DNA of 38,693 nucleotides, taken from a virus. Shown piece by piece: positions 1 to 38,693 of this stretch. The notes beneath the pieces were generated by a model that did not search any database, was not told the DNA's origin, and was given only the letters and a program-made list of their open reading frames with translations. The translations under genes were made by a program, and so were the position numbers. The stretch spans positions 1-38,693 of the IMG/VR virus record IMGVR_UViG_3300025679_000219; one strand, 5' to 3'. Positions within the stretch are counted from its first letter, which is position 1, and every line of letters starts with the position of its first letter.

Positions 1-678
1 ATTACCTAGGCAGTTTGCCGACGCTCCGCTTATGTCCGTGATAACGTAATCCACCTGGAAGTCTGCTGAGCAAACCCACGTCTCACTGCTCACCGCAGGA
101 CCGTTCGAGGAAGTCACAACTACGCTTGAACCCGACTTGCATACCTCGTAAAACTGAATCCCGATCGCTTCTAAACCGTCTGGATACCCGCCGGGACAAA
201 GCCCTGGGAAAATCCCTGAGTAGTCTGGAAAGCCCCTGCCATCTACAACTATGAATGGCGGTGGAGAAGCAGTGGCGTAAACGTCTTGAAGCCGGTAGAT
301 CGTGCAGTACTCAACTACCGGGCATACAAGCGTAAGCGTTGCCGAAAGTGACCCCGAACTGGTGATAACCGTAGCCGTTGGATTCGTACCCACCCCAACC
401 TCAACCCTATTCACGGCTTGACCTGGAACCTGAGTAGACGCTACGCAGTAATAAGCAGAGTCGCCGGGGTTGAATTTTGGCGGCGCAATATGGGCTTCTG
501 CCGTCCAAACTGCTGTGGGATTTGCCGGGTCTAGGTGCGCCTGGAAACTACCTCCTCCGTTTGCCCCGGCTGCAAGTAGCTGATTATCTATCCCCCAGTT
601 AAACGGGCAACTCAGTGCCTTGGTGAGAGTAAGCGTCCGCGATCTTCCAGTGGCAAAAGTTACAGGGTAAGTAGGCAT
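1..678 (-). CDS. Phage tail-region protein, 3' end missing
   Basis: An ORF opens with ATG at 678, directly after the TAA of the upstream 764-residue tail gene, and stays open for 226 codons to the left edge, so the C-terminus is outside the window. The protein is rich in Gly, Ser, Thr, Val and short hydrophobic strands, has several Cys, and shows no signal peptide or membrane segment. This fits a beta-rich virion protein. As the last visible gene of the leftward tail block it is probably a tail tip, fibre or baseplate component. I do not recognise the family; the role rests on position only. Confidence 0.6.
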   Translation of the reverse strand, partial: MPTYPVTFATGRSRTLTLTKALSCPFNWGIDNQLLAAGANGGGSFQAHLDPANPTAVWTAEAHIAPPKFNPGDSAYYCVASTQVPGQAVNRVEVGVGTNPTATVITSSGSLSATLTLVCPVVEYCTIYRLQDVYATASPPPFIVVDGRGFPDYSGIFPGLCPGGYPDGLEAIGIQFYEVCKSGSSVVVTSSNGPAVSSETWVCSADFQVDYVITDISGASANCLGN

Positions 679-2973
679 TTAAGCTTCGTATTGCTCAATC
701 GGCGGACCTGCGCTTTTATTCTTTAGCTCAAAAAAGCCGCTGTGGTAATGCCTCGAACTCCCCCTTGTTTCAATCTCGTGGATGATTTCGGCAAGTGAAG
801 TGCCGTGCGTGTGGCTTGACGCGCTGCTTATCCCGACCTCAGCGATAACTCGGCATGGCCTCCAAATCTCAAATTGAGTCGCGGCGTACTTAAAATCGAC
901 CTTCATAGATTTCACCCGCATTAATTTTACGTCGCCGCTTGTGAAATTAAGTTGCACCATCTGCCCACGATAAACGTCGGTGGAAAACTCAATCTCAAAT
1001 TCACCCAGTGCCCGCCGTGGCGTGAGCTTGTTGTAAAGCTTCTGAATCACGTATTTGCAGGCGTCAAGCGTGGTCAAACTTGGGTCAATCCAAGAAAATC
1101 CTTTCTGAAAACCTAACCAGTTATCGGGTCTATCAGCAGGTGCGGGAGTAGGGTCAATCGAACCTGCATCGCCTTTATGAACTACGATCGGGCGTTGCGT
1201 TCTAAAATCGGTGCCGACTACGTATAAGTCGTTTGCTTCTGGCTCGACGCTTTGCTCATTGTAGTGCCGAAAAACGTTCTTAATAGTTGACCCTGCGGCG
1301 ATAGCTAGCGCAACCGAATCATACAAAGTTACGACCGGCGACGTTGGCATTAGATCGGGGTCAATAAGTTGCAGCTGACCGGTGCCATCCACCCCGTGAA
1401 AAGCGTCCGCGCAAAAGGTCTTGTGAAGGCGGTCAAGCCATTGAGATCCTTTATCGCCCGCTTTTATTAGCATGTTCCACCCGTTTGAGGTCGGTGCGCC
1501 CGCTTCCGGCAAAGTGAACGCTGCAAAAGTGCTTGAAACGTTTGCGCTCAGGCTCATGAGCGAAGCCACCAGTTCGTAAGCCGATTTTAGATCCATCCCG
1601 TCAAGTGGGATGTCATCGTAAAATAAAAAATCATCGGCTTGCTGGTAAAAATCTTTGAGCTTAAATTCAACGTTTTGGTTTTGGTCTTCACCTGCTGGCG
1701 TGAACCCGTAGGCGTCTACCCATTTTGGGGTCATCGCGATCCCGCTCAAAAGGGTATATCCGTCGCCAACAAGGGTGATCGGTCTATGGCTAGTAGTTGA
1801 AACCGCCGAAACTCCCGCTGCTTCAAGCGCGGCAGGCTGCATCAAAATAACTTCGCCGGTTAGCCCTGAAATTGAGTCGGTAAAATTGACGCTCGCCGAG
1901 TGAACAAAACCCGAAACGTCGGTATTGACCGCCGGAGTTGAGCCTGTGACCGGGCTTGAATAGGCCCTAGCCCCGTAAACAAAAGGAGTTGTTGTACCGC
2001 CGGTTAAACTGACGTTGATCCTGACCCCATTTGCGTTCGTTGTAAACGCGCTTGTATAGGTGATCCCATCAGCAGCAAAACCGGTCGCGCTTGGCGCGGT
2101 CACGTCCTGGTAAATAGTTGTAGAAAGACTTCCTACTGGCTGGGTTCTAAAATAGCTAAGCTTGCCAATCAAAGTGCCTGGCGATTCGTATTGCAAAGCC
2201 GCGATTCTGATGTTGGCTTCAAACGGCGCGGGGATGTTAAACCAAAAAGGCTGGGCAAGCGTGATAATCGGGCTTGGCGTTTGCTCTGGTATGTCATCGA
2301 AAATGTGAGAAAAGCCGCCGCCTGTGCTACCGAGAACTAAAAGCTCCCTGCCCCTGCATGGAATTAGAAGAACCTGCACGTAAGCAGGCGGAGCTTGAGA
2401 ACTTACCGATTTCGTGCCTTGCTTTTCGTAATTAGACGATTTCCCGCCAATACTTGCAGTTTCAAGCATGACGCCCGTCTTCCAAATCTCGCATTTTCCG
2501 TCTGCGTAAAATCTAAGGCTCACCCCAACTGACCCATCTCCGGTTGAGGACCAGCCACACTCAAAAACGCCTGCAGCGTTTGACGTAGATTGCTGGGCGA
2601 ACCACTCCACGACCACCGGCTGATTTGCCGAAAGCGAACTGGTCAAAATGCCACCGACGCCACTTGTGTTGCCGCCTGACGGTTTATAGAGCATAAATGC
2701 ACCGCCAGAATCAGCGTTGTTATCTAGCCAGTTGGAAGAATCTTGGAGGGTGAAATTTGACCTGGCGTATTTTGCGTAAATCCCGCCGGTTAGGAGTTGC
2801 CAGTTGGCTGTTTTTGCCGCTGGCATGAGCATTGCAGTACCGGTAATGCCCTCAATAAAAATGTTCGTGGAAGCCGCTTCGTCCCAGTCCAGCCCTGAGC
2901 AGAGCGTCGAACCTGACGCGCCTGTAATTCTGGTTTGAGCGGTATCAAATAAAAGCTGAAACGGAGCCGCCAA
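679..2973 (-). CDS. Large tail tip / baseplate-hub-like protein
   Basis: A 764-residue protein immediately downstream of the tape measure gene. Residues about 1-270 are beta-rich with a jelly-roll look, resembling the concanavalin-like domains of tail proteins. Residues about 430-720 carry a segment with the feel of a gpD/gp27-type hub: a helix-rich stretch around LKSAYELVASLMSL, then a beta domain that includes WLDRLHKTFCADAF. The C-terminus holds a His-rich patch (SSHTHGTS, SSRHYHS) that could bind metal, as in tail-tip and fibre proteins. The start ATG lies 4 bases after the tape measure stop. Tail tip or hub is an inference from position and overall composition; a plain structural or receptor-binding protein is the alternative. 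Confidence 0.5.
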   Translation of the reverse strand: MAAPFQLLFDTAQTRITGASGSTLCSGLDWDEAASTNIFIEGITGTAMLMPAAKTANWQLLTGGIYAKYARSNFTLQDSSNWLDNNADSGGAFMLYKPSGGNTSGVGGILTSSLSANQPVVVEWFAQQSTSNAAGVFECGWSSTGDGSVGVSLRFYADGKCEIWKTGVMLETASIGGKSSNYEKQGTKSVSSQAPPAYVQVLLIPCRGRELLVLGSTGGGFSHIFDDIPEQTPSPIITLAQPFWFNIPAPFEANIRIAALQYESPGTLIGKLSYFRTQPVGSLSTTIYQDVTAPSATGFAADGITYTSAFTTNANGVRINVSLTGGTTTPFVYGARAYSSPVTGSTPAVNTDVSGFVHSASVNFTDSISGLTGEVILMQPAALEAAGVSAVSTTSHRPITLVGDGYTLLSGIAMTPKWVDAYGFTPAGEDQNQNVEFKLKDFYQQADDFLFYDDIPLDGMDLKSAYELVASLMSLSANVSSTFAAFTLPEAGAPTSNGWNMLIKAGDKGSQWLDRLHKTFCADAFHGVDGTGQLQLIDPDLMPTSPVVTLYDSVALAIAAGSTIKNVFRHYNEQSVEPEANDLYVVGTDFRTQRPIVVHKGDAGSIDPTPAPADRPDNWLGFQKGFSWIDPSLTTLDACKYVIQKLYNKLTPRRALGEFEIEFSTDVYRGQMVQLNFTSGDVKLMRVKSMKVDFKYAATQFEIWRPCRVIAEVGISSASSHTHGTSLAEIIHEIETRGSSRHYHSGFFELKNKSAGPPIEQYEA

Positions 2974-2974
2974 G

Positions 2975-4579
2975 TTAGATCAGCCTTTGGCGCATATAAT
3001 GCCCGAGAATCTTATTAACCTCTTCTGCCACAAGCTGACCAAGCGCACTTGTAACCGCGTTTAGCCCGCCACCGCCGCCGTTAGTCCTGGAGCCATAAAA
3101 ACTTTGCATTTCAACCGGCGTTACTCCGATTCTTCCCAGATCGCCTCCACCAAACGCGTATTTGCGAAAATCCTCGTGCATTTTGCGCGTATTTTTGGCA
3201 ATCTCAGAAAGGTTATTAGAATTGGTCATCGCCTGCGGGTCGGTGGTGGTGTCCCCGACTGGATCAGGAGCACCAGCTGCCTTCGCATCCTTTGCTTTTT
3301 TGTCTTTTTTCGCCTGAATCTCAAGTTGCATTTTTTCGGTGTCGTAATAATTTTGAGCAATTTGTGACGCGATCCCGTACATGCTTGGATCATCTTCTGA
3401 TCTAGCGTTCTTATCTTTCGAGCCAATTGGGTCTAGCCAGAAGTGTCTAACCCTTTCGAGCCAATCTCCAATTTCGTTTAGCGTGTCACCCCACTCCGTG
3501 GCAACGACCGAGAGCCAGACCAGAGTCTCTCCAATTTTAAGCAGTCCATCCTCAAGGTTGCCCTGACTCGGGTCGATATTGAATATATTAGCAATTATCG
3601 AGCCGAGGTCTTTCCAAACCCCCGCGTCGGTTAAGCTGTTGAAAGCATTTGTTAGATTTGTAAGAATTGGTGTGACTGAGTCTGATAACCCTGAGCCAAT
3701 TCCGACCAACGATTCAACAACCGAGTCTTTTAGGTTTGAAAAGCCGACCGATAAACTCTTTTTGAGGTTGTCAACAATTGGGCCGCCCCGGTCTTCTGCT
3801 AACCTTTGAACCACGTCCAACGCGTCACTGATTGACCCTTCAAATTGACCTGACCCGCTAAATTTTGCCCCGTATTTGTTTTCTAGCTCATCCCTAGAAA
3901 TTCCAAGTCGTCCGACGCCTCTTGGCCCCATTGCTAGTGCAAGTTGACCGCCCTTGATTCGCCTGATCAATTCGACCATAGTTTCAAGCTCGCCTGGATC
4001 GGTCTTGCCTGTCATTGCCGCGAGCCGTTCAGTTGTTGGAAGCCATTGATTCATGTTCATCCCCATTTGCGAAAGCTCCATTGTGGTCTGGGCTAAATCC
4101 TCCTTTTGGAAAATAGAAGTCTTGGCAAATTGGGTGACATAATCCATCATTTGCTGACCCTTGTCTTTCGACCCTAAAATAGCCTCAAAAGATAACTCGA
4201 TCCGCTGATCGTTTGCGAACTTATCAAGCGAAATGGCAGCTAGCGCAACCCCCGCCGCCGCCGCCGCCGCCGCTATGCCTGTCAGCATCGCTACGAAAGG
4301 CCCACCGTTAGACGCTACCGTGCTTAACGATTCTCCAAGCTTAAAAGATGAAGCCGCTGTTGTATCGAGGGCGAGCGCGTCCGCAGAGGCAGCCGCTGCT
4401 TGAGCGGTTAAAGCGGCCGTTCCTGCCCCTAGTTGGGTGGTTAAATCTGCCGTCGCAGCGCCTGATGCTGTTGTTGCAGAAGCAAAATCAGCCGTTGCCG
4501 CGCTTGCTACAGCAGCTTTAGGCGTATAATCGTCCTTTAGAGAAAAGATCGTGATAAGTTCGTCAATTACATTTGGCAT
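2975..4579 (-). CDS. Tail tape measure protein (short)
   Basis: A 534-residue protein with an Ala-rich N-terminus, a long hydrophobic Ala/Leu segment at about residues 92-117 and a conserved block at about 125-230 (SFEAILGSKDKG, then FQKEDLAQTT, then ARGVGRLGISRDEL-like text) typical of TP901/TMP_3-type tape measures. A second hydrophobic-helical stretch lies near 280-370. Tape measure proteins set tail length and are ejected with DNA. By the usual figure of roughly 0.15 nm per residue it would specify a tail of about 80 nm, which is short. It follows the tail chaperone, as expected. A (GCC)n run at about 4252-4274 encodes the Ala stretch and could be slippage-prone. Confidence 0.75.
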   Translation of the reverse strand: MPNVIDELITIFSLKDDYTPKAAVASAATADFASATTASGAATADLTTQLGAGTAALTAQAAAASADALALDTTAASSFKLGESLSTVASNGGPFVAMLTGIAAAAAAAGVALAAISLDKFANDQRIELSFEAILGSKDKGQQMMDYVTQFAKTSIFQKEDLAQTTMELSQMGMNMNQWLPTTERLAAMTGKTDPGELETMVELIRRIKGGQLALAMGPRGVGRLGISRDELENKYGAKFSGSGQFEGSISDALDVVQRLAEDRGGPIVDNLKKSLSVGFSNLKDSVVESLVGIGSGLSDSVTPILTNLTNAFNSLTDAGVWKDLGSIIANIFNIDPSQGNLEDGLLKIGETLVWLSVVATEWGDTLNEIGDWLERVRHFWLDPIGSKDKNARSEDDPSMYGIASQIAQNYYDTEKMQLEIQAKKDKKAKDAKAAGAPDPVGDTTTDPQAMTNSNNLSEIAKNTRKMHEDFRKYAFGGGDLGRIGVTPVEMQSFYGSRTNGGGGGLNAVTSALGQLVAEEVNKILGHYMRQRLI

Positions 4580-4662
4580 ATTTTATTTCTTGAAACGAGT
4601 GTAAAAAGTAAATTGCGCACAACATGGCTTGAACCACCTCGTGCTTTGGTAAAATAGCTAAA

Positions 4663-5190
4663 TTACCGCCACCAAGTTGAGGACCAATCAAGACTCGGAG
4701 GATCAAGTTTTTTATCCATTCTCCAGGCACTGTAAACAACGCCGTTTTCAAATTGAATCACGTAAGAACCGGATCGACATAAAGTATCTGAGCCAAACGA
4801 ACCGCATGGATCGTCCCAGCTGAAATTGTAAGCCCAATTTTCGCAAAGCTTTTCAGGGTCTATATCGGTCGGAGTACCCAGCAATCGTCTTATCTGATCC
4901 TTGCTCATTCCCATGCGAATAATCGCTAAATTGACAGGGAACGGCAGTTTACGTGGATCAGTGACAGTCATATCGATTCCTGGCTGGTAGATCAACGTAG
5001 CCGCCTTTGCCGCCGGAACCGGCTTATTGTTAACAATTATCACAAGGGGCAGCGCGAGTGCGAAAATAACAGCAAGTGCTATTCCTATCATATGCCAAGG
5101 CGTAAGCGTGATATTTGGATTCTTCGGAGGCTTCTTATGAGGCGGAGGCGGAAGAAATGGAGGCGGCCTAAATGCTGGCGGGACATTCAT
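4663..5190 (-). CDS. Proline-rich membrane protein with BamE/SmpA-like domain
   Basis: A 175-residue protein. Residues 1-28 are a Pro-rich cytoplasmic-looking tail, and residues about 32-54 form one strong transmembrane helix. Residues about 92-157 look like the SmpA/OmlA (BamE) fold: MGMSKDQIRRLLGTPT, then a Trp/Tyr strand, then a strand ending in QFENGVV. In bacteria this domain belongs to outer-membrane assembly lipoproteins and related periplasmic proteins. There is no lipobox, so it is anchored by the helix. It sits between the tail chaperone and the tape measure, where a non-virion gene is unexpected, so it may be a moron or a membrane factor for infection. Domain assignment is by motif only. 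Confidence 0.5.
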   Translation of the reverse strand: MNVPPAFRPPPFLPPPPHKKPPKNPNITLTPWHMIGIALAVIFALALPLVIIVNNKPVPAAKAATLIYQPGIDMTVTDPRKLPFPVNLAIIRMGMSKDQIRRLLGTPTDIDPEKLCENWAYNFSWDDPCGSFGSDTLCRSGSYVIQFENGVVYSAWRMDKKLDPPSLDWSSTWWR

Positions 5191-5214
5191 GCCTAATTAT
5201 AGCCAATTGCAACT

Positions 5215-5837
5215 TCACTTGGATTTCTTTACCTTCTCGTCAAACTCTTCGTTTTCGAGTACCCTCAGTGCTAAGAATTCGGCTAGGTAGCCTTCTTGTT
5301 CTTGCGTGAGTTCGTCCGGGTGTTTGCCGTAGACTTCCTTCGAAATGGAGAGAGCGGCACGTCTAACGGGGTCGGATTTAAGCCTTTTTTTTCGAGATCG
5401 ACCTTTTGAAGCACCGTCATCTGAATGCCGGACGTAAATTCCCGATCAAGCAAAAGAAGGAGCCGGTCAGCCAGGCTCGGAATCCCGATAATATGCAACG
5501 CCTCAACGACCGTGATCTTGACTGGATCAGCTGACCAAAATGAGAGCGCAAACGCGCTTACAAGGTCAGCGTCAGGCAATCCCTTTACCGCTTTTTGCCA
5601 TTCGGCGGGCATGGAATCAGGTTTAGTCGTGAGCAATAAAAACTCAAGCGTATCGGCGCGAAACTGTCTAAGTTCCTGGGAACTGCTTGGGAGTCGAAAA
5701 TAAAGCTCTTTGCCTTCTATCAAGACAACGACTTTGCCCTTTTCCTTAAACGCTTTAGCCGCGTTTATTAGGTCGGTGACAATAGAGTTTTCAGGCTCAT
5801 CACCTTCAACTCCTTTTAGGAACTCGATTTCGCTCAA
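5215..5837 (-). CDS. Tail assembly chaperone, -1 frameshift product (207 residues)
   Basis: Reading from the TTG at 5837, codons GAA AAA AAA GGC lie at 5393-5382. A -1 slip on the eight-A run (5392-5385) leaves frame 0 after 151 codons and continues in an open frame for 56 more (beginning RLKSDPVRRA, ending EKVKKSK) to a TGA at 5217-5215, 68 bases beyond the frame-0 stop. The new tail is charged and helix-forming, as in the gpGT-type chaperones of siphoviruses. Those proteins are made as a short and a frameshifted long form, lie just before the tape measure gene and coat the tape measure during tail assembly. An AGG lies about 10-14 bases upstream of the slippery run, the position that stimulates -1 shifts in bacteria. 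The +1 frame stops at once. Confidence 0.7.
5283..5837 (-). CDS. Tail assembly chaperone, frame-0 product (184 residues)
   Basis: This is the unshifted product. It starts at TTG (5837), whose TTGA overlaps the TGA of the upstream small gene. An AGAGGAG lies 8 bases upstream of the TTG and supports this start. Residues about 20-150 are mixed alpha/beta with a helical core (for example the stretch LVSAFALSFWSADP). The last 33 residues, translated only without frameshift, are Arg/Lys/Thr-rich and look like non-selected sequence, in contrast to the orderly -1 extension. No family is recognised by sequence alone. The gene is assigned from its place between tail tube and tape measure and from the slippery run. 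Confidence 0.65.
   Translation of the reverse strand: MSEIEFLKGVEGDEPENSIVTDLINAAKAFKEKGKVVVLIEGKELYFRLPSSSQELRQFRADTLEFLLLTTKPDSMPAEWQKAVKGLPDADLVSAFALSFWSADPVKITVVEALHIIGIPSLADRLLLLLDREFTSGIQMTVLQKVDLEKKGLNPTPLDVPLSPFRRKSTANTRTNSRKNKKAT
5385..5392 (-). promoter_or_regulatory. Programmed -1 ribosomal frameshift site
   Basis: A run of eight A on the coding strand contains the heptamer A_AAA_AAA in the frame-0 phase. Both tRNA-Lys can re-pair one base back, after which AGG CTT AAA is read instead of GGC TTA AAT. No strong downstream hairpin was found by eye. The upstream AGG is a candidate Shine-Dalgarno stimulator. Confidence 0.65.
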
Positions 5838-6016
5838 GGAAGCGGCTCCTCTGGAACTAGCTGAACTGGCTCGGGTTCTGGTTCTGGCGCAGCCGGTGGA
5901 GCTGGAGCTGGGGCTGGTGGTGGCGGTTCATGCGGCAAAACGCATTTATTAGCCGGAAAGCCTTGAGAGTCGTAAACGTCCATTTTTTCGCCGAAATCCT
6001 GTGTTTCTTTAACCAT
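5834..6016 (-). CDS. Small proline-rich protein
   Basis: A 60-residue ORF from ATG at 6016, which overlaps the last 8 bases of the tail tube gene, to a TGA that overlaps the TTG start of the tail chaperone. Residues about 30-60 are almost entirely Pro, Ala and Glu (PPPPAPAPAP, then PEPEPEP). Such a low-complexity end suggests an extended linker or binding segment. A longer reading from an upstream start at 6049 would lie wholly inside the tail tube gene and is less likely. Function unknown; tight coupling to its neighbours suggests a minor tail or assembly role. Confidence 0.5.
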   Translation of the reverse strand: MVKETQDFGEKMDVYDSQGFPANKCVLPHEPPPPAPAPAPPAAPEPEPEPVQLVPEEPLP

Positions 6017-6797
6017 TTGCAGTTGCCGCCATTTGTCCTTGCACCTCAAAAGTTGCCGTTTGGTTAGTTAATTGTCCGTCGCTAAATTTAATCCCAAGCT
6101 TTGTGATTGCGCAAACCTGAGAAGCGTTCATTGCATAAGAGTTCATATCTGTATCTGCCGTCACCGCCGCAAGCGCGGTGCCTGTCATCGCAAGTGCTAA
6201 AAGGCTCGAATCGGTTGGTCCGGTCGGTGTCCCTTGAAGCGCAAAAGTTACATTTTCCATTTGGAGCGCACCTTTTTTGACCGAATGCTTTGCTGATTTA
6301 ATCAGCATCGGAGCCGAAAAAGCTATCCCTGCGTACGTAACCAAGATCGTACCTGCAAGCGTGGCCTGGGTGCCAGTAATCGCAAGATAGGTTAAAGCCG
6401 CCCCGGTTACAACCATGTGGTCGCTCGTAAAACTTACGTCGGTATCTAGCGTCACCGGAAACTTATAAGCCTGGGTCATCGCCGAGCGTTCGACCGCTTT
6501 ATTTGTGATGTCGATGCTCCCCGACTTCACAACGCCTAAATAGCTCGCTCCGTCAAGGCTCCAAACGGTCACGTCAAGTGAAGTCGCTTTCGCCGCCAAA
6601 ACCCCCGCAAGTTGCAGCTTGCAGTCAAAAGACTGCCCCTGCTTCACAACCTGGTTGTAAGCGTAGCGATCCGCAACGCCGCGAGCATCAACAAGCGTAT
6701 TGTCTATATTTACAGTGATCTCTTCCAGATAGGCAAGAAGATTTGTTGTGCCCACTGCAAAAGCGAGCATGTTTAAGTTTGATCCGTAAGTTGGCAT
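6009..6797 (-). CDS. Major tail tube protein (probable)
   Basis: A 262-residue, soluble, strongly beta-rich protein of low charge (repeated Thr/Val/Ala/Gly strands, for example VTGAALTYLAITG), with no membrane segment. It follows the tail completion genes and precedes the tail chaperone and tape measure, which is the standard slot of the major tail protein in siphoviruses. The ATG at 6797 is the only good start. The central part (about residues 125-165) resembles an Ig-like insertion, as many tail tube proteins have. The assignment is by order and composition; no diagnostic motif is visible. Confidence 0.6.
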   Translation of the reverse strand: MPTYGSNLNMLAFAVGTTNLLAYLEEITVNIDNTLVDARGVADRYAYNQVVKQGQSFDCKLQLAGVLAAKATSLDVTVWSLDGASYLGVVKSGSIDITNKAVERSAMTQAYKFPVTLDTDVSFTSDHMVVTGAALTYLAITGTQATLAGTILVTYAGIAFSAPMLIKSAKHSVKKGALQMENVTFALQGTPTGPTDSSLLALAMTGTALAAVTADTDMNSYAMNASQVCAITKLGIKFSDGQLTNQTATFEVQGQMAATANG

Positions 6798-6818
6798 ATT
6801 TTATTATTTATTCCTGAG

Positions 6819-7313
6819 TTATTGAAGTTTCCTGAAAGTGTCGATAAAGGCTTTATTTCGCGGTCGCCACCGCCTGCGAATTTCAGCCTGAAAGCCGCGC
6901 CCGACCATTTTGCGGGTGCCCGAATCTCCTAAAATGTATTTAGCGTAAGGAACCGGCGCGAAAAGCCCAAAGTTTTGCGATCCAACCCCGGCAGTTTTGC
7001 GCTTAACAAGCGCGTTGTGAAGCCTGCCCGAAATTTCCCCGATAGGCAAAAGCGGCATACTGCCTTTTCCGCCGCGCCGCCTACCGAACGTTGTAGATGC
7101 ACTCGCTCCTGCGCCCCGCCCAAACGGGTGACCTTCTTGCCGTAGCATCGCAAGCCTCGCTTTCCCGCTTGGCTGCCCCGCTGTTAAGCTTTTCGAGTCC
7201 TCAAGACCTTCTGTGGCAAGCAGTTCGTGCCCGCTTCGCATCGTGAGTTTTTGAGCCTCAAACCGCTCGACCTGAGCCTTGTATAAATCAATCCCTTTTG
7301 TAAATTGCCTCAT
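6819..7313 (-). CDS. Tail completion / gp10-like protein (probable)
   Basis: A 164-residue basic protein (many Arg and Lys, Gly-rich loop near residues 65-85). The C-terminal half, including FGLFAPVPYAKYILGDSGTR, has the PYA-x-x-x-E/G pattern seen in HK97 gp10-type neck and tail-completion proteins. Such proteins join the tail to the head connector. Its ATG directly follows the TAA of the terminator-like gene. Calling it a tail completion protein combines this pattern with position; confidence is moderate. Confidence 0.5.
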   Translation of the reverse strand: MRQFTKGIDLYKAQVERFEAQKLTMRSGHELLATEGLEDSKSLTAGQPSGKARLAMLRQEGHPFGRGAGASASTTFGRRRGGKGSMPLLPIGEISGRLHNALVKRKTAGVGSQNFGLFAPVPYAKYILGDSGTRKMVGRGFQAEIRRRWRPRNKAFIDTFRKLQ

Positions 7314-7754
7314 TTAGTGGTGATCGACCGAAACCAGGCACTCAAACGTGACCGTGAAATCGTAAATCCGTTCTTGCGGCGGGTCTGATTCGTGGCTTAA
7401 GACCGAGGTCACAAGGGGAAGCATCCCAAACCCGGCAAAAGTCGGTCCGTTCTGAAGCTGGGCAATCAGTAAACTCGCCTGATCCGCTTTTAGCCTTGAA
7501 AGTGGATATGTTTGATTACCCGGAAACGGGAACCGGCAATAAATCTCAAAACTATATTTTTGAGCCGGATTGACCATCGAAGCCCCAATTCCGTCGAAAC
7601 TTATAGCCACTTCTTTCCAGGAGATGACCACCGCTGGCGGTACGACTAAAGTCCGAGGCATATCTTCCGAGATTGTCACACCTGAGCCAAACGCGGTCGT
7701 AACCGCCGCCTCAAGCGCGGTTAGAAGCTCTCCGACTACTAATGCGTTGCTCAC
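7314..7754 (-). CDS. Tail terminator-like protein
   Basis: A 146-residue protein with an N-terminal helix (residues 1-20) followed by beta strands and a second helix near 88-103 (LSRLKADQASLLIAQL). That order is typical of lambda gpU-type tail terminators, which cap the tail tube and stop polymerisation. The start is GTG at 7754, in a GTGA overlap with the upstream stop, so the two genes are translationally coupled. Role inferred from fold pattern and place between the connector and tube genes. Confidence 0.45.
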   Translation of the reverse strand: MSNALVVGELLTALEAAVTTAFGSGVTISEDMPRTLVVPPAVVISWKEVAISFDGIGASMVNPAQKYSFEIYCRFPFPGNQTYPLSRLKADQASLLIAQLQNGPTFAGFGMLPLVTSVLSHESDPPQERIYDFTVTFECLVSVDHH

Positions 7755-8101
7755 GGGTTCATCAGCCTCACGACGTGAATGACCGCATGATCCGGCAAAA
7801 GCCCTGAATTGTAGATTTCTGGATCAGATTTCACAACGTAGGTGTTTCCGCCTGGCGTGATCGTCACTTCCGACTCAAGCGTGAATTTGGGCATATCTGC
7901 AATTTCGCAGTAGATGATCGCCGCCGACCTTGCTTGAGGCCCGTAGATTTCCCACGTTTCAGCCGGATTAAGCGGCTCGAAATAGCATTGGGCGGTCAGA
8001 GGTTCCGTTCCAAGCGCAGGGTTTCCAAGCACGTTTGCGCCGGTGCCGATTCCTTGGGTCACCGGCAAAATTGAAGCTGTGTGAGGTTTAATTGGAACCA
8101 T
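7751..8101 (-). CDS. Head closure / stopper-like protein
   Basis: A 116-residue beta-rich protein with the pattern of small head-tail joining proteins (SPP1 gp16-like): a strand-rich middle, then TITPGGNTYVVKSDPEIYN and a final VIHVVRLMNP strand. Stopper proteins plug the connector after DNA packaging. It lies between the adaptor-like gene (stop 2 bases upstream of its ATG) and the tail terminator-like gene. Motif support is weak; order is the main evidence. Confidence 0.5.
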   Translation of the reverse strand: MVPIKPHTASILPVTQGIGTGANVLGNPALGTEPLTAQCYFEPLNPAETWEIYGPQARSAAIIYCEIADMPKFTLESEVTITPGGNTYVVKSDPEIYNSGLLPDHAVIHVVRLMNP

Positions 8102-8102
8102 T

Positions 8103-8465
8103 TTATAAATAGGAGCTTAGATCAGGAGTCGCCATGACCCCAAAAACCGAGCCAGTATCGACTGGGTCAGTAGGTAATGGCAAAGCAACATCCCGAATTG
8201 TTTTTGCAAGCGCGGCATAGCTTTGAAACCGATTTTGATAAATAATTTTTAGTCGCCCTTCCATCACCTGTTCAGCTTGCTGGGCGTAGTAAATCCCCAA
8301 ACTTTCCGCTAGTTGTGCGCAGGCCTCATCGTAGGGGAAAATCGCAAGAATCGCGCTGATCGTCGCGTCTGCAAGGACGTAAGCCGGACCAGTATCCATA
8401 AGCCGGAGCCGAACCTGGTCAACTTGAGATAGGATGAGGGGATTGAAATTAAAACCAGAAGCCAT
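8103..8465 (-). CDS. Head-tail connector adaptor-like protein
   Basis: A 120-residue, mainly helical protein whose start (VDQVRLRLMDTGPAYVLADATI) has the shape of gp6/gp15-type adaptors: a helix, an acidic turn and a second helix. Adaptors dock beneath the portal and form the upper tail neck. It is the first gene after the structured intergenic region downstream of the capsid block. ATG at 8465; no competing start. Confidence 0.55.
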   Translation of the reverse strand: MASGFNFNPLILSQVDQVRLRLMDTGPAYVLADATISAILAIFPYDEACAQLAESLGIYYAQQAEQVMEGRLKIIYQNRFQSYAALAKTIRDVALPLPTDPVDTGSVFGVMATPDLSSYL

Positions 8466-8520
8466 AAGAAATTAAAACAAACGATGTGTCACGAACCACC
8501 CTCAGTTCTCTGAAGGAGAT

Positions 8521-8598
8521 TAGGCTCAAATGTATAGCCTAAAATGGGTTCATGCCAAGACATGCCTATACTTTGGCACGATTATTGGCAAACCCATT
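8521..8598 (-). other. Intergenic inverted repeats upstream of adaptor gene
   Basis: Two hairpins can form here. One is TAGGCT/AGCCTA (8521-8526 with 8536-8541). The other is AATGGGTT/AACCCATT (8543-8550 with 8591-8598), continued inward by GCCAA/TTGGC (8554-8558 with 8585-8589). GCCAA can alternatively pair with TTGGC at 8573-8577, so two folds compete. The region is untranslated and precedes the connector genes, so it may tune their expression or protect processed mRNA. Confidence 0.5.
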
Positions 8599-8642
8599 AA
8601 AAGGGCAGTGGCAGGTCCGCCCTGACCTGCCATGACCTGCCC
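8599..8642 (-). terminator. Intrinsic terminator after capsid block
   Basis: On the leftward strand a two-tier stem forms: GGGCAG/CTGCCC outside (8642-8637 with 8608-8603) and a perfect GGCAGGTC/GACCTGCC inside (8631-8624 with 8617-8610) with a 6-base loop. It is followed by TTTT (8602-8599). It lies 11 bases after the stop of the 143-residue gene. The U-tract is short, so it may act as a partial terminator that lowers transcription of the tail genes relative to capsid genes. Confidence 0.6.
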
Positions 8643-8652
8643 GTACTGGAAA

Positions 8653-9084
8653 TTAGACGCCGCCGCCTTCCGTGTTTGGCTCCTCAATCACTGGGTCGGT
8701 TGAATTTGCCACGATAAGCTGCGCCATGTCCGCTCGTTTTGCATCATCAGGAACCGGAATTTCCTTGTGATCCATTATCGCGGTCAAAGTATCGGTCGAG
8801 AGTTTTGACAGACTGCCCTCGCCTTTTGGTATAAGGGTTTCGATCAAACCTTTTAACCGCTCAATTTCTGCTTTTTGGGAATCCGCCTCAGTTTGAAGTG
8901 AAGCAATCGCGGTGCCATGATTGGTTGACGGCTGACTGGTGGAGGGCATTTCGCCCTCTACCAGCTCAGTTGCCCCGAGCCGAACTAGCCGCTCGAAGTC
9001 CGTTCCTACAGGAAACTCTTCATGCCCACGGGTTTCCCCGGGTTGAAAAGACCCTACTTGCTGAATTATGTTGAATGTACTCAT
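8653..9084 (-). CDS. Phage protein with coiled coil and HeH-like end
   Basis: A 143-residue protein starting at ATG 9084 in a TAATG overlap with the capsid gene stop. Residues about 60-90 are a charged coiled coil (SQKAEIERLKGLIETLI). Residues about 93-128 (LSTDTLTAIMDHKEIPVPDDAKRAD split by a turn) look like the HeH/LEM-type helix-extended-helix domain often seen in small phage proteins next to capsid genes. Such proteins may bind nucleic acid or act as head-completion factors. The family is proposed from pattern only. Confidence 0.5.
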   Translation of the reverse strand: MSTFNIIQQVGSFQPGETRGHEEFPVGTDFERLVRLGATELVEGEMPSTSQPSTNHGTAIASLQTEADSQKAEIERLKGLIETLIPKGEGSLSKLSTDTLTAIMDHKEIPVPDDAKRADMAQLIVANSTDPVIEEPNTEGGGV

Positions 9085-10136
9085 TAGCACCTAAACGGTA
9101 CCACCGCCGAAGGGAAGTAGATCGCGGGAGCACCGGCAAAGCTCATTGTCGAGACTCCGCGAGCCGGATTCCGTTTCAGATCGAAATCAAAATAAAGGTT
9201 ATCGAACTGACCTGGATTTGATTTGGTGCCTGAAACTAGATTATCCGCGTTCCGAGTTAAAAGAAACTCGCCAACCGGTTCGCCCGTTTCACGTGCTCCG
9301 ACTAAAACGCCGTACCCCTGGGCAATGTAGAGTTGCACCGTGCCCGAATCGTCGATGTACGTTTTATCGTATTCAACAATTTGCGGCAAATCCGCCTCAA
9401 ACATATATGTGTTCACGTTCGCAAGCGTAAATGGCTGTGCGCCAGCACCTACCGTGATCACCCTCTTTGCGCCCAAGTCGTTCGGATTCGTGTTCGCAAG
9501 AAGCGAGTTTACATCCGTCGAGTTTAGGTAGAGCTTAGCGTTTCTGCCAAATGAAACCGAGTGACCTCGGTGCCTTAATTTAGCGTTGCGCATGTCGAGC
9601 ATCGGGGTTGCAGTTGCAACAGTCGCCCAAGCCGTCGCCGCATTGAACGGAGTCAGATTAAACGTATCTTGGTAGATGATCGACCCGTTTGGCCCTGGAA
9701 CTTGGTAAATCCCATTTGTGACCAAATCCCAGCCGATTTTGCGAATCCGGCTGATAGCCCTAGTTAAAAGGTGCTCCATATCTTCTTGCTGGGCGACGTT
9801 TAGATCAATCGCTTGACCAAACTGCCCCGCTTGCCTGGCGTTTGTGAGCCAAGAACCATGCATTTCCTTTTGATCGCCGTAAAGCCCCGGCGTCACGGTA
9901 AATGTCGAAAGACCTTCGCGTTTAACTTTCCCGTATCCTTCGTCGGCGATCCTTGCGGTCAGAAGCCCCTTATAGTTGTCGCGCTGCTCCCAAATTACTA
10001 GAGCCGCGTTTACCGAGCGAGTCGGCATAATGTCCGTAAAAAGCGGATCGTCAAAAGTGAGGACCGGCATCTTGTCTTGCAGAATTTCAGTTAAAACTGC
10101 TGACGTTGCGAATTGATATTGTGGTGATATTGCCAT
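9084..10136 (-). CDS. Major capsid protein (lambda gpE-like)
   Basis: A 350-residue protein of the size and layout of the phage capsid E family. It has an N-terminal helix, a P-domain-like region at about 95-170, a beta-rich middle, and the segment ADLPQIVEYDKTYIDDSGT then GYGVLVGARETGEPVGEF, which matches the family's conserved C-terminal half. It would form the HK97-fold shell. It lies after the decoration and protease/scaffold genes, the lambda-like order. The C-terminus ends RNPARGVSTMSFAGAP, then a short tail. ATG at 10136 is unambiguous. Confidence 0.8.
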   Translation of the reverse strand: MAISPQYQFATSAVLTEILQDKMPVLTFDDPLFTDIMPTRSVNAALVIWEQRDNYKGLLTARIADEGYGKVKREGLSTFTVTPGLYGDQKEMHGSWLTNARQAGQFGQAIDLNVAQQEDMEHLLTRAISRIRKIGWDLVTNGIYQVPGPNGSIIYQDTFNLTPFNAATAWATVATATPMLDMRNAKLRHRGHSVSFGRNAKLYLNSTDVNSLLANTNPNDLGAKRVITVGAGAQPFTLANVNTYMFEADLPQIVEYDKTYIDDSGTVQLYIAQGYGVLVGARETGEPVGEFLLTRNADNLVSGTKSNPGQFDNLYFDFDLKRNPARGVSTMSFAGAPAIYFPSAVVPFRC

Positions 10137-10145
10137 AGTTTTTAT

Positions 10146-10910
10146 TTAGTAGAGGTCTACTACCCCCGTCGAAGTGGTGCCCCAAACAAGCCCAAATCGC
10201 CCTGCTGTAAGGGCATTTGCATCAAGCCCTATAAGGTCAGCGCAGTTCAAAAAGCCCTTTACAATAATTGGAAGTGCTCTTTGCCCCGATGGCCCGTTTT
10301 GAGGACTTCCACCTGGCAACGTGCCAAATGTGATAAGCCCCGTCGCATCGGACGCGCCTGCAAAAGCGGCAACGCCCTTTGGTACCTGAGAACCGTCGCT
10401 ATTTCCTGAGTTGTAAGCTGCTACCGCTCCGTTTTGAACGCCTACGGTTGTATGAACCGCTCCGATTGTGCCACCGGTTAGGTTTTGAACCAAGGTCACC
10501 AGGTTTTGAGGCTGGTTAGCCAATTTGCCCGCGAACGTGATTACAATCGGTGTGCCTGTGCCTGAGATTGGTCCACCGGTCACGGTCACGCCGCCAGTTC
10601 CAATAGCAGGAAGTGCGATGAGCGCGGCAAGAACCTGAGCTGCAGTTGCGCCAAATCCAAGATTCGCCGTCTGAGAAACCGCCCCGCCGCTCACGAAAAC
10701 GATGTTAAACGTTCCTGCGGTGAGCGTTGCGGTTGCCGTAAGCGTTTGAACGTCGCTCGCATTTGCCGAGGTCACGATTCCAACGACCGTGCCCTGCGCT
10801 ATGGTTTGGTTAGCTGCAAGTGGGAATGGCAACTCCTCCATCGGAGTTTTGAACCCGTTTGCTTGCTCAATTTGTGACTGCGTGTAATACGCATTTGCTA
10901 CAGTTGGCAT
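10146..10910 (-). CDS. Head decoration protein (gpD-like) with inserted beta domain
   Basis: A 254-residue protein. Residues about 24-50 (EELPFPLAANQTIAQGTVVG) and about 170-254 (from QVPKGVAAFAG to the final GLVWGT strand) together resemble lambda gpD-like head decoration proteins, which clamp the capsid three-fold axes. Residues about 55-160 are a separate beta domain of the kind often inserted in phage capsid decorations: a GTF strand, then ATAAQVLAALIALPAIGTGG, then a FAGKLA strand. The ATG at 10910 has an excellent AAGGAGGTG 5 bases upstream, the strongest ribosome site in the late region, as expected for an abundant virion protein. Confidence 0.65.
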   Translation of the reverse strand: MPTVANAYYTQSQIEQANGFKTPMEELPFPLAANQTIAQGTVVGIVTSANASDVQTLTATATLTAGTFNIVFVSGGAVSQTANLGFGATAAQVLAALIALPAIGTGGVTVTGGPISGTGTPIVITFAGKLANQPQNLVTLVQNLTGGTIGAVHTTVGVQNGAVAAYNSGNSDGSQVPKGVAAFAGASDATGLITFGTLPGGSPQNGPSGQRALPIIVKGFLNCADLIGLDANALTAGRFGLVWGTTSTGVVDLY

Positions 10911-12247
10911 TATTTCACCTCCTTAAGTGCTTTTTGCCCCATTGGAGTCAACTTCATCAGCCGCTCCTTTTCGAGTTTGTGAGCGTCCGCGTCGTATCCG
11001 TCCGGATTTGCGCCCGCGATTTCCTGGGTGAACAATTTGTGGCTCACCGCGTTTTCGAACATGTCACGAACCGCTTTCACGTTTTCGCCCTCGAAGATTC
11101 CGCCCGATTCGTTAAACCTTACAGTGCCACCGCCGTCTAAAGTCGCCCCCATTTGAAACGTTTTTTCAATGTCTTTCCGCTGAGCGGGAACAGCTTTGCC
11201 AATTCTGATTACTGAATCGGCAAAGAGTTTTGCCGCGTTGTTAGCCGCCGCTAGCTTCAGCCGATCATTGTCCTTTTTGAACTCCGATAGCTGAGCGACG
11301 ATGTTTTCATCAACTGAAAAGGTAGCTTTTTCGGCTACGTCAAGTGATTCGATTTCGCTCTCTGATAGTCCCACCTGGGCTTTGGCCTCGGGGGTATCAG
11401 CGCGAAAATATGCCAATAATTTTTGTTTGAGTGTCATAGATTTCCCTTTTGCCGCGCCTCCGGCGGCTTGTCTCGACCAGTCCGAAACCCCTTCCGAGGT
11501 GTCTTCTGGTTCTTTGCCGATGTTTCCGCAAGTTGCTCCCTGCGAAACTGTTAAGTCGTGAATTTTTTGGATGTCTTCCATATCGCCCGCCGAATGGCGC
11601 GAGCCTGCAAACCGCGCAAACGCCCCAACCAAAACCTGAGCGTCGGCGATCCTTGGCTCAAGGCAAAGCGCGTTGCCGACTATGGTTTTCTTTTGAGTGT
11701 CAAATTGCAGGCTCACTTTAAGCGGCTTGTCGTCGCCAATCTCATCGTTTAGCCAAAGCGGAATCTCAATATCGGCAAAGATTTCATCGTCAACCCGTTT
11801 CAGGGAGAGAAGTTTGCCGAGCTTGCCGTCTAAAATGGTCGGGATCCCAAAACTTGGCAAATGCTCCAAGTCGTTGTCTACCGGCGCAAACGCTTTGATC
11901 GCCGCGTCTGCCTCGTCCTCGCTAAACGAAAAGTCACGATCTGGATAGTCCCCGCACTCGAAAACCTTGCCTGAGCGAATCATTGAATCGCCCGACTTTG
12001 CAAAAGAGGCTAGAGCGAACGTGCTCATCTTCCCCTTGCTCTGCCACGCGATAGGGAGTTTCAGACCCTTTTTAGTCGCTATCTCAATGATCGTTGCTTT
12101 AACCGCTTTGGGGTTCTCGGCTTTGCCAATCAGTTTTGAAGCCGAGTCCACATCGTCTTGATCGACGATAGGAAACAGTCTGTTTTTGGGATCGCCAAAA
12201 TCATCGTCTGATAAAGCGTCCCGTTCTTTTGTATCTAGTTTGCTCAT
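10910..12247 (-). CDS. DUF6582-type / prohead protease / scaffold fusion (probable)
   Basis: A 445-residue protein with three visible parts. Residues about 10-66 (LSDDDFGDP, then a helical repeat ending KKGLKLP) look like the DUF6582 module. Residues about 100-235 look like a Mu/U35-type prohead protease. They contain DNDLEHLPSF with a candidate catalytic His, a DGKLG turn, and PLKVSLQF with a candidate catalytic Ser. The remainder is helical and charged with a coiled coil near 320-345, suiting an internal scaffold that the protease would remove. It precedes decoration and capsid genes, the right place. The catalytic residues are inferred from spacing and not proven. Confidence 0.55.
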   Translation of the reverse strand: MSKLDTKERDALSDDDFGDPKNRLFPIVDQDDVDSASKLIGKAENPKAVKATIIEIATKKGLKLPIAWQSKGKMSTFALASFAKSGDSMIRSGKVFECGDYPDRDFSFSEDEADAAIKAFAPVDNDLEHLPSFGIPTILDGKLGKLLSLKRVDDEIFADIEIPLWLNDEIGDDKPLKVSLQFDTQKKTIVGNALCLEPRIADAQVLVGAFARFAGSRHSAGDMEDIQKIHDLTVSQGATCGNIGKEPEDTSEGVSDWSRQAAGGAAKGKSMTLKQKLLAYFRADTPEAKAQVGLSESEIESLDVAEKATFSVDENIVAQLSEFKKDNDRLKLAAANNAAKLFADSVIRIGKAVPAQRKDIEKTFQMGATLDGGGTVRFNESGGIFEGENVKAVRDMFENAVSHKLFTQEIAGANPDGYDADAHKLEKERLMKLTPMGQKALKEVK

Positions 12248-12270
12248 GTTGTTTATTTATTTCAGGCATT

Positions 12271-12307
12271 AAAAAACCGCCCATGAGCGCGGGGGCTCAA
12301 AAGCGGT
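12271..12307 (-). terminator. Intrinsic terminator upstream of protease/capsid block
   Basis: On the leftward strand ACCGC (12307-12303) pairs with GCGGT (12280-12276). An inner TGAGC/GCTCA stem lies at 12299-12295 and 12288-12284, and the T run starts right after the stem (12276-12271). It sits 20 bases past the stop of the 52-residue gene and 24 before the protease ATG, leaving no room for a new promoter. Capsid expression must therefore read through it. The opposite strand also has a T-rich flank, so it could act in both directions. Confidence 0.65.
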
Positions 12308-12328
12308 CTTAATTCTTTATTTTTCTAG

Positions 12329-12487
12329 TTAGTTTTTAGGCTTTTCTGGTTCGGGTGGGGAAGGCTCCTTCTGCTCTATTCCATGCTTTTCGGCAACTTC
12401 TTTCCAAGCCTCCGACATCGCCTTTTCATCAATTTCGTCAGGGCCAAACCCCATCATTCCACGTTCTGGTTTTTCGTCTTCTGGCAT
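12329..12487 (-). CDS. Small acidic protein
   Basis: A 52-residue ORF from ATG 12487, in a TAATG overlap with the stop of the minor head gene. It is acidic, with a helical middle (EKAMSEAWKEVAEKHGIE) and a Pro/Glu/Lys tail. Upstream in-frame codons reach 12526 but would overlap the minor head gene. Unknown function; small acidic proteins at this place can be head-assembly helpers. Confidence 0.5.
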   Translation of the reverse strand: MPEDEKPERGMMGFGPDEIDEKAMSEAWKEVAEKHGIEQKEPSPPEPEKPKN

Positions 12488-14034
12488 TATACTATTATAC
12501 CCTTTTTGGTAAGATATTGCCTCCAAACTTCCATTGATCGGGACTTGTCGTCCAGGTCAAAAGTCAGCTTCATCTTGAACCCGTTCTTGCACCACCAATC
12601 TGCCCCTTTATCCCCATATTTGAGCATCAAATCGTTCATATCGGAAACGCCCGGTAAGCCGTCTTTGGCAAGTGCTTCGATAGTCGCATCTGGCAACTTC
12701 GCGTTGAATCCAAACCTTGCCCAGGTGTAATAACCGTTCCATTTTGGATCGTCATAATTCCCTACGCAAAGCCCGTCGATTCGCGATATTTTAGCCGCCT
12801 TCATCCGCTCGACCATTTTGGCAAAAACCCGCGTTGCCGTCCCTGGCTCTTCGTCTACAACCGCTATTAAATCTAAATGGGCGAGAATTTCATCTTCAAC
12901 TTTCTTAAACGAAAGTTGCTCGGCTACCCCAGTCCCTTTCAAGTAGAATGGATCTAGAGTTCCTTTCACCGCGTCAACTGTGATCTCCCCGCCGCTTGAT
13001 GCAACCGTTACAGTTGACCCAGGGATTGCCGCAGCCAAATCTCCAACTTGCTGAGCAGTCATTTCAGTCCCAAAAGTATCATCAATCGCTTTTCTGGTTC
13101 TTAAATCGCACGTTTCGGCGTAGTAGGCCACGCCAATAAAACTGCATTTAACCTTAACTTTTGGCGGGGCGTCCCCATAGAGCCTTTTGGAAAGCGCATC
13201 CTTTGCCCTCGAAGGGTCAATTTTAGCCGCGTCGTCGCAATCTATCGTGACCGAAGGCCCGTCATCGCCGTAGAGTTTCTCGGAAAGCGGGTCTTGTTTT
13301 GCGCCAGAAGACGATCCACTTGAAGGCAAACCGCCTTTAGAAAGCGGGCTTTGCGCCTCTTCCGATTCTTCTTCGGAACCTGCATTGTCCCTTGGAAAAC
13401 CCTTAACCCCGTCGCTGCGCTCAAGTGTGCAGGTGCAGTTGCCAAGGCACTCCGTATCGCCATCTCCTGGATAGCCGATCAGCGTGTCTTTCGTATAGGG
13501 CGACAACGCGGCGATCTGCGGGCAGTCTTCGCAATGCTTTTCAAACCCTAAAACCCAGTCAAAAGTAACATCCGACTTAGAGCCGTCTACAAACCCTTTA
13601 TTTGCCGTGCCCCGCATTTTGCGGGCGTAAAGATCGCTCCTTGCGTCAAGCGAACCTGCTCTGATATTTCCGCTGTCATCGACATATCTAGCGTCGCCGC
13701 TTTTGATCGCGGATGCAAACTCATTTAGATATTTGCTCTCTCCGTCCTTGATGCCCCGAGCCTCATGCAAAACGTCCTCAGCTTTGTAGCTAGTTTTTCC
13801 TGCTCGCTCTAGCCCAAGCTGGAGCGCGGTCGCGTGACCGTGAAGCAAAATCTTGTCGAACTCGTCTTGCCATTTTTCAAGCGATATTTGCTTTTTTTCT
13901 AGCTGCGAATTTAGAGAGTGAAGCCGCCCTTTGACGTCCTTCATCGACCGGTGCCATTCGCTGTCTGTGGGTGCCTCTCTTTTCGTTTTGAAACTTGCGA
14001 AACTTAGCCGCCTGATCGGCAGCATCCTCCTCAA
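12487..14034 (-). CDS. Mu gpF-like minor head protein with extra C-terminal domain
   Basis: Residues about 30-210 have the head-morphogenesis (SPP1 gp7/Mu gpF) layout: helical N-terminus, then a Cys cluster (HCEDCPQIA, then ECLGNCTCTLE) that can bind zinc. Residues about 210-280 are a Ser/Gly/Glu linker. Residues about 285-515 form another domain with GTATRVFAKMVERMKAAK, NGYYTWARFGF, DWWCKNG and FDLDD then SRSMEVWRQYL, a pattern I associate with GNAT-like proteins of other bacteria. Start is uncertain: TTG 14034, ATG 14025 and ATG 13944 are possible, all overlapping the portal gene. The N-terminal call is firm, the C-terminal one tentative. Confidence 0.65.
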   Translation of the reverse strand: MRRMLPIRRLSFASFKTKREAPTDSEWHRSMKDVKGRLHSLNSQLEKKQISLEKWQDEFDKILLHGHATALQLGLERAGKTSYKAEDVLHEARGIKDGESKYLNEFASAIKSGDARYVDDSGNIRAGSLDARSDLYARKMRGTANKGFVDGSKSDVTFDWVLGFEKHCEDCPQIAALSPYTKDTLIGYPGDGDTECLGNCTCTLERSDGVKGFPRDNAGSEEESEEAQSPLSKGGLPSSGSSSGAKQDPLSEKLYGDDGPSVTIDCDDAAKIDPSRAKDALSKRLYGDAPPKVKVKCSFIGVAYYAETCDLRTRKAIDDTFGTEMTAQQVGDLAAAIPGSTVTVASSGGEITVDAVKGTLDPFYLKGTGVAEQLSFKKVEDEILAHLDLIAVVDEEPGTATRVFAKMVERMKAAKISRIDGLCVGNYDDPKWNGYYTWARFGFNAKLPDATIEALAKDGLPGVSDMNDLMLKYGDKGADWWCKNGFKMKLTFDLDDKSRSMEVWRQYLTKKGIIV

Positions 14035-15451
14035 TATCAGCGTCGCCCGCCGATTCTGAATTGTCCGCCCGCTCAGGGAATCCTAAAATATCACGATCAA
14101 TCCCATCAAGTTGGCTTGGATCGATATACTGCGAGGTCATAAGCGCGGCAATGCCGGTAGCGTTAGCCGCAAAATCAGGCATTGACGTTCTTTGCATCGA
14201 TGCAATTGGCGTGTAGTTGTCGGCAAAGTCCTTGCCAAAATTCATCACCAGAAGCGGGTGAAAAAGCTTTGCCGTAAGCACCTCGCAAATGTTTCGCCGC
14301 ACGTATTGCTTTAGTTCGTCAAGCAAATCCTGAGCGTTGTCGCTGTCGCTTTTCGAACTTCGTTTTGCCTCTAGGATAGACCGCGCCGTTAAAACCAGGG
14401 TCGTCACCATCTCCATGTCGCACTCGGCTTTTGCCCGCTCGAAAAATTGTACGTCGGCGTGAGGCGCATGAACAGTGACCAAAGTTCCAAACGGAAAAAC
14501 GGCAAAGCCGCCGTTTCGAAGTTGGCTAAGCGACGTTGCAATCGCGTTTGCTAGCCTTACCGGCTGCCCCGTGATCTGGTCTTTGACCGGTGTCTGCTGA
14601 TTTTCGTCGGGTGCAACCGCTGTAATCATTCCGCCTGCAAATTGAGTCGCGGTTTTGATTTCCTCTTGGTTTAGCGCGGTTTTTCTCAGCCAAGAATTGT
14701 AAGCCCGGCGATACCAACTTCTGCCCCTTGGATCCGCGTCAGAATCATCCAGCGTTAGAATCAAAAGCTTTTCAGGGGCAATCGCGTTTGGGATCAGCGA
14801 AACGTCATAAACGATCCCCGTCCTTAGAGCAATTGAGCCTCCTGGAACTTTAGCGATCACTCCACGAAAGTTGTTTTGCCCGTCTAAAACAAAGCTGTAA
14901 TTGACATGCGGCTTTGGGCGAATCGACTTAACCCCGAAAAGACCTGAATAAATTCCGTCCTCAATATAGTCGTAGGTGATTTCGGCGATCTTGTGACCCT
15001 TGCGAATCGCTTCAAGCAAATTCCAAAGCGTTGATAAAATCGGGCGGTCGGTTCTGCCGAGCCGGTTTACAATGTGCCTTATAAAATCGCTTGCGTACTC
15101 ACTCTTTTCATAGTCCGAAACCTGCTCAGGAGTCGCCCCTGTTTTTGGCGGTGATTTGACGTTCGGCGAAATCGACAATCCATCTGCAAGAACCAAAACC
15201 TTTAGAGCTGCCTCGGCGGCTCCAAGCACCGGTTCAGCCGCCATTTTATCGTAGATGTCAAGCCCGAACTGGCTTTCGGCATCATCAATTTCTTGAGGCA
15301 ACGCTCGGTCGCCAATGAAAAACGGGTAGCTCTCGCTGGAAGCGATGTAAGAAACGATAGGAACCGAAACAACTTCCGCTTCAATCTTTTCGATCGGCGT
15401 TTCGGTGGTGATCGCGCTTTCGTCTATTTTTGCAACTGGTTGTTTTGCCAT
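13877..15451 (-). CDS. Portal protein, DUF935 / Mu gp29-like
   Basis: A 524-residue protein with the DUF935 portal pattern. An early helical block (AAEPVLGAAEAALKVLVLA) is followed by ILSTLWNLLEAIRKGHKIAEI, then a mixed alpha/beta body with WYRRAYNSWLRKTALNQE and a helical wing that ends SNTARS-like. Portals form the dodecameric DNA entry ring on the prohead. It follows the terminase (stop immediately before its ATG) and precedes the minor head protein, as in Mu-like heads. The last 60 residues are charged and Ala-rich and overlap the next gene by up to 158 bases. Confidence 0.8.
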   Translation of the reverse strand: MAKQPVAKIDESAITTETPIEKIEAEVVSVPIVSYIASSESYPFFIGDRALPQEIDDAESQFGLDIYDKMAAEPVLGAAEAALKVLVLADGLSISPNVKSPPKTGATPEQVSDYEKSEYASDFIRHIVNRLGRTDRPILSTLWNLLEAIRKGHKIAEITYDYIEDGIYSGLFGVKSIRPKPHVNYSFVLDGQNNFRGVIAKVPGGSIALRTGIVYDVSLIPNAIAPEKLLILTLDDSDADPRGRSWYRRAYNSWLRKTALNQEEIKTATQFAGGMITAVAPDENQQTPVKDQITGQPVRLANAIATSLSQLRNGGFAVFPFGTLVTVHAPHADVQFFERAKAECDMEMVTTLVLTARSILEAKRSSKSDSDNAQDLLDELKQYVRRNICEVLTAKLFHPLLVMNFGKDFADNYTPIASMQRTSMPDFAANATGIAALMTSQYIDPSQLDGIDRDILGFPERADNSESAGDADIEEDAADQAAKFRKFQNEKRGTHRQRMAPVDEGRQRAASLSKFAARKKANIA

Positions 15452-16897
15452 TTATATCAAATCTTTCAAATAATTGCTCGCCTCAGACGGCTCATAAATC
15501 GGTGTAAACGCGCCGGTTCGAGATGCGTTCAACTTGTTAAAACTATCTGCCAGCGCGTCCACCTGGTCATCGTTTGCGCCGCTTGGGAATTGTCTAAGCT
15601 CTTCAATAAAATCTTGATTCCAAAACGCTTTTACAATCCGAACTTTCCCACCGCTTACCATTGCTGAAAATGGAGACGCACGAAGTTCTTTTGAACCTGA
15701 AACCGGCCCCGTTCTAACCGCGAAGCCTTTAAGCAGTTTTATAAAGTTTTGCGCGTCCACCACGCCCGCTTGGCCAGGGTCTTGAGGCCCCCAAACCGGG
15801 CAAATCGCGCCGTCAAGTTGAGCCGTTCTTAAAATCACCTGGTCGCGCTCGAACGGGTTCCACCGCCCGCGAACAACATCAGCAACGTAGAAAAAGCCGT
15901 TGGTGTCTGGCCCTGCTAGTTTCACACCCGCTGTATAGTCGCCGCTTAAACTAGCCGCTTTATCCCAAGCTCGTTGAACTGGAAGCTCTTCGATAGGCAA
16001 ACTCTCAACGATTTGCAATTTGCCAACCTCAAAAAATGAACCTTCTTTTGGCGTCGGGTTCTGCTGGTAAAGTGCTTCGAAACTTGCAAGCCCTTCGCGC
16101 CCTGCCATGACTTCTTTCACCCTTAAAATCGCTTCTTTTGGCCAGCGGTCGGGCCATAACGCTTCGCCCTCAGCCCTGCCTAGCGGATCGCCCCCAGTCG
16201 CTAACGCCGGTAACTTGAGAACCGTCCACCGAGAAGGCTCGCTCAAAATCGCGCGAGTCGAAATATCGTCGAAGTGCCAGCGGGTCATGATTAAAATGAC
16301 CGCCGCTTTTGGCTCTAATCGTGTGTATAAATCGTCGGTAAACCAGTCCCAAAGCTTTTCGCGGTAGACGACCGAATTTGCGTCCTCGCGCTTTCGAATT
16401 GGATCGTCTATGATGATTCGGTCGAACCCGATACCGGTTGGAGGCGATCCAACTCCCCTAGTCATCAGTATCCCGCCTTGGCTCATCGCCCACTCTTTTG
16501 CGCTCTGCTTAGTTTCATCAAGCGCGAAGTTGTGCCGTACCGCGATGTTTCTAGTTTTGCGTCCAAACCGCTCTGCAAACCGCTCGTTGTATCCGGTGAT
16601 TAAAACGTTCTTATCCGGGTTTTCCCGTAAAAATTTAAGCGGGTACCGAACCGTAACTGTCTCGCTTTTTCCGTGGCGCGGCGGCATGAAAATTGCCAGG
16701 CGGTCGATCTCACCCCGATCTACCCGGTCAAGATGCTCGCAAATTAGCTCGATGTGCCTCGCGTGGGCGTCCCAACCTGACGGAAGGGTGTTTTCAAGCC
16801 ATTTCTGGTACGTGATCGGGCGCGGTCTTAAATCTGGGTTGCGACGCCTGTACTCGGCAATTAAGGCAAGCGGATCAAGTTTCAAGCTGAGCGGCAA
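15452..16897 (-). CDS. terL: Terminase large subunit
   Basis: A 481-residue motor-nuclease that cuts phage DNA and pumps it into the prohead. The ATPase half shows Walker A PPRHGKSE at 72-79, Walker B RIIIDDP at 160-166 and the coupling motif MTRWH at 204-208. The nuclease half shows AWDKAA with Asp312, Asp320 and NDDQVDAL with Asp447, the acidic residues of the RNase H fold. Length is normal. The first codon is TTG at 16897 with a weak ribosome site; TTG at 16885 is an alternative. It overlaps the small subunit by 23 bases. Confidence 0.92.
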   Translation of the reverse strand: MPLSLKLDPLALIAEYRRRNPDLRPRPITYQKWLENTLPSGWDAHARHIELICEHLDRVDRGEIDRLAIFMPPRHGKSETVTVRYPLKFLRENPDKNVLITGYNERFAERFGRKTRNIAVRHNFALDETKQSAKEWAMSQGGILMTRGVGSPPTGIGFDRIIIDDPIRKREDANSVVYREKLWDWFTDDLYTRLEPKAAVILIMTRWHFDDISTRAILSEPSRWTVLKLPALATGGDPLGRAEGEALWPDRWPKEAILRVKEVMAGREGLASFEALYQQNPTPKEGSFFEVGKLQIVESLPIEELPVQRAWDKAASLSGDYTAGVKLAGPDTNGFFYVADVVRGRWNPFERDQVILRTAQLDGAICPVWGPQDPGQAGVVDAQNFIKLLKGFAVRTGPVSGSKELRASPFSAMVSGGKVRIVKAFWNQDFIEELRQFPSGANDDQVDALADSFNKLNASRTGAFTPIYEPSEASNYLKDLI

Positions 16898-17300
16898 TCG
16901 CTAGGATTTCAGATTTCAGATCGTCATCGCTCAAATTATTGATGGTGATCGCCATTTGATGTTTAACGTCCGCGTCAAGTCCTAAAAGTTTAGCCCGCCG
17001 CTCCATTATTTTAAGCATGCGGTCAATCGAGAATAGATGGCCGGCGCAAACTCCCGGCCAAATAGCCTGATGAGCACGATCAAGTCCTGCAAGCTCCACA
17101 TCTATGATACTGCCAGCCGCTTCTTGCCGCTCTTTTTTCCATTCCGTAGCTAACGCTCGCCAGTCTCTTGTGATCGTCGCTTGTGAAACCCCAAGTTGCG
17201 CCGCAATCTGGGTTGCCGACATTTTGCTATGCAGCCCTACCGCAACCTCGCGCCGCCTGTTAGCTATTTCCGCCTGTTTTGTTATGTTTTGTTGTTTCAA
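16875..17300 (-). CDS. terS: Terminase small subunit-like protein
   Basis: A 141-residue protein directly before terL. Residues about 12-55 are a helix-turn-helix (QIAAQLGVSQATITRDWRAL). A coiled-coil-like oligomerisation region with RMLKIMERRAKLLGL at about 93-107 follows, then an acidic C-terminus. This is the organisation of small terminases, which recognise the packaging site and regulate the large subunit. It begins with TTG at 17300 inside a TTGA overlap with the preceding stop; there is no good ribosome site, so translation is probably coupled. Confidence 0.7.
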   Translation of the reverse strand: MKQQNITKQAEIANRRREVAVGLHSKMSATQIAAQLGVSQATITRDWRALATEWKKERQEAAGSIIDVELAGLDRAHQAIWPGVCAGHLFSIDRMLKIMERRAKLLGLDADVKHQMAITINNLSDDDLKSEILAIAAQLET

Positions 17301-17581
17301 GCAGCGGTGAGGGCCGGGTCAACTTTGGTTGCTACGTACTCCAAAAATTCGGCGTACGAATCGACGGCTGCTTGCTGTTTAGCCTCAGCCGTCGCAAAAT
17401 CCGCGCCAGTTTTCGCGCAAACCGCCTGCAAAGTAGACGACGGGATTGTTAGTAATCTCTCGACTGCCGGGACGCCAGCCGATTCGACCGTTTTCAAAAG
17501 TTCTTGCTCAACGATTGGGATAACTAGCTGGGTAAGTCCAGCTTGCCCGAGGATTGATTCTGCAAAAGATATTAAGCTCAT
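17297..17581 (-). CDS. Conserved-position small helical protein
   Basis: A 94-residue ORF beginning at ATG 17581, in an ATGA overlap with the holin-like gene. The longer reading to 17857 would overlap that gene in another frame and is rejected. It is helical, without a membrane segment, and has one Cys. Unknown function. It lies between the lysis genes and terS and may belong to either group. Confidence 0.5.
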   Translation of the reverse strand: MSLISFAESILGQAGLTQLVIPIVEQELLKTVESAGVPAVERLLTIPSSTLQAVCAKTGADFATAEAKQQAAVDSYAEFLEYVATKVDPALTAA

Positions 17582-17802
17582 ATTGTTTTTTTTTGATCCG
17601 GGACATTGCCTCCCGGTGGGGCTTGGTAGTAAGAGTAAACGTTCATGGCTGCGGCTCCCACCGCGCCAATTCCCGCTACTAAGATGACGATTGACGAAAT
17701 CTGAGACGGTTCTTTGGAATAAACCGCGATAGATGCTGAAAATGTTAAGCAAAATTGACCGAGAGCTAGCGTAAAAACCCGAGCGAACTGAGGCTGTTTC
17801 AT
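17578..17802 (-). CDS. Holin-like two-helix membrane protein
   Basis: A 74-residue protein with two hydrophobic helices (about residues 8-27 and 34-55, the second VILVAGIGAVGAAAM) and a short polar C-terminus ending in Asp, Gln and Lys residues. Holins of this size make holes in the inner membrane at the set time so that the endolysin can reach its substrate. It is in the lysis cluster, start ATG in an ATGA overlap with the preceding gene and stop in an ATGA overlap with the next. Two segments and place support holin; sequence family not recognised. Confidence 0.6.
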   Translation of the reverse strand: MKQPQFARVFTLALGQFCLTFSASIAVYSKEPSQISSIVILVAGIGAVGAAAMNVYSYYQAPPGGNVPDQKKTI

Positions 17803-18077
17803 TTGTAGCCAAACCTTCGCTCTCCTTCGATTCGTGCGGTTCGCTGACCCAATTCATCGAGCTTGCTCATAACTTCTCGGTGGTTGGCACTCACATCCAT
17901 GCGCAACTGCCCAATGGTCGGATCATTATCGTGACTCTCTTGCTTTTTTGCGATAGCGGCCAACTTTTCAGTGATCATGTTCACCCTTGACCAGAGCACC
18001 ATTAAAGACGCGGTTGCGCTCATTACTAAAGTGCCGATAGCGGTTCCCGAGATAATCCAACTGGTCAGGTCATTCAC
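17799..18077 (-). CDS. Membrane-anchored coiled-coil protein of lysis cluster (XhlA-like)
   Basis: A 92-residue protein with one membrane helix at about residues 4-30 and a charged helical C-terminal half with heptad spacing, including REVMSKLDELGQR. This build resembles XhlA-type hemolysin/holin partners, which cooperate with a holin and endolysin. Start: GTG at 18077, in a GTGA overlap with the endolysin stop and with GGGAG 7 bases upstream; upstream GTG/TTG codons at 18083 and 18080 sit too close to that site. Role inferred from neighbours. Confidence 0.6.
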   Translation of the reverse strand: MNDLTSWIISGTAIGTLVMSATASLMVLWSRVNMITEKLAAIAKKQESHDNDPTIGQLRMDVSANHREVMSKLDELGQRTARIEGERRFGYK

Positions 18078-18667
18078 CAACACGCTCCCAAATCTCGAAC
18101 GTCGTCAAGGTCTATGTTGAACCCAAACATATCGGTTTCCACGCCCTGCACGATCACCGCCTTGTCCACAAACTCGCTATAACCAGCCCACCCAGTTGAT
18201 TGACTCAGCCACCCTGAATGAGCTAGCCCTGCGGCTATGAGACTCTTGCAAACGGGTCCACTGCCGTACACCGAAGCCAAATACCCTTTCTCTTTCATCT
18301 TGCCCTGAAATGCTCGGAAATAGCTATGAATGGCAGGCAAATCAGATTCCGAAGCCTCGTAATCGACACAAGCGAAAATAGGTTTTCCCCAAGCGAGATT
18401 GCCAGGATCGACCGCGTAAATCCATTCGATCGCAGCTTCGCCGTCCGAATAGCCCTGATTCTGTGTGAAATATCGCGGTCCGGTCGGAAAACCCGTTTCG
18501 AAGATTGTGAAGATTTTCAGCTCCGCTTTGTGAGCATCTTGAACGGCTGTCAGTGGCGAACGGTCTAACCTGGCATAAAGTCCAACCGCTTCAAATCCGG
18601 CTTGGGCAAAGTCGGAAAAGTGCCCGCTCGCATCCTCGGCTATATCAAATGCTTTTACTGTATTCAT
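18074..18667 (-). CDS. Endolysin, DUF1906 glycoside hydrolase-like
   Basis: A 197-residue protein of the DUF1906 (Rv2525c-like) TIM-barrel family. It opens with KAFDIAED and a Gly/Phe-rich loop, then a FAQAGFEAVGLYAR strand-helix, a conserved FACVDYEASESD (acidic cluster) and a final VQGVETDMFGFNIDLDDV with more acids. Such domains are thought to cleave cell-wall glycan and occur as phage endolysins. No signal peptide is present, so a holin is needed, which fits the adjacent genes. Start ATG is in an ATGA overlap. Confidence 0.7.
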   Translation of the reverse strand: MNTVKAFDIAEDASGHFSDFAQAGFEAVGLYARLDRSPLTAVQDAHKAELKIFTIFETGFPTGPRYFTQNQGYSDGEAAIEWIYAVDPGNLAWGKPIFACVDYEASESDLPAIHSYFRAFQGKMKEKGYLASVYGSGPVCKSLIAAGLAHSGWLSQSTGWAGYSEFVDKAVIVQGVETDMFGFNIDLDDVRDLGACW

Positions 18668-18930
18668 AATTTAATTCCTCCTAATCTTTGCAAAATCTTC
18701 TCGCCCGCTTCGAGTGCCTCTGCTTGCGTGTCATAGGGTTCCCTGCCGCAAGTCGTCATATACTCCTCATCCGCGCCCGGCTCATAAAAGAAATCAATGT
18801 ACGGGAAATAGACCCGCTCGCTACTTCTGTTGTAATATTCGCCGGGAGCCGTGAGCCTCACATTATCTGCGGACCCCACTTTGTAAAGGATTTCAATTGC
18901 CACCGGTTCCTTATTAAGTTCTGCTTTCAT
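18664..18930 (-). CDS. Hypothetical acidic protein before endolysin
   Basis: An 88-residue protein, acidic and Tyr/Glu-rich, with a helical C-terminus (QAEALEAGEKILQRLGG). No membrane segment or known motif. It overlaps the endolysin start (ATGA) and so is in the same transcript. Function unknown. Confidence 0.55.
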   Translation of the reverse strand: MKAELNKEPVAIEILYKVGSADNVRLTAPGEYYNRSSERVYFPYIDFFYEPGADEEYMTTCGREPYDTQAEALEAGEKILQRLGGIKL

Positions 18931-18979
18931 AAAATCATTTTGGTCTAACTAAACAGACCCGCGTACTCTCGAATTAGCA

Positions 18980-19141
18980 TTACAATATATCCCGATAATT
19001 GCTCGCGTCTGAGAAAACTCGGTTCACAACCCACATGAACGCAATCACGAATAGGCACCCAAGAACTATGTATCCTGTTGTGTTTCCCCTTCCATGAAGC
19101 ACCTTTATGACTCTGAAATTACATTCTGTTGTTTTACTCAT
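18980..19141 (-). CDS. Small single-span membrane protein
   Basis: A 53-residue ORF with GAGAGG 6 bases before its ATG (19141) and a TAA stop at 18980. Residues about 22-39 form one membrane helix (TGYIVLGCLFVIAFMWVV), with a basic N-terminus and polar C-terminus. Its place just before the lysis cluster suggests a lysis accessory such as an antiholin or spanin-like partner, but no lipobox or second gene supports spanin. Confidence 0.6.
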   Translation of the reverse strand: MSKTTECNFRVIKVLHGRGNTTGYIVLGCLFVIAFMWVVNRVFSDASNYRDIL

Positions 19142-19162
19142 ATTTTTGCCTCTCGGCCATTT

Positions 19163-19240
19163 CTATAGTGCATATTTGTTTTTCCTCTTATATAAAGACG
19201 TGTTCCCGGTCAAGTCGATTTTTGTATCAAATTTATACAT
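19163..19240 (-). CDS. Possible 25-residue peptide
   Basis: An ATG at 19240 follows the stop of the glycosidase gene by 2 bases, with AGGAG 7 bases upstream formed by the last codons of that gene. It encodes a short Lys/Asn-rich peptide to a TAG at 19163. The ribosome site is good, but length gives little statistical support. Confidence 0.25.
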   Translation of the reverse strand: MYKFDTKIDLTGNTSLYKRKNKYAL

Positions 19241-19242
19241 TT

Positions 19243-20823
19243 CTACGCTCCTGGCGTCGGGTAGCCGGTTGCCGCTTGCGCCGACGTATTTGCAGTTGGA
19301 GCACCTGTCCACGCGGTGCCCGAATTGGCAAACCCTGCCTGCACGTTCACTGTCGATTTTTGAGGCAAGTAGGCAAGCGTCCAGTTTAGCAACTGAGTCG
19401 CGTTGTTATTATTGTTAGAATAGATCATATCGTTGATTCCGCTCGCATCTACGCCAGTTTCACAAAAGAGCGAAAACGCCTCAAGACCTGGAAGGCTTGA
19501 AAGGTGGGCGATGATCTGAGCGTTTAGCCAGCCCCGTGTTTGGTCGTTGCCGCGCTGGAAATAGTTGGCTACGTTTTGGGTCAACATGCAAATCTGAGGT
19601 TCACTCGCGCCCGTTTCGGTGATCGCAATCGTTTTTGTTGGGAACAATATCCGGCAAATTGTCTGCACATTTGCAACTCTCGAAATCCACTGATTGACCA
19701 GCCCTTGCAACCCAGACCTGCATTTGGAATAAGCGTCAACGCCGCCCGGCGTGGAGCCTTGGTCAGCAGTAAAACATTGTAGGTAGATATGAAAATTGAG
19801 GACGTCACACGCCTCAAACCATGGGTCTCTGCGAGCTGCTAAAGTAAGCAGCATGTCGGGCAAATCGTCCCTATCGCCGTCGATCCCGTAGTAGTCAAAG
19901 TTGTCCTGGTAGATGTTTCCGAAGATGGTGCTGGTCATCACCTTGATTTGCGGAAACTGAGTTTTCAGCGCGGGCAAGATCGCGTTAGACATGTCGTTAA
20001 AATGCTTATCGTGCCTCATAATGCCGGCTCCGTCAATAACCACGCCCTGAACGTTTGGACGGATATTGACCGTTTTACCGGTCGGCGAGCTTTGCGGTGA
20101 GGTCACCGGAATGGTTGCTCCCGCATAAGCTGAGGTCAAGGTGATAGACCCCGAACTATAGTTATTGAACGGCAAAATCACCGCTTCTGACGTGCCAGGA
20201 CTTCCAATGCAGACCGCGTTTTGACCGGTGTTCCAGTTCGGATCATACCAATTAGCAAGTGAAACGGTTGTCGCACCGTTTATAATTGGCGAGGCAGACG
20301 CCAACTCGTTATATTGTCCTCCGATATTTGCGCCCGTTGGAGCAACGTTTGGAGTGATATTTACAAAACCAGGCTCATTCCACCACTCGATATAAATATG
20401 CTTAGCTGGATCAAGCCCGTAGCCCTCACAAACCGCTATACATTCAGCGATGTAGACCGAGTAACCCGCAAGCATTGCCGCGAAAACGCGGTCGGTTTGA
20501 TAATTGGCAGCTGCAGAATCAAAAGGTCTGGAAAGAGTTGAAGAGCCGCCAGTGACATAGCTCGCATCTGATCTAAGCCCAATTGCCTCATATTCGGTTT
20601 CCAAATTCGGTCCGCCGTCAAGCTGCAAGATGATTGAATGACCTTTGACAAACAGGTAGTTCCAAAGCTTGACCCACGGTTCGGTTGGTCCGAATGTCAT
20701 TGGCGTGTGCAGCGAGCAAATATACTCAGACCCGGGGTTGTAACGAACGCCTTGGTATCCTATCAGGTTATAGACTGCCGCTGTTGGAGTATCAGCCGCC
20801 GGGTCAATGTTTGCAACGTGCAT
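19243..20823 (-). CDS. Virion-associated glycosidase of GH clan A type (probable)
   Basis: A 526-residue protein with the two signature glutamates of clan GH-A glycoside hydrolases. The acid/base is Glu150 in YIEWWNEPGF and the nucleophile is Glu403 in KTIAITETGA. LNFHIYL (about 342-348) supplies the usual His/Tyr strand. The rest fits an (alpha/beta)8 barrel with a beta-rich insert at about 190-260 and a Gly/Thr/Ala C-terminal tail. There is no signal peptide, so it likely acts on the virion, degrading host surface polysaccharide during adsorption. It sits with fibre-like genes. Substrate unknown; ATG 20823 has AAGGAG upstream. Confidence 0.7.
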   Translation of the reverse strand: MHVANIDPAADTPTAAVYNLIGYQGVRYNPGSEYICSLHTPMTFGPTEPWVKLWNYLFVKGHSIILQLDGGPNLETEYEAIGLRSDASYVTGGSSTLSRPFDSAAANYQTDRVFAAMLAGYSVYIAECIAVCEGYGLDPAKHIYIEWWNEPGFVNITPNVAPTGANIGGQYNELASASPIINGATTVSLANWYDPNWNTGQNAVCIGSPGTSEAVILPFNNYSSGSITLTSAYAGATIPVTSPQSSPTGKTVNIRPNVQGVVIDGAGIMRHDKHFNDMSNAILPALKTQFPQIKVMTSTIFGNIYQDNFDYYGIDGDRDDLPDMLLTLAARRDPWFEACDVLNFHIYLQCFTADQGSTPGGVDAYSKCRSGLQGLVNQWISRVANVQTICRILFPTKTIAITETGASEPQICMLTQNVANYFQRGNDQTRGWLNAQIIAHLSSLPGLEAFSLFCETGVDASGINDMIYSNNNNNATQLLNWTLAYLPQKSTVNVQAGFANSGTAWTGAPTANTSAQAATGYPTPGA

Positions 20824-20829
20824 TTTGAG

Positions 20830-20985
20830 TTACTGCTCCTTTTCTGGCTGTTTGCCTGACCGGAATCCCACAAGTCGTTCGCGAGACGCTCGGAAATCGT
20901 AGACTTTTTGCTCTCGCCTTTCAGCTTGCGCTGTCAATCTCTGCGACGCAGTGAATTTGATTGAAACTAGCCGCCTTAAAATCAT
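20830..20985 (-). CDS. Small basic protein
   Basis: A 51-residue ORF between two virion genes. Its ATG shares a base with the TGA of the upstream gene (TGATG), and its last codons supply the AAGGAG for the next gene. It is Arg/Lys/Gln-rich and helical (RLTAQAERREQKVYDFRASR). Unknown function, probably structural or a nucleic-acid binder. Confidence 0.55.
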   Translation of the reverse strand: MILRRLVSIKFTASQRLTAQAERREQKVYDFRASRERLVGFRSGKQPEKEQ

Positions 20986-21827
20986 CAGCTAGCCCAAAGG
21001 TAGGGCACCCACTTAGTCGGCTCTCCTCCACTTGGTTGAGCGGTAAAGTTCTGATCGGTATAAAACGCCGAGTAATTTGTTGGAGGAGCGTAGTTAAAGT
21101 CAACTGCGCTCATGCCCGGAATCTGAGCCTCAAAAGTCGCGCCCGAAATCGGGCCAGCAGTTGTCCCAGCATCATAAAAACCACCGTTACCCCAACCGAA
21201 CGAATCGTTGCTTATTGGAGTGGCACCTACCCCGTATGATTCAATCGCGGGTAAATTTTCGTTTATAAAAGAACCGCAGTAACCGATTTCCTGAATGATT
21301 TGCAACCAGTAAAGCCCGGCAGTAGTGATCGAAACCGGCGTCGCAAACTGAAACATAGCTGCGTTGATATTGGACAATGGCGCATTCGATAATTGAGCCA
21401 TTGCCGTTGCCCAAGTAGTCGGCGCCGACTGCCCTAAAATTGCAAGTGGCAGGCCAGTTGTAGAGCCTGTATATCGTTCGCCGTCCGAACCCATCAACGC
21501 ACCTGCAAGTTTCATTAAGCCAAAATTTGCGGGAAGTATGTTTGGGGTATAGGACACCGTAGTTTTGTTCGAGATCGTAAAACCGCCGTAGACATTAAAT
21601 CCGAATCCGATGTAAGTGCCCAGATCATTTGGACCGATATAGCGTTTGATGAAATGCCGATAGCAAGCCCGCGTGCCAGGAATCGCGGTTGATTGATTTG
21701 TATAGGCAATTATCGAAGTGTAGTTAAGCGCACCCGGGTGACCCCAAATAGTGGAATCTGGCCCAAGCACTTTAACGCCTGCCCGGTTTACTGACGCTGT
21801 TTGAACTGGAAAATTGTTTACGCTCAC
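20985..21827 (-). CDS. Putative virion surface / fibre protein
   Basis: A 280-residue protein, Asn/Gly/Ser/Thr-rich with regular beta-strand spacing and aromatic residues, no membrane segment and little charge. This resembles the folded heads of phage fibres. It has a GTG start in a GTGA overlap with the preceding gene and is followed by the glycosidase pair. No recognised family; role inferred from composition and neighbours. Confidence 0.5.
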   Translation of the reverse strand: MSVNNFPVQTASVNRAGVKVLGPDSTIWGHPGALNYTSIIAYTNQSTAIPGTRACYRHFIKRYIGPNDLGTYIGFGFNVYGGFTISNKTTVSYTPNILPANFGLMKLAGALMGSDGERYTGSTTGLPLAILGQSAPTTWATAMAQLSNAPLSNINAAMFQFATPVSITTAGLYWLQIIQEIGYCGSFINENLPAIESYGVGATPISNDSFGWGNGGFYDAGTTAGPISGATFEAQIPGMSAVDFNYAPPTNYSAFYTDQNFTAQPSGGEPTKWVPYLWAS

Positions 21828-22129
21828 AAAATCACCTCTTGCGCTTTGTAACTAGCCGACGCTCCGCCAGCCGCCCGGACGTAAAGCGCGCTGCCGTACG
21901 GAAATGGAACCAGGAAAGTTTGCCCTGGCGAGAGCGAATACCAGGCAAAGATGTCGGTTGAAAGGTTCGTGACCTCCAAATTTGCCGCGCTTGAGGTAGG
22001 CACGAAAAACAAAACGCCATCTCTAGTTTCCTGCGCCGCCGAAAAAGTCACAAGCGACCATGTTGATCCGGTTACTGTTTGATTGTCCAAAACCGTCCCT
22101 AAAAACTGTCTGTCTAGTTCATCTGCCAT
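21824..22129 (-). CDS. Small beta-rich virion-like protein
   Basis: A 101-residue protein of strand-turn pattern with a hydrophobic YSLSPGQTFLVPFPYGSALYVRA stretch (read as two overlapping strands), suggesting a small jelly-roll or beta-sandwich. Gene order ties it to the fibre-like genes downstream (GTGA overlap). Function unknown. Confidence 0.5.
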   Translation of the reverse strand: MADELDRQFLGTVLDNQTVTGSTWSLVTFSAAQETRDGVLFFVPTSSAANLEVTNLSTDIFAWYSLSPGQTFLVPFPYGSALYVRAAGGASASYKAQEVIL

Positions 22130-22145
22130 TTTTGGTCACAAAGAA

Positions 22146-22189
22146 AGCGAGACTCCTACACCCCGTCAAAAGGGCGCAAAAATCTCGCT
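22146..22189 (-). terminator. Possible weak terminator or leader hairpin
   Basis: AGCGAGA (22146-22152) and TCTCGCT (22183-22189) form a 7-bp stem with an inner CCC/GGG pairing, followed on the leftward strand by TTTCTTT. It lies between the first late gene and the 101-residue gene. The T-rich flank is poor, so it could instead be a leader structure. Confidence 0.35.
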
Positions 22190-22225
22190 GACGAATGCCT
22201 AGACGGATGAAAGCCGAGGAACGTT

Positions 22226-22741
22226 TCAAAGTTTTTTATCAAATGCAAATTTTCTTGCAAGCCGAAGGTGCTCTCGGTTCAAGACCGTTTCGTAATTTTC
22301 ACCCCATACGGCGCAAAAGGCGAGTGTTTCAGCGCAAGCAAATGCGGATAAATTGGGCTGAGTGCTCAGAATATCGCGCCGATCTACCGATTCCCAGGTT
22401 TTGGGCGGCTCCGCCTCCTGAGTTAGCCACTCACTTGTGCTTCCATCGGCGAACTTATACCTAACTGCGCTTTGGTAAGTAAGGTTGCGGACGTATATAA
22501 ATTCCAAAAGTGAGAAGCATTTTACGGGCTTTCGCTTCAGCCAGGTATCTACGTCTATAAACTTATCAAGAATTCCAGGAAGCGAGCCTTTGACTAAGTT
22601 CCTGGCTCCCGACTGCCCGTCAAATGTTCGCGGAACCGCTGAATCATCGCCCGATAACTCCCGTTCTTGCCTGACCAAACCCCACGCTTGAAAATAAGTT
22701 AGGCACCGCTGCCCACTTTGCCCTGCCCACCAAGGATTCAT
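22226..22741 (-). CDS. First gene of leftward late region, unknown
   Basis: A 171-residue soluble protein, rich in Trp, Cys and charged residues, starting at ATG 22741 with no Shine-Dalgarno. A TGGTATTTT extended -10-like element at 22757-22749 would place the transcript start almost at the ATG, so the message could be leaderless. Being first in the late region it may be a regulator such as an antiterminator or late activator, but no motif supports that. A second possibility is a protein carried with the fibre genes. Confidence 0.45.
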   Translation of the reverse strand: MNPWWAGQSGQRCLTYFQAWGLVRQERELSGDDSAVPRTFDGQSGARNLVKGSLPGILDKFIDVDTWLKRKPVKCFSLLEFIYVRNLTYQSAVRYKFADGSTSEWLTQEAEPPKTWESVDRRDILSTQPNLSAFACAETLAFCAVWGENYETVLNREHLRLARKFAFDKKL

Positions 22742-22749
22742 TAATTACT

Positions 22750-22806
22750 AAAATACCAGGTTTGCCAAAAAGTTAGTACCAAAGTAAGCCAGTAAATTTA
22801 CCAGGT
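22750..22806 (-). promoter_or_regulatory. Operator-like repeats and leftward late promoter region
   Basis: TACCAGGTTTGC occurs twice in direct orientation (22754-22765 and 22799-22810), 45 bp apart. The second extends to an imperfect inverted repeat AGCCAGTA-AATT-TACCAGGT (22787-22806) that matches the 30.3-kb operator. On the leftward strand the first copy overlaps TGGTATTTT, an extended -10 motif for the gene at 22741. Confidence 0.5.
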
Positions 22807-22873
22807 TTGCGAGGATATTGAAAAAAGTCCCTGAAAGGTGAAACTATTACCTATCAACTGGCGTCTATATATA

Positions 22874-22910
22874 TGTAGGTTGGAAGAAAAGAGAAAATCC
22901 CTACACGGAG
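22874..22910 (+). other. Leader hairpin before the Shine-Dalgarno
   Basis: TGTAGG (22874-22879) pairs with CCTACA (22900-22905), and GGAG follows at 22907-22910, 11 bases ahead of the ATG at 22922. This is the first of three hairpins at the same place in this operon. Confidence 0.45.
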
Positions 22911-22921
22911 AAAACAAAACT

Positions 22922-23473
22922 ATGAGTCTTGCAATTTATGCCAAAGCTGTTGAGCTAACCCCGTCGCTCGCTCGCGAAGGGCTCCGGGTTTGGGTGCCAG
23001 TTACAACAGCACCAACTGACCCCCGGTACTTCCCCCGTACCTACGTAGAGTGTTTTAGGCTCGTTAGGGATGGTGATAGCTGGGCATTGGATTTTTACGC
23101 CAGCGCGTCCTGCAAATTGCCGGGCGATCCGTTTAACTGCGGAGCGCGAGTTGATATGCTGGCTATAAGCGACTATGAGCATATCAACGCACAGACTCGA
23201 TTTGTCAGGGATGGCTTACCCCCCAAAGGTGGCTTAAGCCACAATGCGCGAGACAATAGCTTGGAGCCTGGGGTATCAGTTTTCCGCGCTGCTAAAATCA
23301 AATCCGGCTGGGTAATCGAGGGCAATGCAGGCGGGATGATACTCGGGCGGTCAAAACTGTATGAGGTGACAGGTGACCTTTTGCCGGGCACAGGATCAGA
23401 CGGCGAGCCTCTGTTGGCTAACTGTAAGGTGGCGCGGGAGATCAAAAGCTTTTGGCGTTTCGCCAGATATTGA
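22922..23473 (+). CDS. Unknown protein, first gene of hairpin-leader operon
   Basis: A 183-residue protein from ATG 22922, with GGAG 11 bases upstream; an in-frame ATG at 22838 lies before the leader hairpin and is less likely. It is mixed beta and alpha with no membrane segment and no motif I recognise; the C-terminal third is strand-rich. It is transcribed rightward from the 22.7-kb divergent region with two further unknown genes and a DNA-binding protein. Confidence 0.5.
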   Translation: MSLAIYAKAVELTPSLAREGLRVWVPVTTAPTDPRYFPRTYVECFRLVRDGDSWALDFYASASCKLPGDPFNCGARVDMLAISDYEHINAQTRFVRDGLPPKGGLSHNARDNSLEPGVSVFRAAKIKSGWVIEGNAGGMILGRSKLYEVTGDLLPGTGSDGEPLLANCKVAREIKSFWRFARY

Positions 23474-23477
23474 CCAT

Positions 23478-23549
23478 CTCGAATACTCAAGCTCTACAAA
23501 ACGATTTTAAGGGAATTGCCAGGACTCGCGAAAACTGGCATGGAGAATA
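23478..23549 (+). repeat. Repeated leader element, copy 1
   Basis: This 72-base element includes ACGATTTTAAGGG and the hairpin GCCAG/CTGGC, then TGGAGAATAA with the Shine-Dalgarno. Copy 2 (23964-24034) has the same order, about 80 percent identity by eye. It sits between the first and second genes. Confidence 0.6.
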
Positions 23550-23555
23550 AACAAA

Positions 23556-23981
23556 ATGAATATGAATAAAGAGGACGAAAACGAAAAAGAACTTGCCCTA
23601 TATGATGAGTTAATCCGACTCTCGGATAGGATTGGCGACCGGGTCCAAACTACTCCAGGGTGTCCGTACCGAACTACTGGGTTCAGCCTTCGTTGCCAGC
23701 AAACCGGTAGGCGGTCTACCAAGATCGTTTTAGATGCTCCAATACCGTGGGGCAACGATACGGATACTTTCGTGCTCGCTCACGCTAGGACAGCGGAGGA
23801 GTTTGCTGAAACTATCGCGGCACTACATAGACTTCTCGACGCTCACTGGGACACCCTTCGGGGTGACATGGCTGACACTGAAGGTTACTGGACTGATCCA
23901 GAGGTCGGCACACCGATGAAGGTAGTAGACCCGGTAACCGGTAAAAGCTTAATTAACTCTAAACTCGAGTACTCAAGCTGA
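23556..23981 (+). CDS. Unknown acidic protein, second gene of hairpin-leader operon
   Basis: A 141-residue protein, strongly acidic, with a charged helical N-terminus (MNKEDENEKELALYDELIRL) and a helical region near 80-105 (ARTAEEFAETIAALHRLLDAHW). One Cys pair is present (residues 36 and 47). There is no known domain. It is preceded by the repeated leader element and followed by a second copy. Confidence 0.5.
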   Translation: MNMNKEDENEKELALYDELIRLSDRIGDRVQTTPGCPYRTTGFSLRCQQTGRRSTKIVLDAPIPWGNDTDTFVLAHARTAEEFAETIAALHRLLDAHWDTLRGDMADTEGYWTDPEVGTPMKVVDPVTGKSLINSKLEYSS

Positions 23982-24034
23982 GAACGATTTTAAGGGAGTC
24001 GCCAGAACTCGTGAAAATTGGCATTGGGGAATAA
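23964..24034 (+). repeat. Repeated leader element, copy 2
   Basis: Copy 2 contains AACGATTTTAAGGG, then GCCAG/TTGGC as a hairpin in which a C-G pair of copy 1 is replaced by a G-T wobble, then GGGGAATAA just before the third gene. The pairing is kept although bases change, the mark of a selected RNA structure. Confidence 0.6.
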
Positions 24035-24415
24035 ATGAAGAAAATACAGATCAAAAACAAATTCGTCAAGAACACGGGTGCCCAGGGTGGGCACCCCCAA
24101 ATTGCTTACGTCGCTAGTTTGCAGGGCTCGCCCCTGCTCGAAAAATGCTACCACGGCTCCGGGGAGGTGGTTGTCACACTGGATAAAACCTCGCTGGAAA
24201 TCCTGGGGTTTGAATACCTTGAGAAATTCGATGAGCCGGGTCCGAACCGGATTGAACTCCCTATAAACGATGATGGCGAGGTTCTCTACGCTGAAATGCC
24301 GGACGGGTCGCCCGTGCCAAAAGAGGGGCAATACGGCGACCTGCTCAAGGTCAGGGCGATGGCGAGCTGCACGGAGCTGTGCATCACCCACGGCTCAGGA
24401 CGCTCAACCTATTGA
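24035..24415 (+). CDS. Unknown protein, third gene of hairpin-leader operon
   Basis: A 126-residue protein with a basic N-terminus (MKKIQIKNKFVKN), beta-rich middle and a Cys/His-poor end. No family recognised. ATG 24035 directly follows the repeated leader; the stop is 5 bases before the HTH gene's ribosome site. Confidence 0.5.
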   Translation: MKKIQIKNKFVKNTGAQGGHPQIAYVASLQGSPLLEKCYHGSGEVVVTLDKTSLEILGFEYLEKFDEPGPNRIELPINDDGEVLYAEMPDGSPVPKEGQYGDLLKVRAMASCTELCITHGSGRSTY

Positions 24416-24422
24416 GGACGGA

Positions 24423-24629
24423 TTGAGATTAACCGATCTTATTTCCGTCTCCGAAGGCGGACGGATCGCAGGAATGAATCGGCACTGGATCAGGGAACTT
24501 GCCCAAACCGGACGCGTTGACGGTCAGCAAATCGGCGCGTACTGGTTCGTCAGCCGAAAGTCGCTCCTTGCGTATCTCGAAACAGAGCGCAAACCAGGGC
24601 GAAAAGCGGTAAACAAAACAATTCCTTAA
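24423..24629 (+). CDS. Small MerR/excisionase-like DNA-binding protein
   Basis: A 68-residue ORF starting at TTG 24423, with GAGGA upstream. It reads as a winged helix-turn-helix of the HTH_17 type: LTDLISVSEGGRIAGMNRHW, then a recognition helix, a wing with AYWFVSRKSLLAYLETE and a basic tail. Such proteins serve as excisionases or small transcription regulators. A longer ORF from 24270 overlaps the third gene in another frame and is rejected. It may regulate this operon. Confidence 0.6.
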   Translation: MRLTDLISVSEGGRIAGMNRHWIRELAQTGRVDGQQIGAYWFVSRKSLLAYLETERKPGRKAVNKTIP

Positions 24630-24640
24630 AGCCCAACACT

Positions 24641-24663
24641 AGGGCGATTACCCACGTCGCCCT
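24641..24663 (+). terminator. Weak hairpin terminator after rightward operon
   Basis: AGGGCGA (24641-24647) pairs with TCGCCCT (24657-24663), followed by TAACATTTTAC. It lies 12 bases past the HTH gene stop. The T run is imperfect. Confidence 0.4.
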
Positions 24664-24857
24664 TAACATTTTACAATTACCCGATCTAGTCCCCGGTTTT
24701 AAGAAAAAGGCTCCAAAACTGCCAAAAATGCCCAGCAGGGGAACTTTGCCGCGAGATTGCCGTTTATTGGGCTTCTGATCGCCTTCATGTCAACTTATGG
24801 GCAAATCGCATATGACCCCGTAGTTTTAAGGCAAAGAATTTGAAAGCGCGGTATTTG

Positions 24858-24885
24858 CCGGTCTCATCAAGACCCGGTGTTTTCT
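24858..24885 (+). terminator. Convergent-end hairpin with T run
   Basis: CCGGTCT (24858-24864) pairs with AGACCCGG (24870-24877, one bulged C), followed on the plus strand by TGTTTTCT. The stop codon of the leftward gene lies in its loop. On the plus strand it resembles an intrinsic terminator that would stop transcription entering the leftward early genes. Confidence 0.4.
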
Positions 24886-25292
24886 ACTAACGCCAGCAAA
24901 GGAGTCGCTGATGCCTCGGCGAGAAGTGCCTTTCGCTCAGACTCGATTTGAACCTTCGTTTGCCAGTCGTAAACCGTTTGGGTCACAAGTTCGCCGGCCT
25001 CGTTTGCGCCGATTGCGATTTGGCTTTTGTGCTGGTTTGCGATTTGGTGGCAAAGCTGAACGAACTCATGGACGCTGGGAAATTCACTGAAACAGGTTCC
25101 GGCGGCGTCTCTGGCCAGGTCGCAAACCAGGATCGGGTAGCGGTTTTCAGTGAGCATTTCGCCGATGCGTTTTGTCCAAGCGACGACCTGAACTTTTTTG
25201 TCAAGGTCGCTCAAATTTCCGAAAGTTTTGAACCCCTCGCCCCGAAATTGGGCAAGCATCTGGGTTATGTAAATTTCTAGTTTTTTTTCCAT
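24867..25292 (-). CDS. Possible helicase loader / replication accessory protein
   Basis: A 141-residue, mainly helical protein that directly follows the initiator gene. The N-terminal helix (KLEIYITQMLAQF) and the FPSVHEFVQLCHQIA segment resemble the small helicase-loader proteins (G39P-like) that accompany phage replication initiators. There is no Walker motif, so it would be the non-ATPase type. The stop codon sits in a hairpin loop. Another small replication or regulatory protein is possible. Confidence 0.4.
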   Translation of the reverse strand: MEKKLEIYITQMLAQFRGEGFKTFGNLSDLDKKVQVVAWTKRIGEMLTENRYPILVCDLARDAAGTCFSEFPSVHEFVQLCHQIANQHKSQIAIGANEAGELVTQTVYDWQTKVQIESERKALLAEASATPLLALVENTGS

Positions 25293-25294
25293 TT

Positions 25295-26284
25295 TCAGCT
25301 TCGGATTGTTGTGTCAATCCCCATTTTTTCAAACTCGTTTGTTGCCCAAGCCCCGGCTTCCTGGTAGCTCTCGATCTCGCTTTTTTTGACCCCTCCGGAG
25401 CGTCTTTTTTCGAGTCTCCACCGCTCGCCAGCCTTGTCCATCCAGTTCGCCAGGGTCGCCAAATTCGCCAGCCGTCCGTTTTTGGATCGAAAGAACTCGA
25501 CGCAGCCCTCAACCTGCTCCAAAATCACCGTGTCAGGTTCAAGTGCCGGAGGAATCCAGCCGCGCCAGGTAGCAATTTTCTTTTCCAACCTGAGCCGGTT
25601 AGGTTCGAAAAGGCGGTCAAAATCGGCTTTGAACCGGGGGACTTGGCAAATCGCCAGGTAGCAGTTTTTGGCAAGAGAGTCCTCAAACTCAGGTTCGAAA
25701 GGAAGCGGTCCAGGCTCAATCTCGGCTTTGGTCGGGCGAGGCGACTCAGAACTTTTCTCAGGAATTTTTTTTGGCGGCAACGGTTCCCCCCGGTCCCCTC
25801 TCCCTACTATTTCCTGTTTCCTATTTACTATTTCCTGTTTCCTATTTCCCATCATGAGAGTCTCATGAGGACCTCGTGAGGGTGTCGTGAGACTCTCATG
25901 AGGGTCTCGTGAATTTGGAGTCCAAACGGGGAAGGAATTTTCGTCGAATTCGGGCGGTTCGGGTAGATAACTTTTCGAGGGATGTTCAACCCGCTGATGC
26001 TTCAAAAAATTGACAATGAAAAGGTAATTATTTCCCTCAGCGCGGTATCGTAAAACCATCTGCTCGATTTCTAATTCCGTCAACCAATTATCGATTTCTA
26101 CGGGTGTCACATCGTCGTCAAATGGGAAAAGTTCACCGATAATTTTTCTGGGCAAATAGCGGCCGCGGCCACGATCATCGACATACGTCAGAAGACCGAG
26201 GAAAAACAGGCGAGAGTCTCGTGAGAGTCTCATGACACTCTCATGAGAGAAGAAATCCGGTTTGATTGTCCTAATTCTGGGCAT
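25295..26284 (-). CDS. Replication initiator-like protein carrying the origin
   Basis: A 329-residue protein whose first 100 residues match a recurrent phage initiator type: RIRTIKPDFFSHESVMRLS, then RLFFLGLLTYVDDRGRGRYLPRKI split by turns, then FPFDDDVT and YLFIVNFLKHQRVEHPSKS, a winged-helix DNA-binding domain. The middle (about 125-185) is low complexity, Glu/Arg/Pro-rich and encoded by the repeat clusters. The C-terminal part is helical and basic. The ATG shares a base with the preceding stop (TAATG). Like lambda O, it would bind repeats inside its own gene. Confidence 0.65.
   Translation of the reverse strand: MPRIRTIKPDFFSHESVMRLSRDSRLFFLGLLTYVDDRGRGRYLPRKIIGELFPFDDDVTPVEIDNWLTELEIEQMVLRYRAEGNNYLFIVNFLKHQRVEHPSKSYLPEPPEFDENSFPVWTPNSRDPHESLTTPSRGPHETLMMGNRKQEIVNRKQEIVGRGDRGEPLPPKKIPEKSSESPRPTKAEIEPGPLPFEPEFEDSLAKNCYLAICQVPRFKADFDRLFEPNRLRLEKKIATWRGWIPPALEPDTVILEQVEGCVEFFRSKNGRLANLATLANWMDKAGERWRLEKRRSGGVKKSEIESYQEAGAWATNEFEKMGIDTTIRS
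25802..25850 (-). repeat. Seven-base purine-rich tandem repeat
   Basis: On the coding strand seven adjoining heptamers of the form AGGAAAY or near it occupy 49 bases (25850-25802): GGGAAAT, AGGAAAC, AGGAAAT, AGTAAAT, AGGAAAC, AGGAAAT, AGTAGGG. Strand asymmetry and A-richness suit a DNA unwinding element beside the iterons. Confidence 0.7.
25847..25912 (-). repeat. Origin iterons, cluster A
   Basis: Six tandem 11-bp units on the coding strand, from 25912 to 25847: TCACGAGACCC, TCATGAGAGTC, TCACGACACCC, TCACGAGGTCC, TCATGAGACTC, TCATGATGGGA (last one degenerate). Since 11 is not a multiple of 3, the codon phase shifts with each unit, so selection is on DNA and not protein. The 11-bp period puts each site on one DNA face. 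Confidence 0.7.
26214..26246 (-). repeat. Origin iterons, cluster B
   Basis: Three more units of the same 11-bp motif on the coding strand: TCATGAGAGTG, TCATGAGACTC, TCACGAGACTC, near the start of the initiator gene, about 300 bp from cluster A. A site here would also allow the initiator to repress its own expression. Confidence 0.65.
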
Positions 26285-26508
26285 TAAAGTAAGTCCTCGA
26301 TTCGTCCTTCCACGAATTTACTGGCAAGAATCTGCATCGCCAAAATGCAGCGGTCTTTACCTTCCTTTTGGAGGGTGAGCAAAACTACGTCATCGGAAGG
26401 AGCCTCGCTGAGCCCAGTTCTCTCCATAAAATCCGCTTGAATGGAATGAACAAGCTCAAGGTCTTCTTTTGCCTCGCGTGTTGCTCTTTCAATAGGCGTT
26501 TCATTCAT
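26284..26508 (-). CDS. Small acidic helical protein
   Basis: A 74-residue protein starting at ATG 26508; TTG 26511 is a possible start too. It is acidic and helical (REAKEDLELVHSIQADFME), with no known motif. It directly precedes the initiator gene (TAATG), so it belongs to the leftward early transcript. Confidence 0.5.
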   Translation of the reverse strand: MNETPIERATREAKEDLELVHSIQADFMERTGLSEAPSDDVVLLTLQKEGKDRCILAMQILASKFVEGRIEDLL

Positions 26509-26584
26509 CAATTTCCCGTCACTTTTCTTATCACTTTTATCATCATTTCTCTGCCCAAAATAAGACCGCCAGTAAACCGTCTAC

Positions 26585-27145
26585 CTAGCCACTTTTTGCC
26601 ATGCGCAGCGCAGCTTTTGCTAGCCGTCTTTCCCGTTTTGCTAGAGCCGCCTCGATCTCGTCTAAATCTATCCACCGCTCGCGCGATTTCCACTTGCTTC
26701 CCTTGCCGCCTTCTTGCTCCCACCCAATCAGGAGTGCCTTTCTCCCCGACCTGAGCCATGTATTTAAGTACTGCAACCGAGAAGTCGGATCGGATTTAGA
26801 TACGGGTGTCCCTGAGATCATCTTTGTAAGGTGAGCACCCATGCCGCTCACCGCGCAGTACTGGACTCCAATTGTCTCCAAACCCTTGTACGCCTCCATG
26901 TCGAAAATGCCAAATAGGTCCGAACGGCTTGTCTGGGACTGCCCGCAAACAAAAAAGAATTTCCAGGTCGCAACCTCGTATGCAACGTAGCCACGTGAGC
27001 ATAAAAGCTCCTTGGTTTTAGCCCTGAACACTCCCTCATTTTTGTGGGAGATGCTCCTAGATTTACGCTCCGGGGGCGGCTTTTTCTCAGCGGGCGTCAA
27101 CTGGTAGGAATCATCGCCAAACGGATCGTCTTCGAGGTCGTTCAA
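26585..27145 (-). CDS. PD-(D/E)XK-like nuclease (possible resolvase)
   Basis: A 186-residue protein. Residues about 40-110 carry RAKTKELLCSRGYVAYEVAT, then SRSDLFGIFDMEAYKG and IGVQYCAVS, a pattern found in phage PD-(D/E)XK/VRR-NUC-type nucleases with catalytic Asp-Asp and Gln-type residues, then HLTKM. The tail is basic. A Holliday-junction or repair nuclease would suit its place beside replication genes. Start: TTG 27145 within a TTGA overlap, with GGGA 5 bases upstream. Catalysis is inferred. Confidence 0.5.
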   Translation of the reverse strand: MNDLEDDPFGDDSYQLTPAEKKPPPERKSRSISHKNEGVFRAKTKELLCSRGYVAYEVATWKFFFVCGQSQTSRSDLFGIFDMEAYKGLETIGVQYCAVSGMGAHLTKMISGTPVSKSDPTSRLQYLNTWLRSGRKALLIGWEQEGGKGSKWKSRERWIDLDEIEAALAKRERRLAKAALRMAKSG

Positions 27146-27669
27146 CTTAATCCCGAGACCATCTTTTTGCCAGCGTCCTCAAAAAGTCTCATTTGAGAAT
27201 CCGTATAAACCTTGATAAGTGGCTTGATCTCGCCATTCCAGTCGCCGTGCCTTTGGATTATTACCTGGAACTCCTCAACGTCGTGCCCGATAAGCCGGGG
27301 AGTCATCTCCCCGTCGTCAGACTCGCTGCAACTGCAATGGCATAGTTCGTGGTCTAAAAGTGCCAACTGCTGTTTTTCGGTCGCACCTTTCCACCATTCA
27401 TTTTCAACCTTGATTGCAAAGCCGCCGCATAACTCAGCCCAGTGGACATTTAGAGCCGCCAGGTCGCTTGAAGCGTCTTTAACCCAGGCCCTTTCCGTTT
27501 CGGTTAAAATAGACGCGGTTCCAAGAACGCGTTTGCCGCCTTTTTTGCGCTTCTTGCCAATAAAGAAAAACGCCACGCAAAAGCAGGCTAGGTGCGCGTG
27601 GTGATTTTCGATAATTGGCAAGGCAATGTCTGCAATTTCTGCAAACTCGATAGTAATTGGTTTATTCAT
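27142..27669 (-). CDS. Phage putative zinc metallopeptidase
   Basis: A 175-residue protein with the zincin motif HELCH (His107-Glu108-His111) in LLDHELCHCSC, followed by IGHDVEEF with His129 and an acidic pair as likely third ligand. This matches the phage putative metallopeptidase family. No signal peptide, so it acts in the cytoplasm. It shares its ATGA with the preceding small gene and is followed by the nuclease. The substrate is unknown; cleavage of host or phage regulators is possible. Confidence 0.65.
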   Translation of the reverse strand: MNKPITIEFAEIADIALPIIENHHAHLACFCVAFFFIGKKRKKGGKRVLGTASILTETERAWVKDASSDLAALNVHWAELCGGFAIKVENEWWKGATEKQQLALLDHELCHCSCSESDDGEMTPRLIGHDVEEFQVIIQRHGDWNGEIKPLIKVYTDSQMRLFEDAGKKMVSGLS

Positions 27670-27887
27670 TGTTCTTCATCTCCGCGCCGAGTTTCAGGCG
27701 TGGGGGAAATCGGTTTTTGCTGCCAGCGATCCAATACAAAATCAATCGCCTGGCTCACAGTCGTGATTGCGGATGGGGCAATCTGGGAGTAGTTGTTTCT
27801 GACCCATTCTGCCCATGCATGAGCGCGGGCGATCTTATCAGTCCAGATGGGCACGGCTTTTATATGGGCTGGCTTATTTGGCGTCAT
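27666..27887 (-). CDS. Small unknown early protein
   Basis: A 73-residue ORF from ATG 27887 (a TTG at 27923 would give a longer overlap with the preceding gene). It has a Trp-rich helical middle (HAWAEWVRNNYSQ) and an acidic end. It lies between the Cro-like gene and the metallopeptidase (ATGA overlap). No family recognised. Confidence 0.45.
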   Translation of the reverse strand: MTPNKPAHIKAVPIWTDKIARAHAWAEWVRNNYSQIAPSAITTVSQAIDFVLDRWQQKPISPTPETRRGDEEQ

Positions 27888-28107
27888 GAGTTGCGCTTGC
27901 CTCTCGGTTTCCGCAGTCAGCAAGTAGTCTTGCGGCGCGAACTCGATTGATAATCGCGTAAACCGTTTGAGGGGAAACGCCCGAAGCAGCCGAGAGATCT
28001 AGAACTCGTGTGCCTTCTGAGAAAAGCATCTCGATATGTTGTTCTTCGTCTGGCGAAAACACTCTTTTTCGAAACGGCTCCCGCCTTTTAGGAATTTTTT
28101 GTATCAT
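27874..28107 (-). CDS. Small helix-turn-helix regulator (Cro-like position)
   Basis: A 77-residue protein. Residues about 18-58 form a helix-turn-helix with VLDLSAASGVSPQTVYAII as turn and recognition helix, similar to Trp-repressor/sigma4-like folds. It is the first gene of the leftward early operon, opposite the repressor, the place of cro. The ATG at 28107 is only about 10 bases beyond the -10 box, so the message would be leaderless or nearly so. Role as an early repressor is inferred. Confidence 0.6.
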   Translation of the reverse strand: MIQKIPKRREPFRKRVFSPDEEQHIEMLFSEGTRVLDLSAASGVSPQTVYAIINRVRAARLLADCGNREASATHDAK

Positions 28108-28116
28108 AGCATGAAA

Positions 28117-28146
28117 ATTATACGGTATTTATACTGTACTTGTCAA
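28117..28146 (-). promoter_or_regulatory. Leftward early promoter with repressor operator
   Basis: On the minus strand TTGACA (28146-28141), an 18-bp spacer and TATAAT (28122-28117) form a consensus sigma-70 promoter. The spacer and -10 hold the inverted repeat TACGGTATTTATACTGTA (28121-28138), which suits a dimeric repressor. The same promoter and a related site occur at 30.4 kb. Confidence 0.75.
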
Positions 28147-28192
28147 CAGTCTTATAAAACCAAGTATAAATATCATTCTTTTTTCTAGGTGC

Positions 28193-28939
28193 GTGGAAGT
28201 ATCTTTACTTGCAGTGCCTTTTAATGCAATAGGGAAAAGAATAAAATTCGCTCGAGAATCTCTCGATTGGAAGATGGCGGCGGCCGAATTAGCGGAGAAA
28301 TTGGGGGTGTCCCCGCAAGTGCTTTCCTCATGGGAAACTAGCAGACACAACCCAAAGCGCGATATGCTTGCCAAACTATCGGAAGTGCTCAAGGTGTCTG
28401 AAGGTTGGCTAAGGACCGGTACAGGAGAAGGCCCGCAACCCGAAATTACGACCGTAGATGACTCAAAGCTCCTGGAAGGATTCACAACCACCGTCGCGCT
28501 TCCGCGCTGGATTGGCGTTCTCGCAGCCGGGAGCTTTGATGACGAAGCAACGTTAGAGCGAAGCGGTCACGAAGAGGTTCCCGGCGCGTTCCTGGTTGGC
28601 GGGATCAGGAACATAAACATGCACGAAGTTGTCCGGGTTGCTGGAAACTCGATGTCGCCAAGGATTGAATCGGGCGAAGGCGTGGTGATCTATTTAGACC
28701 CCACTCCAAGGCGCAACACCATTGTTTTAGCGCAAGATCCAGAAGGCAAAACTGTACTTAAGGTGCTTCGCCAAAACTCGGACGGAACGATGTTTCTAAA
28801 CTCCATCAACCCAAACGGCGCAAGCTTTGAAAACCTTACAGGCTGGGTTTATTTCGGTCATGCGGTAACGATCCTTGGAGATGACGACCGCGAAGGGGCA
28901 AACATTGAATGGCGCGGAGGCAGTCCCCTCAAAGCATGA
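28193..28939 (+). CDS. CI/LexA-type phage repressor (HTH + S24)
   Basis: A 248-residue repressor. Residues about 12-70 are an XRE helix-turn-helix (AELAEKLGVSPQVLSSWE). Residues about 105-235 are an S24 LexA-like domain with the self-cleavage pair Ala112-Gly113 in VLAAGSF, Ser153 in GNSMSP and Lys190 in TVLKVLR. It would keep the prophage silent and break itself on SOS induction. The start is GTG 28193, with only a poor ribosome site; GTG 28214 is an alternative. It shares an ATGA with the next gene. Confidence 0.85.
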   Translation: MEVSLLAVPFNAIGKRIKFARESLDWKMAAAELAEKLGVSPQVLSSWETSRHNPKRDMLAKLSEVLKVSEGWLRTGTGEGPQPEITTVDDSKLLEGFTTTVALPRWIGVLAAGSFDDEATLERSGHEEVPGAFLVGGIRNINMHEVVRVAGNSMSPRIESGEGVVIYLDPTPRRNTIVLAQDPEGKTVLKVLRQNSDGTMFLNSINPNGASFENLTGWVYFGHAVTILGDDDREGANIEWRGGSPLKA

Positions 28940-29160
28940 AACAATCCGATTTTCAGCTATGGTTTCACACCTTAGCTCCCTATGGGCTGGCTTTCTTTCT
29001 CGCCCGCGAATCTAAGCAATCCTTATGGCTGGTTGCGGTAGCCTTTGGTTACTCGCTAGTAATGTGCCGTTTTGCAACTGTGTCGGAACTTGCACTCCTA
29101 GTTAGATCGTCCGATGATATAAAGGCAAAGTTAAAACCTCGCCAAGGCAAGTTTACGTGA
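28936..29160 (+). CDS. Small membrane protein co-transcribed with repressor
   Basis: A 74-residue protein from ATG 28936 (ATGA overlap with the repressor stop). Residues about 8-25 and 31-50 are hydrophobic, the second ending in SLVMCRFATVSE, so one or two membrane segments. Its basic C-terminus faces the cytoplasm if there are two. Location after the repressor suggests expression in the lysogen, where such genes often give superinfection exclusion or defence. Confidence 0.55.
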   Translation: MKQSDFQLWFHTLAPYGLAFFLARESKQSLWLVAVAFGYSLVMCRFATVSELALLVRSSDDIKAKLKPRQGKFT

Positions 29161-29681
29161 TGAATCTTTTGATCCCCATTTTAATAGCCATTCCTGCAAC
29201 CTACGTCGCTTCAAGTAGGGGGCGTGTTGCAAAAGATGTTCAAAAGGATTTGGTTAAGATAGCAGATTTTATGTTCGAAGCAGCTCGCCAAAAGAGTAAA
29301 CAGGGTGATTTAGAACTTCTAAAGCTTTACAATTTAATTCTCGAGTTAGCCCTTTTGACGCCTGGCATCGCGGGCGGCGTAGTGGTACAAGACAAAAACC
29401 AATCAATAAATGAAGAAGACAGACAGGCCTTTGAAAATTATTTAGAACGGAACGCGTGGCTCCTCGGCTACCTCTTCACCGTGACGTTCCTACTTAAAAG
29501 GCTCGAGTTTCACGCCAAACCGCTATCACTGAAACGAATGAGGGCATCGGCCATTGCCAATCTTGCACTGATTTTCTTTAGCGACGAGCAAAAAGTTATA
29601 AAAATTGTCTGGAACCCCGCAAGAACTGAACAAAGAGTCGAGACGATGGCCTCTTACGCAGCGAACTTAAGCGTAGCCTAG
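29160..29681 (+). CDS. Membrane-anchored protein, unknown
   Basis: A 173-residue protein starting at ATG 29160 (TGATG overlap). Residues about 2-17 are one membrane helix, the rest soluble and helical with a second hydrophobic patch near 100-115 (LLGYLFTVTFLL). No domain recognised. With the preceding gene it forms a repressor-linked two-gene unit, likely a lysogenic conversion module. Confidence 0.5.
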   Translation: MNLLIPILIAIPATYVASSRGRVAKDVQKDLVKIADFMFEAARQKSKQGDLELLKLYNLILELALLTPGIAGGVVVQDKNQSINEEDRQAFENYLERNAWLLGYLFTVTFLLKRLEFHAKPLSLKRMRASAIANLALIFFSDEQKVIKIVWNPARTEQRVETMASYAANLSVA

Positions 29682-29692
29682 TTCAAAACGAT

Positions 29693-30280
29693 CTACCAAT
29701 AAAGCTCGGTGACCCTCTCAGTCGGCACGAACTTTCCATTCAGATCAAAAACCACGTTGCACCTCTCGCAATAGCTCAACTGCCTCCACCGGTCAAACCT
29801 AGCCGCATTTATCGGAACTTGCCGCTGTTCTTCTGTTAGATACTTTAGCCAGAGATAACTATTAAAAACAATTCCTGAAAAAAAGATAATCGCAACGGCT
29901 TTCCCAAAGACGTTTCCGGTAAACAAGATCATAAAACAAGGACTAACGCAAAAGAGAACAACGAGGACAATGATCGCGGCGTTCGACCTAAGTCCCTCCC
30001 TGTAAAAGTTCAATTGAAGTGCGGTGCCCGACTTTAAGGTCATTAACCCAGACCTCCTTGGCTGAGTTTCCTGCATTACAACGGCCTGCACGTTCTTAAA
30101 AAAAGGATTCCCGCACGACGGGCAAGTTGCTTGAACTCTTGCTTGGGGTGGTGCGATTGGTATCAGCTGAGTAATTTGCGGCGGCGGCACCATGCGGGCA
30201 GCAGGAAGACTTGCCCAGTTGCAGTATGGACAAACCTTTAGAGCTTTGGGGATAGCTTTGCCGCAAGTTTTGCAGTTCAT
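29693..30280 (-). CDS. Zinc-ribbon membrane protein
   Basis: A 195-residue protein. Residues 3-20 carry CKTCG and CPYC, about 53-56 CPSC, and the last third CERC, so several zinc knuckles. Between them about residues 100-148 hold two membrane helices (IIVLVVLFCVSPCFM and VAIIFFSGIVFN). Both zinc ends probably face the cytoplasm. Such proteins are often sensors or stress factors. Leftward, against all neighbours from 28.2 to 38.7 kb, as expected for a moron with its own promoter. Confidence 0.55.
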   Translation of the reverse strand: MNCKTCGKAIPKALKVCPYCNWASLPAARMVPPPQITQLIPIAPPQARVQATCPSCGNPFFKNVQAVVMQETQPRRSGLMTLKSGTALQLNFYREGLRSNAAIIVLVVLFCVSPCFMILFTGNVFGKAVAIIFFSGIVFNSYLWLKYLTEEQRQVPINAARFDRWRQLSYCERCNVVFDLNGKFVPTERVTELYW

Positions 30281-30316
30281 CCCTTAGCATTTCACCCGAT
30301 TCTTACGCAAAATATG

Positions 30317-30336
30317 ACCTGGTAAATATACTAGGT
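30317..30336 (-). promoter_or_regulatory. Palindromic operator, second family
   Basis: ACCTGGTAAATATACTAGGT, two 8-base half-sites (ACCTGGTA and TACTAGGT) with a 4-base spacer, matching the imperfect site at 22787-22806. On the leftward strand it includes TATATT as a possible -10 for the zinc-ribbon gene (ATG 30280). Confidence 0.5.
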
Positions 30337-30403
30337 TTTCACTTTTTTCACACCTTTTTTGAACCTGGGTGCTGGAAATGTCAACTTGTAACTACTCAGG
30401 TAC

Positions 30404-30433
30404 TTGACAAACTCATGATAAATACCGTATAAT
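30404..30433 (+). promoter_or_regulatory. Rightward recombination-operon promoter with repressor half-site
   Basis: TTGACA (30404-30409), an 18-bp spacer and TATAAT (30428-30433) make a consensus promoter. ATAAATACCGTATAAT is identical to the leftward early promoter. Half-site ATACCGTA is good, the other half (CTCATGAT) is degenerate. It drives the operon starting at 30469. Confidence 0.75.
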
Positions 30434-30439
30434 ATATAT

Positions 30440-30456
30440 ATCCTTTTGGAAAGGAT
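30440..30456 (+). other. Leader hairpin overlapping ribosome site
   Basis: ATCCTTT (30440-30446) pairs perfectly with AAAGGAT (30450-30456) around a 3-base loop. The Shine-Dalgarno-like AAGGA is inside the stem, 13 bases before the ATG at 30469, so the stem could limit translation of the first gene. Confidence 0.45.
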
Positions 30457-30468
30457 GAAAAACAAACA

Positions 30469-30648
30469 ATGGAGAACACCGAAACTTACTCTAAGAGTTC
30501 AAAAAGTCCAAAACAAACTTCGTCAACTAAAGCTGAGCAAGACCTGAAACGGATCGCCGCCAAAAAGGCCGCACTAGAATCCGCAAAAGCCTTCAACGAC
30601 TATAAGATCGGCAACCTCATTGGCAGAATCCTTTCTGGAGACCTATGA
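30469..30648 (+). CDS. Small basic protein before the SMC ATPase
   Basis: A 59-residue ORF, Ser/Lys-rich at its N-terminus and helical after residue 22 (AEQDLKRIAAKKAALESAKA). The ATGA overlap couples it to the ATPase gene. It is the first gene of the rightward operon. Function unknown. Confidence 0.6.
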   Translation: MENTETYSKSSKSPKQTSSTKAEQDLKRIAAKKAALESAKAFNDYKIGNLIGRILSGDL

Positions 30649-32771
30649 ATATCAAACTTAACAAAATCGTCATGCGCAACTTCAAAGGCGTAAAGAGCCT
30701 CACCGTAGACGCCGATTGCGACGTCAAGCAAATCTACGGGGATAATGCAACTGGCAAAACCAGCGTCTTTGACGCCTGGACGTGGCTCCGTACGGGCAAA
30801 GATTCGATCAGCAGTCCGAACTTCAGCCCCAAAGTCTATGAAACCACCGGTGAGCAAGCTCACCACCTCGAACACGAAGTCACCGCAGAGCTTGTAATTG
30901 ACGGCAAAACCGTCACCCTCACCCGCAGGCTCATCGAAAAATATGAGGCACCAAAGGGCTCGATGGTCAAAAAGTTCAGCGGACACACGACTGAGTATGA
31001 AATCAACGGAGTGCCCCAAAACGAGACCGAGTTCGCAAAATACCTCGATAGCATCTGCGACGGCAAAACCCTGGCACTATTGAGCGATCCGAACTACTTT
31101 TCAACGCAACTCACCTGGCAAGAAAGAAGGAGGATTCTCGTTTCAGCATCTGGCGACGTCACCGATGCGGACGTAATCGCCAGTGATGAAAAATTGGAAG
31201 GCGTTGCCGCGCTCCTAGAAGGCCGCAAGCCCGAGGAAGTCCTCGCCATTGAAACGGCTAGGAAAAAGAAAATCAAAGAGCAAGTGGAAGGGATCCCTCA
31301 ACGGATCGACGAAGTCAGCCGATTGCTCGCTAGTGACGCGCCCGAAGCTCCGAACGTTGAGCCACTCAAAAAGAGGCTCCAAGAATTGCAAGAGAGAAAA
31401 GCCTCACTGAGCGTCGAAGGCGAAATCGCGGAATTGAATCTCCAAATCCGCAAACTCGAAGCCAAGCAAATCGAGGCGAAAAATGAAGCAACCGCTGGTG
31501 TTAACAAAGGGCGAGACGTTGCGCTAAGGGCATCGAGAGCCCTCGAAGCTGACCGCGCCACTGTCGCAAATCAGCGCTATCAACTCGATAGCGAACTCAA
31601 GATTGATAGAGAGGCAAGGCAAAAACTCGACAGTGCCATCGCCGAGAAACGGGCCGCTTTAGCCGCTGAAAAGCTGGCAGTTTACAACCCTCCAACCGTC
31701 GTCGATACGTGCCCCGCTTGCGGTCAATCGCTACCGTCTGATGAGGTCGAAGCCGCCAAAACAAAGGCCCGTGAAGCCTGGAATCTTGCCCACGCAACCA
31801 AGCTAGAGATCATCAGCTCCGAAGGCAAAGAAATGGTCGCCCTGGCTGAAAAGCTGGCCGCCAAGATCGAACGCAAAGAGGCAACTTTTGCCAGCCTTGG
31901 CACCGATATTCAAAAGCTTGATCTTGAGATTCGCAAAGCGTCGGACGCTCTTGCTGACTTAGTCGGAATCAGCCAAGCGGAAAATCCAAAGCTCACCGCC
32001 GAAATCGCGGGGCTAAGAGCCAAAATCGAAGGACTAAAAGAAGGGAATCAAGACGCCTTCTTTCAAGTGGATTCTGATATCCAGGAAGTCCAGTCTCAGA
32101 TCAACAAGGCCGAGAAGGAGCTTGCCGAAATCGAAAATCGCAAAACCTTTGAGGCTCGCCTAGTCGAACTCGAAGCCGATCATCAACGGCTCATGATTGC
32201 GCTCGAAGTCGCGGAAAAAAATCTCTTCCTGCTAGACCTTTTTTCAAGAGCGAAATCGAAACTGCTCACCGAAAAGATCAACTCAAAATTCATCACCGCA
32301 CGCTGGAAGCTTTTTGAGGATTACATCGCTGGAGGCTCAAAAGAATGCTGCGAGGTCACCGTAAACGGCGTGCCTTACAACTCTTTAAATCACGGCTCGC
32401 GCATCAATGTTGGCCTCGAAATCATCAACGTGCTGAGCGAATTCTACGGCGTCTCTGCGCCTATTTTCATCGATAACGCCGAAAGCGTGACCAAGATCAC
32501 GCCCACAACCGGACAGCAAATCCAACTCATCGTTGATGCACTTTCAACCAAGTTATGCGAATTCAAATTGTTGCCAATGCAACCGTCGGTAACCGCAATT
32601 TGGGGCGAAGATGCAGAAAAATACCGGCTCCTGAAAAACAGTGCCGGTCGATACTACGGTCGAATCGCTCCCTGCACTGAAACGGACGCAGAGCGAGACG
32701 CAATCGAAGTCTTCCTCTCCTCATCCGAAGCAGACATGCTCGAAGTACTCAGCCAAGGACACAAAAAATAA
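30645..32771 (+). CDS. SMC/Rad50-like recombination ATPase
   Basis: A 708-residue protein with the ABC-type build of SbcC/Rad50: Walker A GDNATGKT at 32-39, a long coiled coil about 195-545 broken at the apex by CPACGQSL (Cys356, Cys359, a zinc hook), then a C-terminal head with the signature-like NHGSRINVGLEI (581-592) and Walker B IFIDNAE (606-612). It would bind DNA ends and work with a nuclease and the RecT annealase next to it. No SbcD/Mre11 partner is present in the window; an MBL-fold protein lies two genes on. Confidence 0.8.
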   Translation: MNIKLNKIVMRNFKGVKSLTVDADCDVKQIYGDNATGKTSVFDAWTWLRTGKDSISSPNFSPKVYETTGEQAHHLEHEVTAELVIDGKTVTLTRRLIEKYEAPKGSMVKKFSGHTTEYEINGVPQNETEFAKYLDSICDGKTLALLSDPNYFSTQLTWQERRRILVSASGDVTDADVIASDEKLEGVAALLEGRKPEEVLAIETARKKKIKEQVEGIPQRIDEVSRLLASDAPEAPNVEPLKKRLQELQERKASLSVEGEIAELNLQIRKLEAKQIEAKNEATAGVNKGRDVALRASRALEADRATVANQRYQLDSELKIDREARQKLDSAIAEKRAALAAEKLAVYNPPTVVDTCPACGQSLPSDEVEAAKTKAREAWNLAHATKLEIISSEGKEMVALAEKLAAKIERKEATFASLGTDIQKLDLEIRKASDALADLVGISQAENPKLTAEIAGLRAKIEGLKEGNQDAFFQVDSDIQEVQSQINKAEKELAEIENRKTFEARLVELEADHQRLMIALEVAEKNLFLLDLFSRAKSKLLTEKINSKFITARWKLFEDYIAGGSKECCEVTVNGVPYNSLNHGSRINVGLEIINVLSEFYGVSAPIFIDNAESVTKITPTTGQQIQLIVDALSTKLCEFKLLPMQPSVTAIWGEDAEKYRLLKNSAGRYYGRIAPCTETDAERDAIEVFLSSSEADMLEVLSQGHKK

Positions 32772-33649
32772 TGAACACTCTCACCAAACAAACTGAAACA
32801 TCAACCCCCGTCAAAGAGGCTCCAAAAACGCCCCTCCAAATCGCATCGAACCAGATCGCTGCCTACATGCAAAAAGGCACGATCAATCTGCCGGAAGACT
32901 ACTCGCCCGGCAACGCCTTAAAGGAGGCGTGGATAACCATTCAGAGCGTTGAAAATCTGGACAAAAAACCCGCGCTCTCCGTTTGCACGCAAGACTCGGT
33001 CGTGCTCGCCATGCTCGATATGGTCATCCAAGGGTTAAACCCGCAGAAAAAACAGTGCTACTTCATCGTTTACGGTTCTAAGCTCATTTGCCAGCGGTCG
33101 TATTTTGGCGATATGGCCCTCGCGCTCAGGATCAAGCCCGGCACTGAGTTCTATTACAATGTGGTTCGCGAAGGGGAAGAATTCGTCCAGGAATTTGTAA
33201 ACGGCGTGAACATCGTCGCCTCTCACAAACGCGGGCTCGCCAGTGGCAAAAAGATTCTCGGAGCTTACTTCGGCGCAAGGCTGAATGGCGTCGATCTCGG
33301 TTGCGACGTGATGGACATCGAGCGGATCAAGAAGTCTTGGGGAATGTCCAAAACTTACAAGCCAGACGGAAATTCACCTCACAACAAATTCGAGGACGAA
33401 ATGGCGATCCGCACCGTTTGCCGTCACTATCTCAAGCCGATCATCAATAGCTCAAACGACGCTATGCTGATCGAATCGGTGAGACGTCAAGAGATTGACG
33501 CAATCGAAGGCGACGCCAGCGAGATCGCTGCTCTAAGTGCCAATGCTGCGCCGCTCGAATTGCCCCAAAAGCAAGAGCAAGCCGAACCAACCCAAGGCGT
33601 GGATCAGGAAACCGGCGAGGTCACCGCCGCAGGAGGGCTTGAATTTTGA
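32771..33649 (+). CDS. recT: RecT single-strand annealing protein
   Basis: A 292-residue RecT family protein. The N-terminus holds KTPLQIASNQIAAYMQ, then the conserved ALSVCTQDSVVLAMLDMVIQ, GLNPQKKQCYFIVYG and CQRSYFGDMALA blocks, then KYKPDG-like and the FEDEMAIRTVCRHYLK end. The Glu/Gln-rich C-terminus is the usual tail. It pairs single strands during phage recombination and replication. The ATG overlaps the preceding stop (TAATG). Confidence 0.88.
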   Translation: MNTLTKQTETSTPVKEAPKTPLQIASNQIAAYMQKGTINLPEDYSPGNALKEAWITIQSVENLDKKPALSVCTQDSVVLAMLDMVIQGLNPQKKQCYFIVYGSKLICQRSYFGDMALALRIKPGTEFYYNVVREGEEFVQEFVNGVNIVASHKRGLASGKKILGAYFGARLNGVDLGCDVMDIERIKKSWGMSKTYKPDGNSPHNKFEDEMAIRTVCRHYLKPIINSSNDAMLIESVRRQEIDAIEGDASEIAALSANAAPLELPQKQEQAEPTQGVDQETGEVTAAGGLEF

Positions 33650-33960
33650 TCAACGGCACTTACCGAACAATGGGCGAAGTCATGGACGCACAACAACTAA
33701 CCCTCACGTTGGAGGTGGACGGCCAGATTCCTAAAAAAAATAGATGGCCCGATTGTCTCAACGAATGCCTCGTGGAAGCCCCTTCATTGGAAGCATTTGC
33801 CGCCATGAGAAAACACGACCGGTACGCGACCCGCGACGCCGAATACCGGCAGTCAATCCTTGAAAGCCACCGTGATCAACTGAAAGACCATGGCATTGCC
33901 TGGATGTCACACTATGACAGCTCGACGGGCTCCGCTATCTCCTGGAGGCCCGATAAGTGA
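33646..33960 (+). CDS. Small unknown protein between recT and MBL gene
   Basis: A 104-residue ORF with TTG start 33646 in a TTGA overlap and an AGGAGGG 8 bases upstream that decides it. Charged and mixed, no membrane segment. It may help the recombination module, by position only. Confidence 0.55.
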   Translation: MINGTYRTMGEVMDAQQLTLTLEVDGQIPKKNRWPDCLNECLVEAPSLEAFAAMRKHDRYATRDAEYRQSILESHRDQLKDHGIAWMSHYDSSTGSAISWRPDK

Positions 33961-34682
33961 TCGTCTTCAAACCCATTGCATCCGGTTCATCCGGGTGCGC
34001 CTACGCGGTAGGGGAAAAGTTCTCCAATCCCCTGCTCCTCGATTGCGGGATCAGCCTGAGCCGTATCCAGAGCGGCATCGGGTTTGGTCTCGCAACCCTG
34101 GCCGGCTGCCTCCTAACCCACGCCCACGGAGACCACAGCTATGCGGCGAAAGACATCCTAGCCAGAGGGGTCAAAACCTGCGCAAGCTTCGAAACCATCG
34201 ACCAACTCGGCATCAAAAGTCCGTTCTGGCGTCCAGTCGAAGCGGGCAAATGCTACCAGTTGCAAAGCTGGAAAATTACGCCGTTCAATGCGGTTCACGA
34301 TTCACCCGGAACGCTGGGGTTTGTAATCGACTCCGCCGAGGGCTCAAGGCTCCTGTATCTCACAGATAGCGGTTATTCAAGCCACACGTTTAACGGACTT
34401 ACCCACATCGCCATCGAGTGCAATCACAGCGAGGAAATTTTGCGGCGAAACACAATGAGCGGAAACATCAATATGAGCCGGTTCTCGCGAACCACAACAG
34501 GGCATATGAGCCTAGAGCGGCTCACTGCCATGCTCAAAGCAAACGACCTTTCGCAGGTGCGCGAGATACACCTATTGCACCTGTCCGACGCGAATTCAGA
34601 TGAGGCGAAATTCAAAGAGACGATCCAGCGCGTGACCGGCAAGCCGGTCTATGTTGCGCAAAAAAATGAGGTGACGAAATGA
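33957..34682 (+). CDS. MBL-fold metallo-hydrolase, YycJ/WalJ-like
   Basis: A 241-residue beta-lactamase-fold hydrolase. SGSSGCAY near residue 9 and HAHGDH at 55-60 are the family's metal site, followed by His112, Asp135, His181 (TGHMS) and a final HLLHLSDANSD. This is the pattern of the YycJ/WalJ group, which contains 5'-to-3' exonucleases. The gene often accompanies RecT in phages, and with no other exonuclease here it may resect ends for RecT. GTG start in a GTGA overlap, GGAGG upstream. Confidence 0.75.
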   Translation: MIVFKPIASGSSGCAYAVGEKFSNPLLLDCGISLSRIQSGIGFGLATLAGCLLTHAHGDHSYAAKDILARGVKTCASFETIDQLGIKSPFWRPVEAGKCYQLQSWKITPFNAVHDSPGTLGFVIDSAEGSRLLYLTDSGYSSHTFNGLTHIAIECNHSEEILRRNTMSGNINMSRFSRTTTGHMSLERLTAMLKANDLSQVREIHLLHLSDANSDEAKFKETIQRVTGKPVYVAQKNEVTK

Positions 34683-35377
34683 TCAAAAATGAGATTAACT
34701 TAGAAGATACGCATTTTGGAAAAGGTGCGCACGAATCCCGAACACCTGGAGGCTGGTGCTTTATGGAGGCAGTTGCCTATGTCGCAGGTGAGCCCTGGTC
34801 GGATAGACCTGAATGCGTTTGCCCAACAATTGGGACGTTTCTGCGTCGATGGAACGATGACCTCAGGGATGATAACGCTCGTGACATTCTAAAACCGTAC
34901 CTGTACAGAGTGATTGGTTCGAACAAGGGCAAGGAGATTGCCGAGAAGCGGGTGTGGATGTGCCTGGATTGGCTGATCCGTGTAAGTATCCCTGCATGGC
35001 TAGAGCTAGCGGACCTGAATGAGGAGGCAAATCACCTAAAAACTGCAGAGCCTATTACAAATGCTGCATCTCTAAAAAAAGTGCAACCATCCCTAGTCTT
35101 TGACGCCTGGGATGCCGCTAGGGCTGCCGCTAGGGATGCCGCTAGGGATGCCGCTAGGGCTGCCGCTAGGGCTGCCGCTTGGGATGCCGCTTGGGATGCC
35201 GCTAGGGCTGCCGCTAGGGCTGCCGCTAGGGCTGCCGTTATGGCTGCCGCTAGGGCTGCCGCTTGGGATGCCGCTAGGGCTGCCGCTTGGATGGGCAAAG
35301 ATCTGGAGCCAACTGTTCGAATGTTGCAGAAATCAGCCCTTGATCTGCTGGATAGAATGCTGGAGGTGACGAAATGA
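34679..35377 (+). CDS. Cassette protein with alanine-arginine repeat helix
   Basis: A 232-residue protein. The first 130 residues are a globular domain (PGGWCFMEAVAYVAGEPW, then FLRRWNDDLRDD and LKPYLYRVIGSNKG). Residues 145-204 are fifteen tetrads of the form D/A-A-A-R/W, encoded by a 12-bp tandem repeat; this would be a long amphipathic Ala/Arg/Trp helix. The final 25 residues are a helical end. Similar Trp-Asp-Ala-Ala repeats occur in other phage proteins of unknown role. It ends in EVTK, see junction note. Confidence 0.6.
   Translation: MIKNEINLEDTHFGKGAHESRTPGGWCFMEAVAYVAGEPWSDRPECVCPTIGTFLRRWNDDLRDDNARDILKPYLYRVIGSNKGKEIAEKRVWMCLDWLIRVSIPAWLELADLNEEANHLKTAEPITNAASLKKVQPSLVFDAWDAARAAARDAARDAARAAARAAAWDAAWDAARAAARAAARAAVMAAARAAAWDAARAAAWMGKDLEPTVRMLQKSALDLLDRMLEVTK
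35111..35290 (+). repeat. 12-bp tandem repeat in the Ala/Arg gene
   Basis: Fifteen consecutive units of the form GMTGCCGCTWGG (GAT or GCT, then GCCGCT, then AGG or TGG), with one odd unit (GCTGCCGTTATG at 35231-35242). Copy number could change by slippage or recombination while the frame is kept. Variation is almost limited to two positions of each unit (D/A and R/W). Confidence 0.9.
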
Positions 35378-35643
35378 CCGAAATTGAAGCGATTCTTCGG
35401 GACGATTCCGAGACTAGCGAAATGCTGAAAATCAGGGTACGGGAATCGCACCGCGCCATGGAGCTTTTGCTAGAGCGCAACAATGAACTGACAGACCAAA
35501 TGGTGCGGCTCAAACGTGCGTTAGGGCTATGGGTGCTTGTGATGAGCCTGTCTTGCGGTGCGCTCGGCTATGCCTGGCGCATGAGCCAGGAACCTGGCCC
35601 TCATTTCTCAATTGACGGTCAGATGCCGCAGGAGGCTAAATGA
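35374..35643 (+). CDS. Small coiled-coil membrane protein
   Basis: An 89-residue protein with a charged helical N-terminal 45 residues (RESHRAMELLLERNNELTDQ), one membrane helix near 49-68 (ALGLWVLVMSLSCGALGYAW) and a polar tail. ATGA start. Possibly a membrane anchor for replication or exclusion; unknown. Confidence 0.6.
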   Translation: MTEIEAILRDDSETSEMLKIRVRESHRAMELLLERNNELTDQMVRLKRALGLWVLVMSLSCGALGYAWRMSQEPGPHFSIDGQMPQEAK

Positions 35644-36080
35644 AGGGAATAGACGGCATGTTTAGCTCAAGTACTGCGGAATGGGCAACCCCGATTGAGT
35701 TCTTCAACACAATCAACCGGGAGTTTGCCTTCGATCTGGATGTATGCGCTACCAAAGAAAATGCCAAGTGTTCGATGTTTTACTCTGAATCCGATAACGG
35801 CTTAATGCAAGAGTGGAAAGGGGTCTGTTGGTGCAATCCACCTTACGGAAGATCAATTGGAACTTGGATCAAAAAAGCGTGGGAATCATCTCTATCTGGT
35901 GCAACAGTCGTTTGTTTAATACCAGCCCGCACGGATACTAATTGGTGGCATGACTGTGTCGCGAAAGCAAGTGAAGTTAGGTTTATCAAAGGCAGGCTGT
36001 ATTTTAACGACGGTAAAGGGAGAGCGCCTTTTCCCTCTTGCCTCGTGATTTTCAAGCCGCAGATGACGGAGGCTAAATGA
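35640..36080 (+). CDS. dam: Phage DNA N6-adenine methyltransferase
   Basis: A 146-residue protein of the phage Dam family. It opens with EWATPIEFFNTINREF, a family hallmark, then FDLDVCAT (AdoMet-binding part), and CWCNPPYG with the catalytic NPPY at 66-69. Arginine- and Gly-rich ends follow. It would methylate adenines in phage DNA, for protection from host restriction or for regulation. ATGA overlap with both neighbours. Confidence 0.85.
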   Translation: MKGIDGMFSSSTAEWATPIEFFNTINREFAFDLDVCATKENAKCSMFYSESDNGLMQEWKGVCWCNPPYGRSIGTWIKKAWESSLSGATVVCLIPARTDTNWWHDCVAKASEVRFIKGRLYFNDGKGRAPFPSCLVIFKPQMTEAK

Positions 36081-36511
36081 CGGAAGTTGAAATGAACAAT
36101 AAAAGGAAAGAAGAGTTCCTGCATTCCAAAAAGCTATCAAGACTTCTAGAAATGGCTCTGGAAGACCTGAAGAAGGTTGAAAAAGACCCGCGCTACCGGG
36201 TCAGCATGTGGTGTTGGCACGAAACACTGGGCGACCAGTGTTTGGTTTGCCTAGCGGGTGCATGTTTAGCGGAAACGTTCAAATTCCGAATTAGCGTAAA
36301 CGTCCCGGCGCTTCGGGCGGTGAATAACGAGGCTGCCGCTTGTCGGTTACTCGCAATTGATTGTTTGAGGTCTGGAGACGTCGAATCGGCTGCTGACCGG
36401 ATGGGCATTGGAACAAAACTTAAGAACCGCCAAATGCCTACGTACGATGAACCTACTTGGTGGGATGCAATGTACAAGTTGGTCAGTGACCTAAAGGAGG
36501 CTGGAGAATGA
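36077..36511 (+). CDS. Unknown cassette protein with Cys-rich core
   Basis: A 144-residue protein. A charged helical start is followed by MWCWHETLGDQCLVCLAGACLAETF (in two overlapping motifs), which resembles the conserved core of the next gene, and a helical C-terminus. Not recognised. Confidence 0.55.
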   Translation: MTEVEMNNKRKEEFLHSKKLSRLLEMALEDLKKVEKDPRYRVSMWCWHETLGDQCLVCLAGACLAETFKFRISVNVPALRAVNNEAAACRLLAIDCLRSGDVESAADRMGIGTKLKNRQMPTYDEPTWWDAMYKLVSDLKEAGE

Positions 36512-36906
36512 ACGCTGCAAGATTATTGGAATTAGCGGATTACATCGTCAGCCCTAAGCGGGCGTTTAAGTGGGATTTCGGCTACTACAAGGAAGACACA
36601 GCGTGCGGGACTGTCGCTTGTGCCCTGGGTCATGCACCCGCTTTATGGCCGGACTTCTGGGGCTGGACGACGGATACTCCTGAATTGCAACCAGCACTCC
36701 GCGATCACATTGGGTTACTGCATGGCCGCCATGGGTTCTTAGACCCGATTGAGTGTGCTGCAGAGTTTTTTGATATCACGGAAGATGAGGCACGAGACCT
36801 TTTCATGCCAAGTAGCCGCCCAGGTCGCCTGCCCGACGATGCCACAGCCCAGGAAGTGGCTGACAGTATTAGGAGATTTGTTAAGCAAAAAGAGGTGACG
36901 GAATGA
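36508..36906 (+). CDS. Unknown cassette protein with CGTVACALGHA motif
   Basis: A 132-residue protein. Its core DTACGTVACALGHAPAL is a motif I recognise from other phage and bacterial hypothetical proteins. A helical region near 78-100 (ECAAEFFDITEDEARDLF) follows. It has the same length class and Cys-core as its neighbour, so the two may be distant relatives. Function unknown. Confidence 0.55.
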   Translation: MNAARLLELADYIVSPKRAFKWDFGYYKEDTACGTVACALGHAPALWPDFWGWTTDTPELQPALRDHIGLLHGRHGFLDPIECAAEFFDITEDEARDLFMPSSRPGRLPDDATAQEVADSIRRFVKQKEVTE

Positions 36907-36925
36907 GCGAGGACTTGGGACTTAT

Positions 36926-37174
36926 ATGAGCGACTCGATTGTAACGTGGCACAAGGTGACTGGCAAGCTTGCTTGGAGAGCTTACGAAAGCGGCGTTTGC
37001 CGTGCTAAGTTCGAGCAAGACCCAAGAGGCCATACTCGCGCCTGGGTTGATTCTGGGAACGGCTGGCAAGAAATCAGAGACTTGAGCTTCAACACCGTTG
37101 GAGTCAAGCAGTGGGAACGATTCTGTGAATACGCCATCGACATGTTAGACGGGGTGAACTGCGAAAGCAGGTGA
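36926..37174 (+). CDS. Unknown cassette protein
   Basis: An 82-residue protein, beta-rich at first and helical at the end (VKQWERFCEYAIDML). Start ATG 36926 in an ATATGAG overlap with an eight-codon ORF that begins at 36903. No motif recognised. Confidence 0.5.
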   Translation: MSDSIVTWHKVTGKLAWRAYESGVCRAKFEQDPRGHTRAWVDSGNGWQEIRDLSFNTVGVKQWERFCEYAIDMLDGVNCESR

Positions 37175-37178
37175 CGGA

Positions 37179-37475
37179 ATGAAGTTCAAATTAGCTGACG
37201 GAACGATTGTCAAGGTGACTATCGACAGGTGCTATCAGGGCGATTATTGGGTGTGCGAAGAGCTGACTGACTTCATCCTCACGTTTGCGCAGCGCAACGC
37301 AACGCTAGAAGCGTGGCACCAACACCCAAACGGTGGCGGCTGGGTTGAAAACACTGCCAGTGTAGAGCCTACCGCGTTCGTGGGGGAAGACGCCCAGGTC
37401 TACGGCAATGCATGGGTCTACGACAATGCCCAGGTCTGCGACAATGCACGGGTCTACGGTGGAGAATTACCTTGA
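37179..37475 (+). CDS. Small protein with short beta-helix repeat
   Basis: A 98-residue protein. Residues about 58-94 hold left-handed beta-helix style repeats: ASVEPTAFVGEDAQVYGNAW, then VYDNAQVCDNARVYG. Related phage proteins carry many more such repeats, so this may be a shortened copy. Its stop overlaps the TTG of the next gene. Unknown role. Confidence 0.5.
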   Translation: MKFKLADGTIVKVTIDRCYQGDYWVCEELTDFILTFAQRNATLEAWHQHPNGGGWVENTASVEPTAFVGEDAQVYGNAWVYDNAQVCDNARVYGGELP

Positions 37476-37804
37476 ACGATCCTAAATTCCAAATCGCGCC
37501 ACGAGCGTTAAATGCTGCTCAGTCGAGGGCTTATATCGGGGCAACCGCTTACCGCTGGAAGCAGATGATCGCGTCCGGAGTAATCGCGCCGTTGCCGCTC
37601 ACAGGCTCATTTTCAGTCGCAGATTTAGACAATCTGATAGAATCATTACGAAAGGAACAAACGAATGGCAACACAGAGAAAGGACGGGCGATTTATGGCG
37701 TCCTGCCGCCAGAACGGCAAGAAAATTTACGGGTACGGATTGACGATCGAAGAGGCAAGCGCGGCTCTAAAACGAAGGCTGGCACCCACCCTCTCGATAG
37801 ATAA
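37472..37804 (+). CDS. Excisionase-like MerR-type HTH protein
   Basis: A 110-residue ORF from TTG 37472 (GGTGGAG 8 bases upstream, TTGA overlap with the preceding stop). The first 66 residues read as a winged HTH of excisionase type: RALNAAQSRAYIGATAYRWK, a turn and SVADLDNLIESLRKE. The last 46 are basic and overlap the integrase gene by 140 bases in another frame. Location directly before the integrase fits a recombination directionality factor. Confidence 0.6.
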   Translation: MNDPKFQIAPRALNAAQSRAYIGATAYRWKQMIASGVIAPLPLTGSFSVADLDNLIESLRKEQTNGNTEKGRAIYGVLPPERQENLRVRIDDRRGKRGSKTKAGTHPLDR

Positions 37805-38693
37805 TTCGACTTTCCACGAGTTTGCAACCCAGATTTGGTATAAGGAAATCGAGACGCTTGAGCCTAAGTCAATTGACAGGTACACCGGTCTTTACCGCAA
37901 TTATATCAGGGACACATTCGCCAAGGTCCCCCTTGGACAGATCACATCACTTACGGTGAGGGAATGGATGCGAGGTCTTGAATCTCGCGGATCCACCGGC
38001 CAGACAATAAGAAGCGCGACGAGCCTCCTTGGTTCGATTTGCAACCTTGCTTTAAGTTACGACCTCATGCTTAAAAACCCTTGCGCGATGATAAAGCTCC
38101 CTAAAAAGTCGCCCAAGCGGGAACGTCAGATTCCGATTGACAAAGCCGAACACATTCTCAAATCCCTGATCGGAAGTGACCTAGCCGCTCCCGTGTTCTT
38201 TTGCCTCTTCTTGGGATTGAGGCGAGGCGAGATTCTTGGACTGCGCTGGCACGACCTTGACCGAATCCACGGCACTCTCAGTATCTCACGGCAACGCCAA
38301 TTCACCCGTGGAGGAGGTGCGAACGACAAGAGCCTCAAGACGGAAAGCTCTAAGCGGGTTCTGAGGTTGAGCCGTGGATTCGTCACGAGAATTGACGAAC
38401 TTGGCAATCTCGACTCTGAATTCATTTGCACTTTTGATGGTCGCCCGTGGGTGCCTAACAACGTGGGTCGCCAGTGGCGATATGTCCGAGGCAATTTTGA
38501 TCTTGAGGACTGGACGTTCCATGACCTGCGCCACGGGGCTGCCGGCTTGCTTTATGCGGCGGGCGCGGACATGCTAGAAATTAGCGCAATTTTAGGTCAC
38601 GCAAAACCAGACATGAGCCTTCTCTACACCTCTATCGACCAGGGCAAAACGGCGTCCGCACTTGCAAAACTTAGTAGCGCATTGGACAATTGA
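37665..38693 (+). CDS. int: Tyrosine integrase
   Basis: A 342-residue tyrosine recombinase that inserts and excises the phage at its attachment site. Residues 1-145 hold an AP2-like arm-binding start (RKDGRFMASCRQNGKKIYGYG) and the SAM-like core-binding domain. The catalytic domain shows Arg186 in LGLRRGE, Lys225 in KTESSKR, His286-Asp-Leu-Arg289 in FHDLRHGAA, His312 in LGHAKP and the nucleophile Tyr321 in LLYTSI. ATG 37665 has AAAGGA 9 bases upstream. Its TGA is the last base of the window, so any attachment site downstream is outside. Confidence 0.92.
   Translation: MATQRKDGRFMASCRQNGKKIYGYGLTIEEASAALKRRLAPTLSIDNSTFHEFATQIWYKEIETLEPKSIDRYTGLYRNYIRDTFAKVPLGQITSLTVREWMRGLESRGSTGQTIRSATSLLGSICNLALSYDLMLKNPCAMIKLPKKSPKRERQIPIDKAEHILKSLIGSDLAAPVFFCLFLGLRRGEILGLRWHDLDRIHGTLSISRQRQFTRGGGANDKSLKTESSKRVLRLSRGFVTRIDELGNLDSEFICTFDGRPWVPNNVGRQWRYVRGNFDLEDWTFHDLRHGAAGLLYAAGADMLEISAILGHAKPDMSLLYTSIDQGKTASALAKLSSALDN

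What the first reader, a model, noticed from the sequence alone, without database searches (positions are those of the whole stretch)
25802..25912. Lambda-O-like origin inside the initiator gene: 11-bp iterons next to a purine-rich heptamer tract
Six tandem 11-bp units (consensus TCAYGAGACYC) lie in a gene whose codon phase they break, followed at once by seven 7-bp A/G-rich units on the same strand. The build matches the lambda origin (iterons plus asymmetric A-rich element inside the O gene), but unit length and sequence are unlike any origin I know. The 11-bp period would place bound initiator on one DNA face.
Basis: partly seen in the sequence, partly recalled or inferred. Interest (0 to 1): 0.85.

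Follow-up and report, generated by a model that had tools for sequence, protein, structure and literature searches.

The report
Phage replication origin inside initiator gene
This temperate phage appears to carry its replication start site inside the gene for the protein that recognises it, and over a hundred related phages and prophages across many bacterial groups show the same repeat pattern, which would let their origins be located by sequence alone.

Summary
Six 11-bp units and a 7-bp purine-rich tract lie in the disordered linker of a 329-aa phage replication initiator (PHROG 2149). The same anatomy recurs across the family. In 100 initiators under 60% identical to each other, dyads TC-N2/3-GA repeat at exactly 11 bp far beyond synonymous-codon shuffles (208 pairs against about 16). 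They occur 94 times more densely in this gene than in its flanks. N-domain and linker arrays share the unit within a gene, and a GGA-rich tract follows the last iteron. 32 further genes, fetched only by their tract, confirm the iterons. Organisation and predicted fold resemble lambda O and staphylococcal RepA_N initiators, both of which keep their origin inside the initiator gene. Best reading: an in-gene origin whose initiator binds the dyad iterons and opens or holds the adjacent tract. Origin function is strongly inferred but not shown; the tract's role is less certain. New variant of a known kind, with no matching description found in the searchable literature.

The parts
25295..26284 (-). 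replication initiator gene, 329 aa
   Evidence: PHROG 2149 E 1.9e-31 and PHROG 1408 E 1.2e-28, both 'replication initiation protein'; no Pfam family
25949..26284 (-). sequence coding for the winged-helix DNA-binding domain (residues 1-112)
   Evidence: AlphaFold2 pLDDT mostly above 90; best solved matches are RepA-type plasmid initiator N-domains 4pql/4pt7/5kbj
26215..26247 (-). array B: three 11-bp dyad units (TCATGAG, TCATGAG, TCACGAG) inside the coding sequence of the DNA-binding domain, codons 13-24; TRF extends it to 26212-26249
   Evidence: no indel against most relatives there; same unit as array A
25848..25913 (-). array A: six 11-bp dyad iterons, codons 125-146
   Evidence: 0 of 5000 synonymous shuffles reach it
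25794..25849 (-). purine-rich 7-bp tract (GGAAAYA units), directly 3' of the last iteron in coding sense
   Evidence: counterpart tract in 75 of 100 relatives
25685..25948 (-). sequence coding for the disordered linker (residues 113-200) that holds array A and the tract
   Evidence: low pLDDT in the model
25298..25684 (-). sequence coding for the helical C-terminal region (residues 201-329), presumed helicase/loader/primase contact
   Evidence: model has helices at low confidence; relatives carry DnaT, DnaB_2 or Phg_2220_C C-domains or a lambda-O-like one

Best explanation
The region is the phage's replication origin, embedded in the gene of its own initiator. The initiator's N-terminal winged-helix domain binds the dyad iterons (CTCAYGAG at 11-bp pitch, so all on one face of the helix) in array A and in the upstream array B. 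This builds a nucleoprotein complex that strains or opens the adjacent GGA-rich, strand-asymmetric tract, and the exposed strand receives the replicative helicase through the initiator's C-terminal domain. Shown: the arrays, their family-wide conservation at DNA level, the shared unit between arrays, and the tract's fixed place. Inferred: that the initiator itself is the binder, that the tract is where strands open, and that array B serves as a second binding cluster or for autoregulation.
For: Homologs from viral, genomic and phage collections, 100 at under 60% identity: exact 6-mers repeat at lag 11 in 73 genes against 23.6 in synonymous shuffles and 14 of 83 neighbouring genes; lag 22 also peaks. 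TC-N3-GA pairs at exactly 11 bp: 153 against 12.2 +/- 2.8; TC-N2-GA: 55 against 3.4 +/- 1.7. Density 2.43 per kb in the gene, 0.026 per kb in flanks, peaking 150-450 bp from the start codon. Out of sample: 32 further non-redundant genes found only by their tract hold 62 pairs against 6.2 +/- 2.1. N-domain and linker arrays share the unit within genes: 0 of 5000 permutations in both iteron classes. Tract in 75 of 100, GGA used in all three reading frames, a median of 19 bp after the start of the last iteron. 82 of 118 viral loci with (GGAACAG)3 that have an ORF over it fall in this family, tract on the coding strand. Fold and three-part layout match RepA_N pSK41, whose NTD binds boxes inside rep and whose linker is the origin (PMC5703833). 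Lambda O C-domain is homologous to that of several members.
Against: No binding, footprint or replication experiment exists for this protein or, as far as found, for any member of the family. About a quarter of relatives lack a clear coding-strand tract and 15 of 100 lack a detectable dyad array. GGA-type heptamers also occur outside such genes in viral contigs. The tract is only mildly A+T-rich (family mean GC 0.53 against 0.585 for the genes). No GC-skew extremum at the site, though skew here follows gene direction. No helicase or loader gene was recognised next to the window's gene.
Confidence: 0.85

Rival explanations
1. The arrays are a regulatory operator or a centromere (parS-like) site: a repressor, ParB-like protein or the initiator as autorepressor binds the dyads, and replication starts elsewhere.
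For: Tandem short dyads are also typical of operators and centromeres; array B lies just downstream of the start codon, a good place for autorepression. An RNA or ssDNA hairpin can form over array A (z -4.35), though the dyads alone explain it.
Against: The sites lie inside the initiator coding sequence and almost nowhere else; the unit varies from phage to phage but is shared between arrays of one gene; the phage carries an integrase, so a partition site is not needed. Autoregulation could coexist with origin function.
Confidence: 0.09
2. Neutral minisatellites: replication slippage expands short repeats in an unconstrained disordered linker, with no function at DNA level.
For: The linker is disordered, periods vary from 5 to 8 bp, and similar heptamers occur outside genes.
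Against: Array B and the codon 55-75 arrays of relatives sit in the conserved domain, where array B shows no indel against most relatives, so it arose by substitution. The iteron pitch is 11 bp in every group and the tract keeps its place; iteron third bases are better conserved than others (0.60 against 0.48, p 0.009 on 44 disjoint pairs, partly biased because units were chosen in one member of each pair).
Confidence: 0.04
3. The repeats encode a selected amino-acid repeat (a charged flexible linker) and the DNA pattern is a by-product.
For: Most tracts encode G, E, K and R.
Against: Iteron pitch and most tract periods are not multiples of three; GGA falls in all three frames (159, 137, 240); several proteobacterial phages carry the tract reversed as CTGATTCC, coding for LIPDSLIPD instead; synonymous shuffles do not reproduce it in 71 of 100 genes.
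Confidence: 0.02

Closest known systems
Lambda O protein and ori lambda (lambdoid phages)
   Same: Origin in the middle of the initiator gene; iterons with internal dyad at codons about 117-144 followed by an asymmetric A-rich tract; lambda O C-domain homologous to that of members L010, L014 and others; O binds iterons and AT-rich ssDNA (PMC7466680).
   Different: Lambda iterons are 18 bp at about 20-24 bp spacing, four in one cluster; here 8-bp dyads at 11-bp pitch in two clusters, one inside the DNA-binding-domain coding sequence. N-domains not detectably related by sequence.
RepA_N plasmid initiators (pSK41 RepA)
   Same: N-terminal winged helix of about 120 residues, central linker encoded by the origin with repeat boxes, C-domain for the host machinery (PMC5703833); best solved-structure matches of the model.
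   Different: No Pfam RepA_N match; pSK41 has four boxes centrally in rep, and neither a second array nor a GGA-rich tract is described in the review read.
Mycobacteriophage RepA-type prophage origins (Miko, Rachaly, Jeeves; PMC7157519)
   Same: Initiator gene is necessary and sufficient for replication, and the authors infer an origin within or beside it.
   Different: The authors found no repeated motifs in the region they examined; whether those RepA proteins belong to this family was not tested here.
Francisella phage KIRK putative origin (PMC7924643)
   Same: Lambda-like repeats proposed inside a replication gene.
   Different: Single case, AT-rich repeats; the protein has a Phg_2220_C domain, and whether its N-domain belongs to this family was not tested.

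Membership tests
PHROG 2149/1408 phage replication initiation proteins | Profile match over the N-terminal domain | tested here: met
   E 1.9e-31 and 1.2e-28; all 86 members of A3 match
Lambda O initiators | Iterons inside the initiator gene next to an asymmetric A-rich tract | tested here: met
Lambda O initiators | Iterons of 18 bp spaced about 20-24 bp | tested here: not met
   8-bp dyad at 11-bp pitch
Lambda O initiators | N-terminal DNA-binding domain homologous to lambda O | tested here: inconclusive
   No match by profile; weak fold matches to phage O proteins in the viral library, E 4e-5 to 4e-4
Lambda O initiators | C-terminal domain homologous to lambda O | tested here: not met
   P0001 not among the matches; nine other members are, five at about 1e-11 to 1e-10
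RepA_N plasmid initiators | Pfam RepA_N domain (PF06970) | tested here: not met
RepA_N plasmid initiators | RepA_N-type winged-helix fold of the N-domain | tested here: inconclusive
   Rank 1, Z 8.0 over 85 residues, but many unrelated winged helices follow at Z 7
RepA_N plasmid initiators | Initiator binding boxes in the linker-coding part of the gene | tested here: met
   Position only: iterons in codons 125-146, within linker residues 113-200; binding not tested
Iteron origins in general | Initiator binds the repeats specifically | not testable with these tools
   Needs protein and DNA; indirect support from unit sharing and residue 49
Iteron origins in general | Fragment supports autonomous replication | not testable with these tools
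   Not known for this family

The most novel reading that the evidence does not exclude
A single, very widespread phage initiator family writes its binding sites into its own gene in two places, one of them inside the code for the DNA-binding domain itself, so that protein and site evolve in the same bases. Position 49 of the winged helix sets whether the site is an 8-bp (CTC-N2-GAG) or 9-bp (CTC-N3-GAG) dyad. The GGA-phased tract, whose period (5 to 8 bp) and strand can vary, is a sequence-specific single-strand landing element rather than a plain AT-rich unwinding element.
Probability: 0.3. Interest if true: 0.8.

Novelty: new variant of a known kind. Interest (0 to 1): 0.63.

Why it matters
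If true, the replication origin of a very common class of temperate phages and prophages (469 phage records matched here, including 243 of Mycobacterium and 131 of Gordonia, mostly annotated as hypothetical or replication initiation protein) can be read from sequence alone. It also gives a ready set of paired initiators and sites for working out how a winged helix chooses its DNA, and an origin element next to the sites whose role in strand opening can be tested.

Tried and rejected
GC skew as origin marker: no switch at 25.8 kb; the cumulative skew falls to about 34 kb and seems to follow gene direction. G-quadruplex as the general meaning of the tract: only 24 of 75 tracts fit the canonical pattern, and the window's tract has no GGG run before its end. 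Residue 49 as specificity switch: striking counts (K/R 161 N3 pairs against 3 N2; other residues 54 N2 against 7 N3), but only 2 to 5 independent contrasts on the tree, so not significant after phylogeny. First single-protein scan of viral contigs found no relatives; an alignment was needed. The GGAATCAG heptamer as a reverse search key was poor: most hits are not in long ORFs. PDB by sequence gave nothing useful. Literature searches found no description of this repeat system in the open-access library; subscription papers are not covered.

Full report
What is in the sequence. The window is a whole 38,693-bp virus record of a temperate phage: integrase, CI-like repressor with a peptidase S24 domain, RecT and SbcC-like proteins. 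The gene at 25295-26284 (minus strand, 329 aa) matches PHROG 2149 and 1408, replication initiation proteins, and no Pfam family. Read in coding direction, codons 125-146 hold six 11-bp units whose phase steps through all three codon positions, and the next 56 bases hold 7-bp GGAAAYA units. Each 11-bp unit is an 8-bp dyad, CTCAYGAG, plus three bases. All matches to the loose motif in the window are in these two arrays.

More than chance. Synonymous-codon shuffles keep the protein and codon usage. None of 5000 reached the linker array and none of 3000 the 7-bp tract; array B alone is reached in 76 of 5000, so its weight comes from sharing the unit with array A.

Family-wide anatomy. Relatives were collected from phage records, viral contigs and one genome per species, including Actinomycetota, Pseudomonadota, Bacteroidota, Planctomycetota, Gemmatimonadota, Thermodesulfobacteriota, Myxococcota, Chloroflexota and Fibrobacterota (tree). 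In 100 genes under 60% identical, with the purine tract masked, exact 6-mers repeat at lag 11 in 73 genes against 23.6 in synonymous shuffles and 14 of 83 control genes; no other lag outside the lag-22 harmonic behaves so. The common unit is a dyad TC-N2-GA or TC-N3-GA: 55 and 153 pairs at exactly 11 bp against 3.4 and 12.2. Density is 2.43 per kb in the gene and 0.026 per kb in up to 2.5 kb of flanks on each side, concentrated 150-450 bp from the start codon. 49 genes have arrays both in the N-domain and in the linker, against 6.75 in shuffles. The unit differs between phages (CTCGCGAG, CTCATGAG, ACTCACTGAGT, CTCGACGAG, CTCCGGAG) but is shared by the two arrays of one gene (0 of 5000 permutations in both dyad classes).

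The tract. 71 of 100 genes have a 5-8-bp array that beats all 60 synonymous shuffles, at a median of codon 139, with periods 5 (33 genes), 7 (19), 8 (12) and 6 (7). By another measure 75 have a purine tract with three or more GGA on the coding strand. Where linker iterons were found, the tract starts a median of 19 bp after the start of the last dyad (middle half 13-19), and GGA falls in all three reading frames. Several gammaproteobacterial phages carry the element reversed (CTGATTCC), encoding a different peptide, which speaks against an amino-acid explanation. Reverse search: of 118 viral loci with (GGAACAG)3 and an ORF of at least 80 codons over it, 82 lie in this family, on the coding strand, mostly at codons 127-160. 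Among these, 32 genes not similar to the earlier set gave 62 dyad pairs at 11 bp against 6.2 +/- 2.1 in shuffles and 0.027 per kb in flanks: an out-of-sample confirmation.

Protein. AlphaFold2 gives a confident winged-helix domain (residues 1-112), a disordered linker (113-200) and low-confidence C-terminal helices. The best solved matches are the N-domains of RepA-type plasmid initiators (4pql, 4pt7, 5kbj; Z 8.0-7.1). That is only just above unrelated winged helices, so it is a lead, not membership. pSK41 Rep has the same three-part plan: N-domain 1-120 binding four boxes inside rep, linker 121-199 encoded by the origin, C-domain contacting DnaG primase (PMC5703833). Other family members carry DnaT, DnaB_2, Phg_2220_C or HNH C-domains, and nine, including a Streptomyces phage, share lambda O's C-domain (five at E about 1e-11 to 1e-10). 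The N-domain with its in-gene sites thus looks like a module joined to different helicase- or primase-recruiting ends (inference).

Initiator-site coupling. Among 100 genes, those with K or R at residue 49 have 161 N3 and 3 N2 dyad pairs, the rest 7 and 54. Phylogeny explains much of this: only 2 supported independent contrasts, 5 at most. One Rhodococcus prophage gene (L114) with K/R at 49 and N3 dyads sits inside the N2 clade, which is suggestive. Third bases inside N-domain iterons are better conserved than elsewhere (0.60 against 0.48, p 0.009); units were picked from one member of each pair, so this is somewhat biased.

Mechanism proposed. The initiator binds dyads at 11-bp pitch on one face of the DNA, the two clusters are brought together or bent, and the adjacent asymmetric tract opens and receives the helicase through the C-domain. 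[quoted passage not shown] The tract's role is inferred from place and polarity; it is only mildly A+T-rich, so a sequence-specific single-strand element is possible. Array B might serve the origin, autoregulation or both.

Limits. The relatives are the best tblastn matches to this protein, not a random sample. 15 of 100 genes show no dyad array by the criterion used. The dyad definition was chosen after seeing the data, which is why the held-out set matters. No experiment on any family member was found; the closest is work on mycobacteriophage RepA prophages, where the origin was placed in or beside repA without identified repeats (PMC7157519). Membership of those proteins in this family was not tested.

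Noticed in passing
window 35109-35287 (+): About 15 copies of a 12-bp unit (GGGCTGCCGCTA), an in-frame four-residue repeat in the ORF at 34679-35377.
   Followed up: no
L211 and L328, codon about 200 of the ORF: Proteins outside this family by the N-domain profile, but looking like winged-helix replication proteins, carry the same heptamer tract, so the tract may be shared by several initiator families.
   Followed up: no
L305-L349: Three or more GGAATCAG heptamers occur in viral contigs mostly where no ORF of 80 codons or more covers them; nature unknown.
   Followed up: partly
Family members matching PHROG 5718; Pfam HNH in 2 members: Some initiators of this family end in an HNH nuclease domain instead of a helicase-loader-like domain.
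   Followed up: no
L016, L017, L018, L023, L078, L139: The tract is reversed (CTGATTCC on the coding strand, encoding LIPDSLIPD-like peptides) in several gammaproteobacterial phages and one Vampirovibrionales contig.
   Followed up: partly
L131, codons about 185-215: A very long 12-bp array (ATTCTACGATTG) in the linker of a Mediterranea family member, in place of 11-bp iterons.
   Followed up: no
Plasmid records, for example NZ_CP065398 and NZ_KM406416 (Bifidobacterium) and small Klebsiella and E. coli plasmids: Relatives of the initiator are encoded on 42 plasmid records, so the system may also drive plasmids or phage-plasmids.
   Followed up: no
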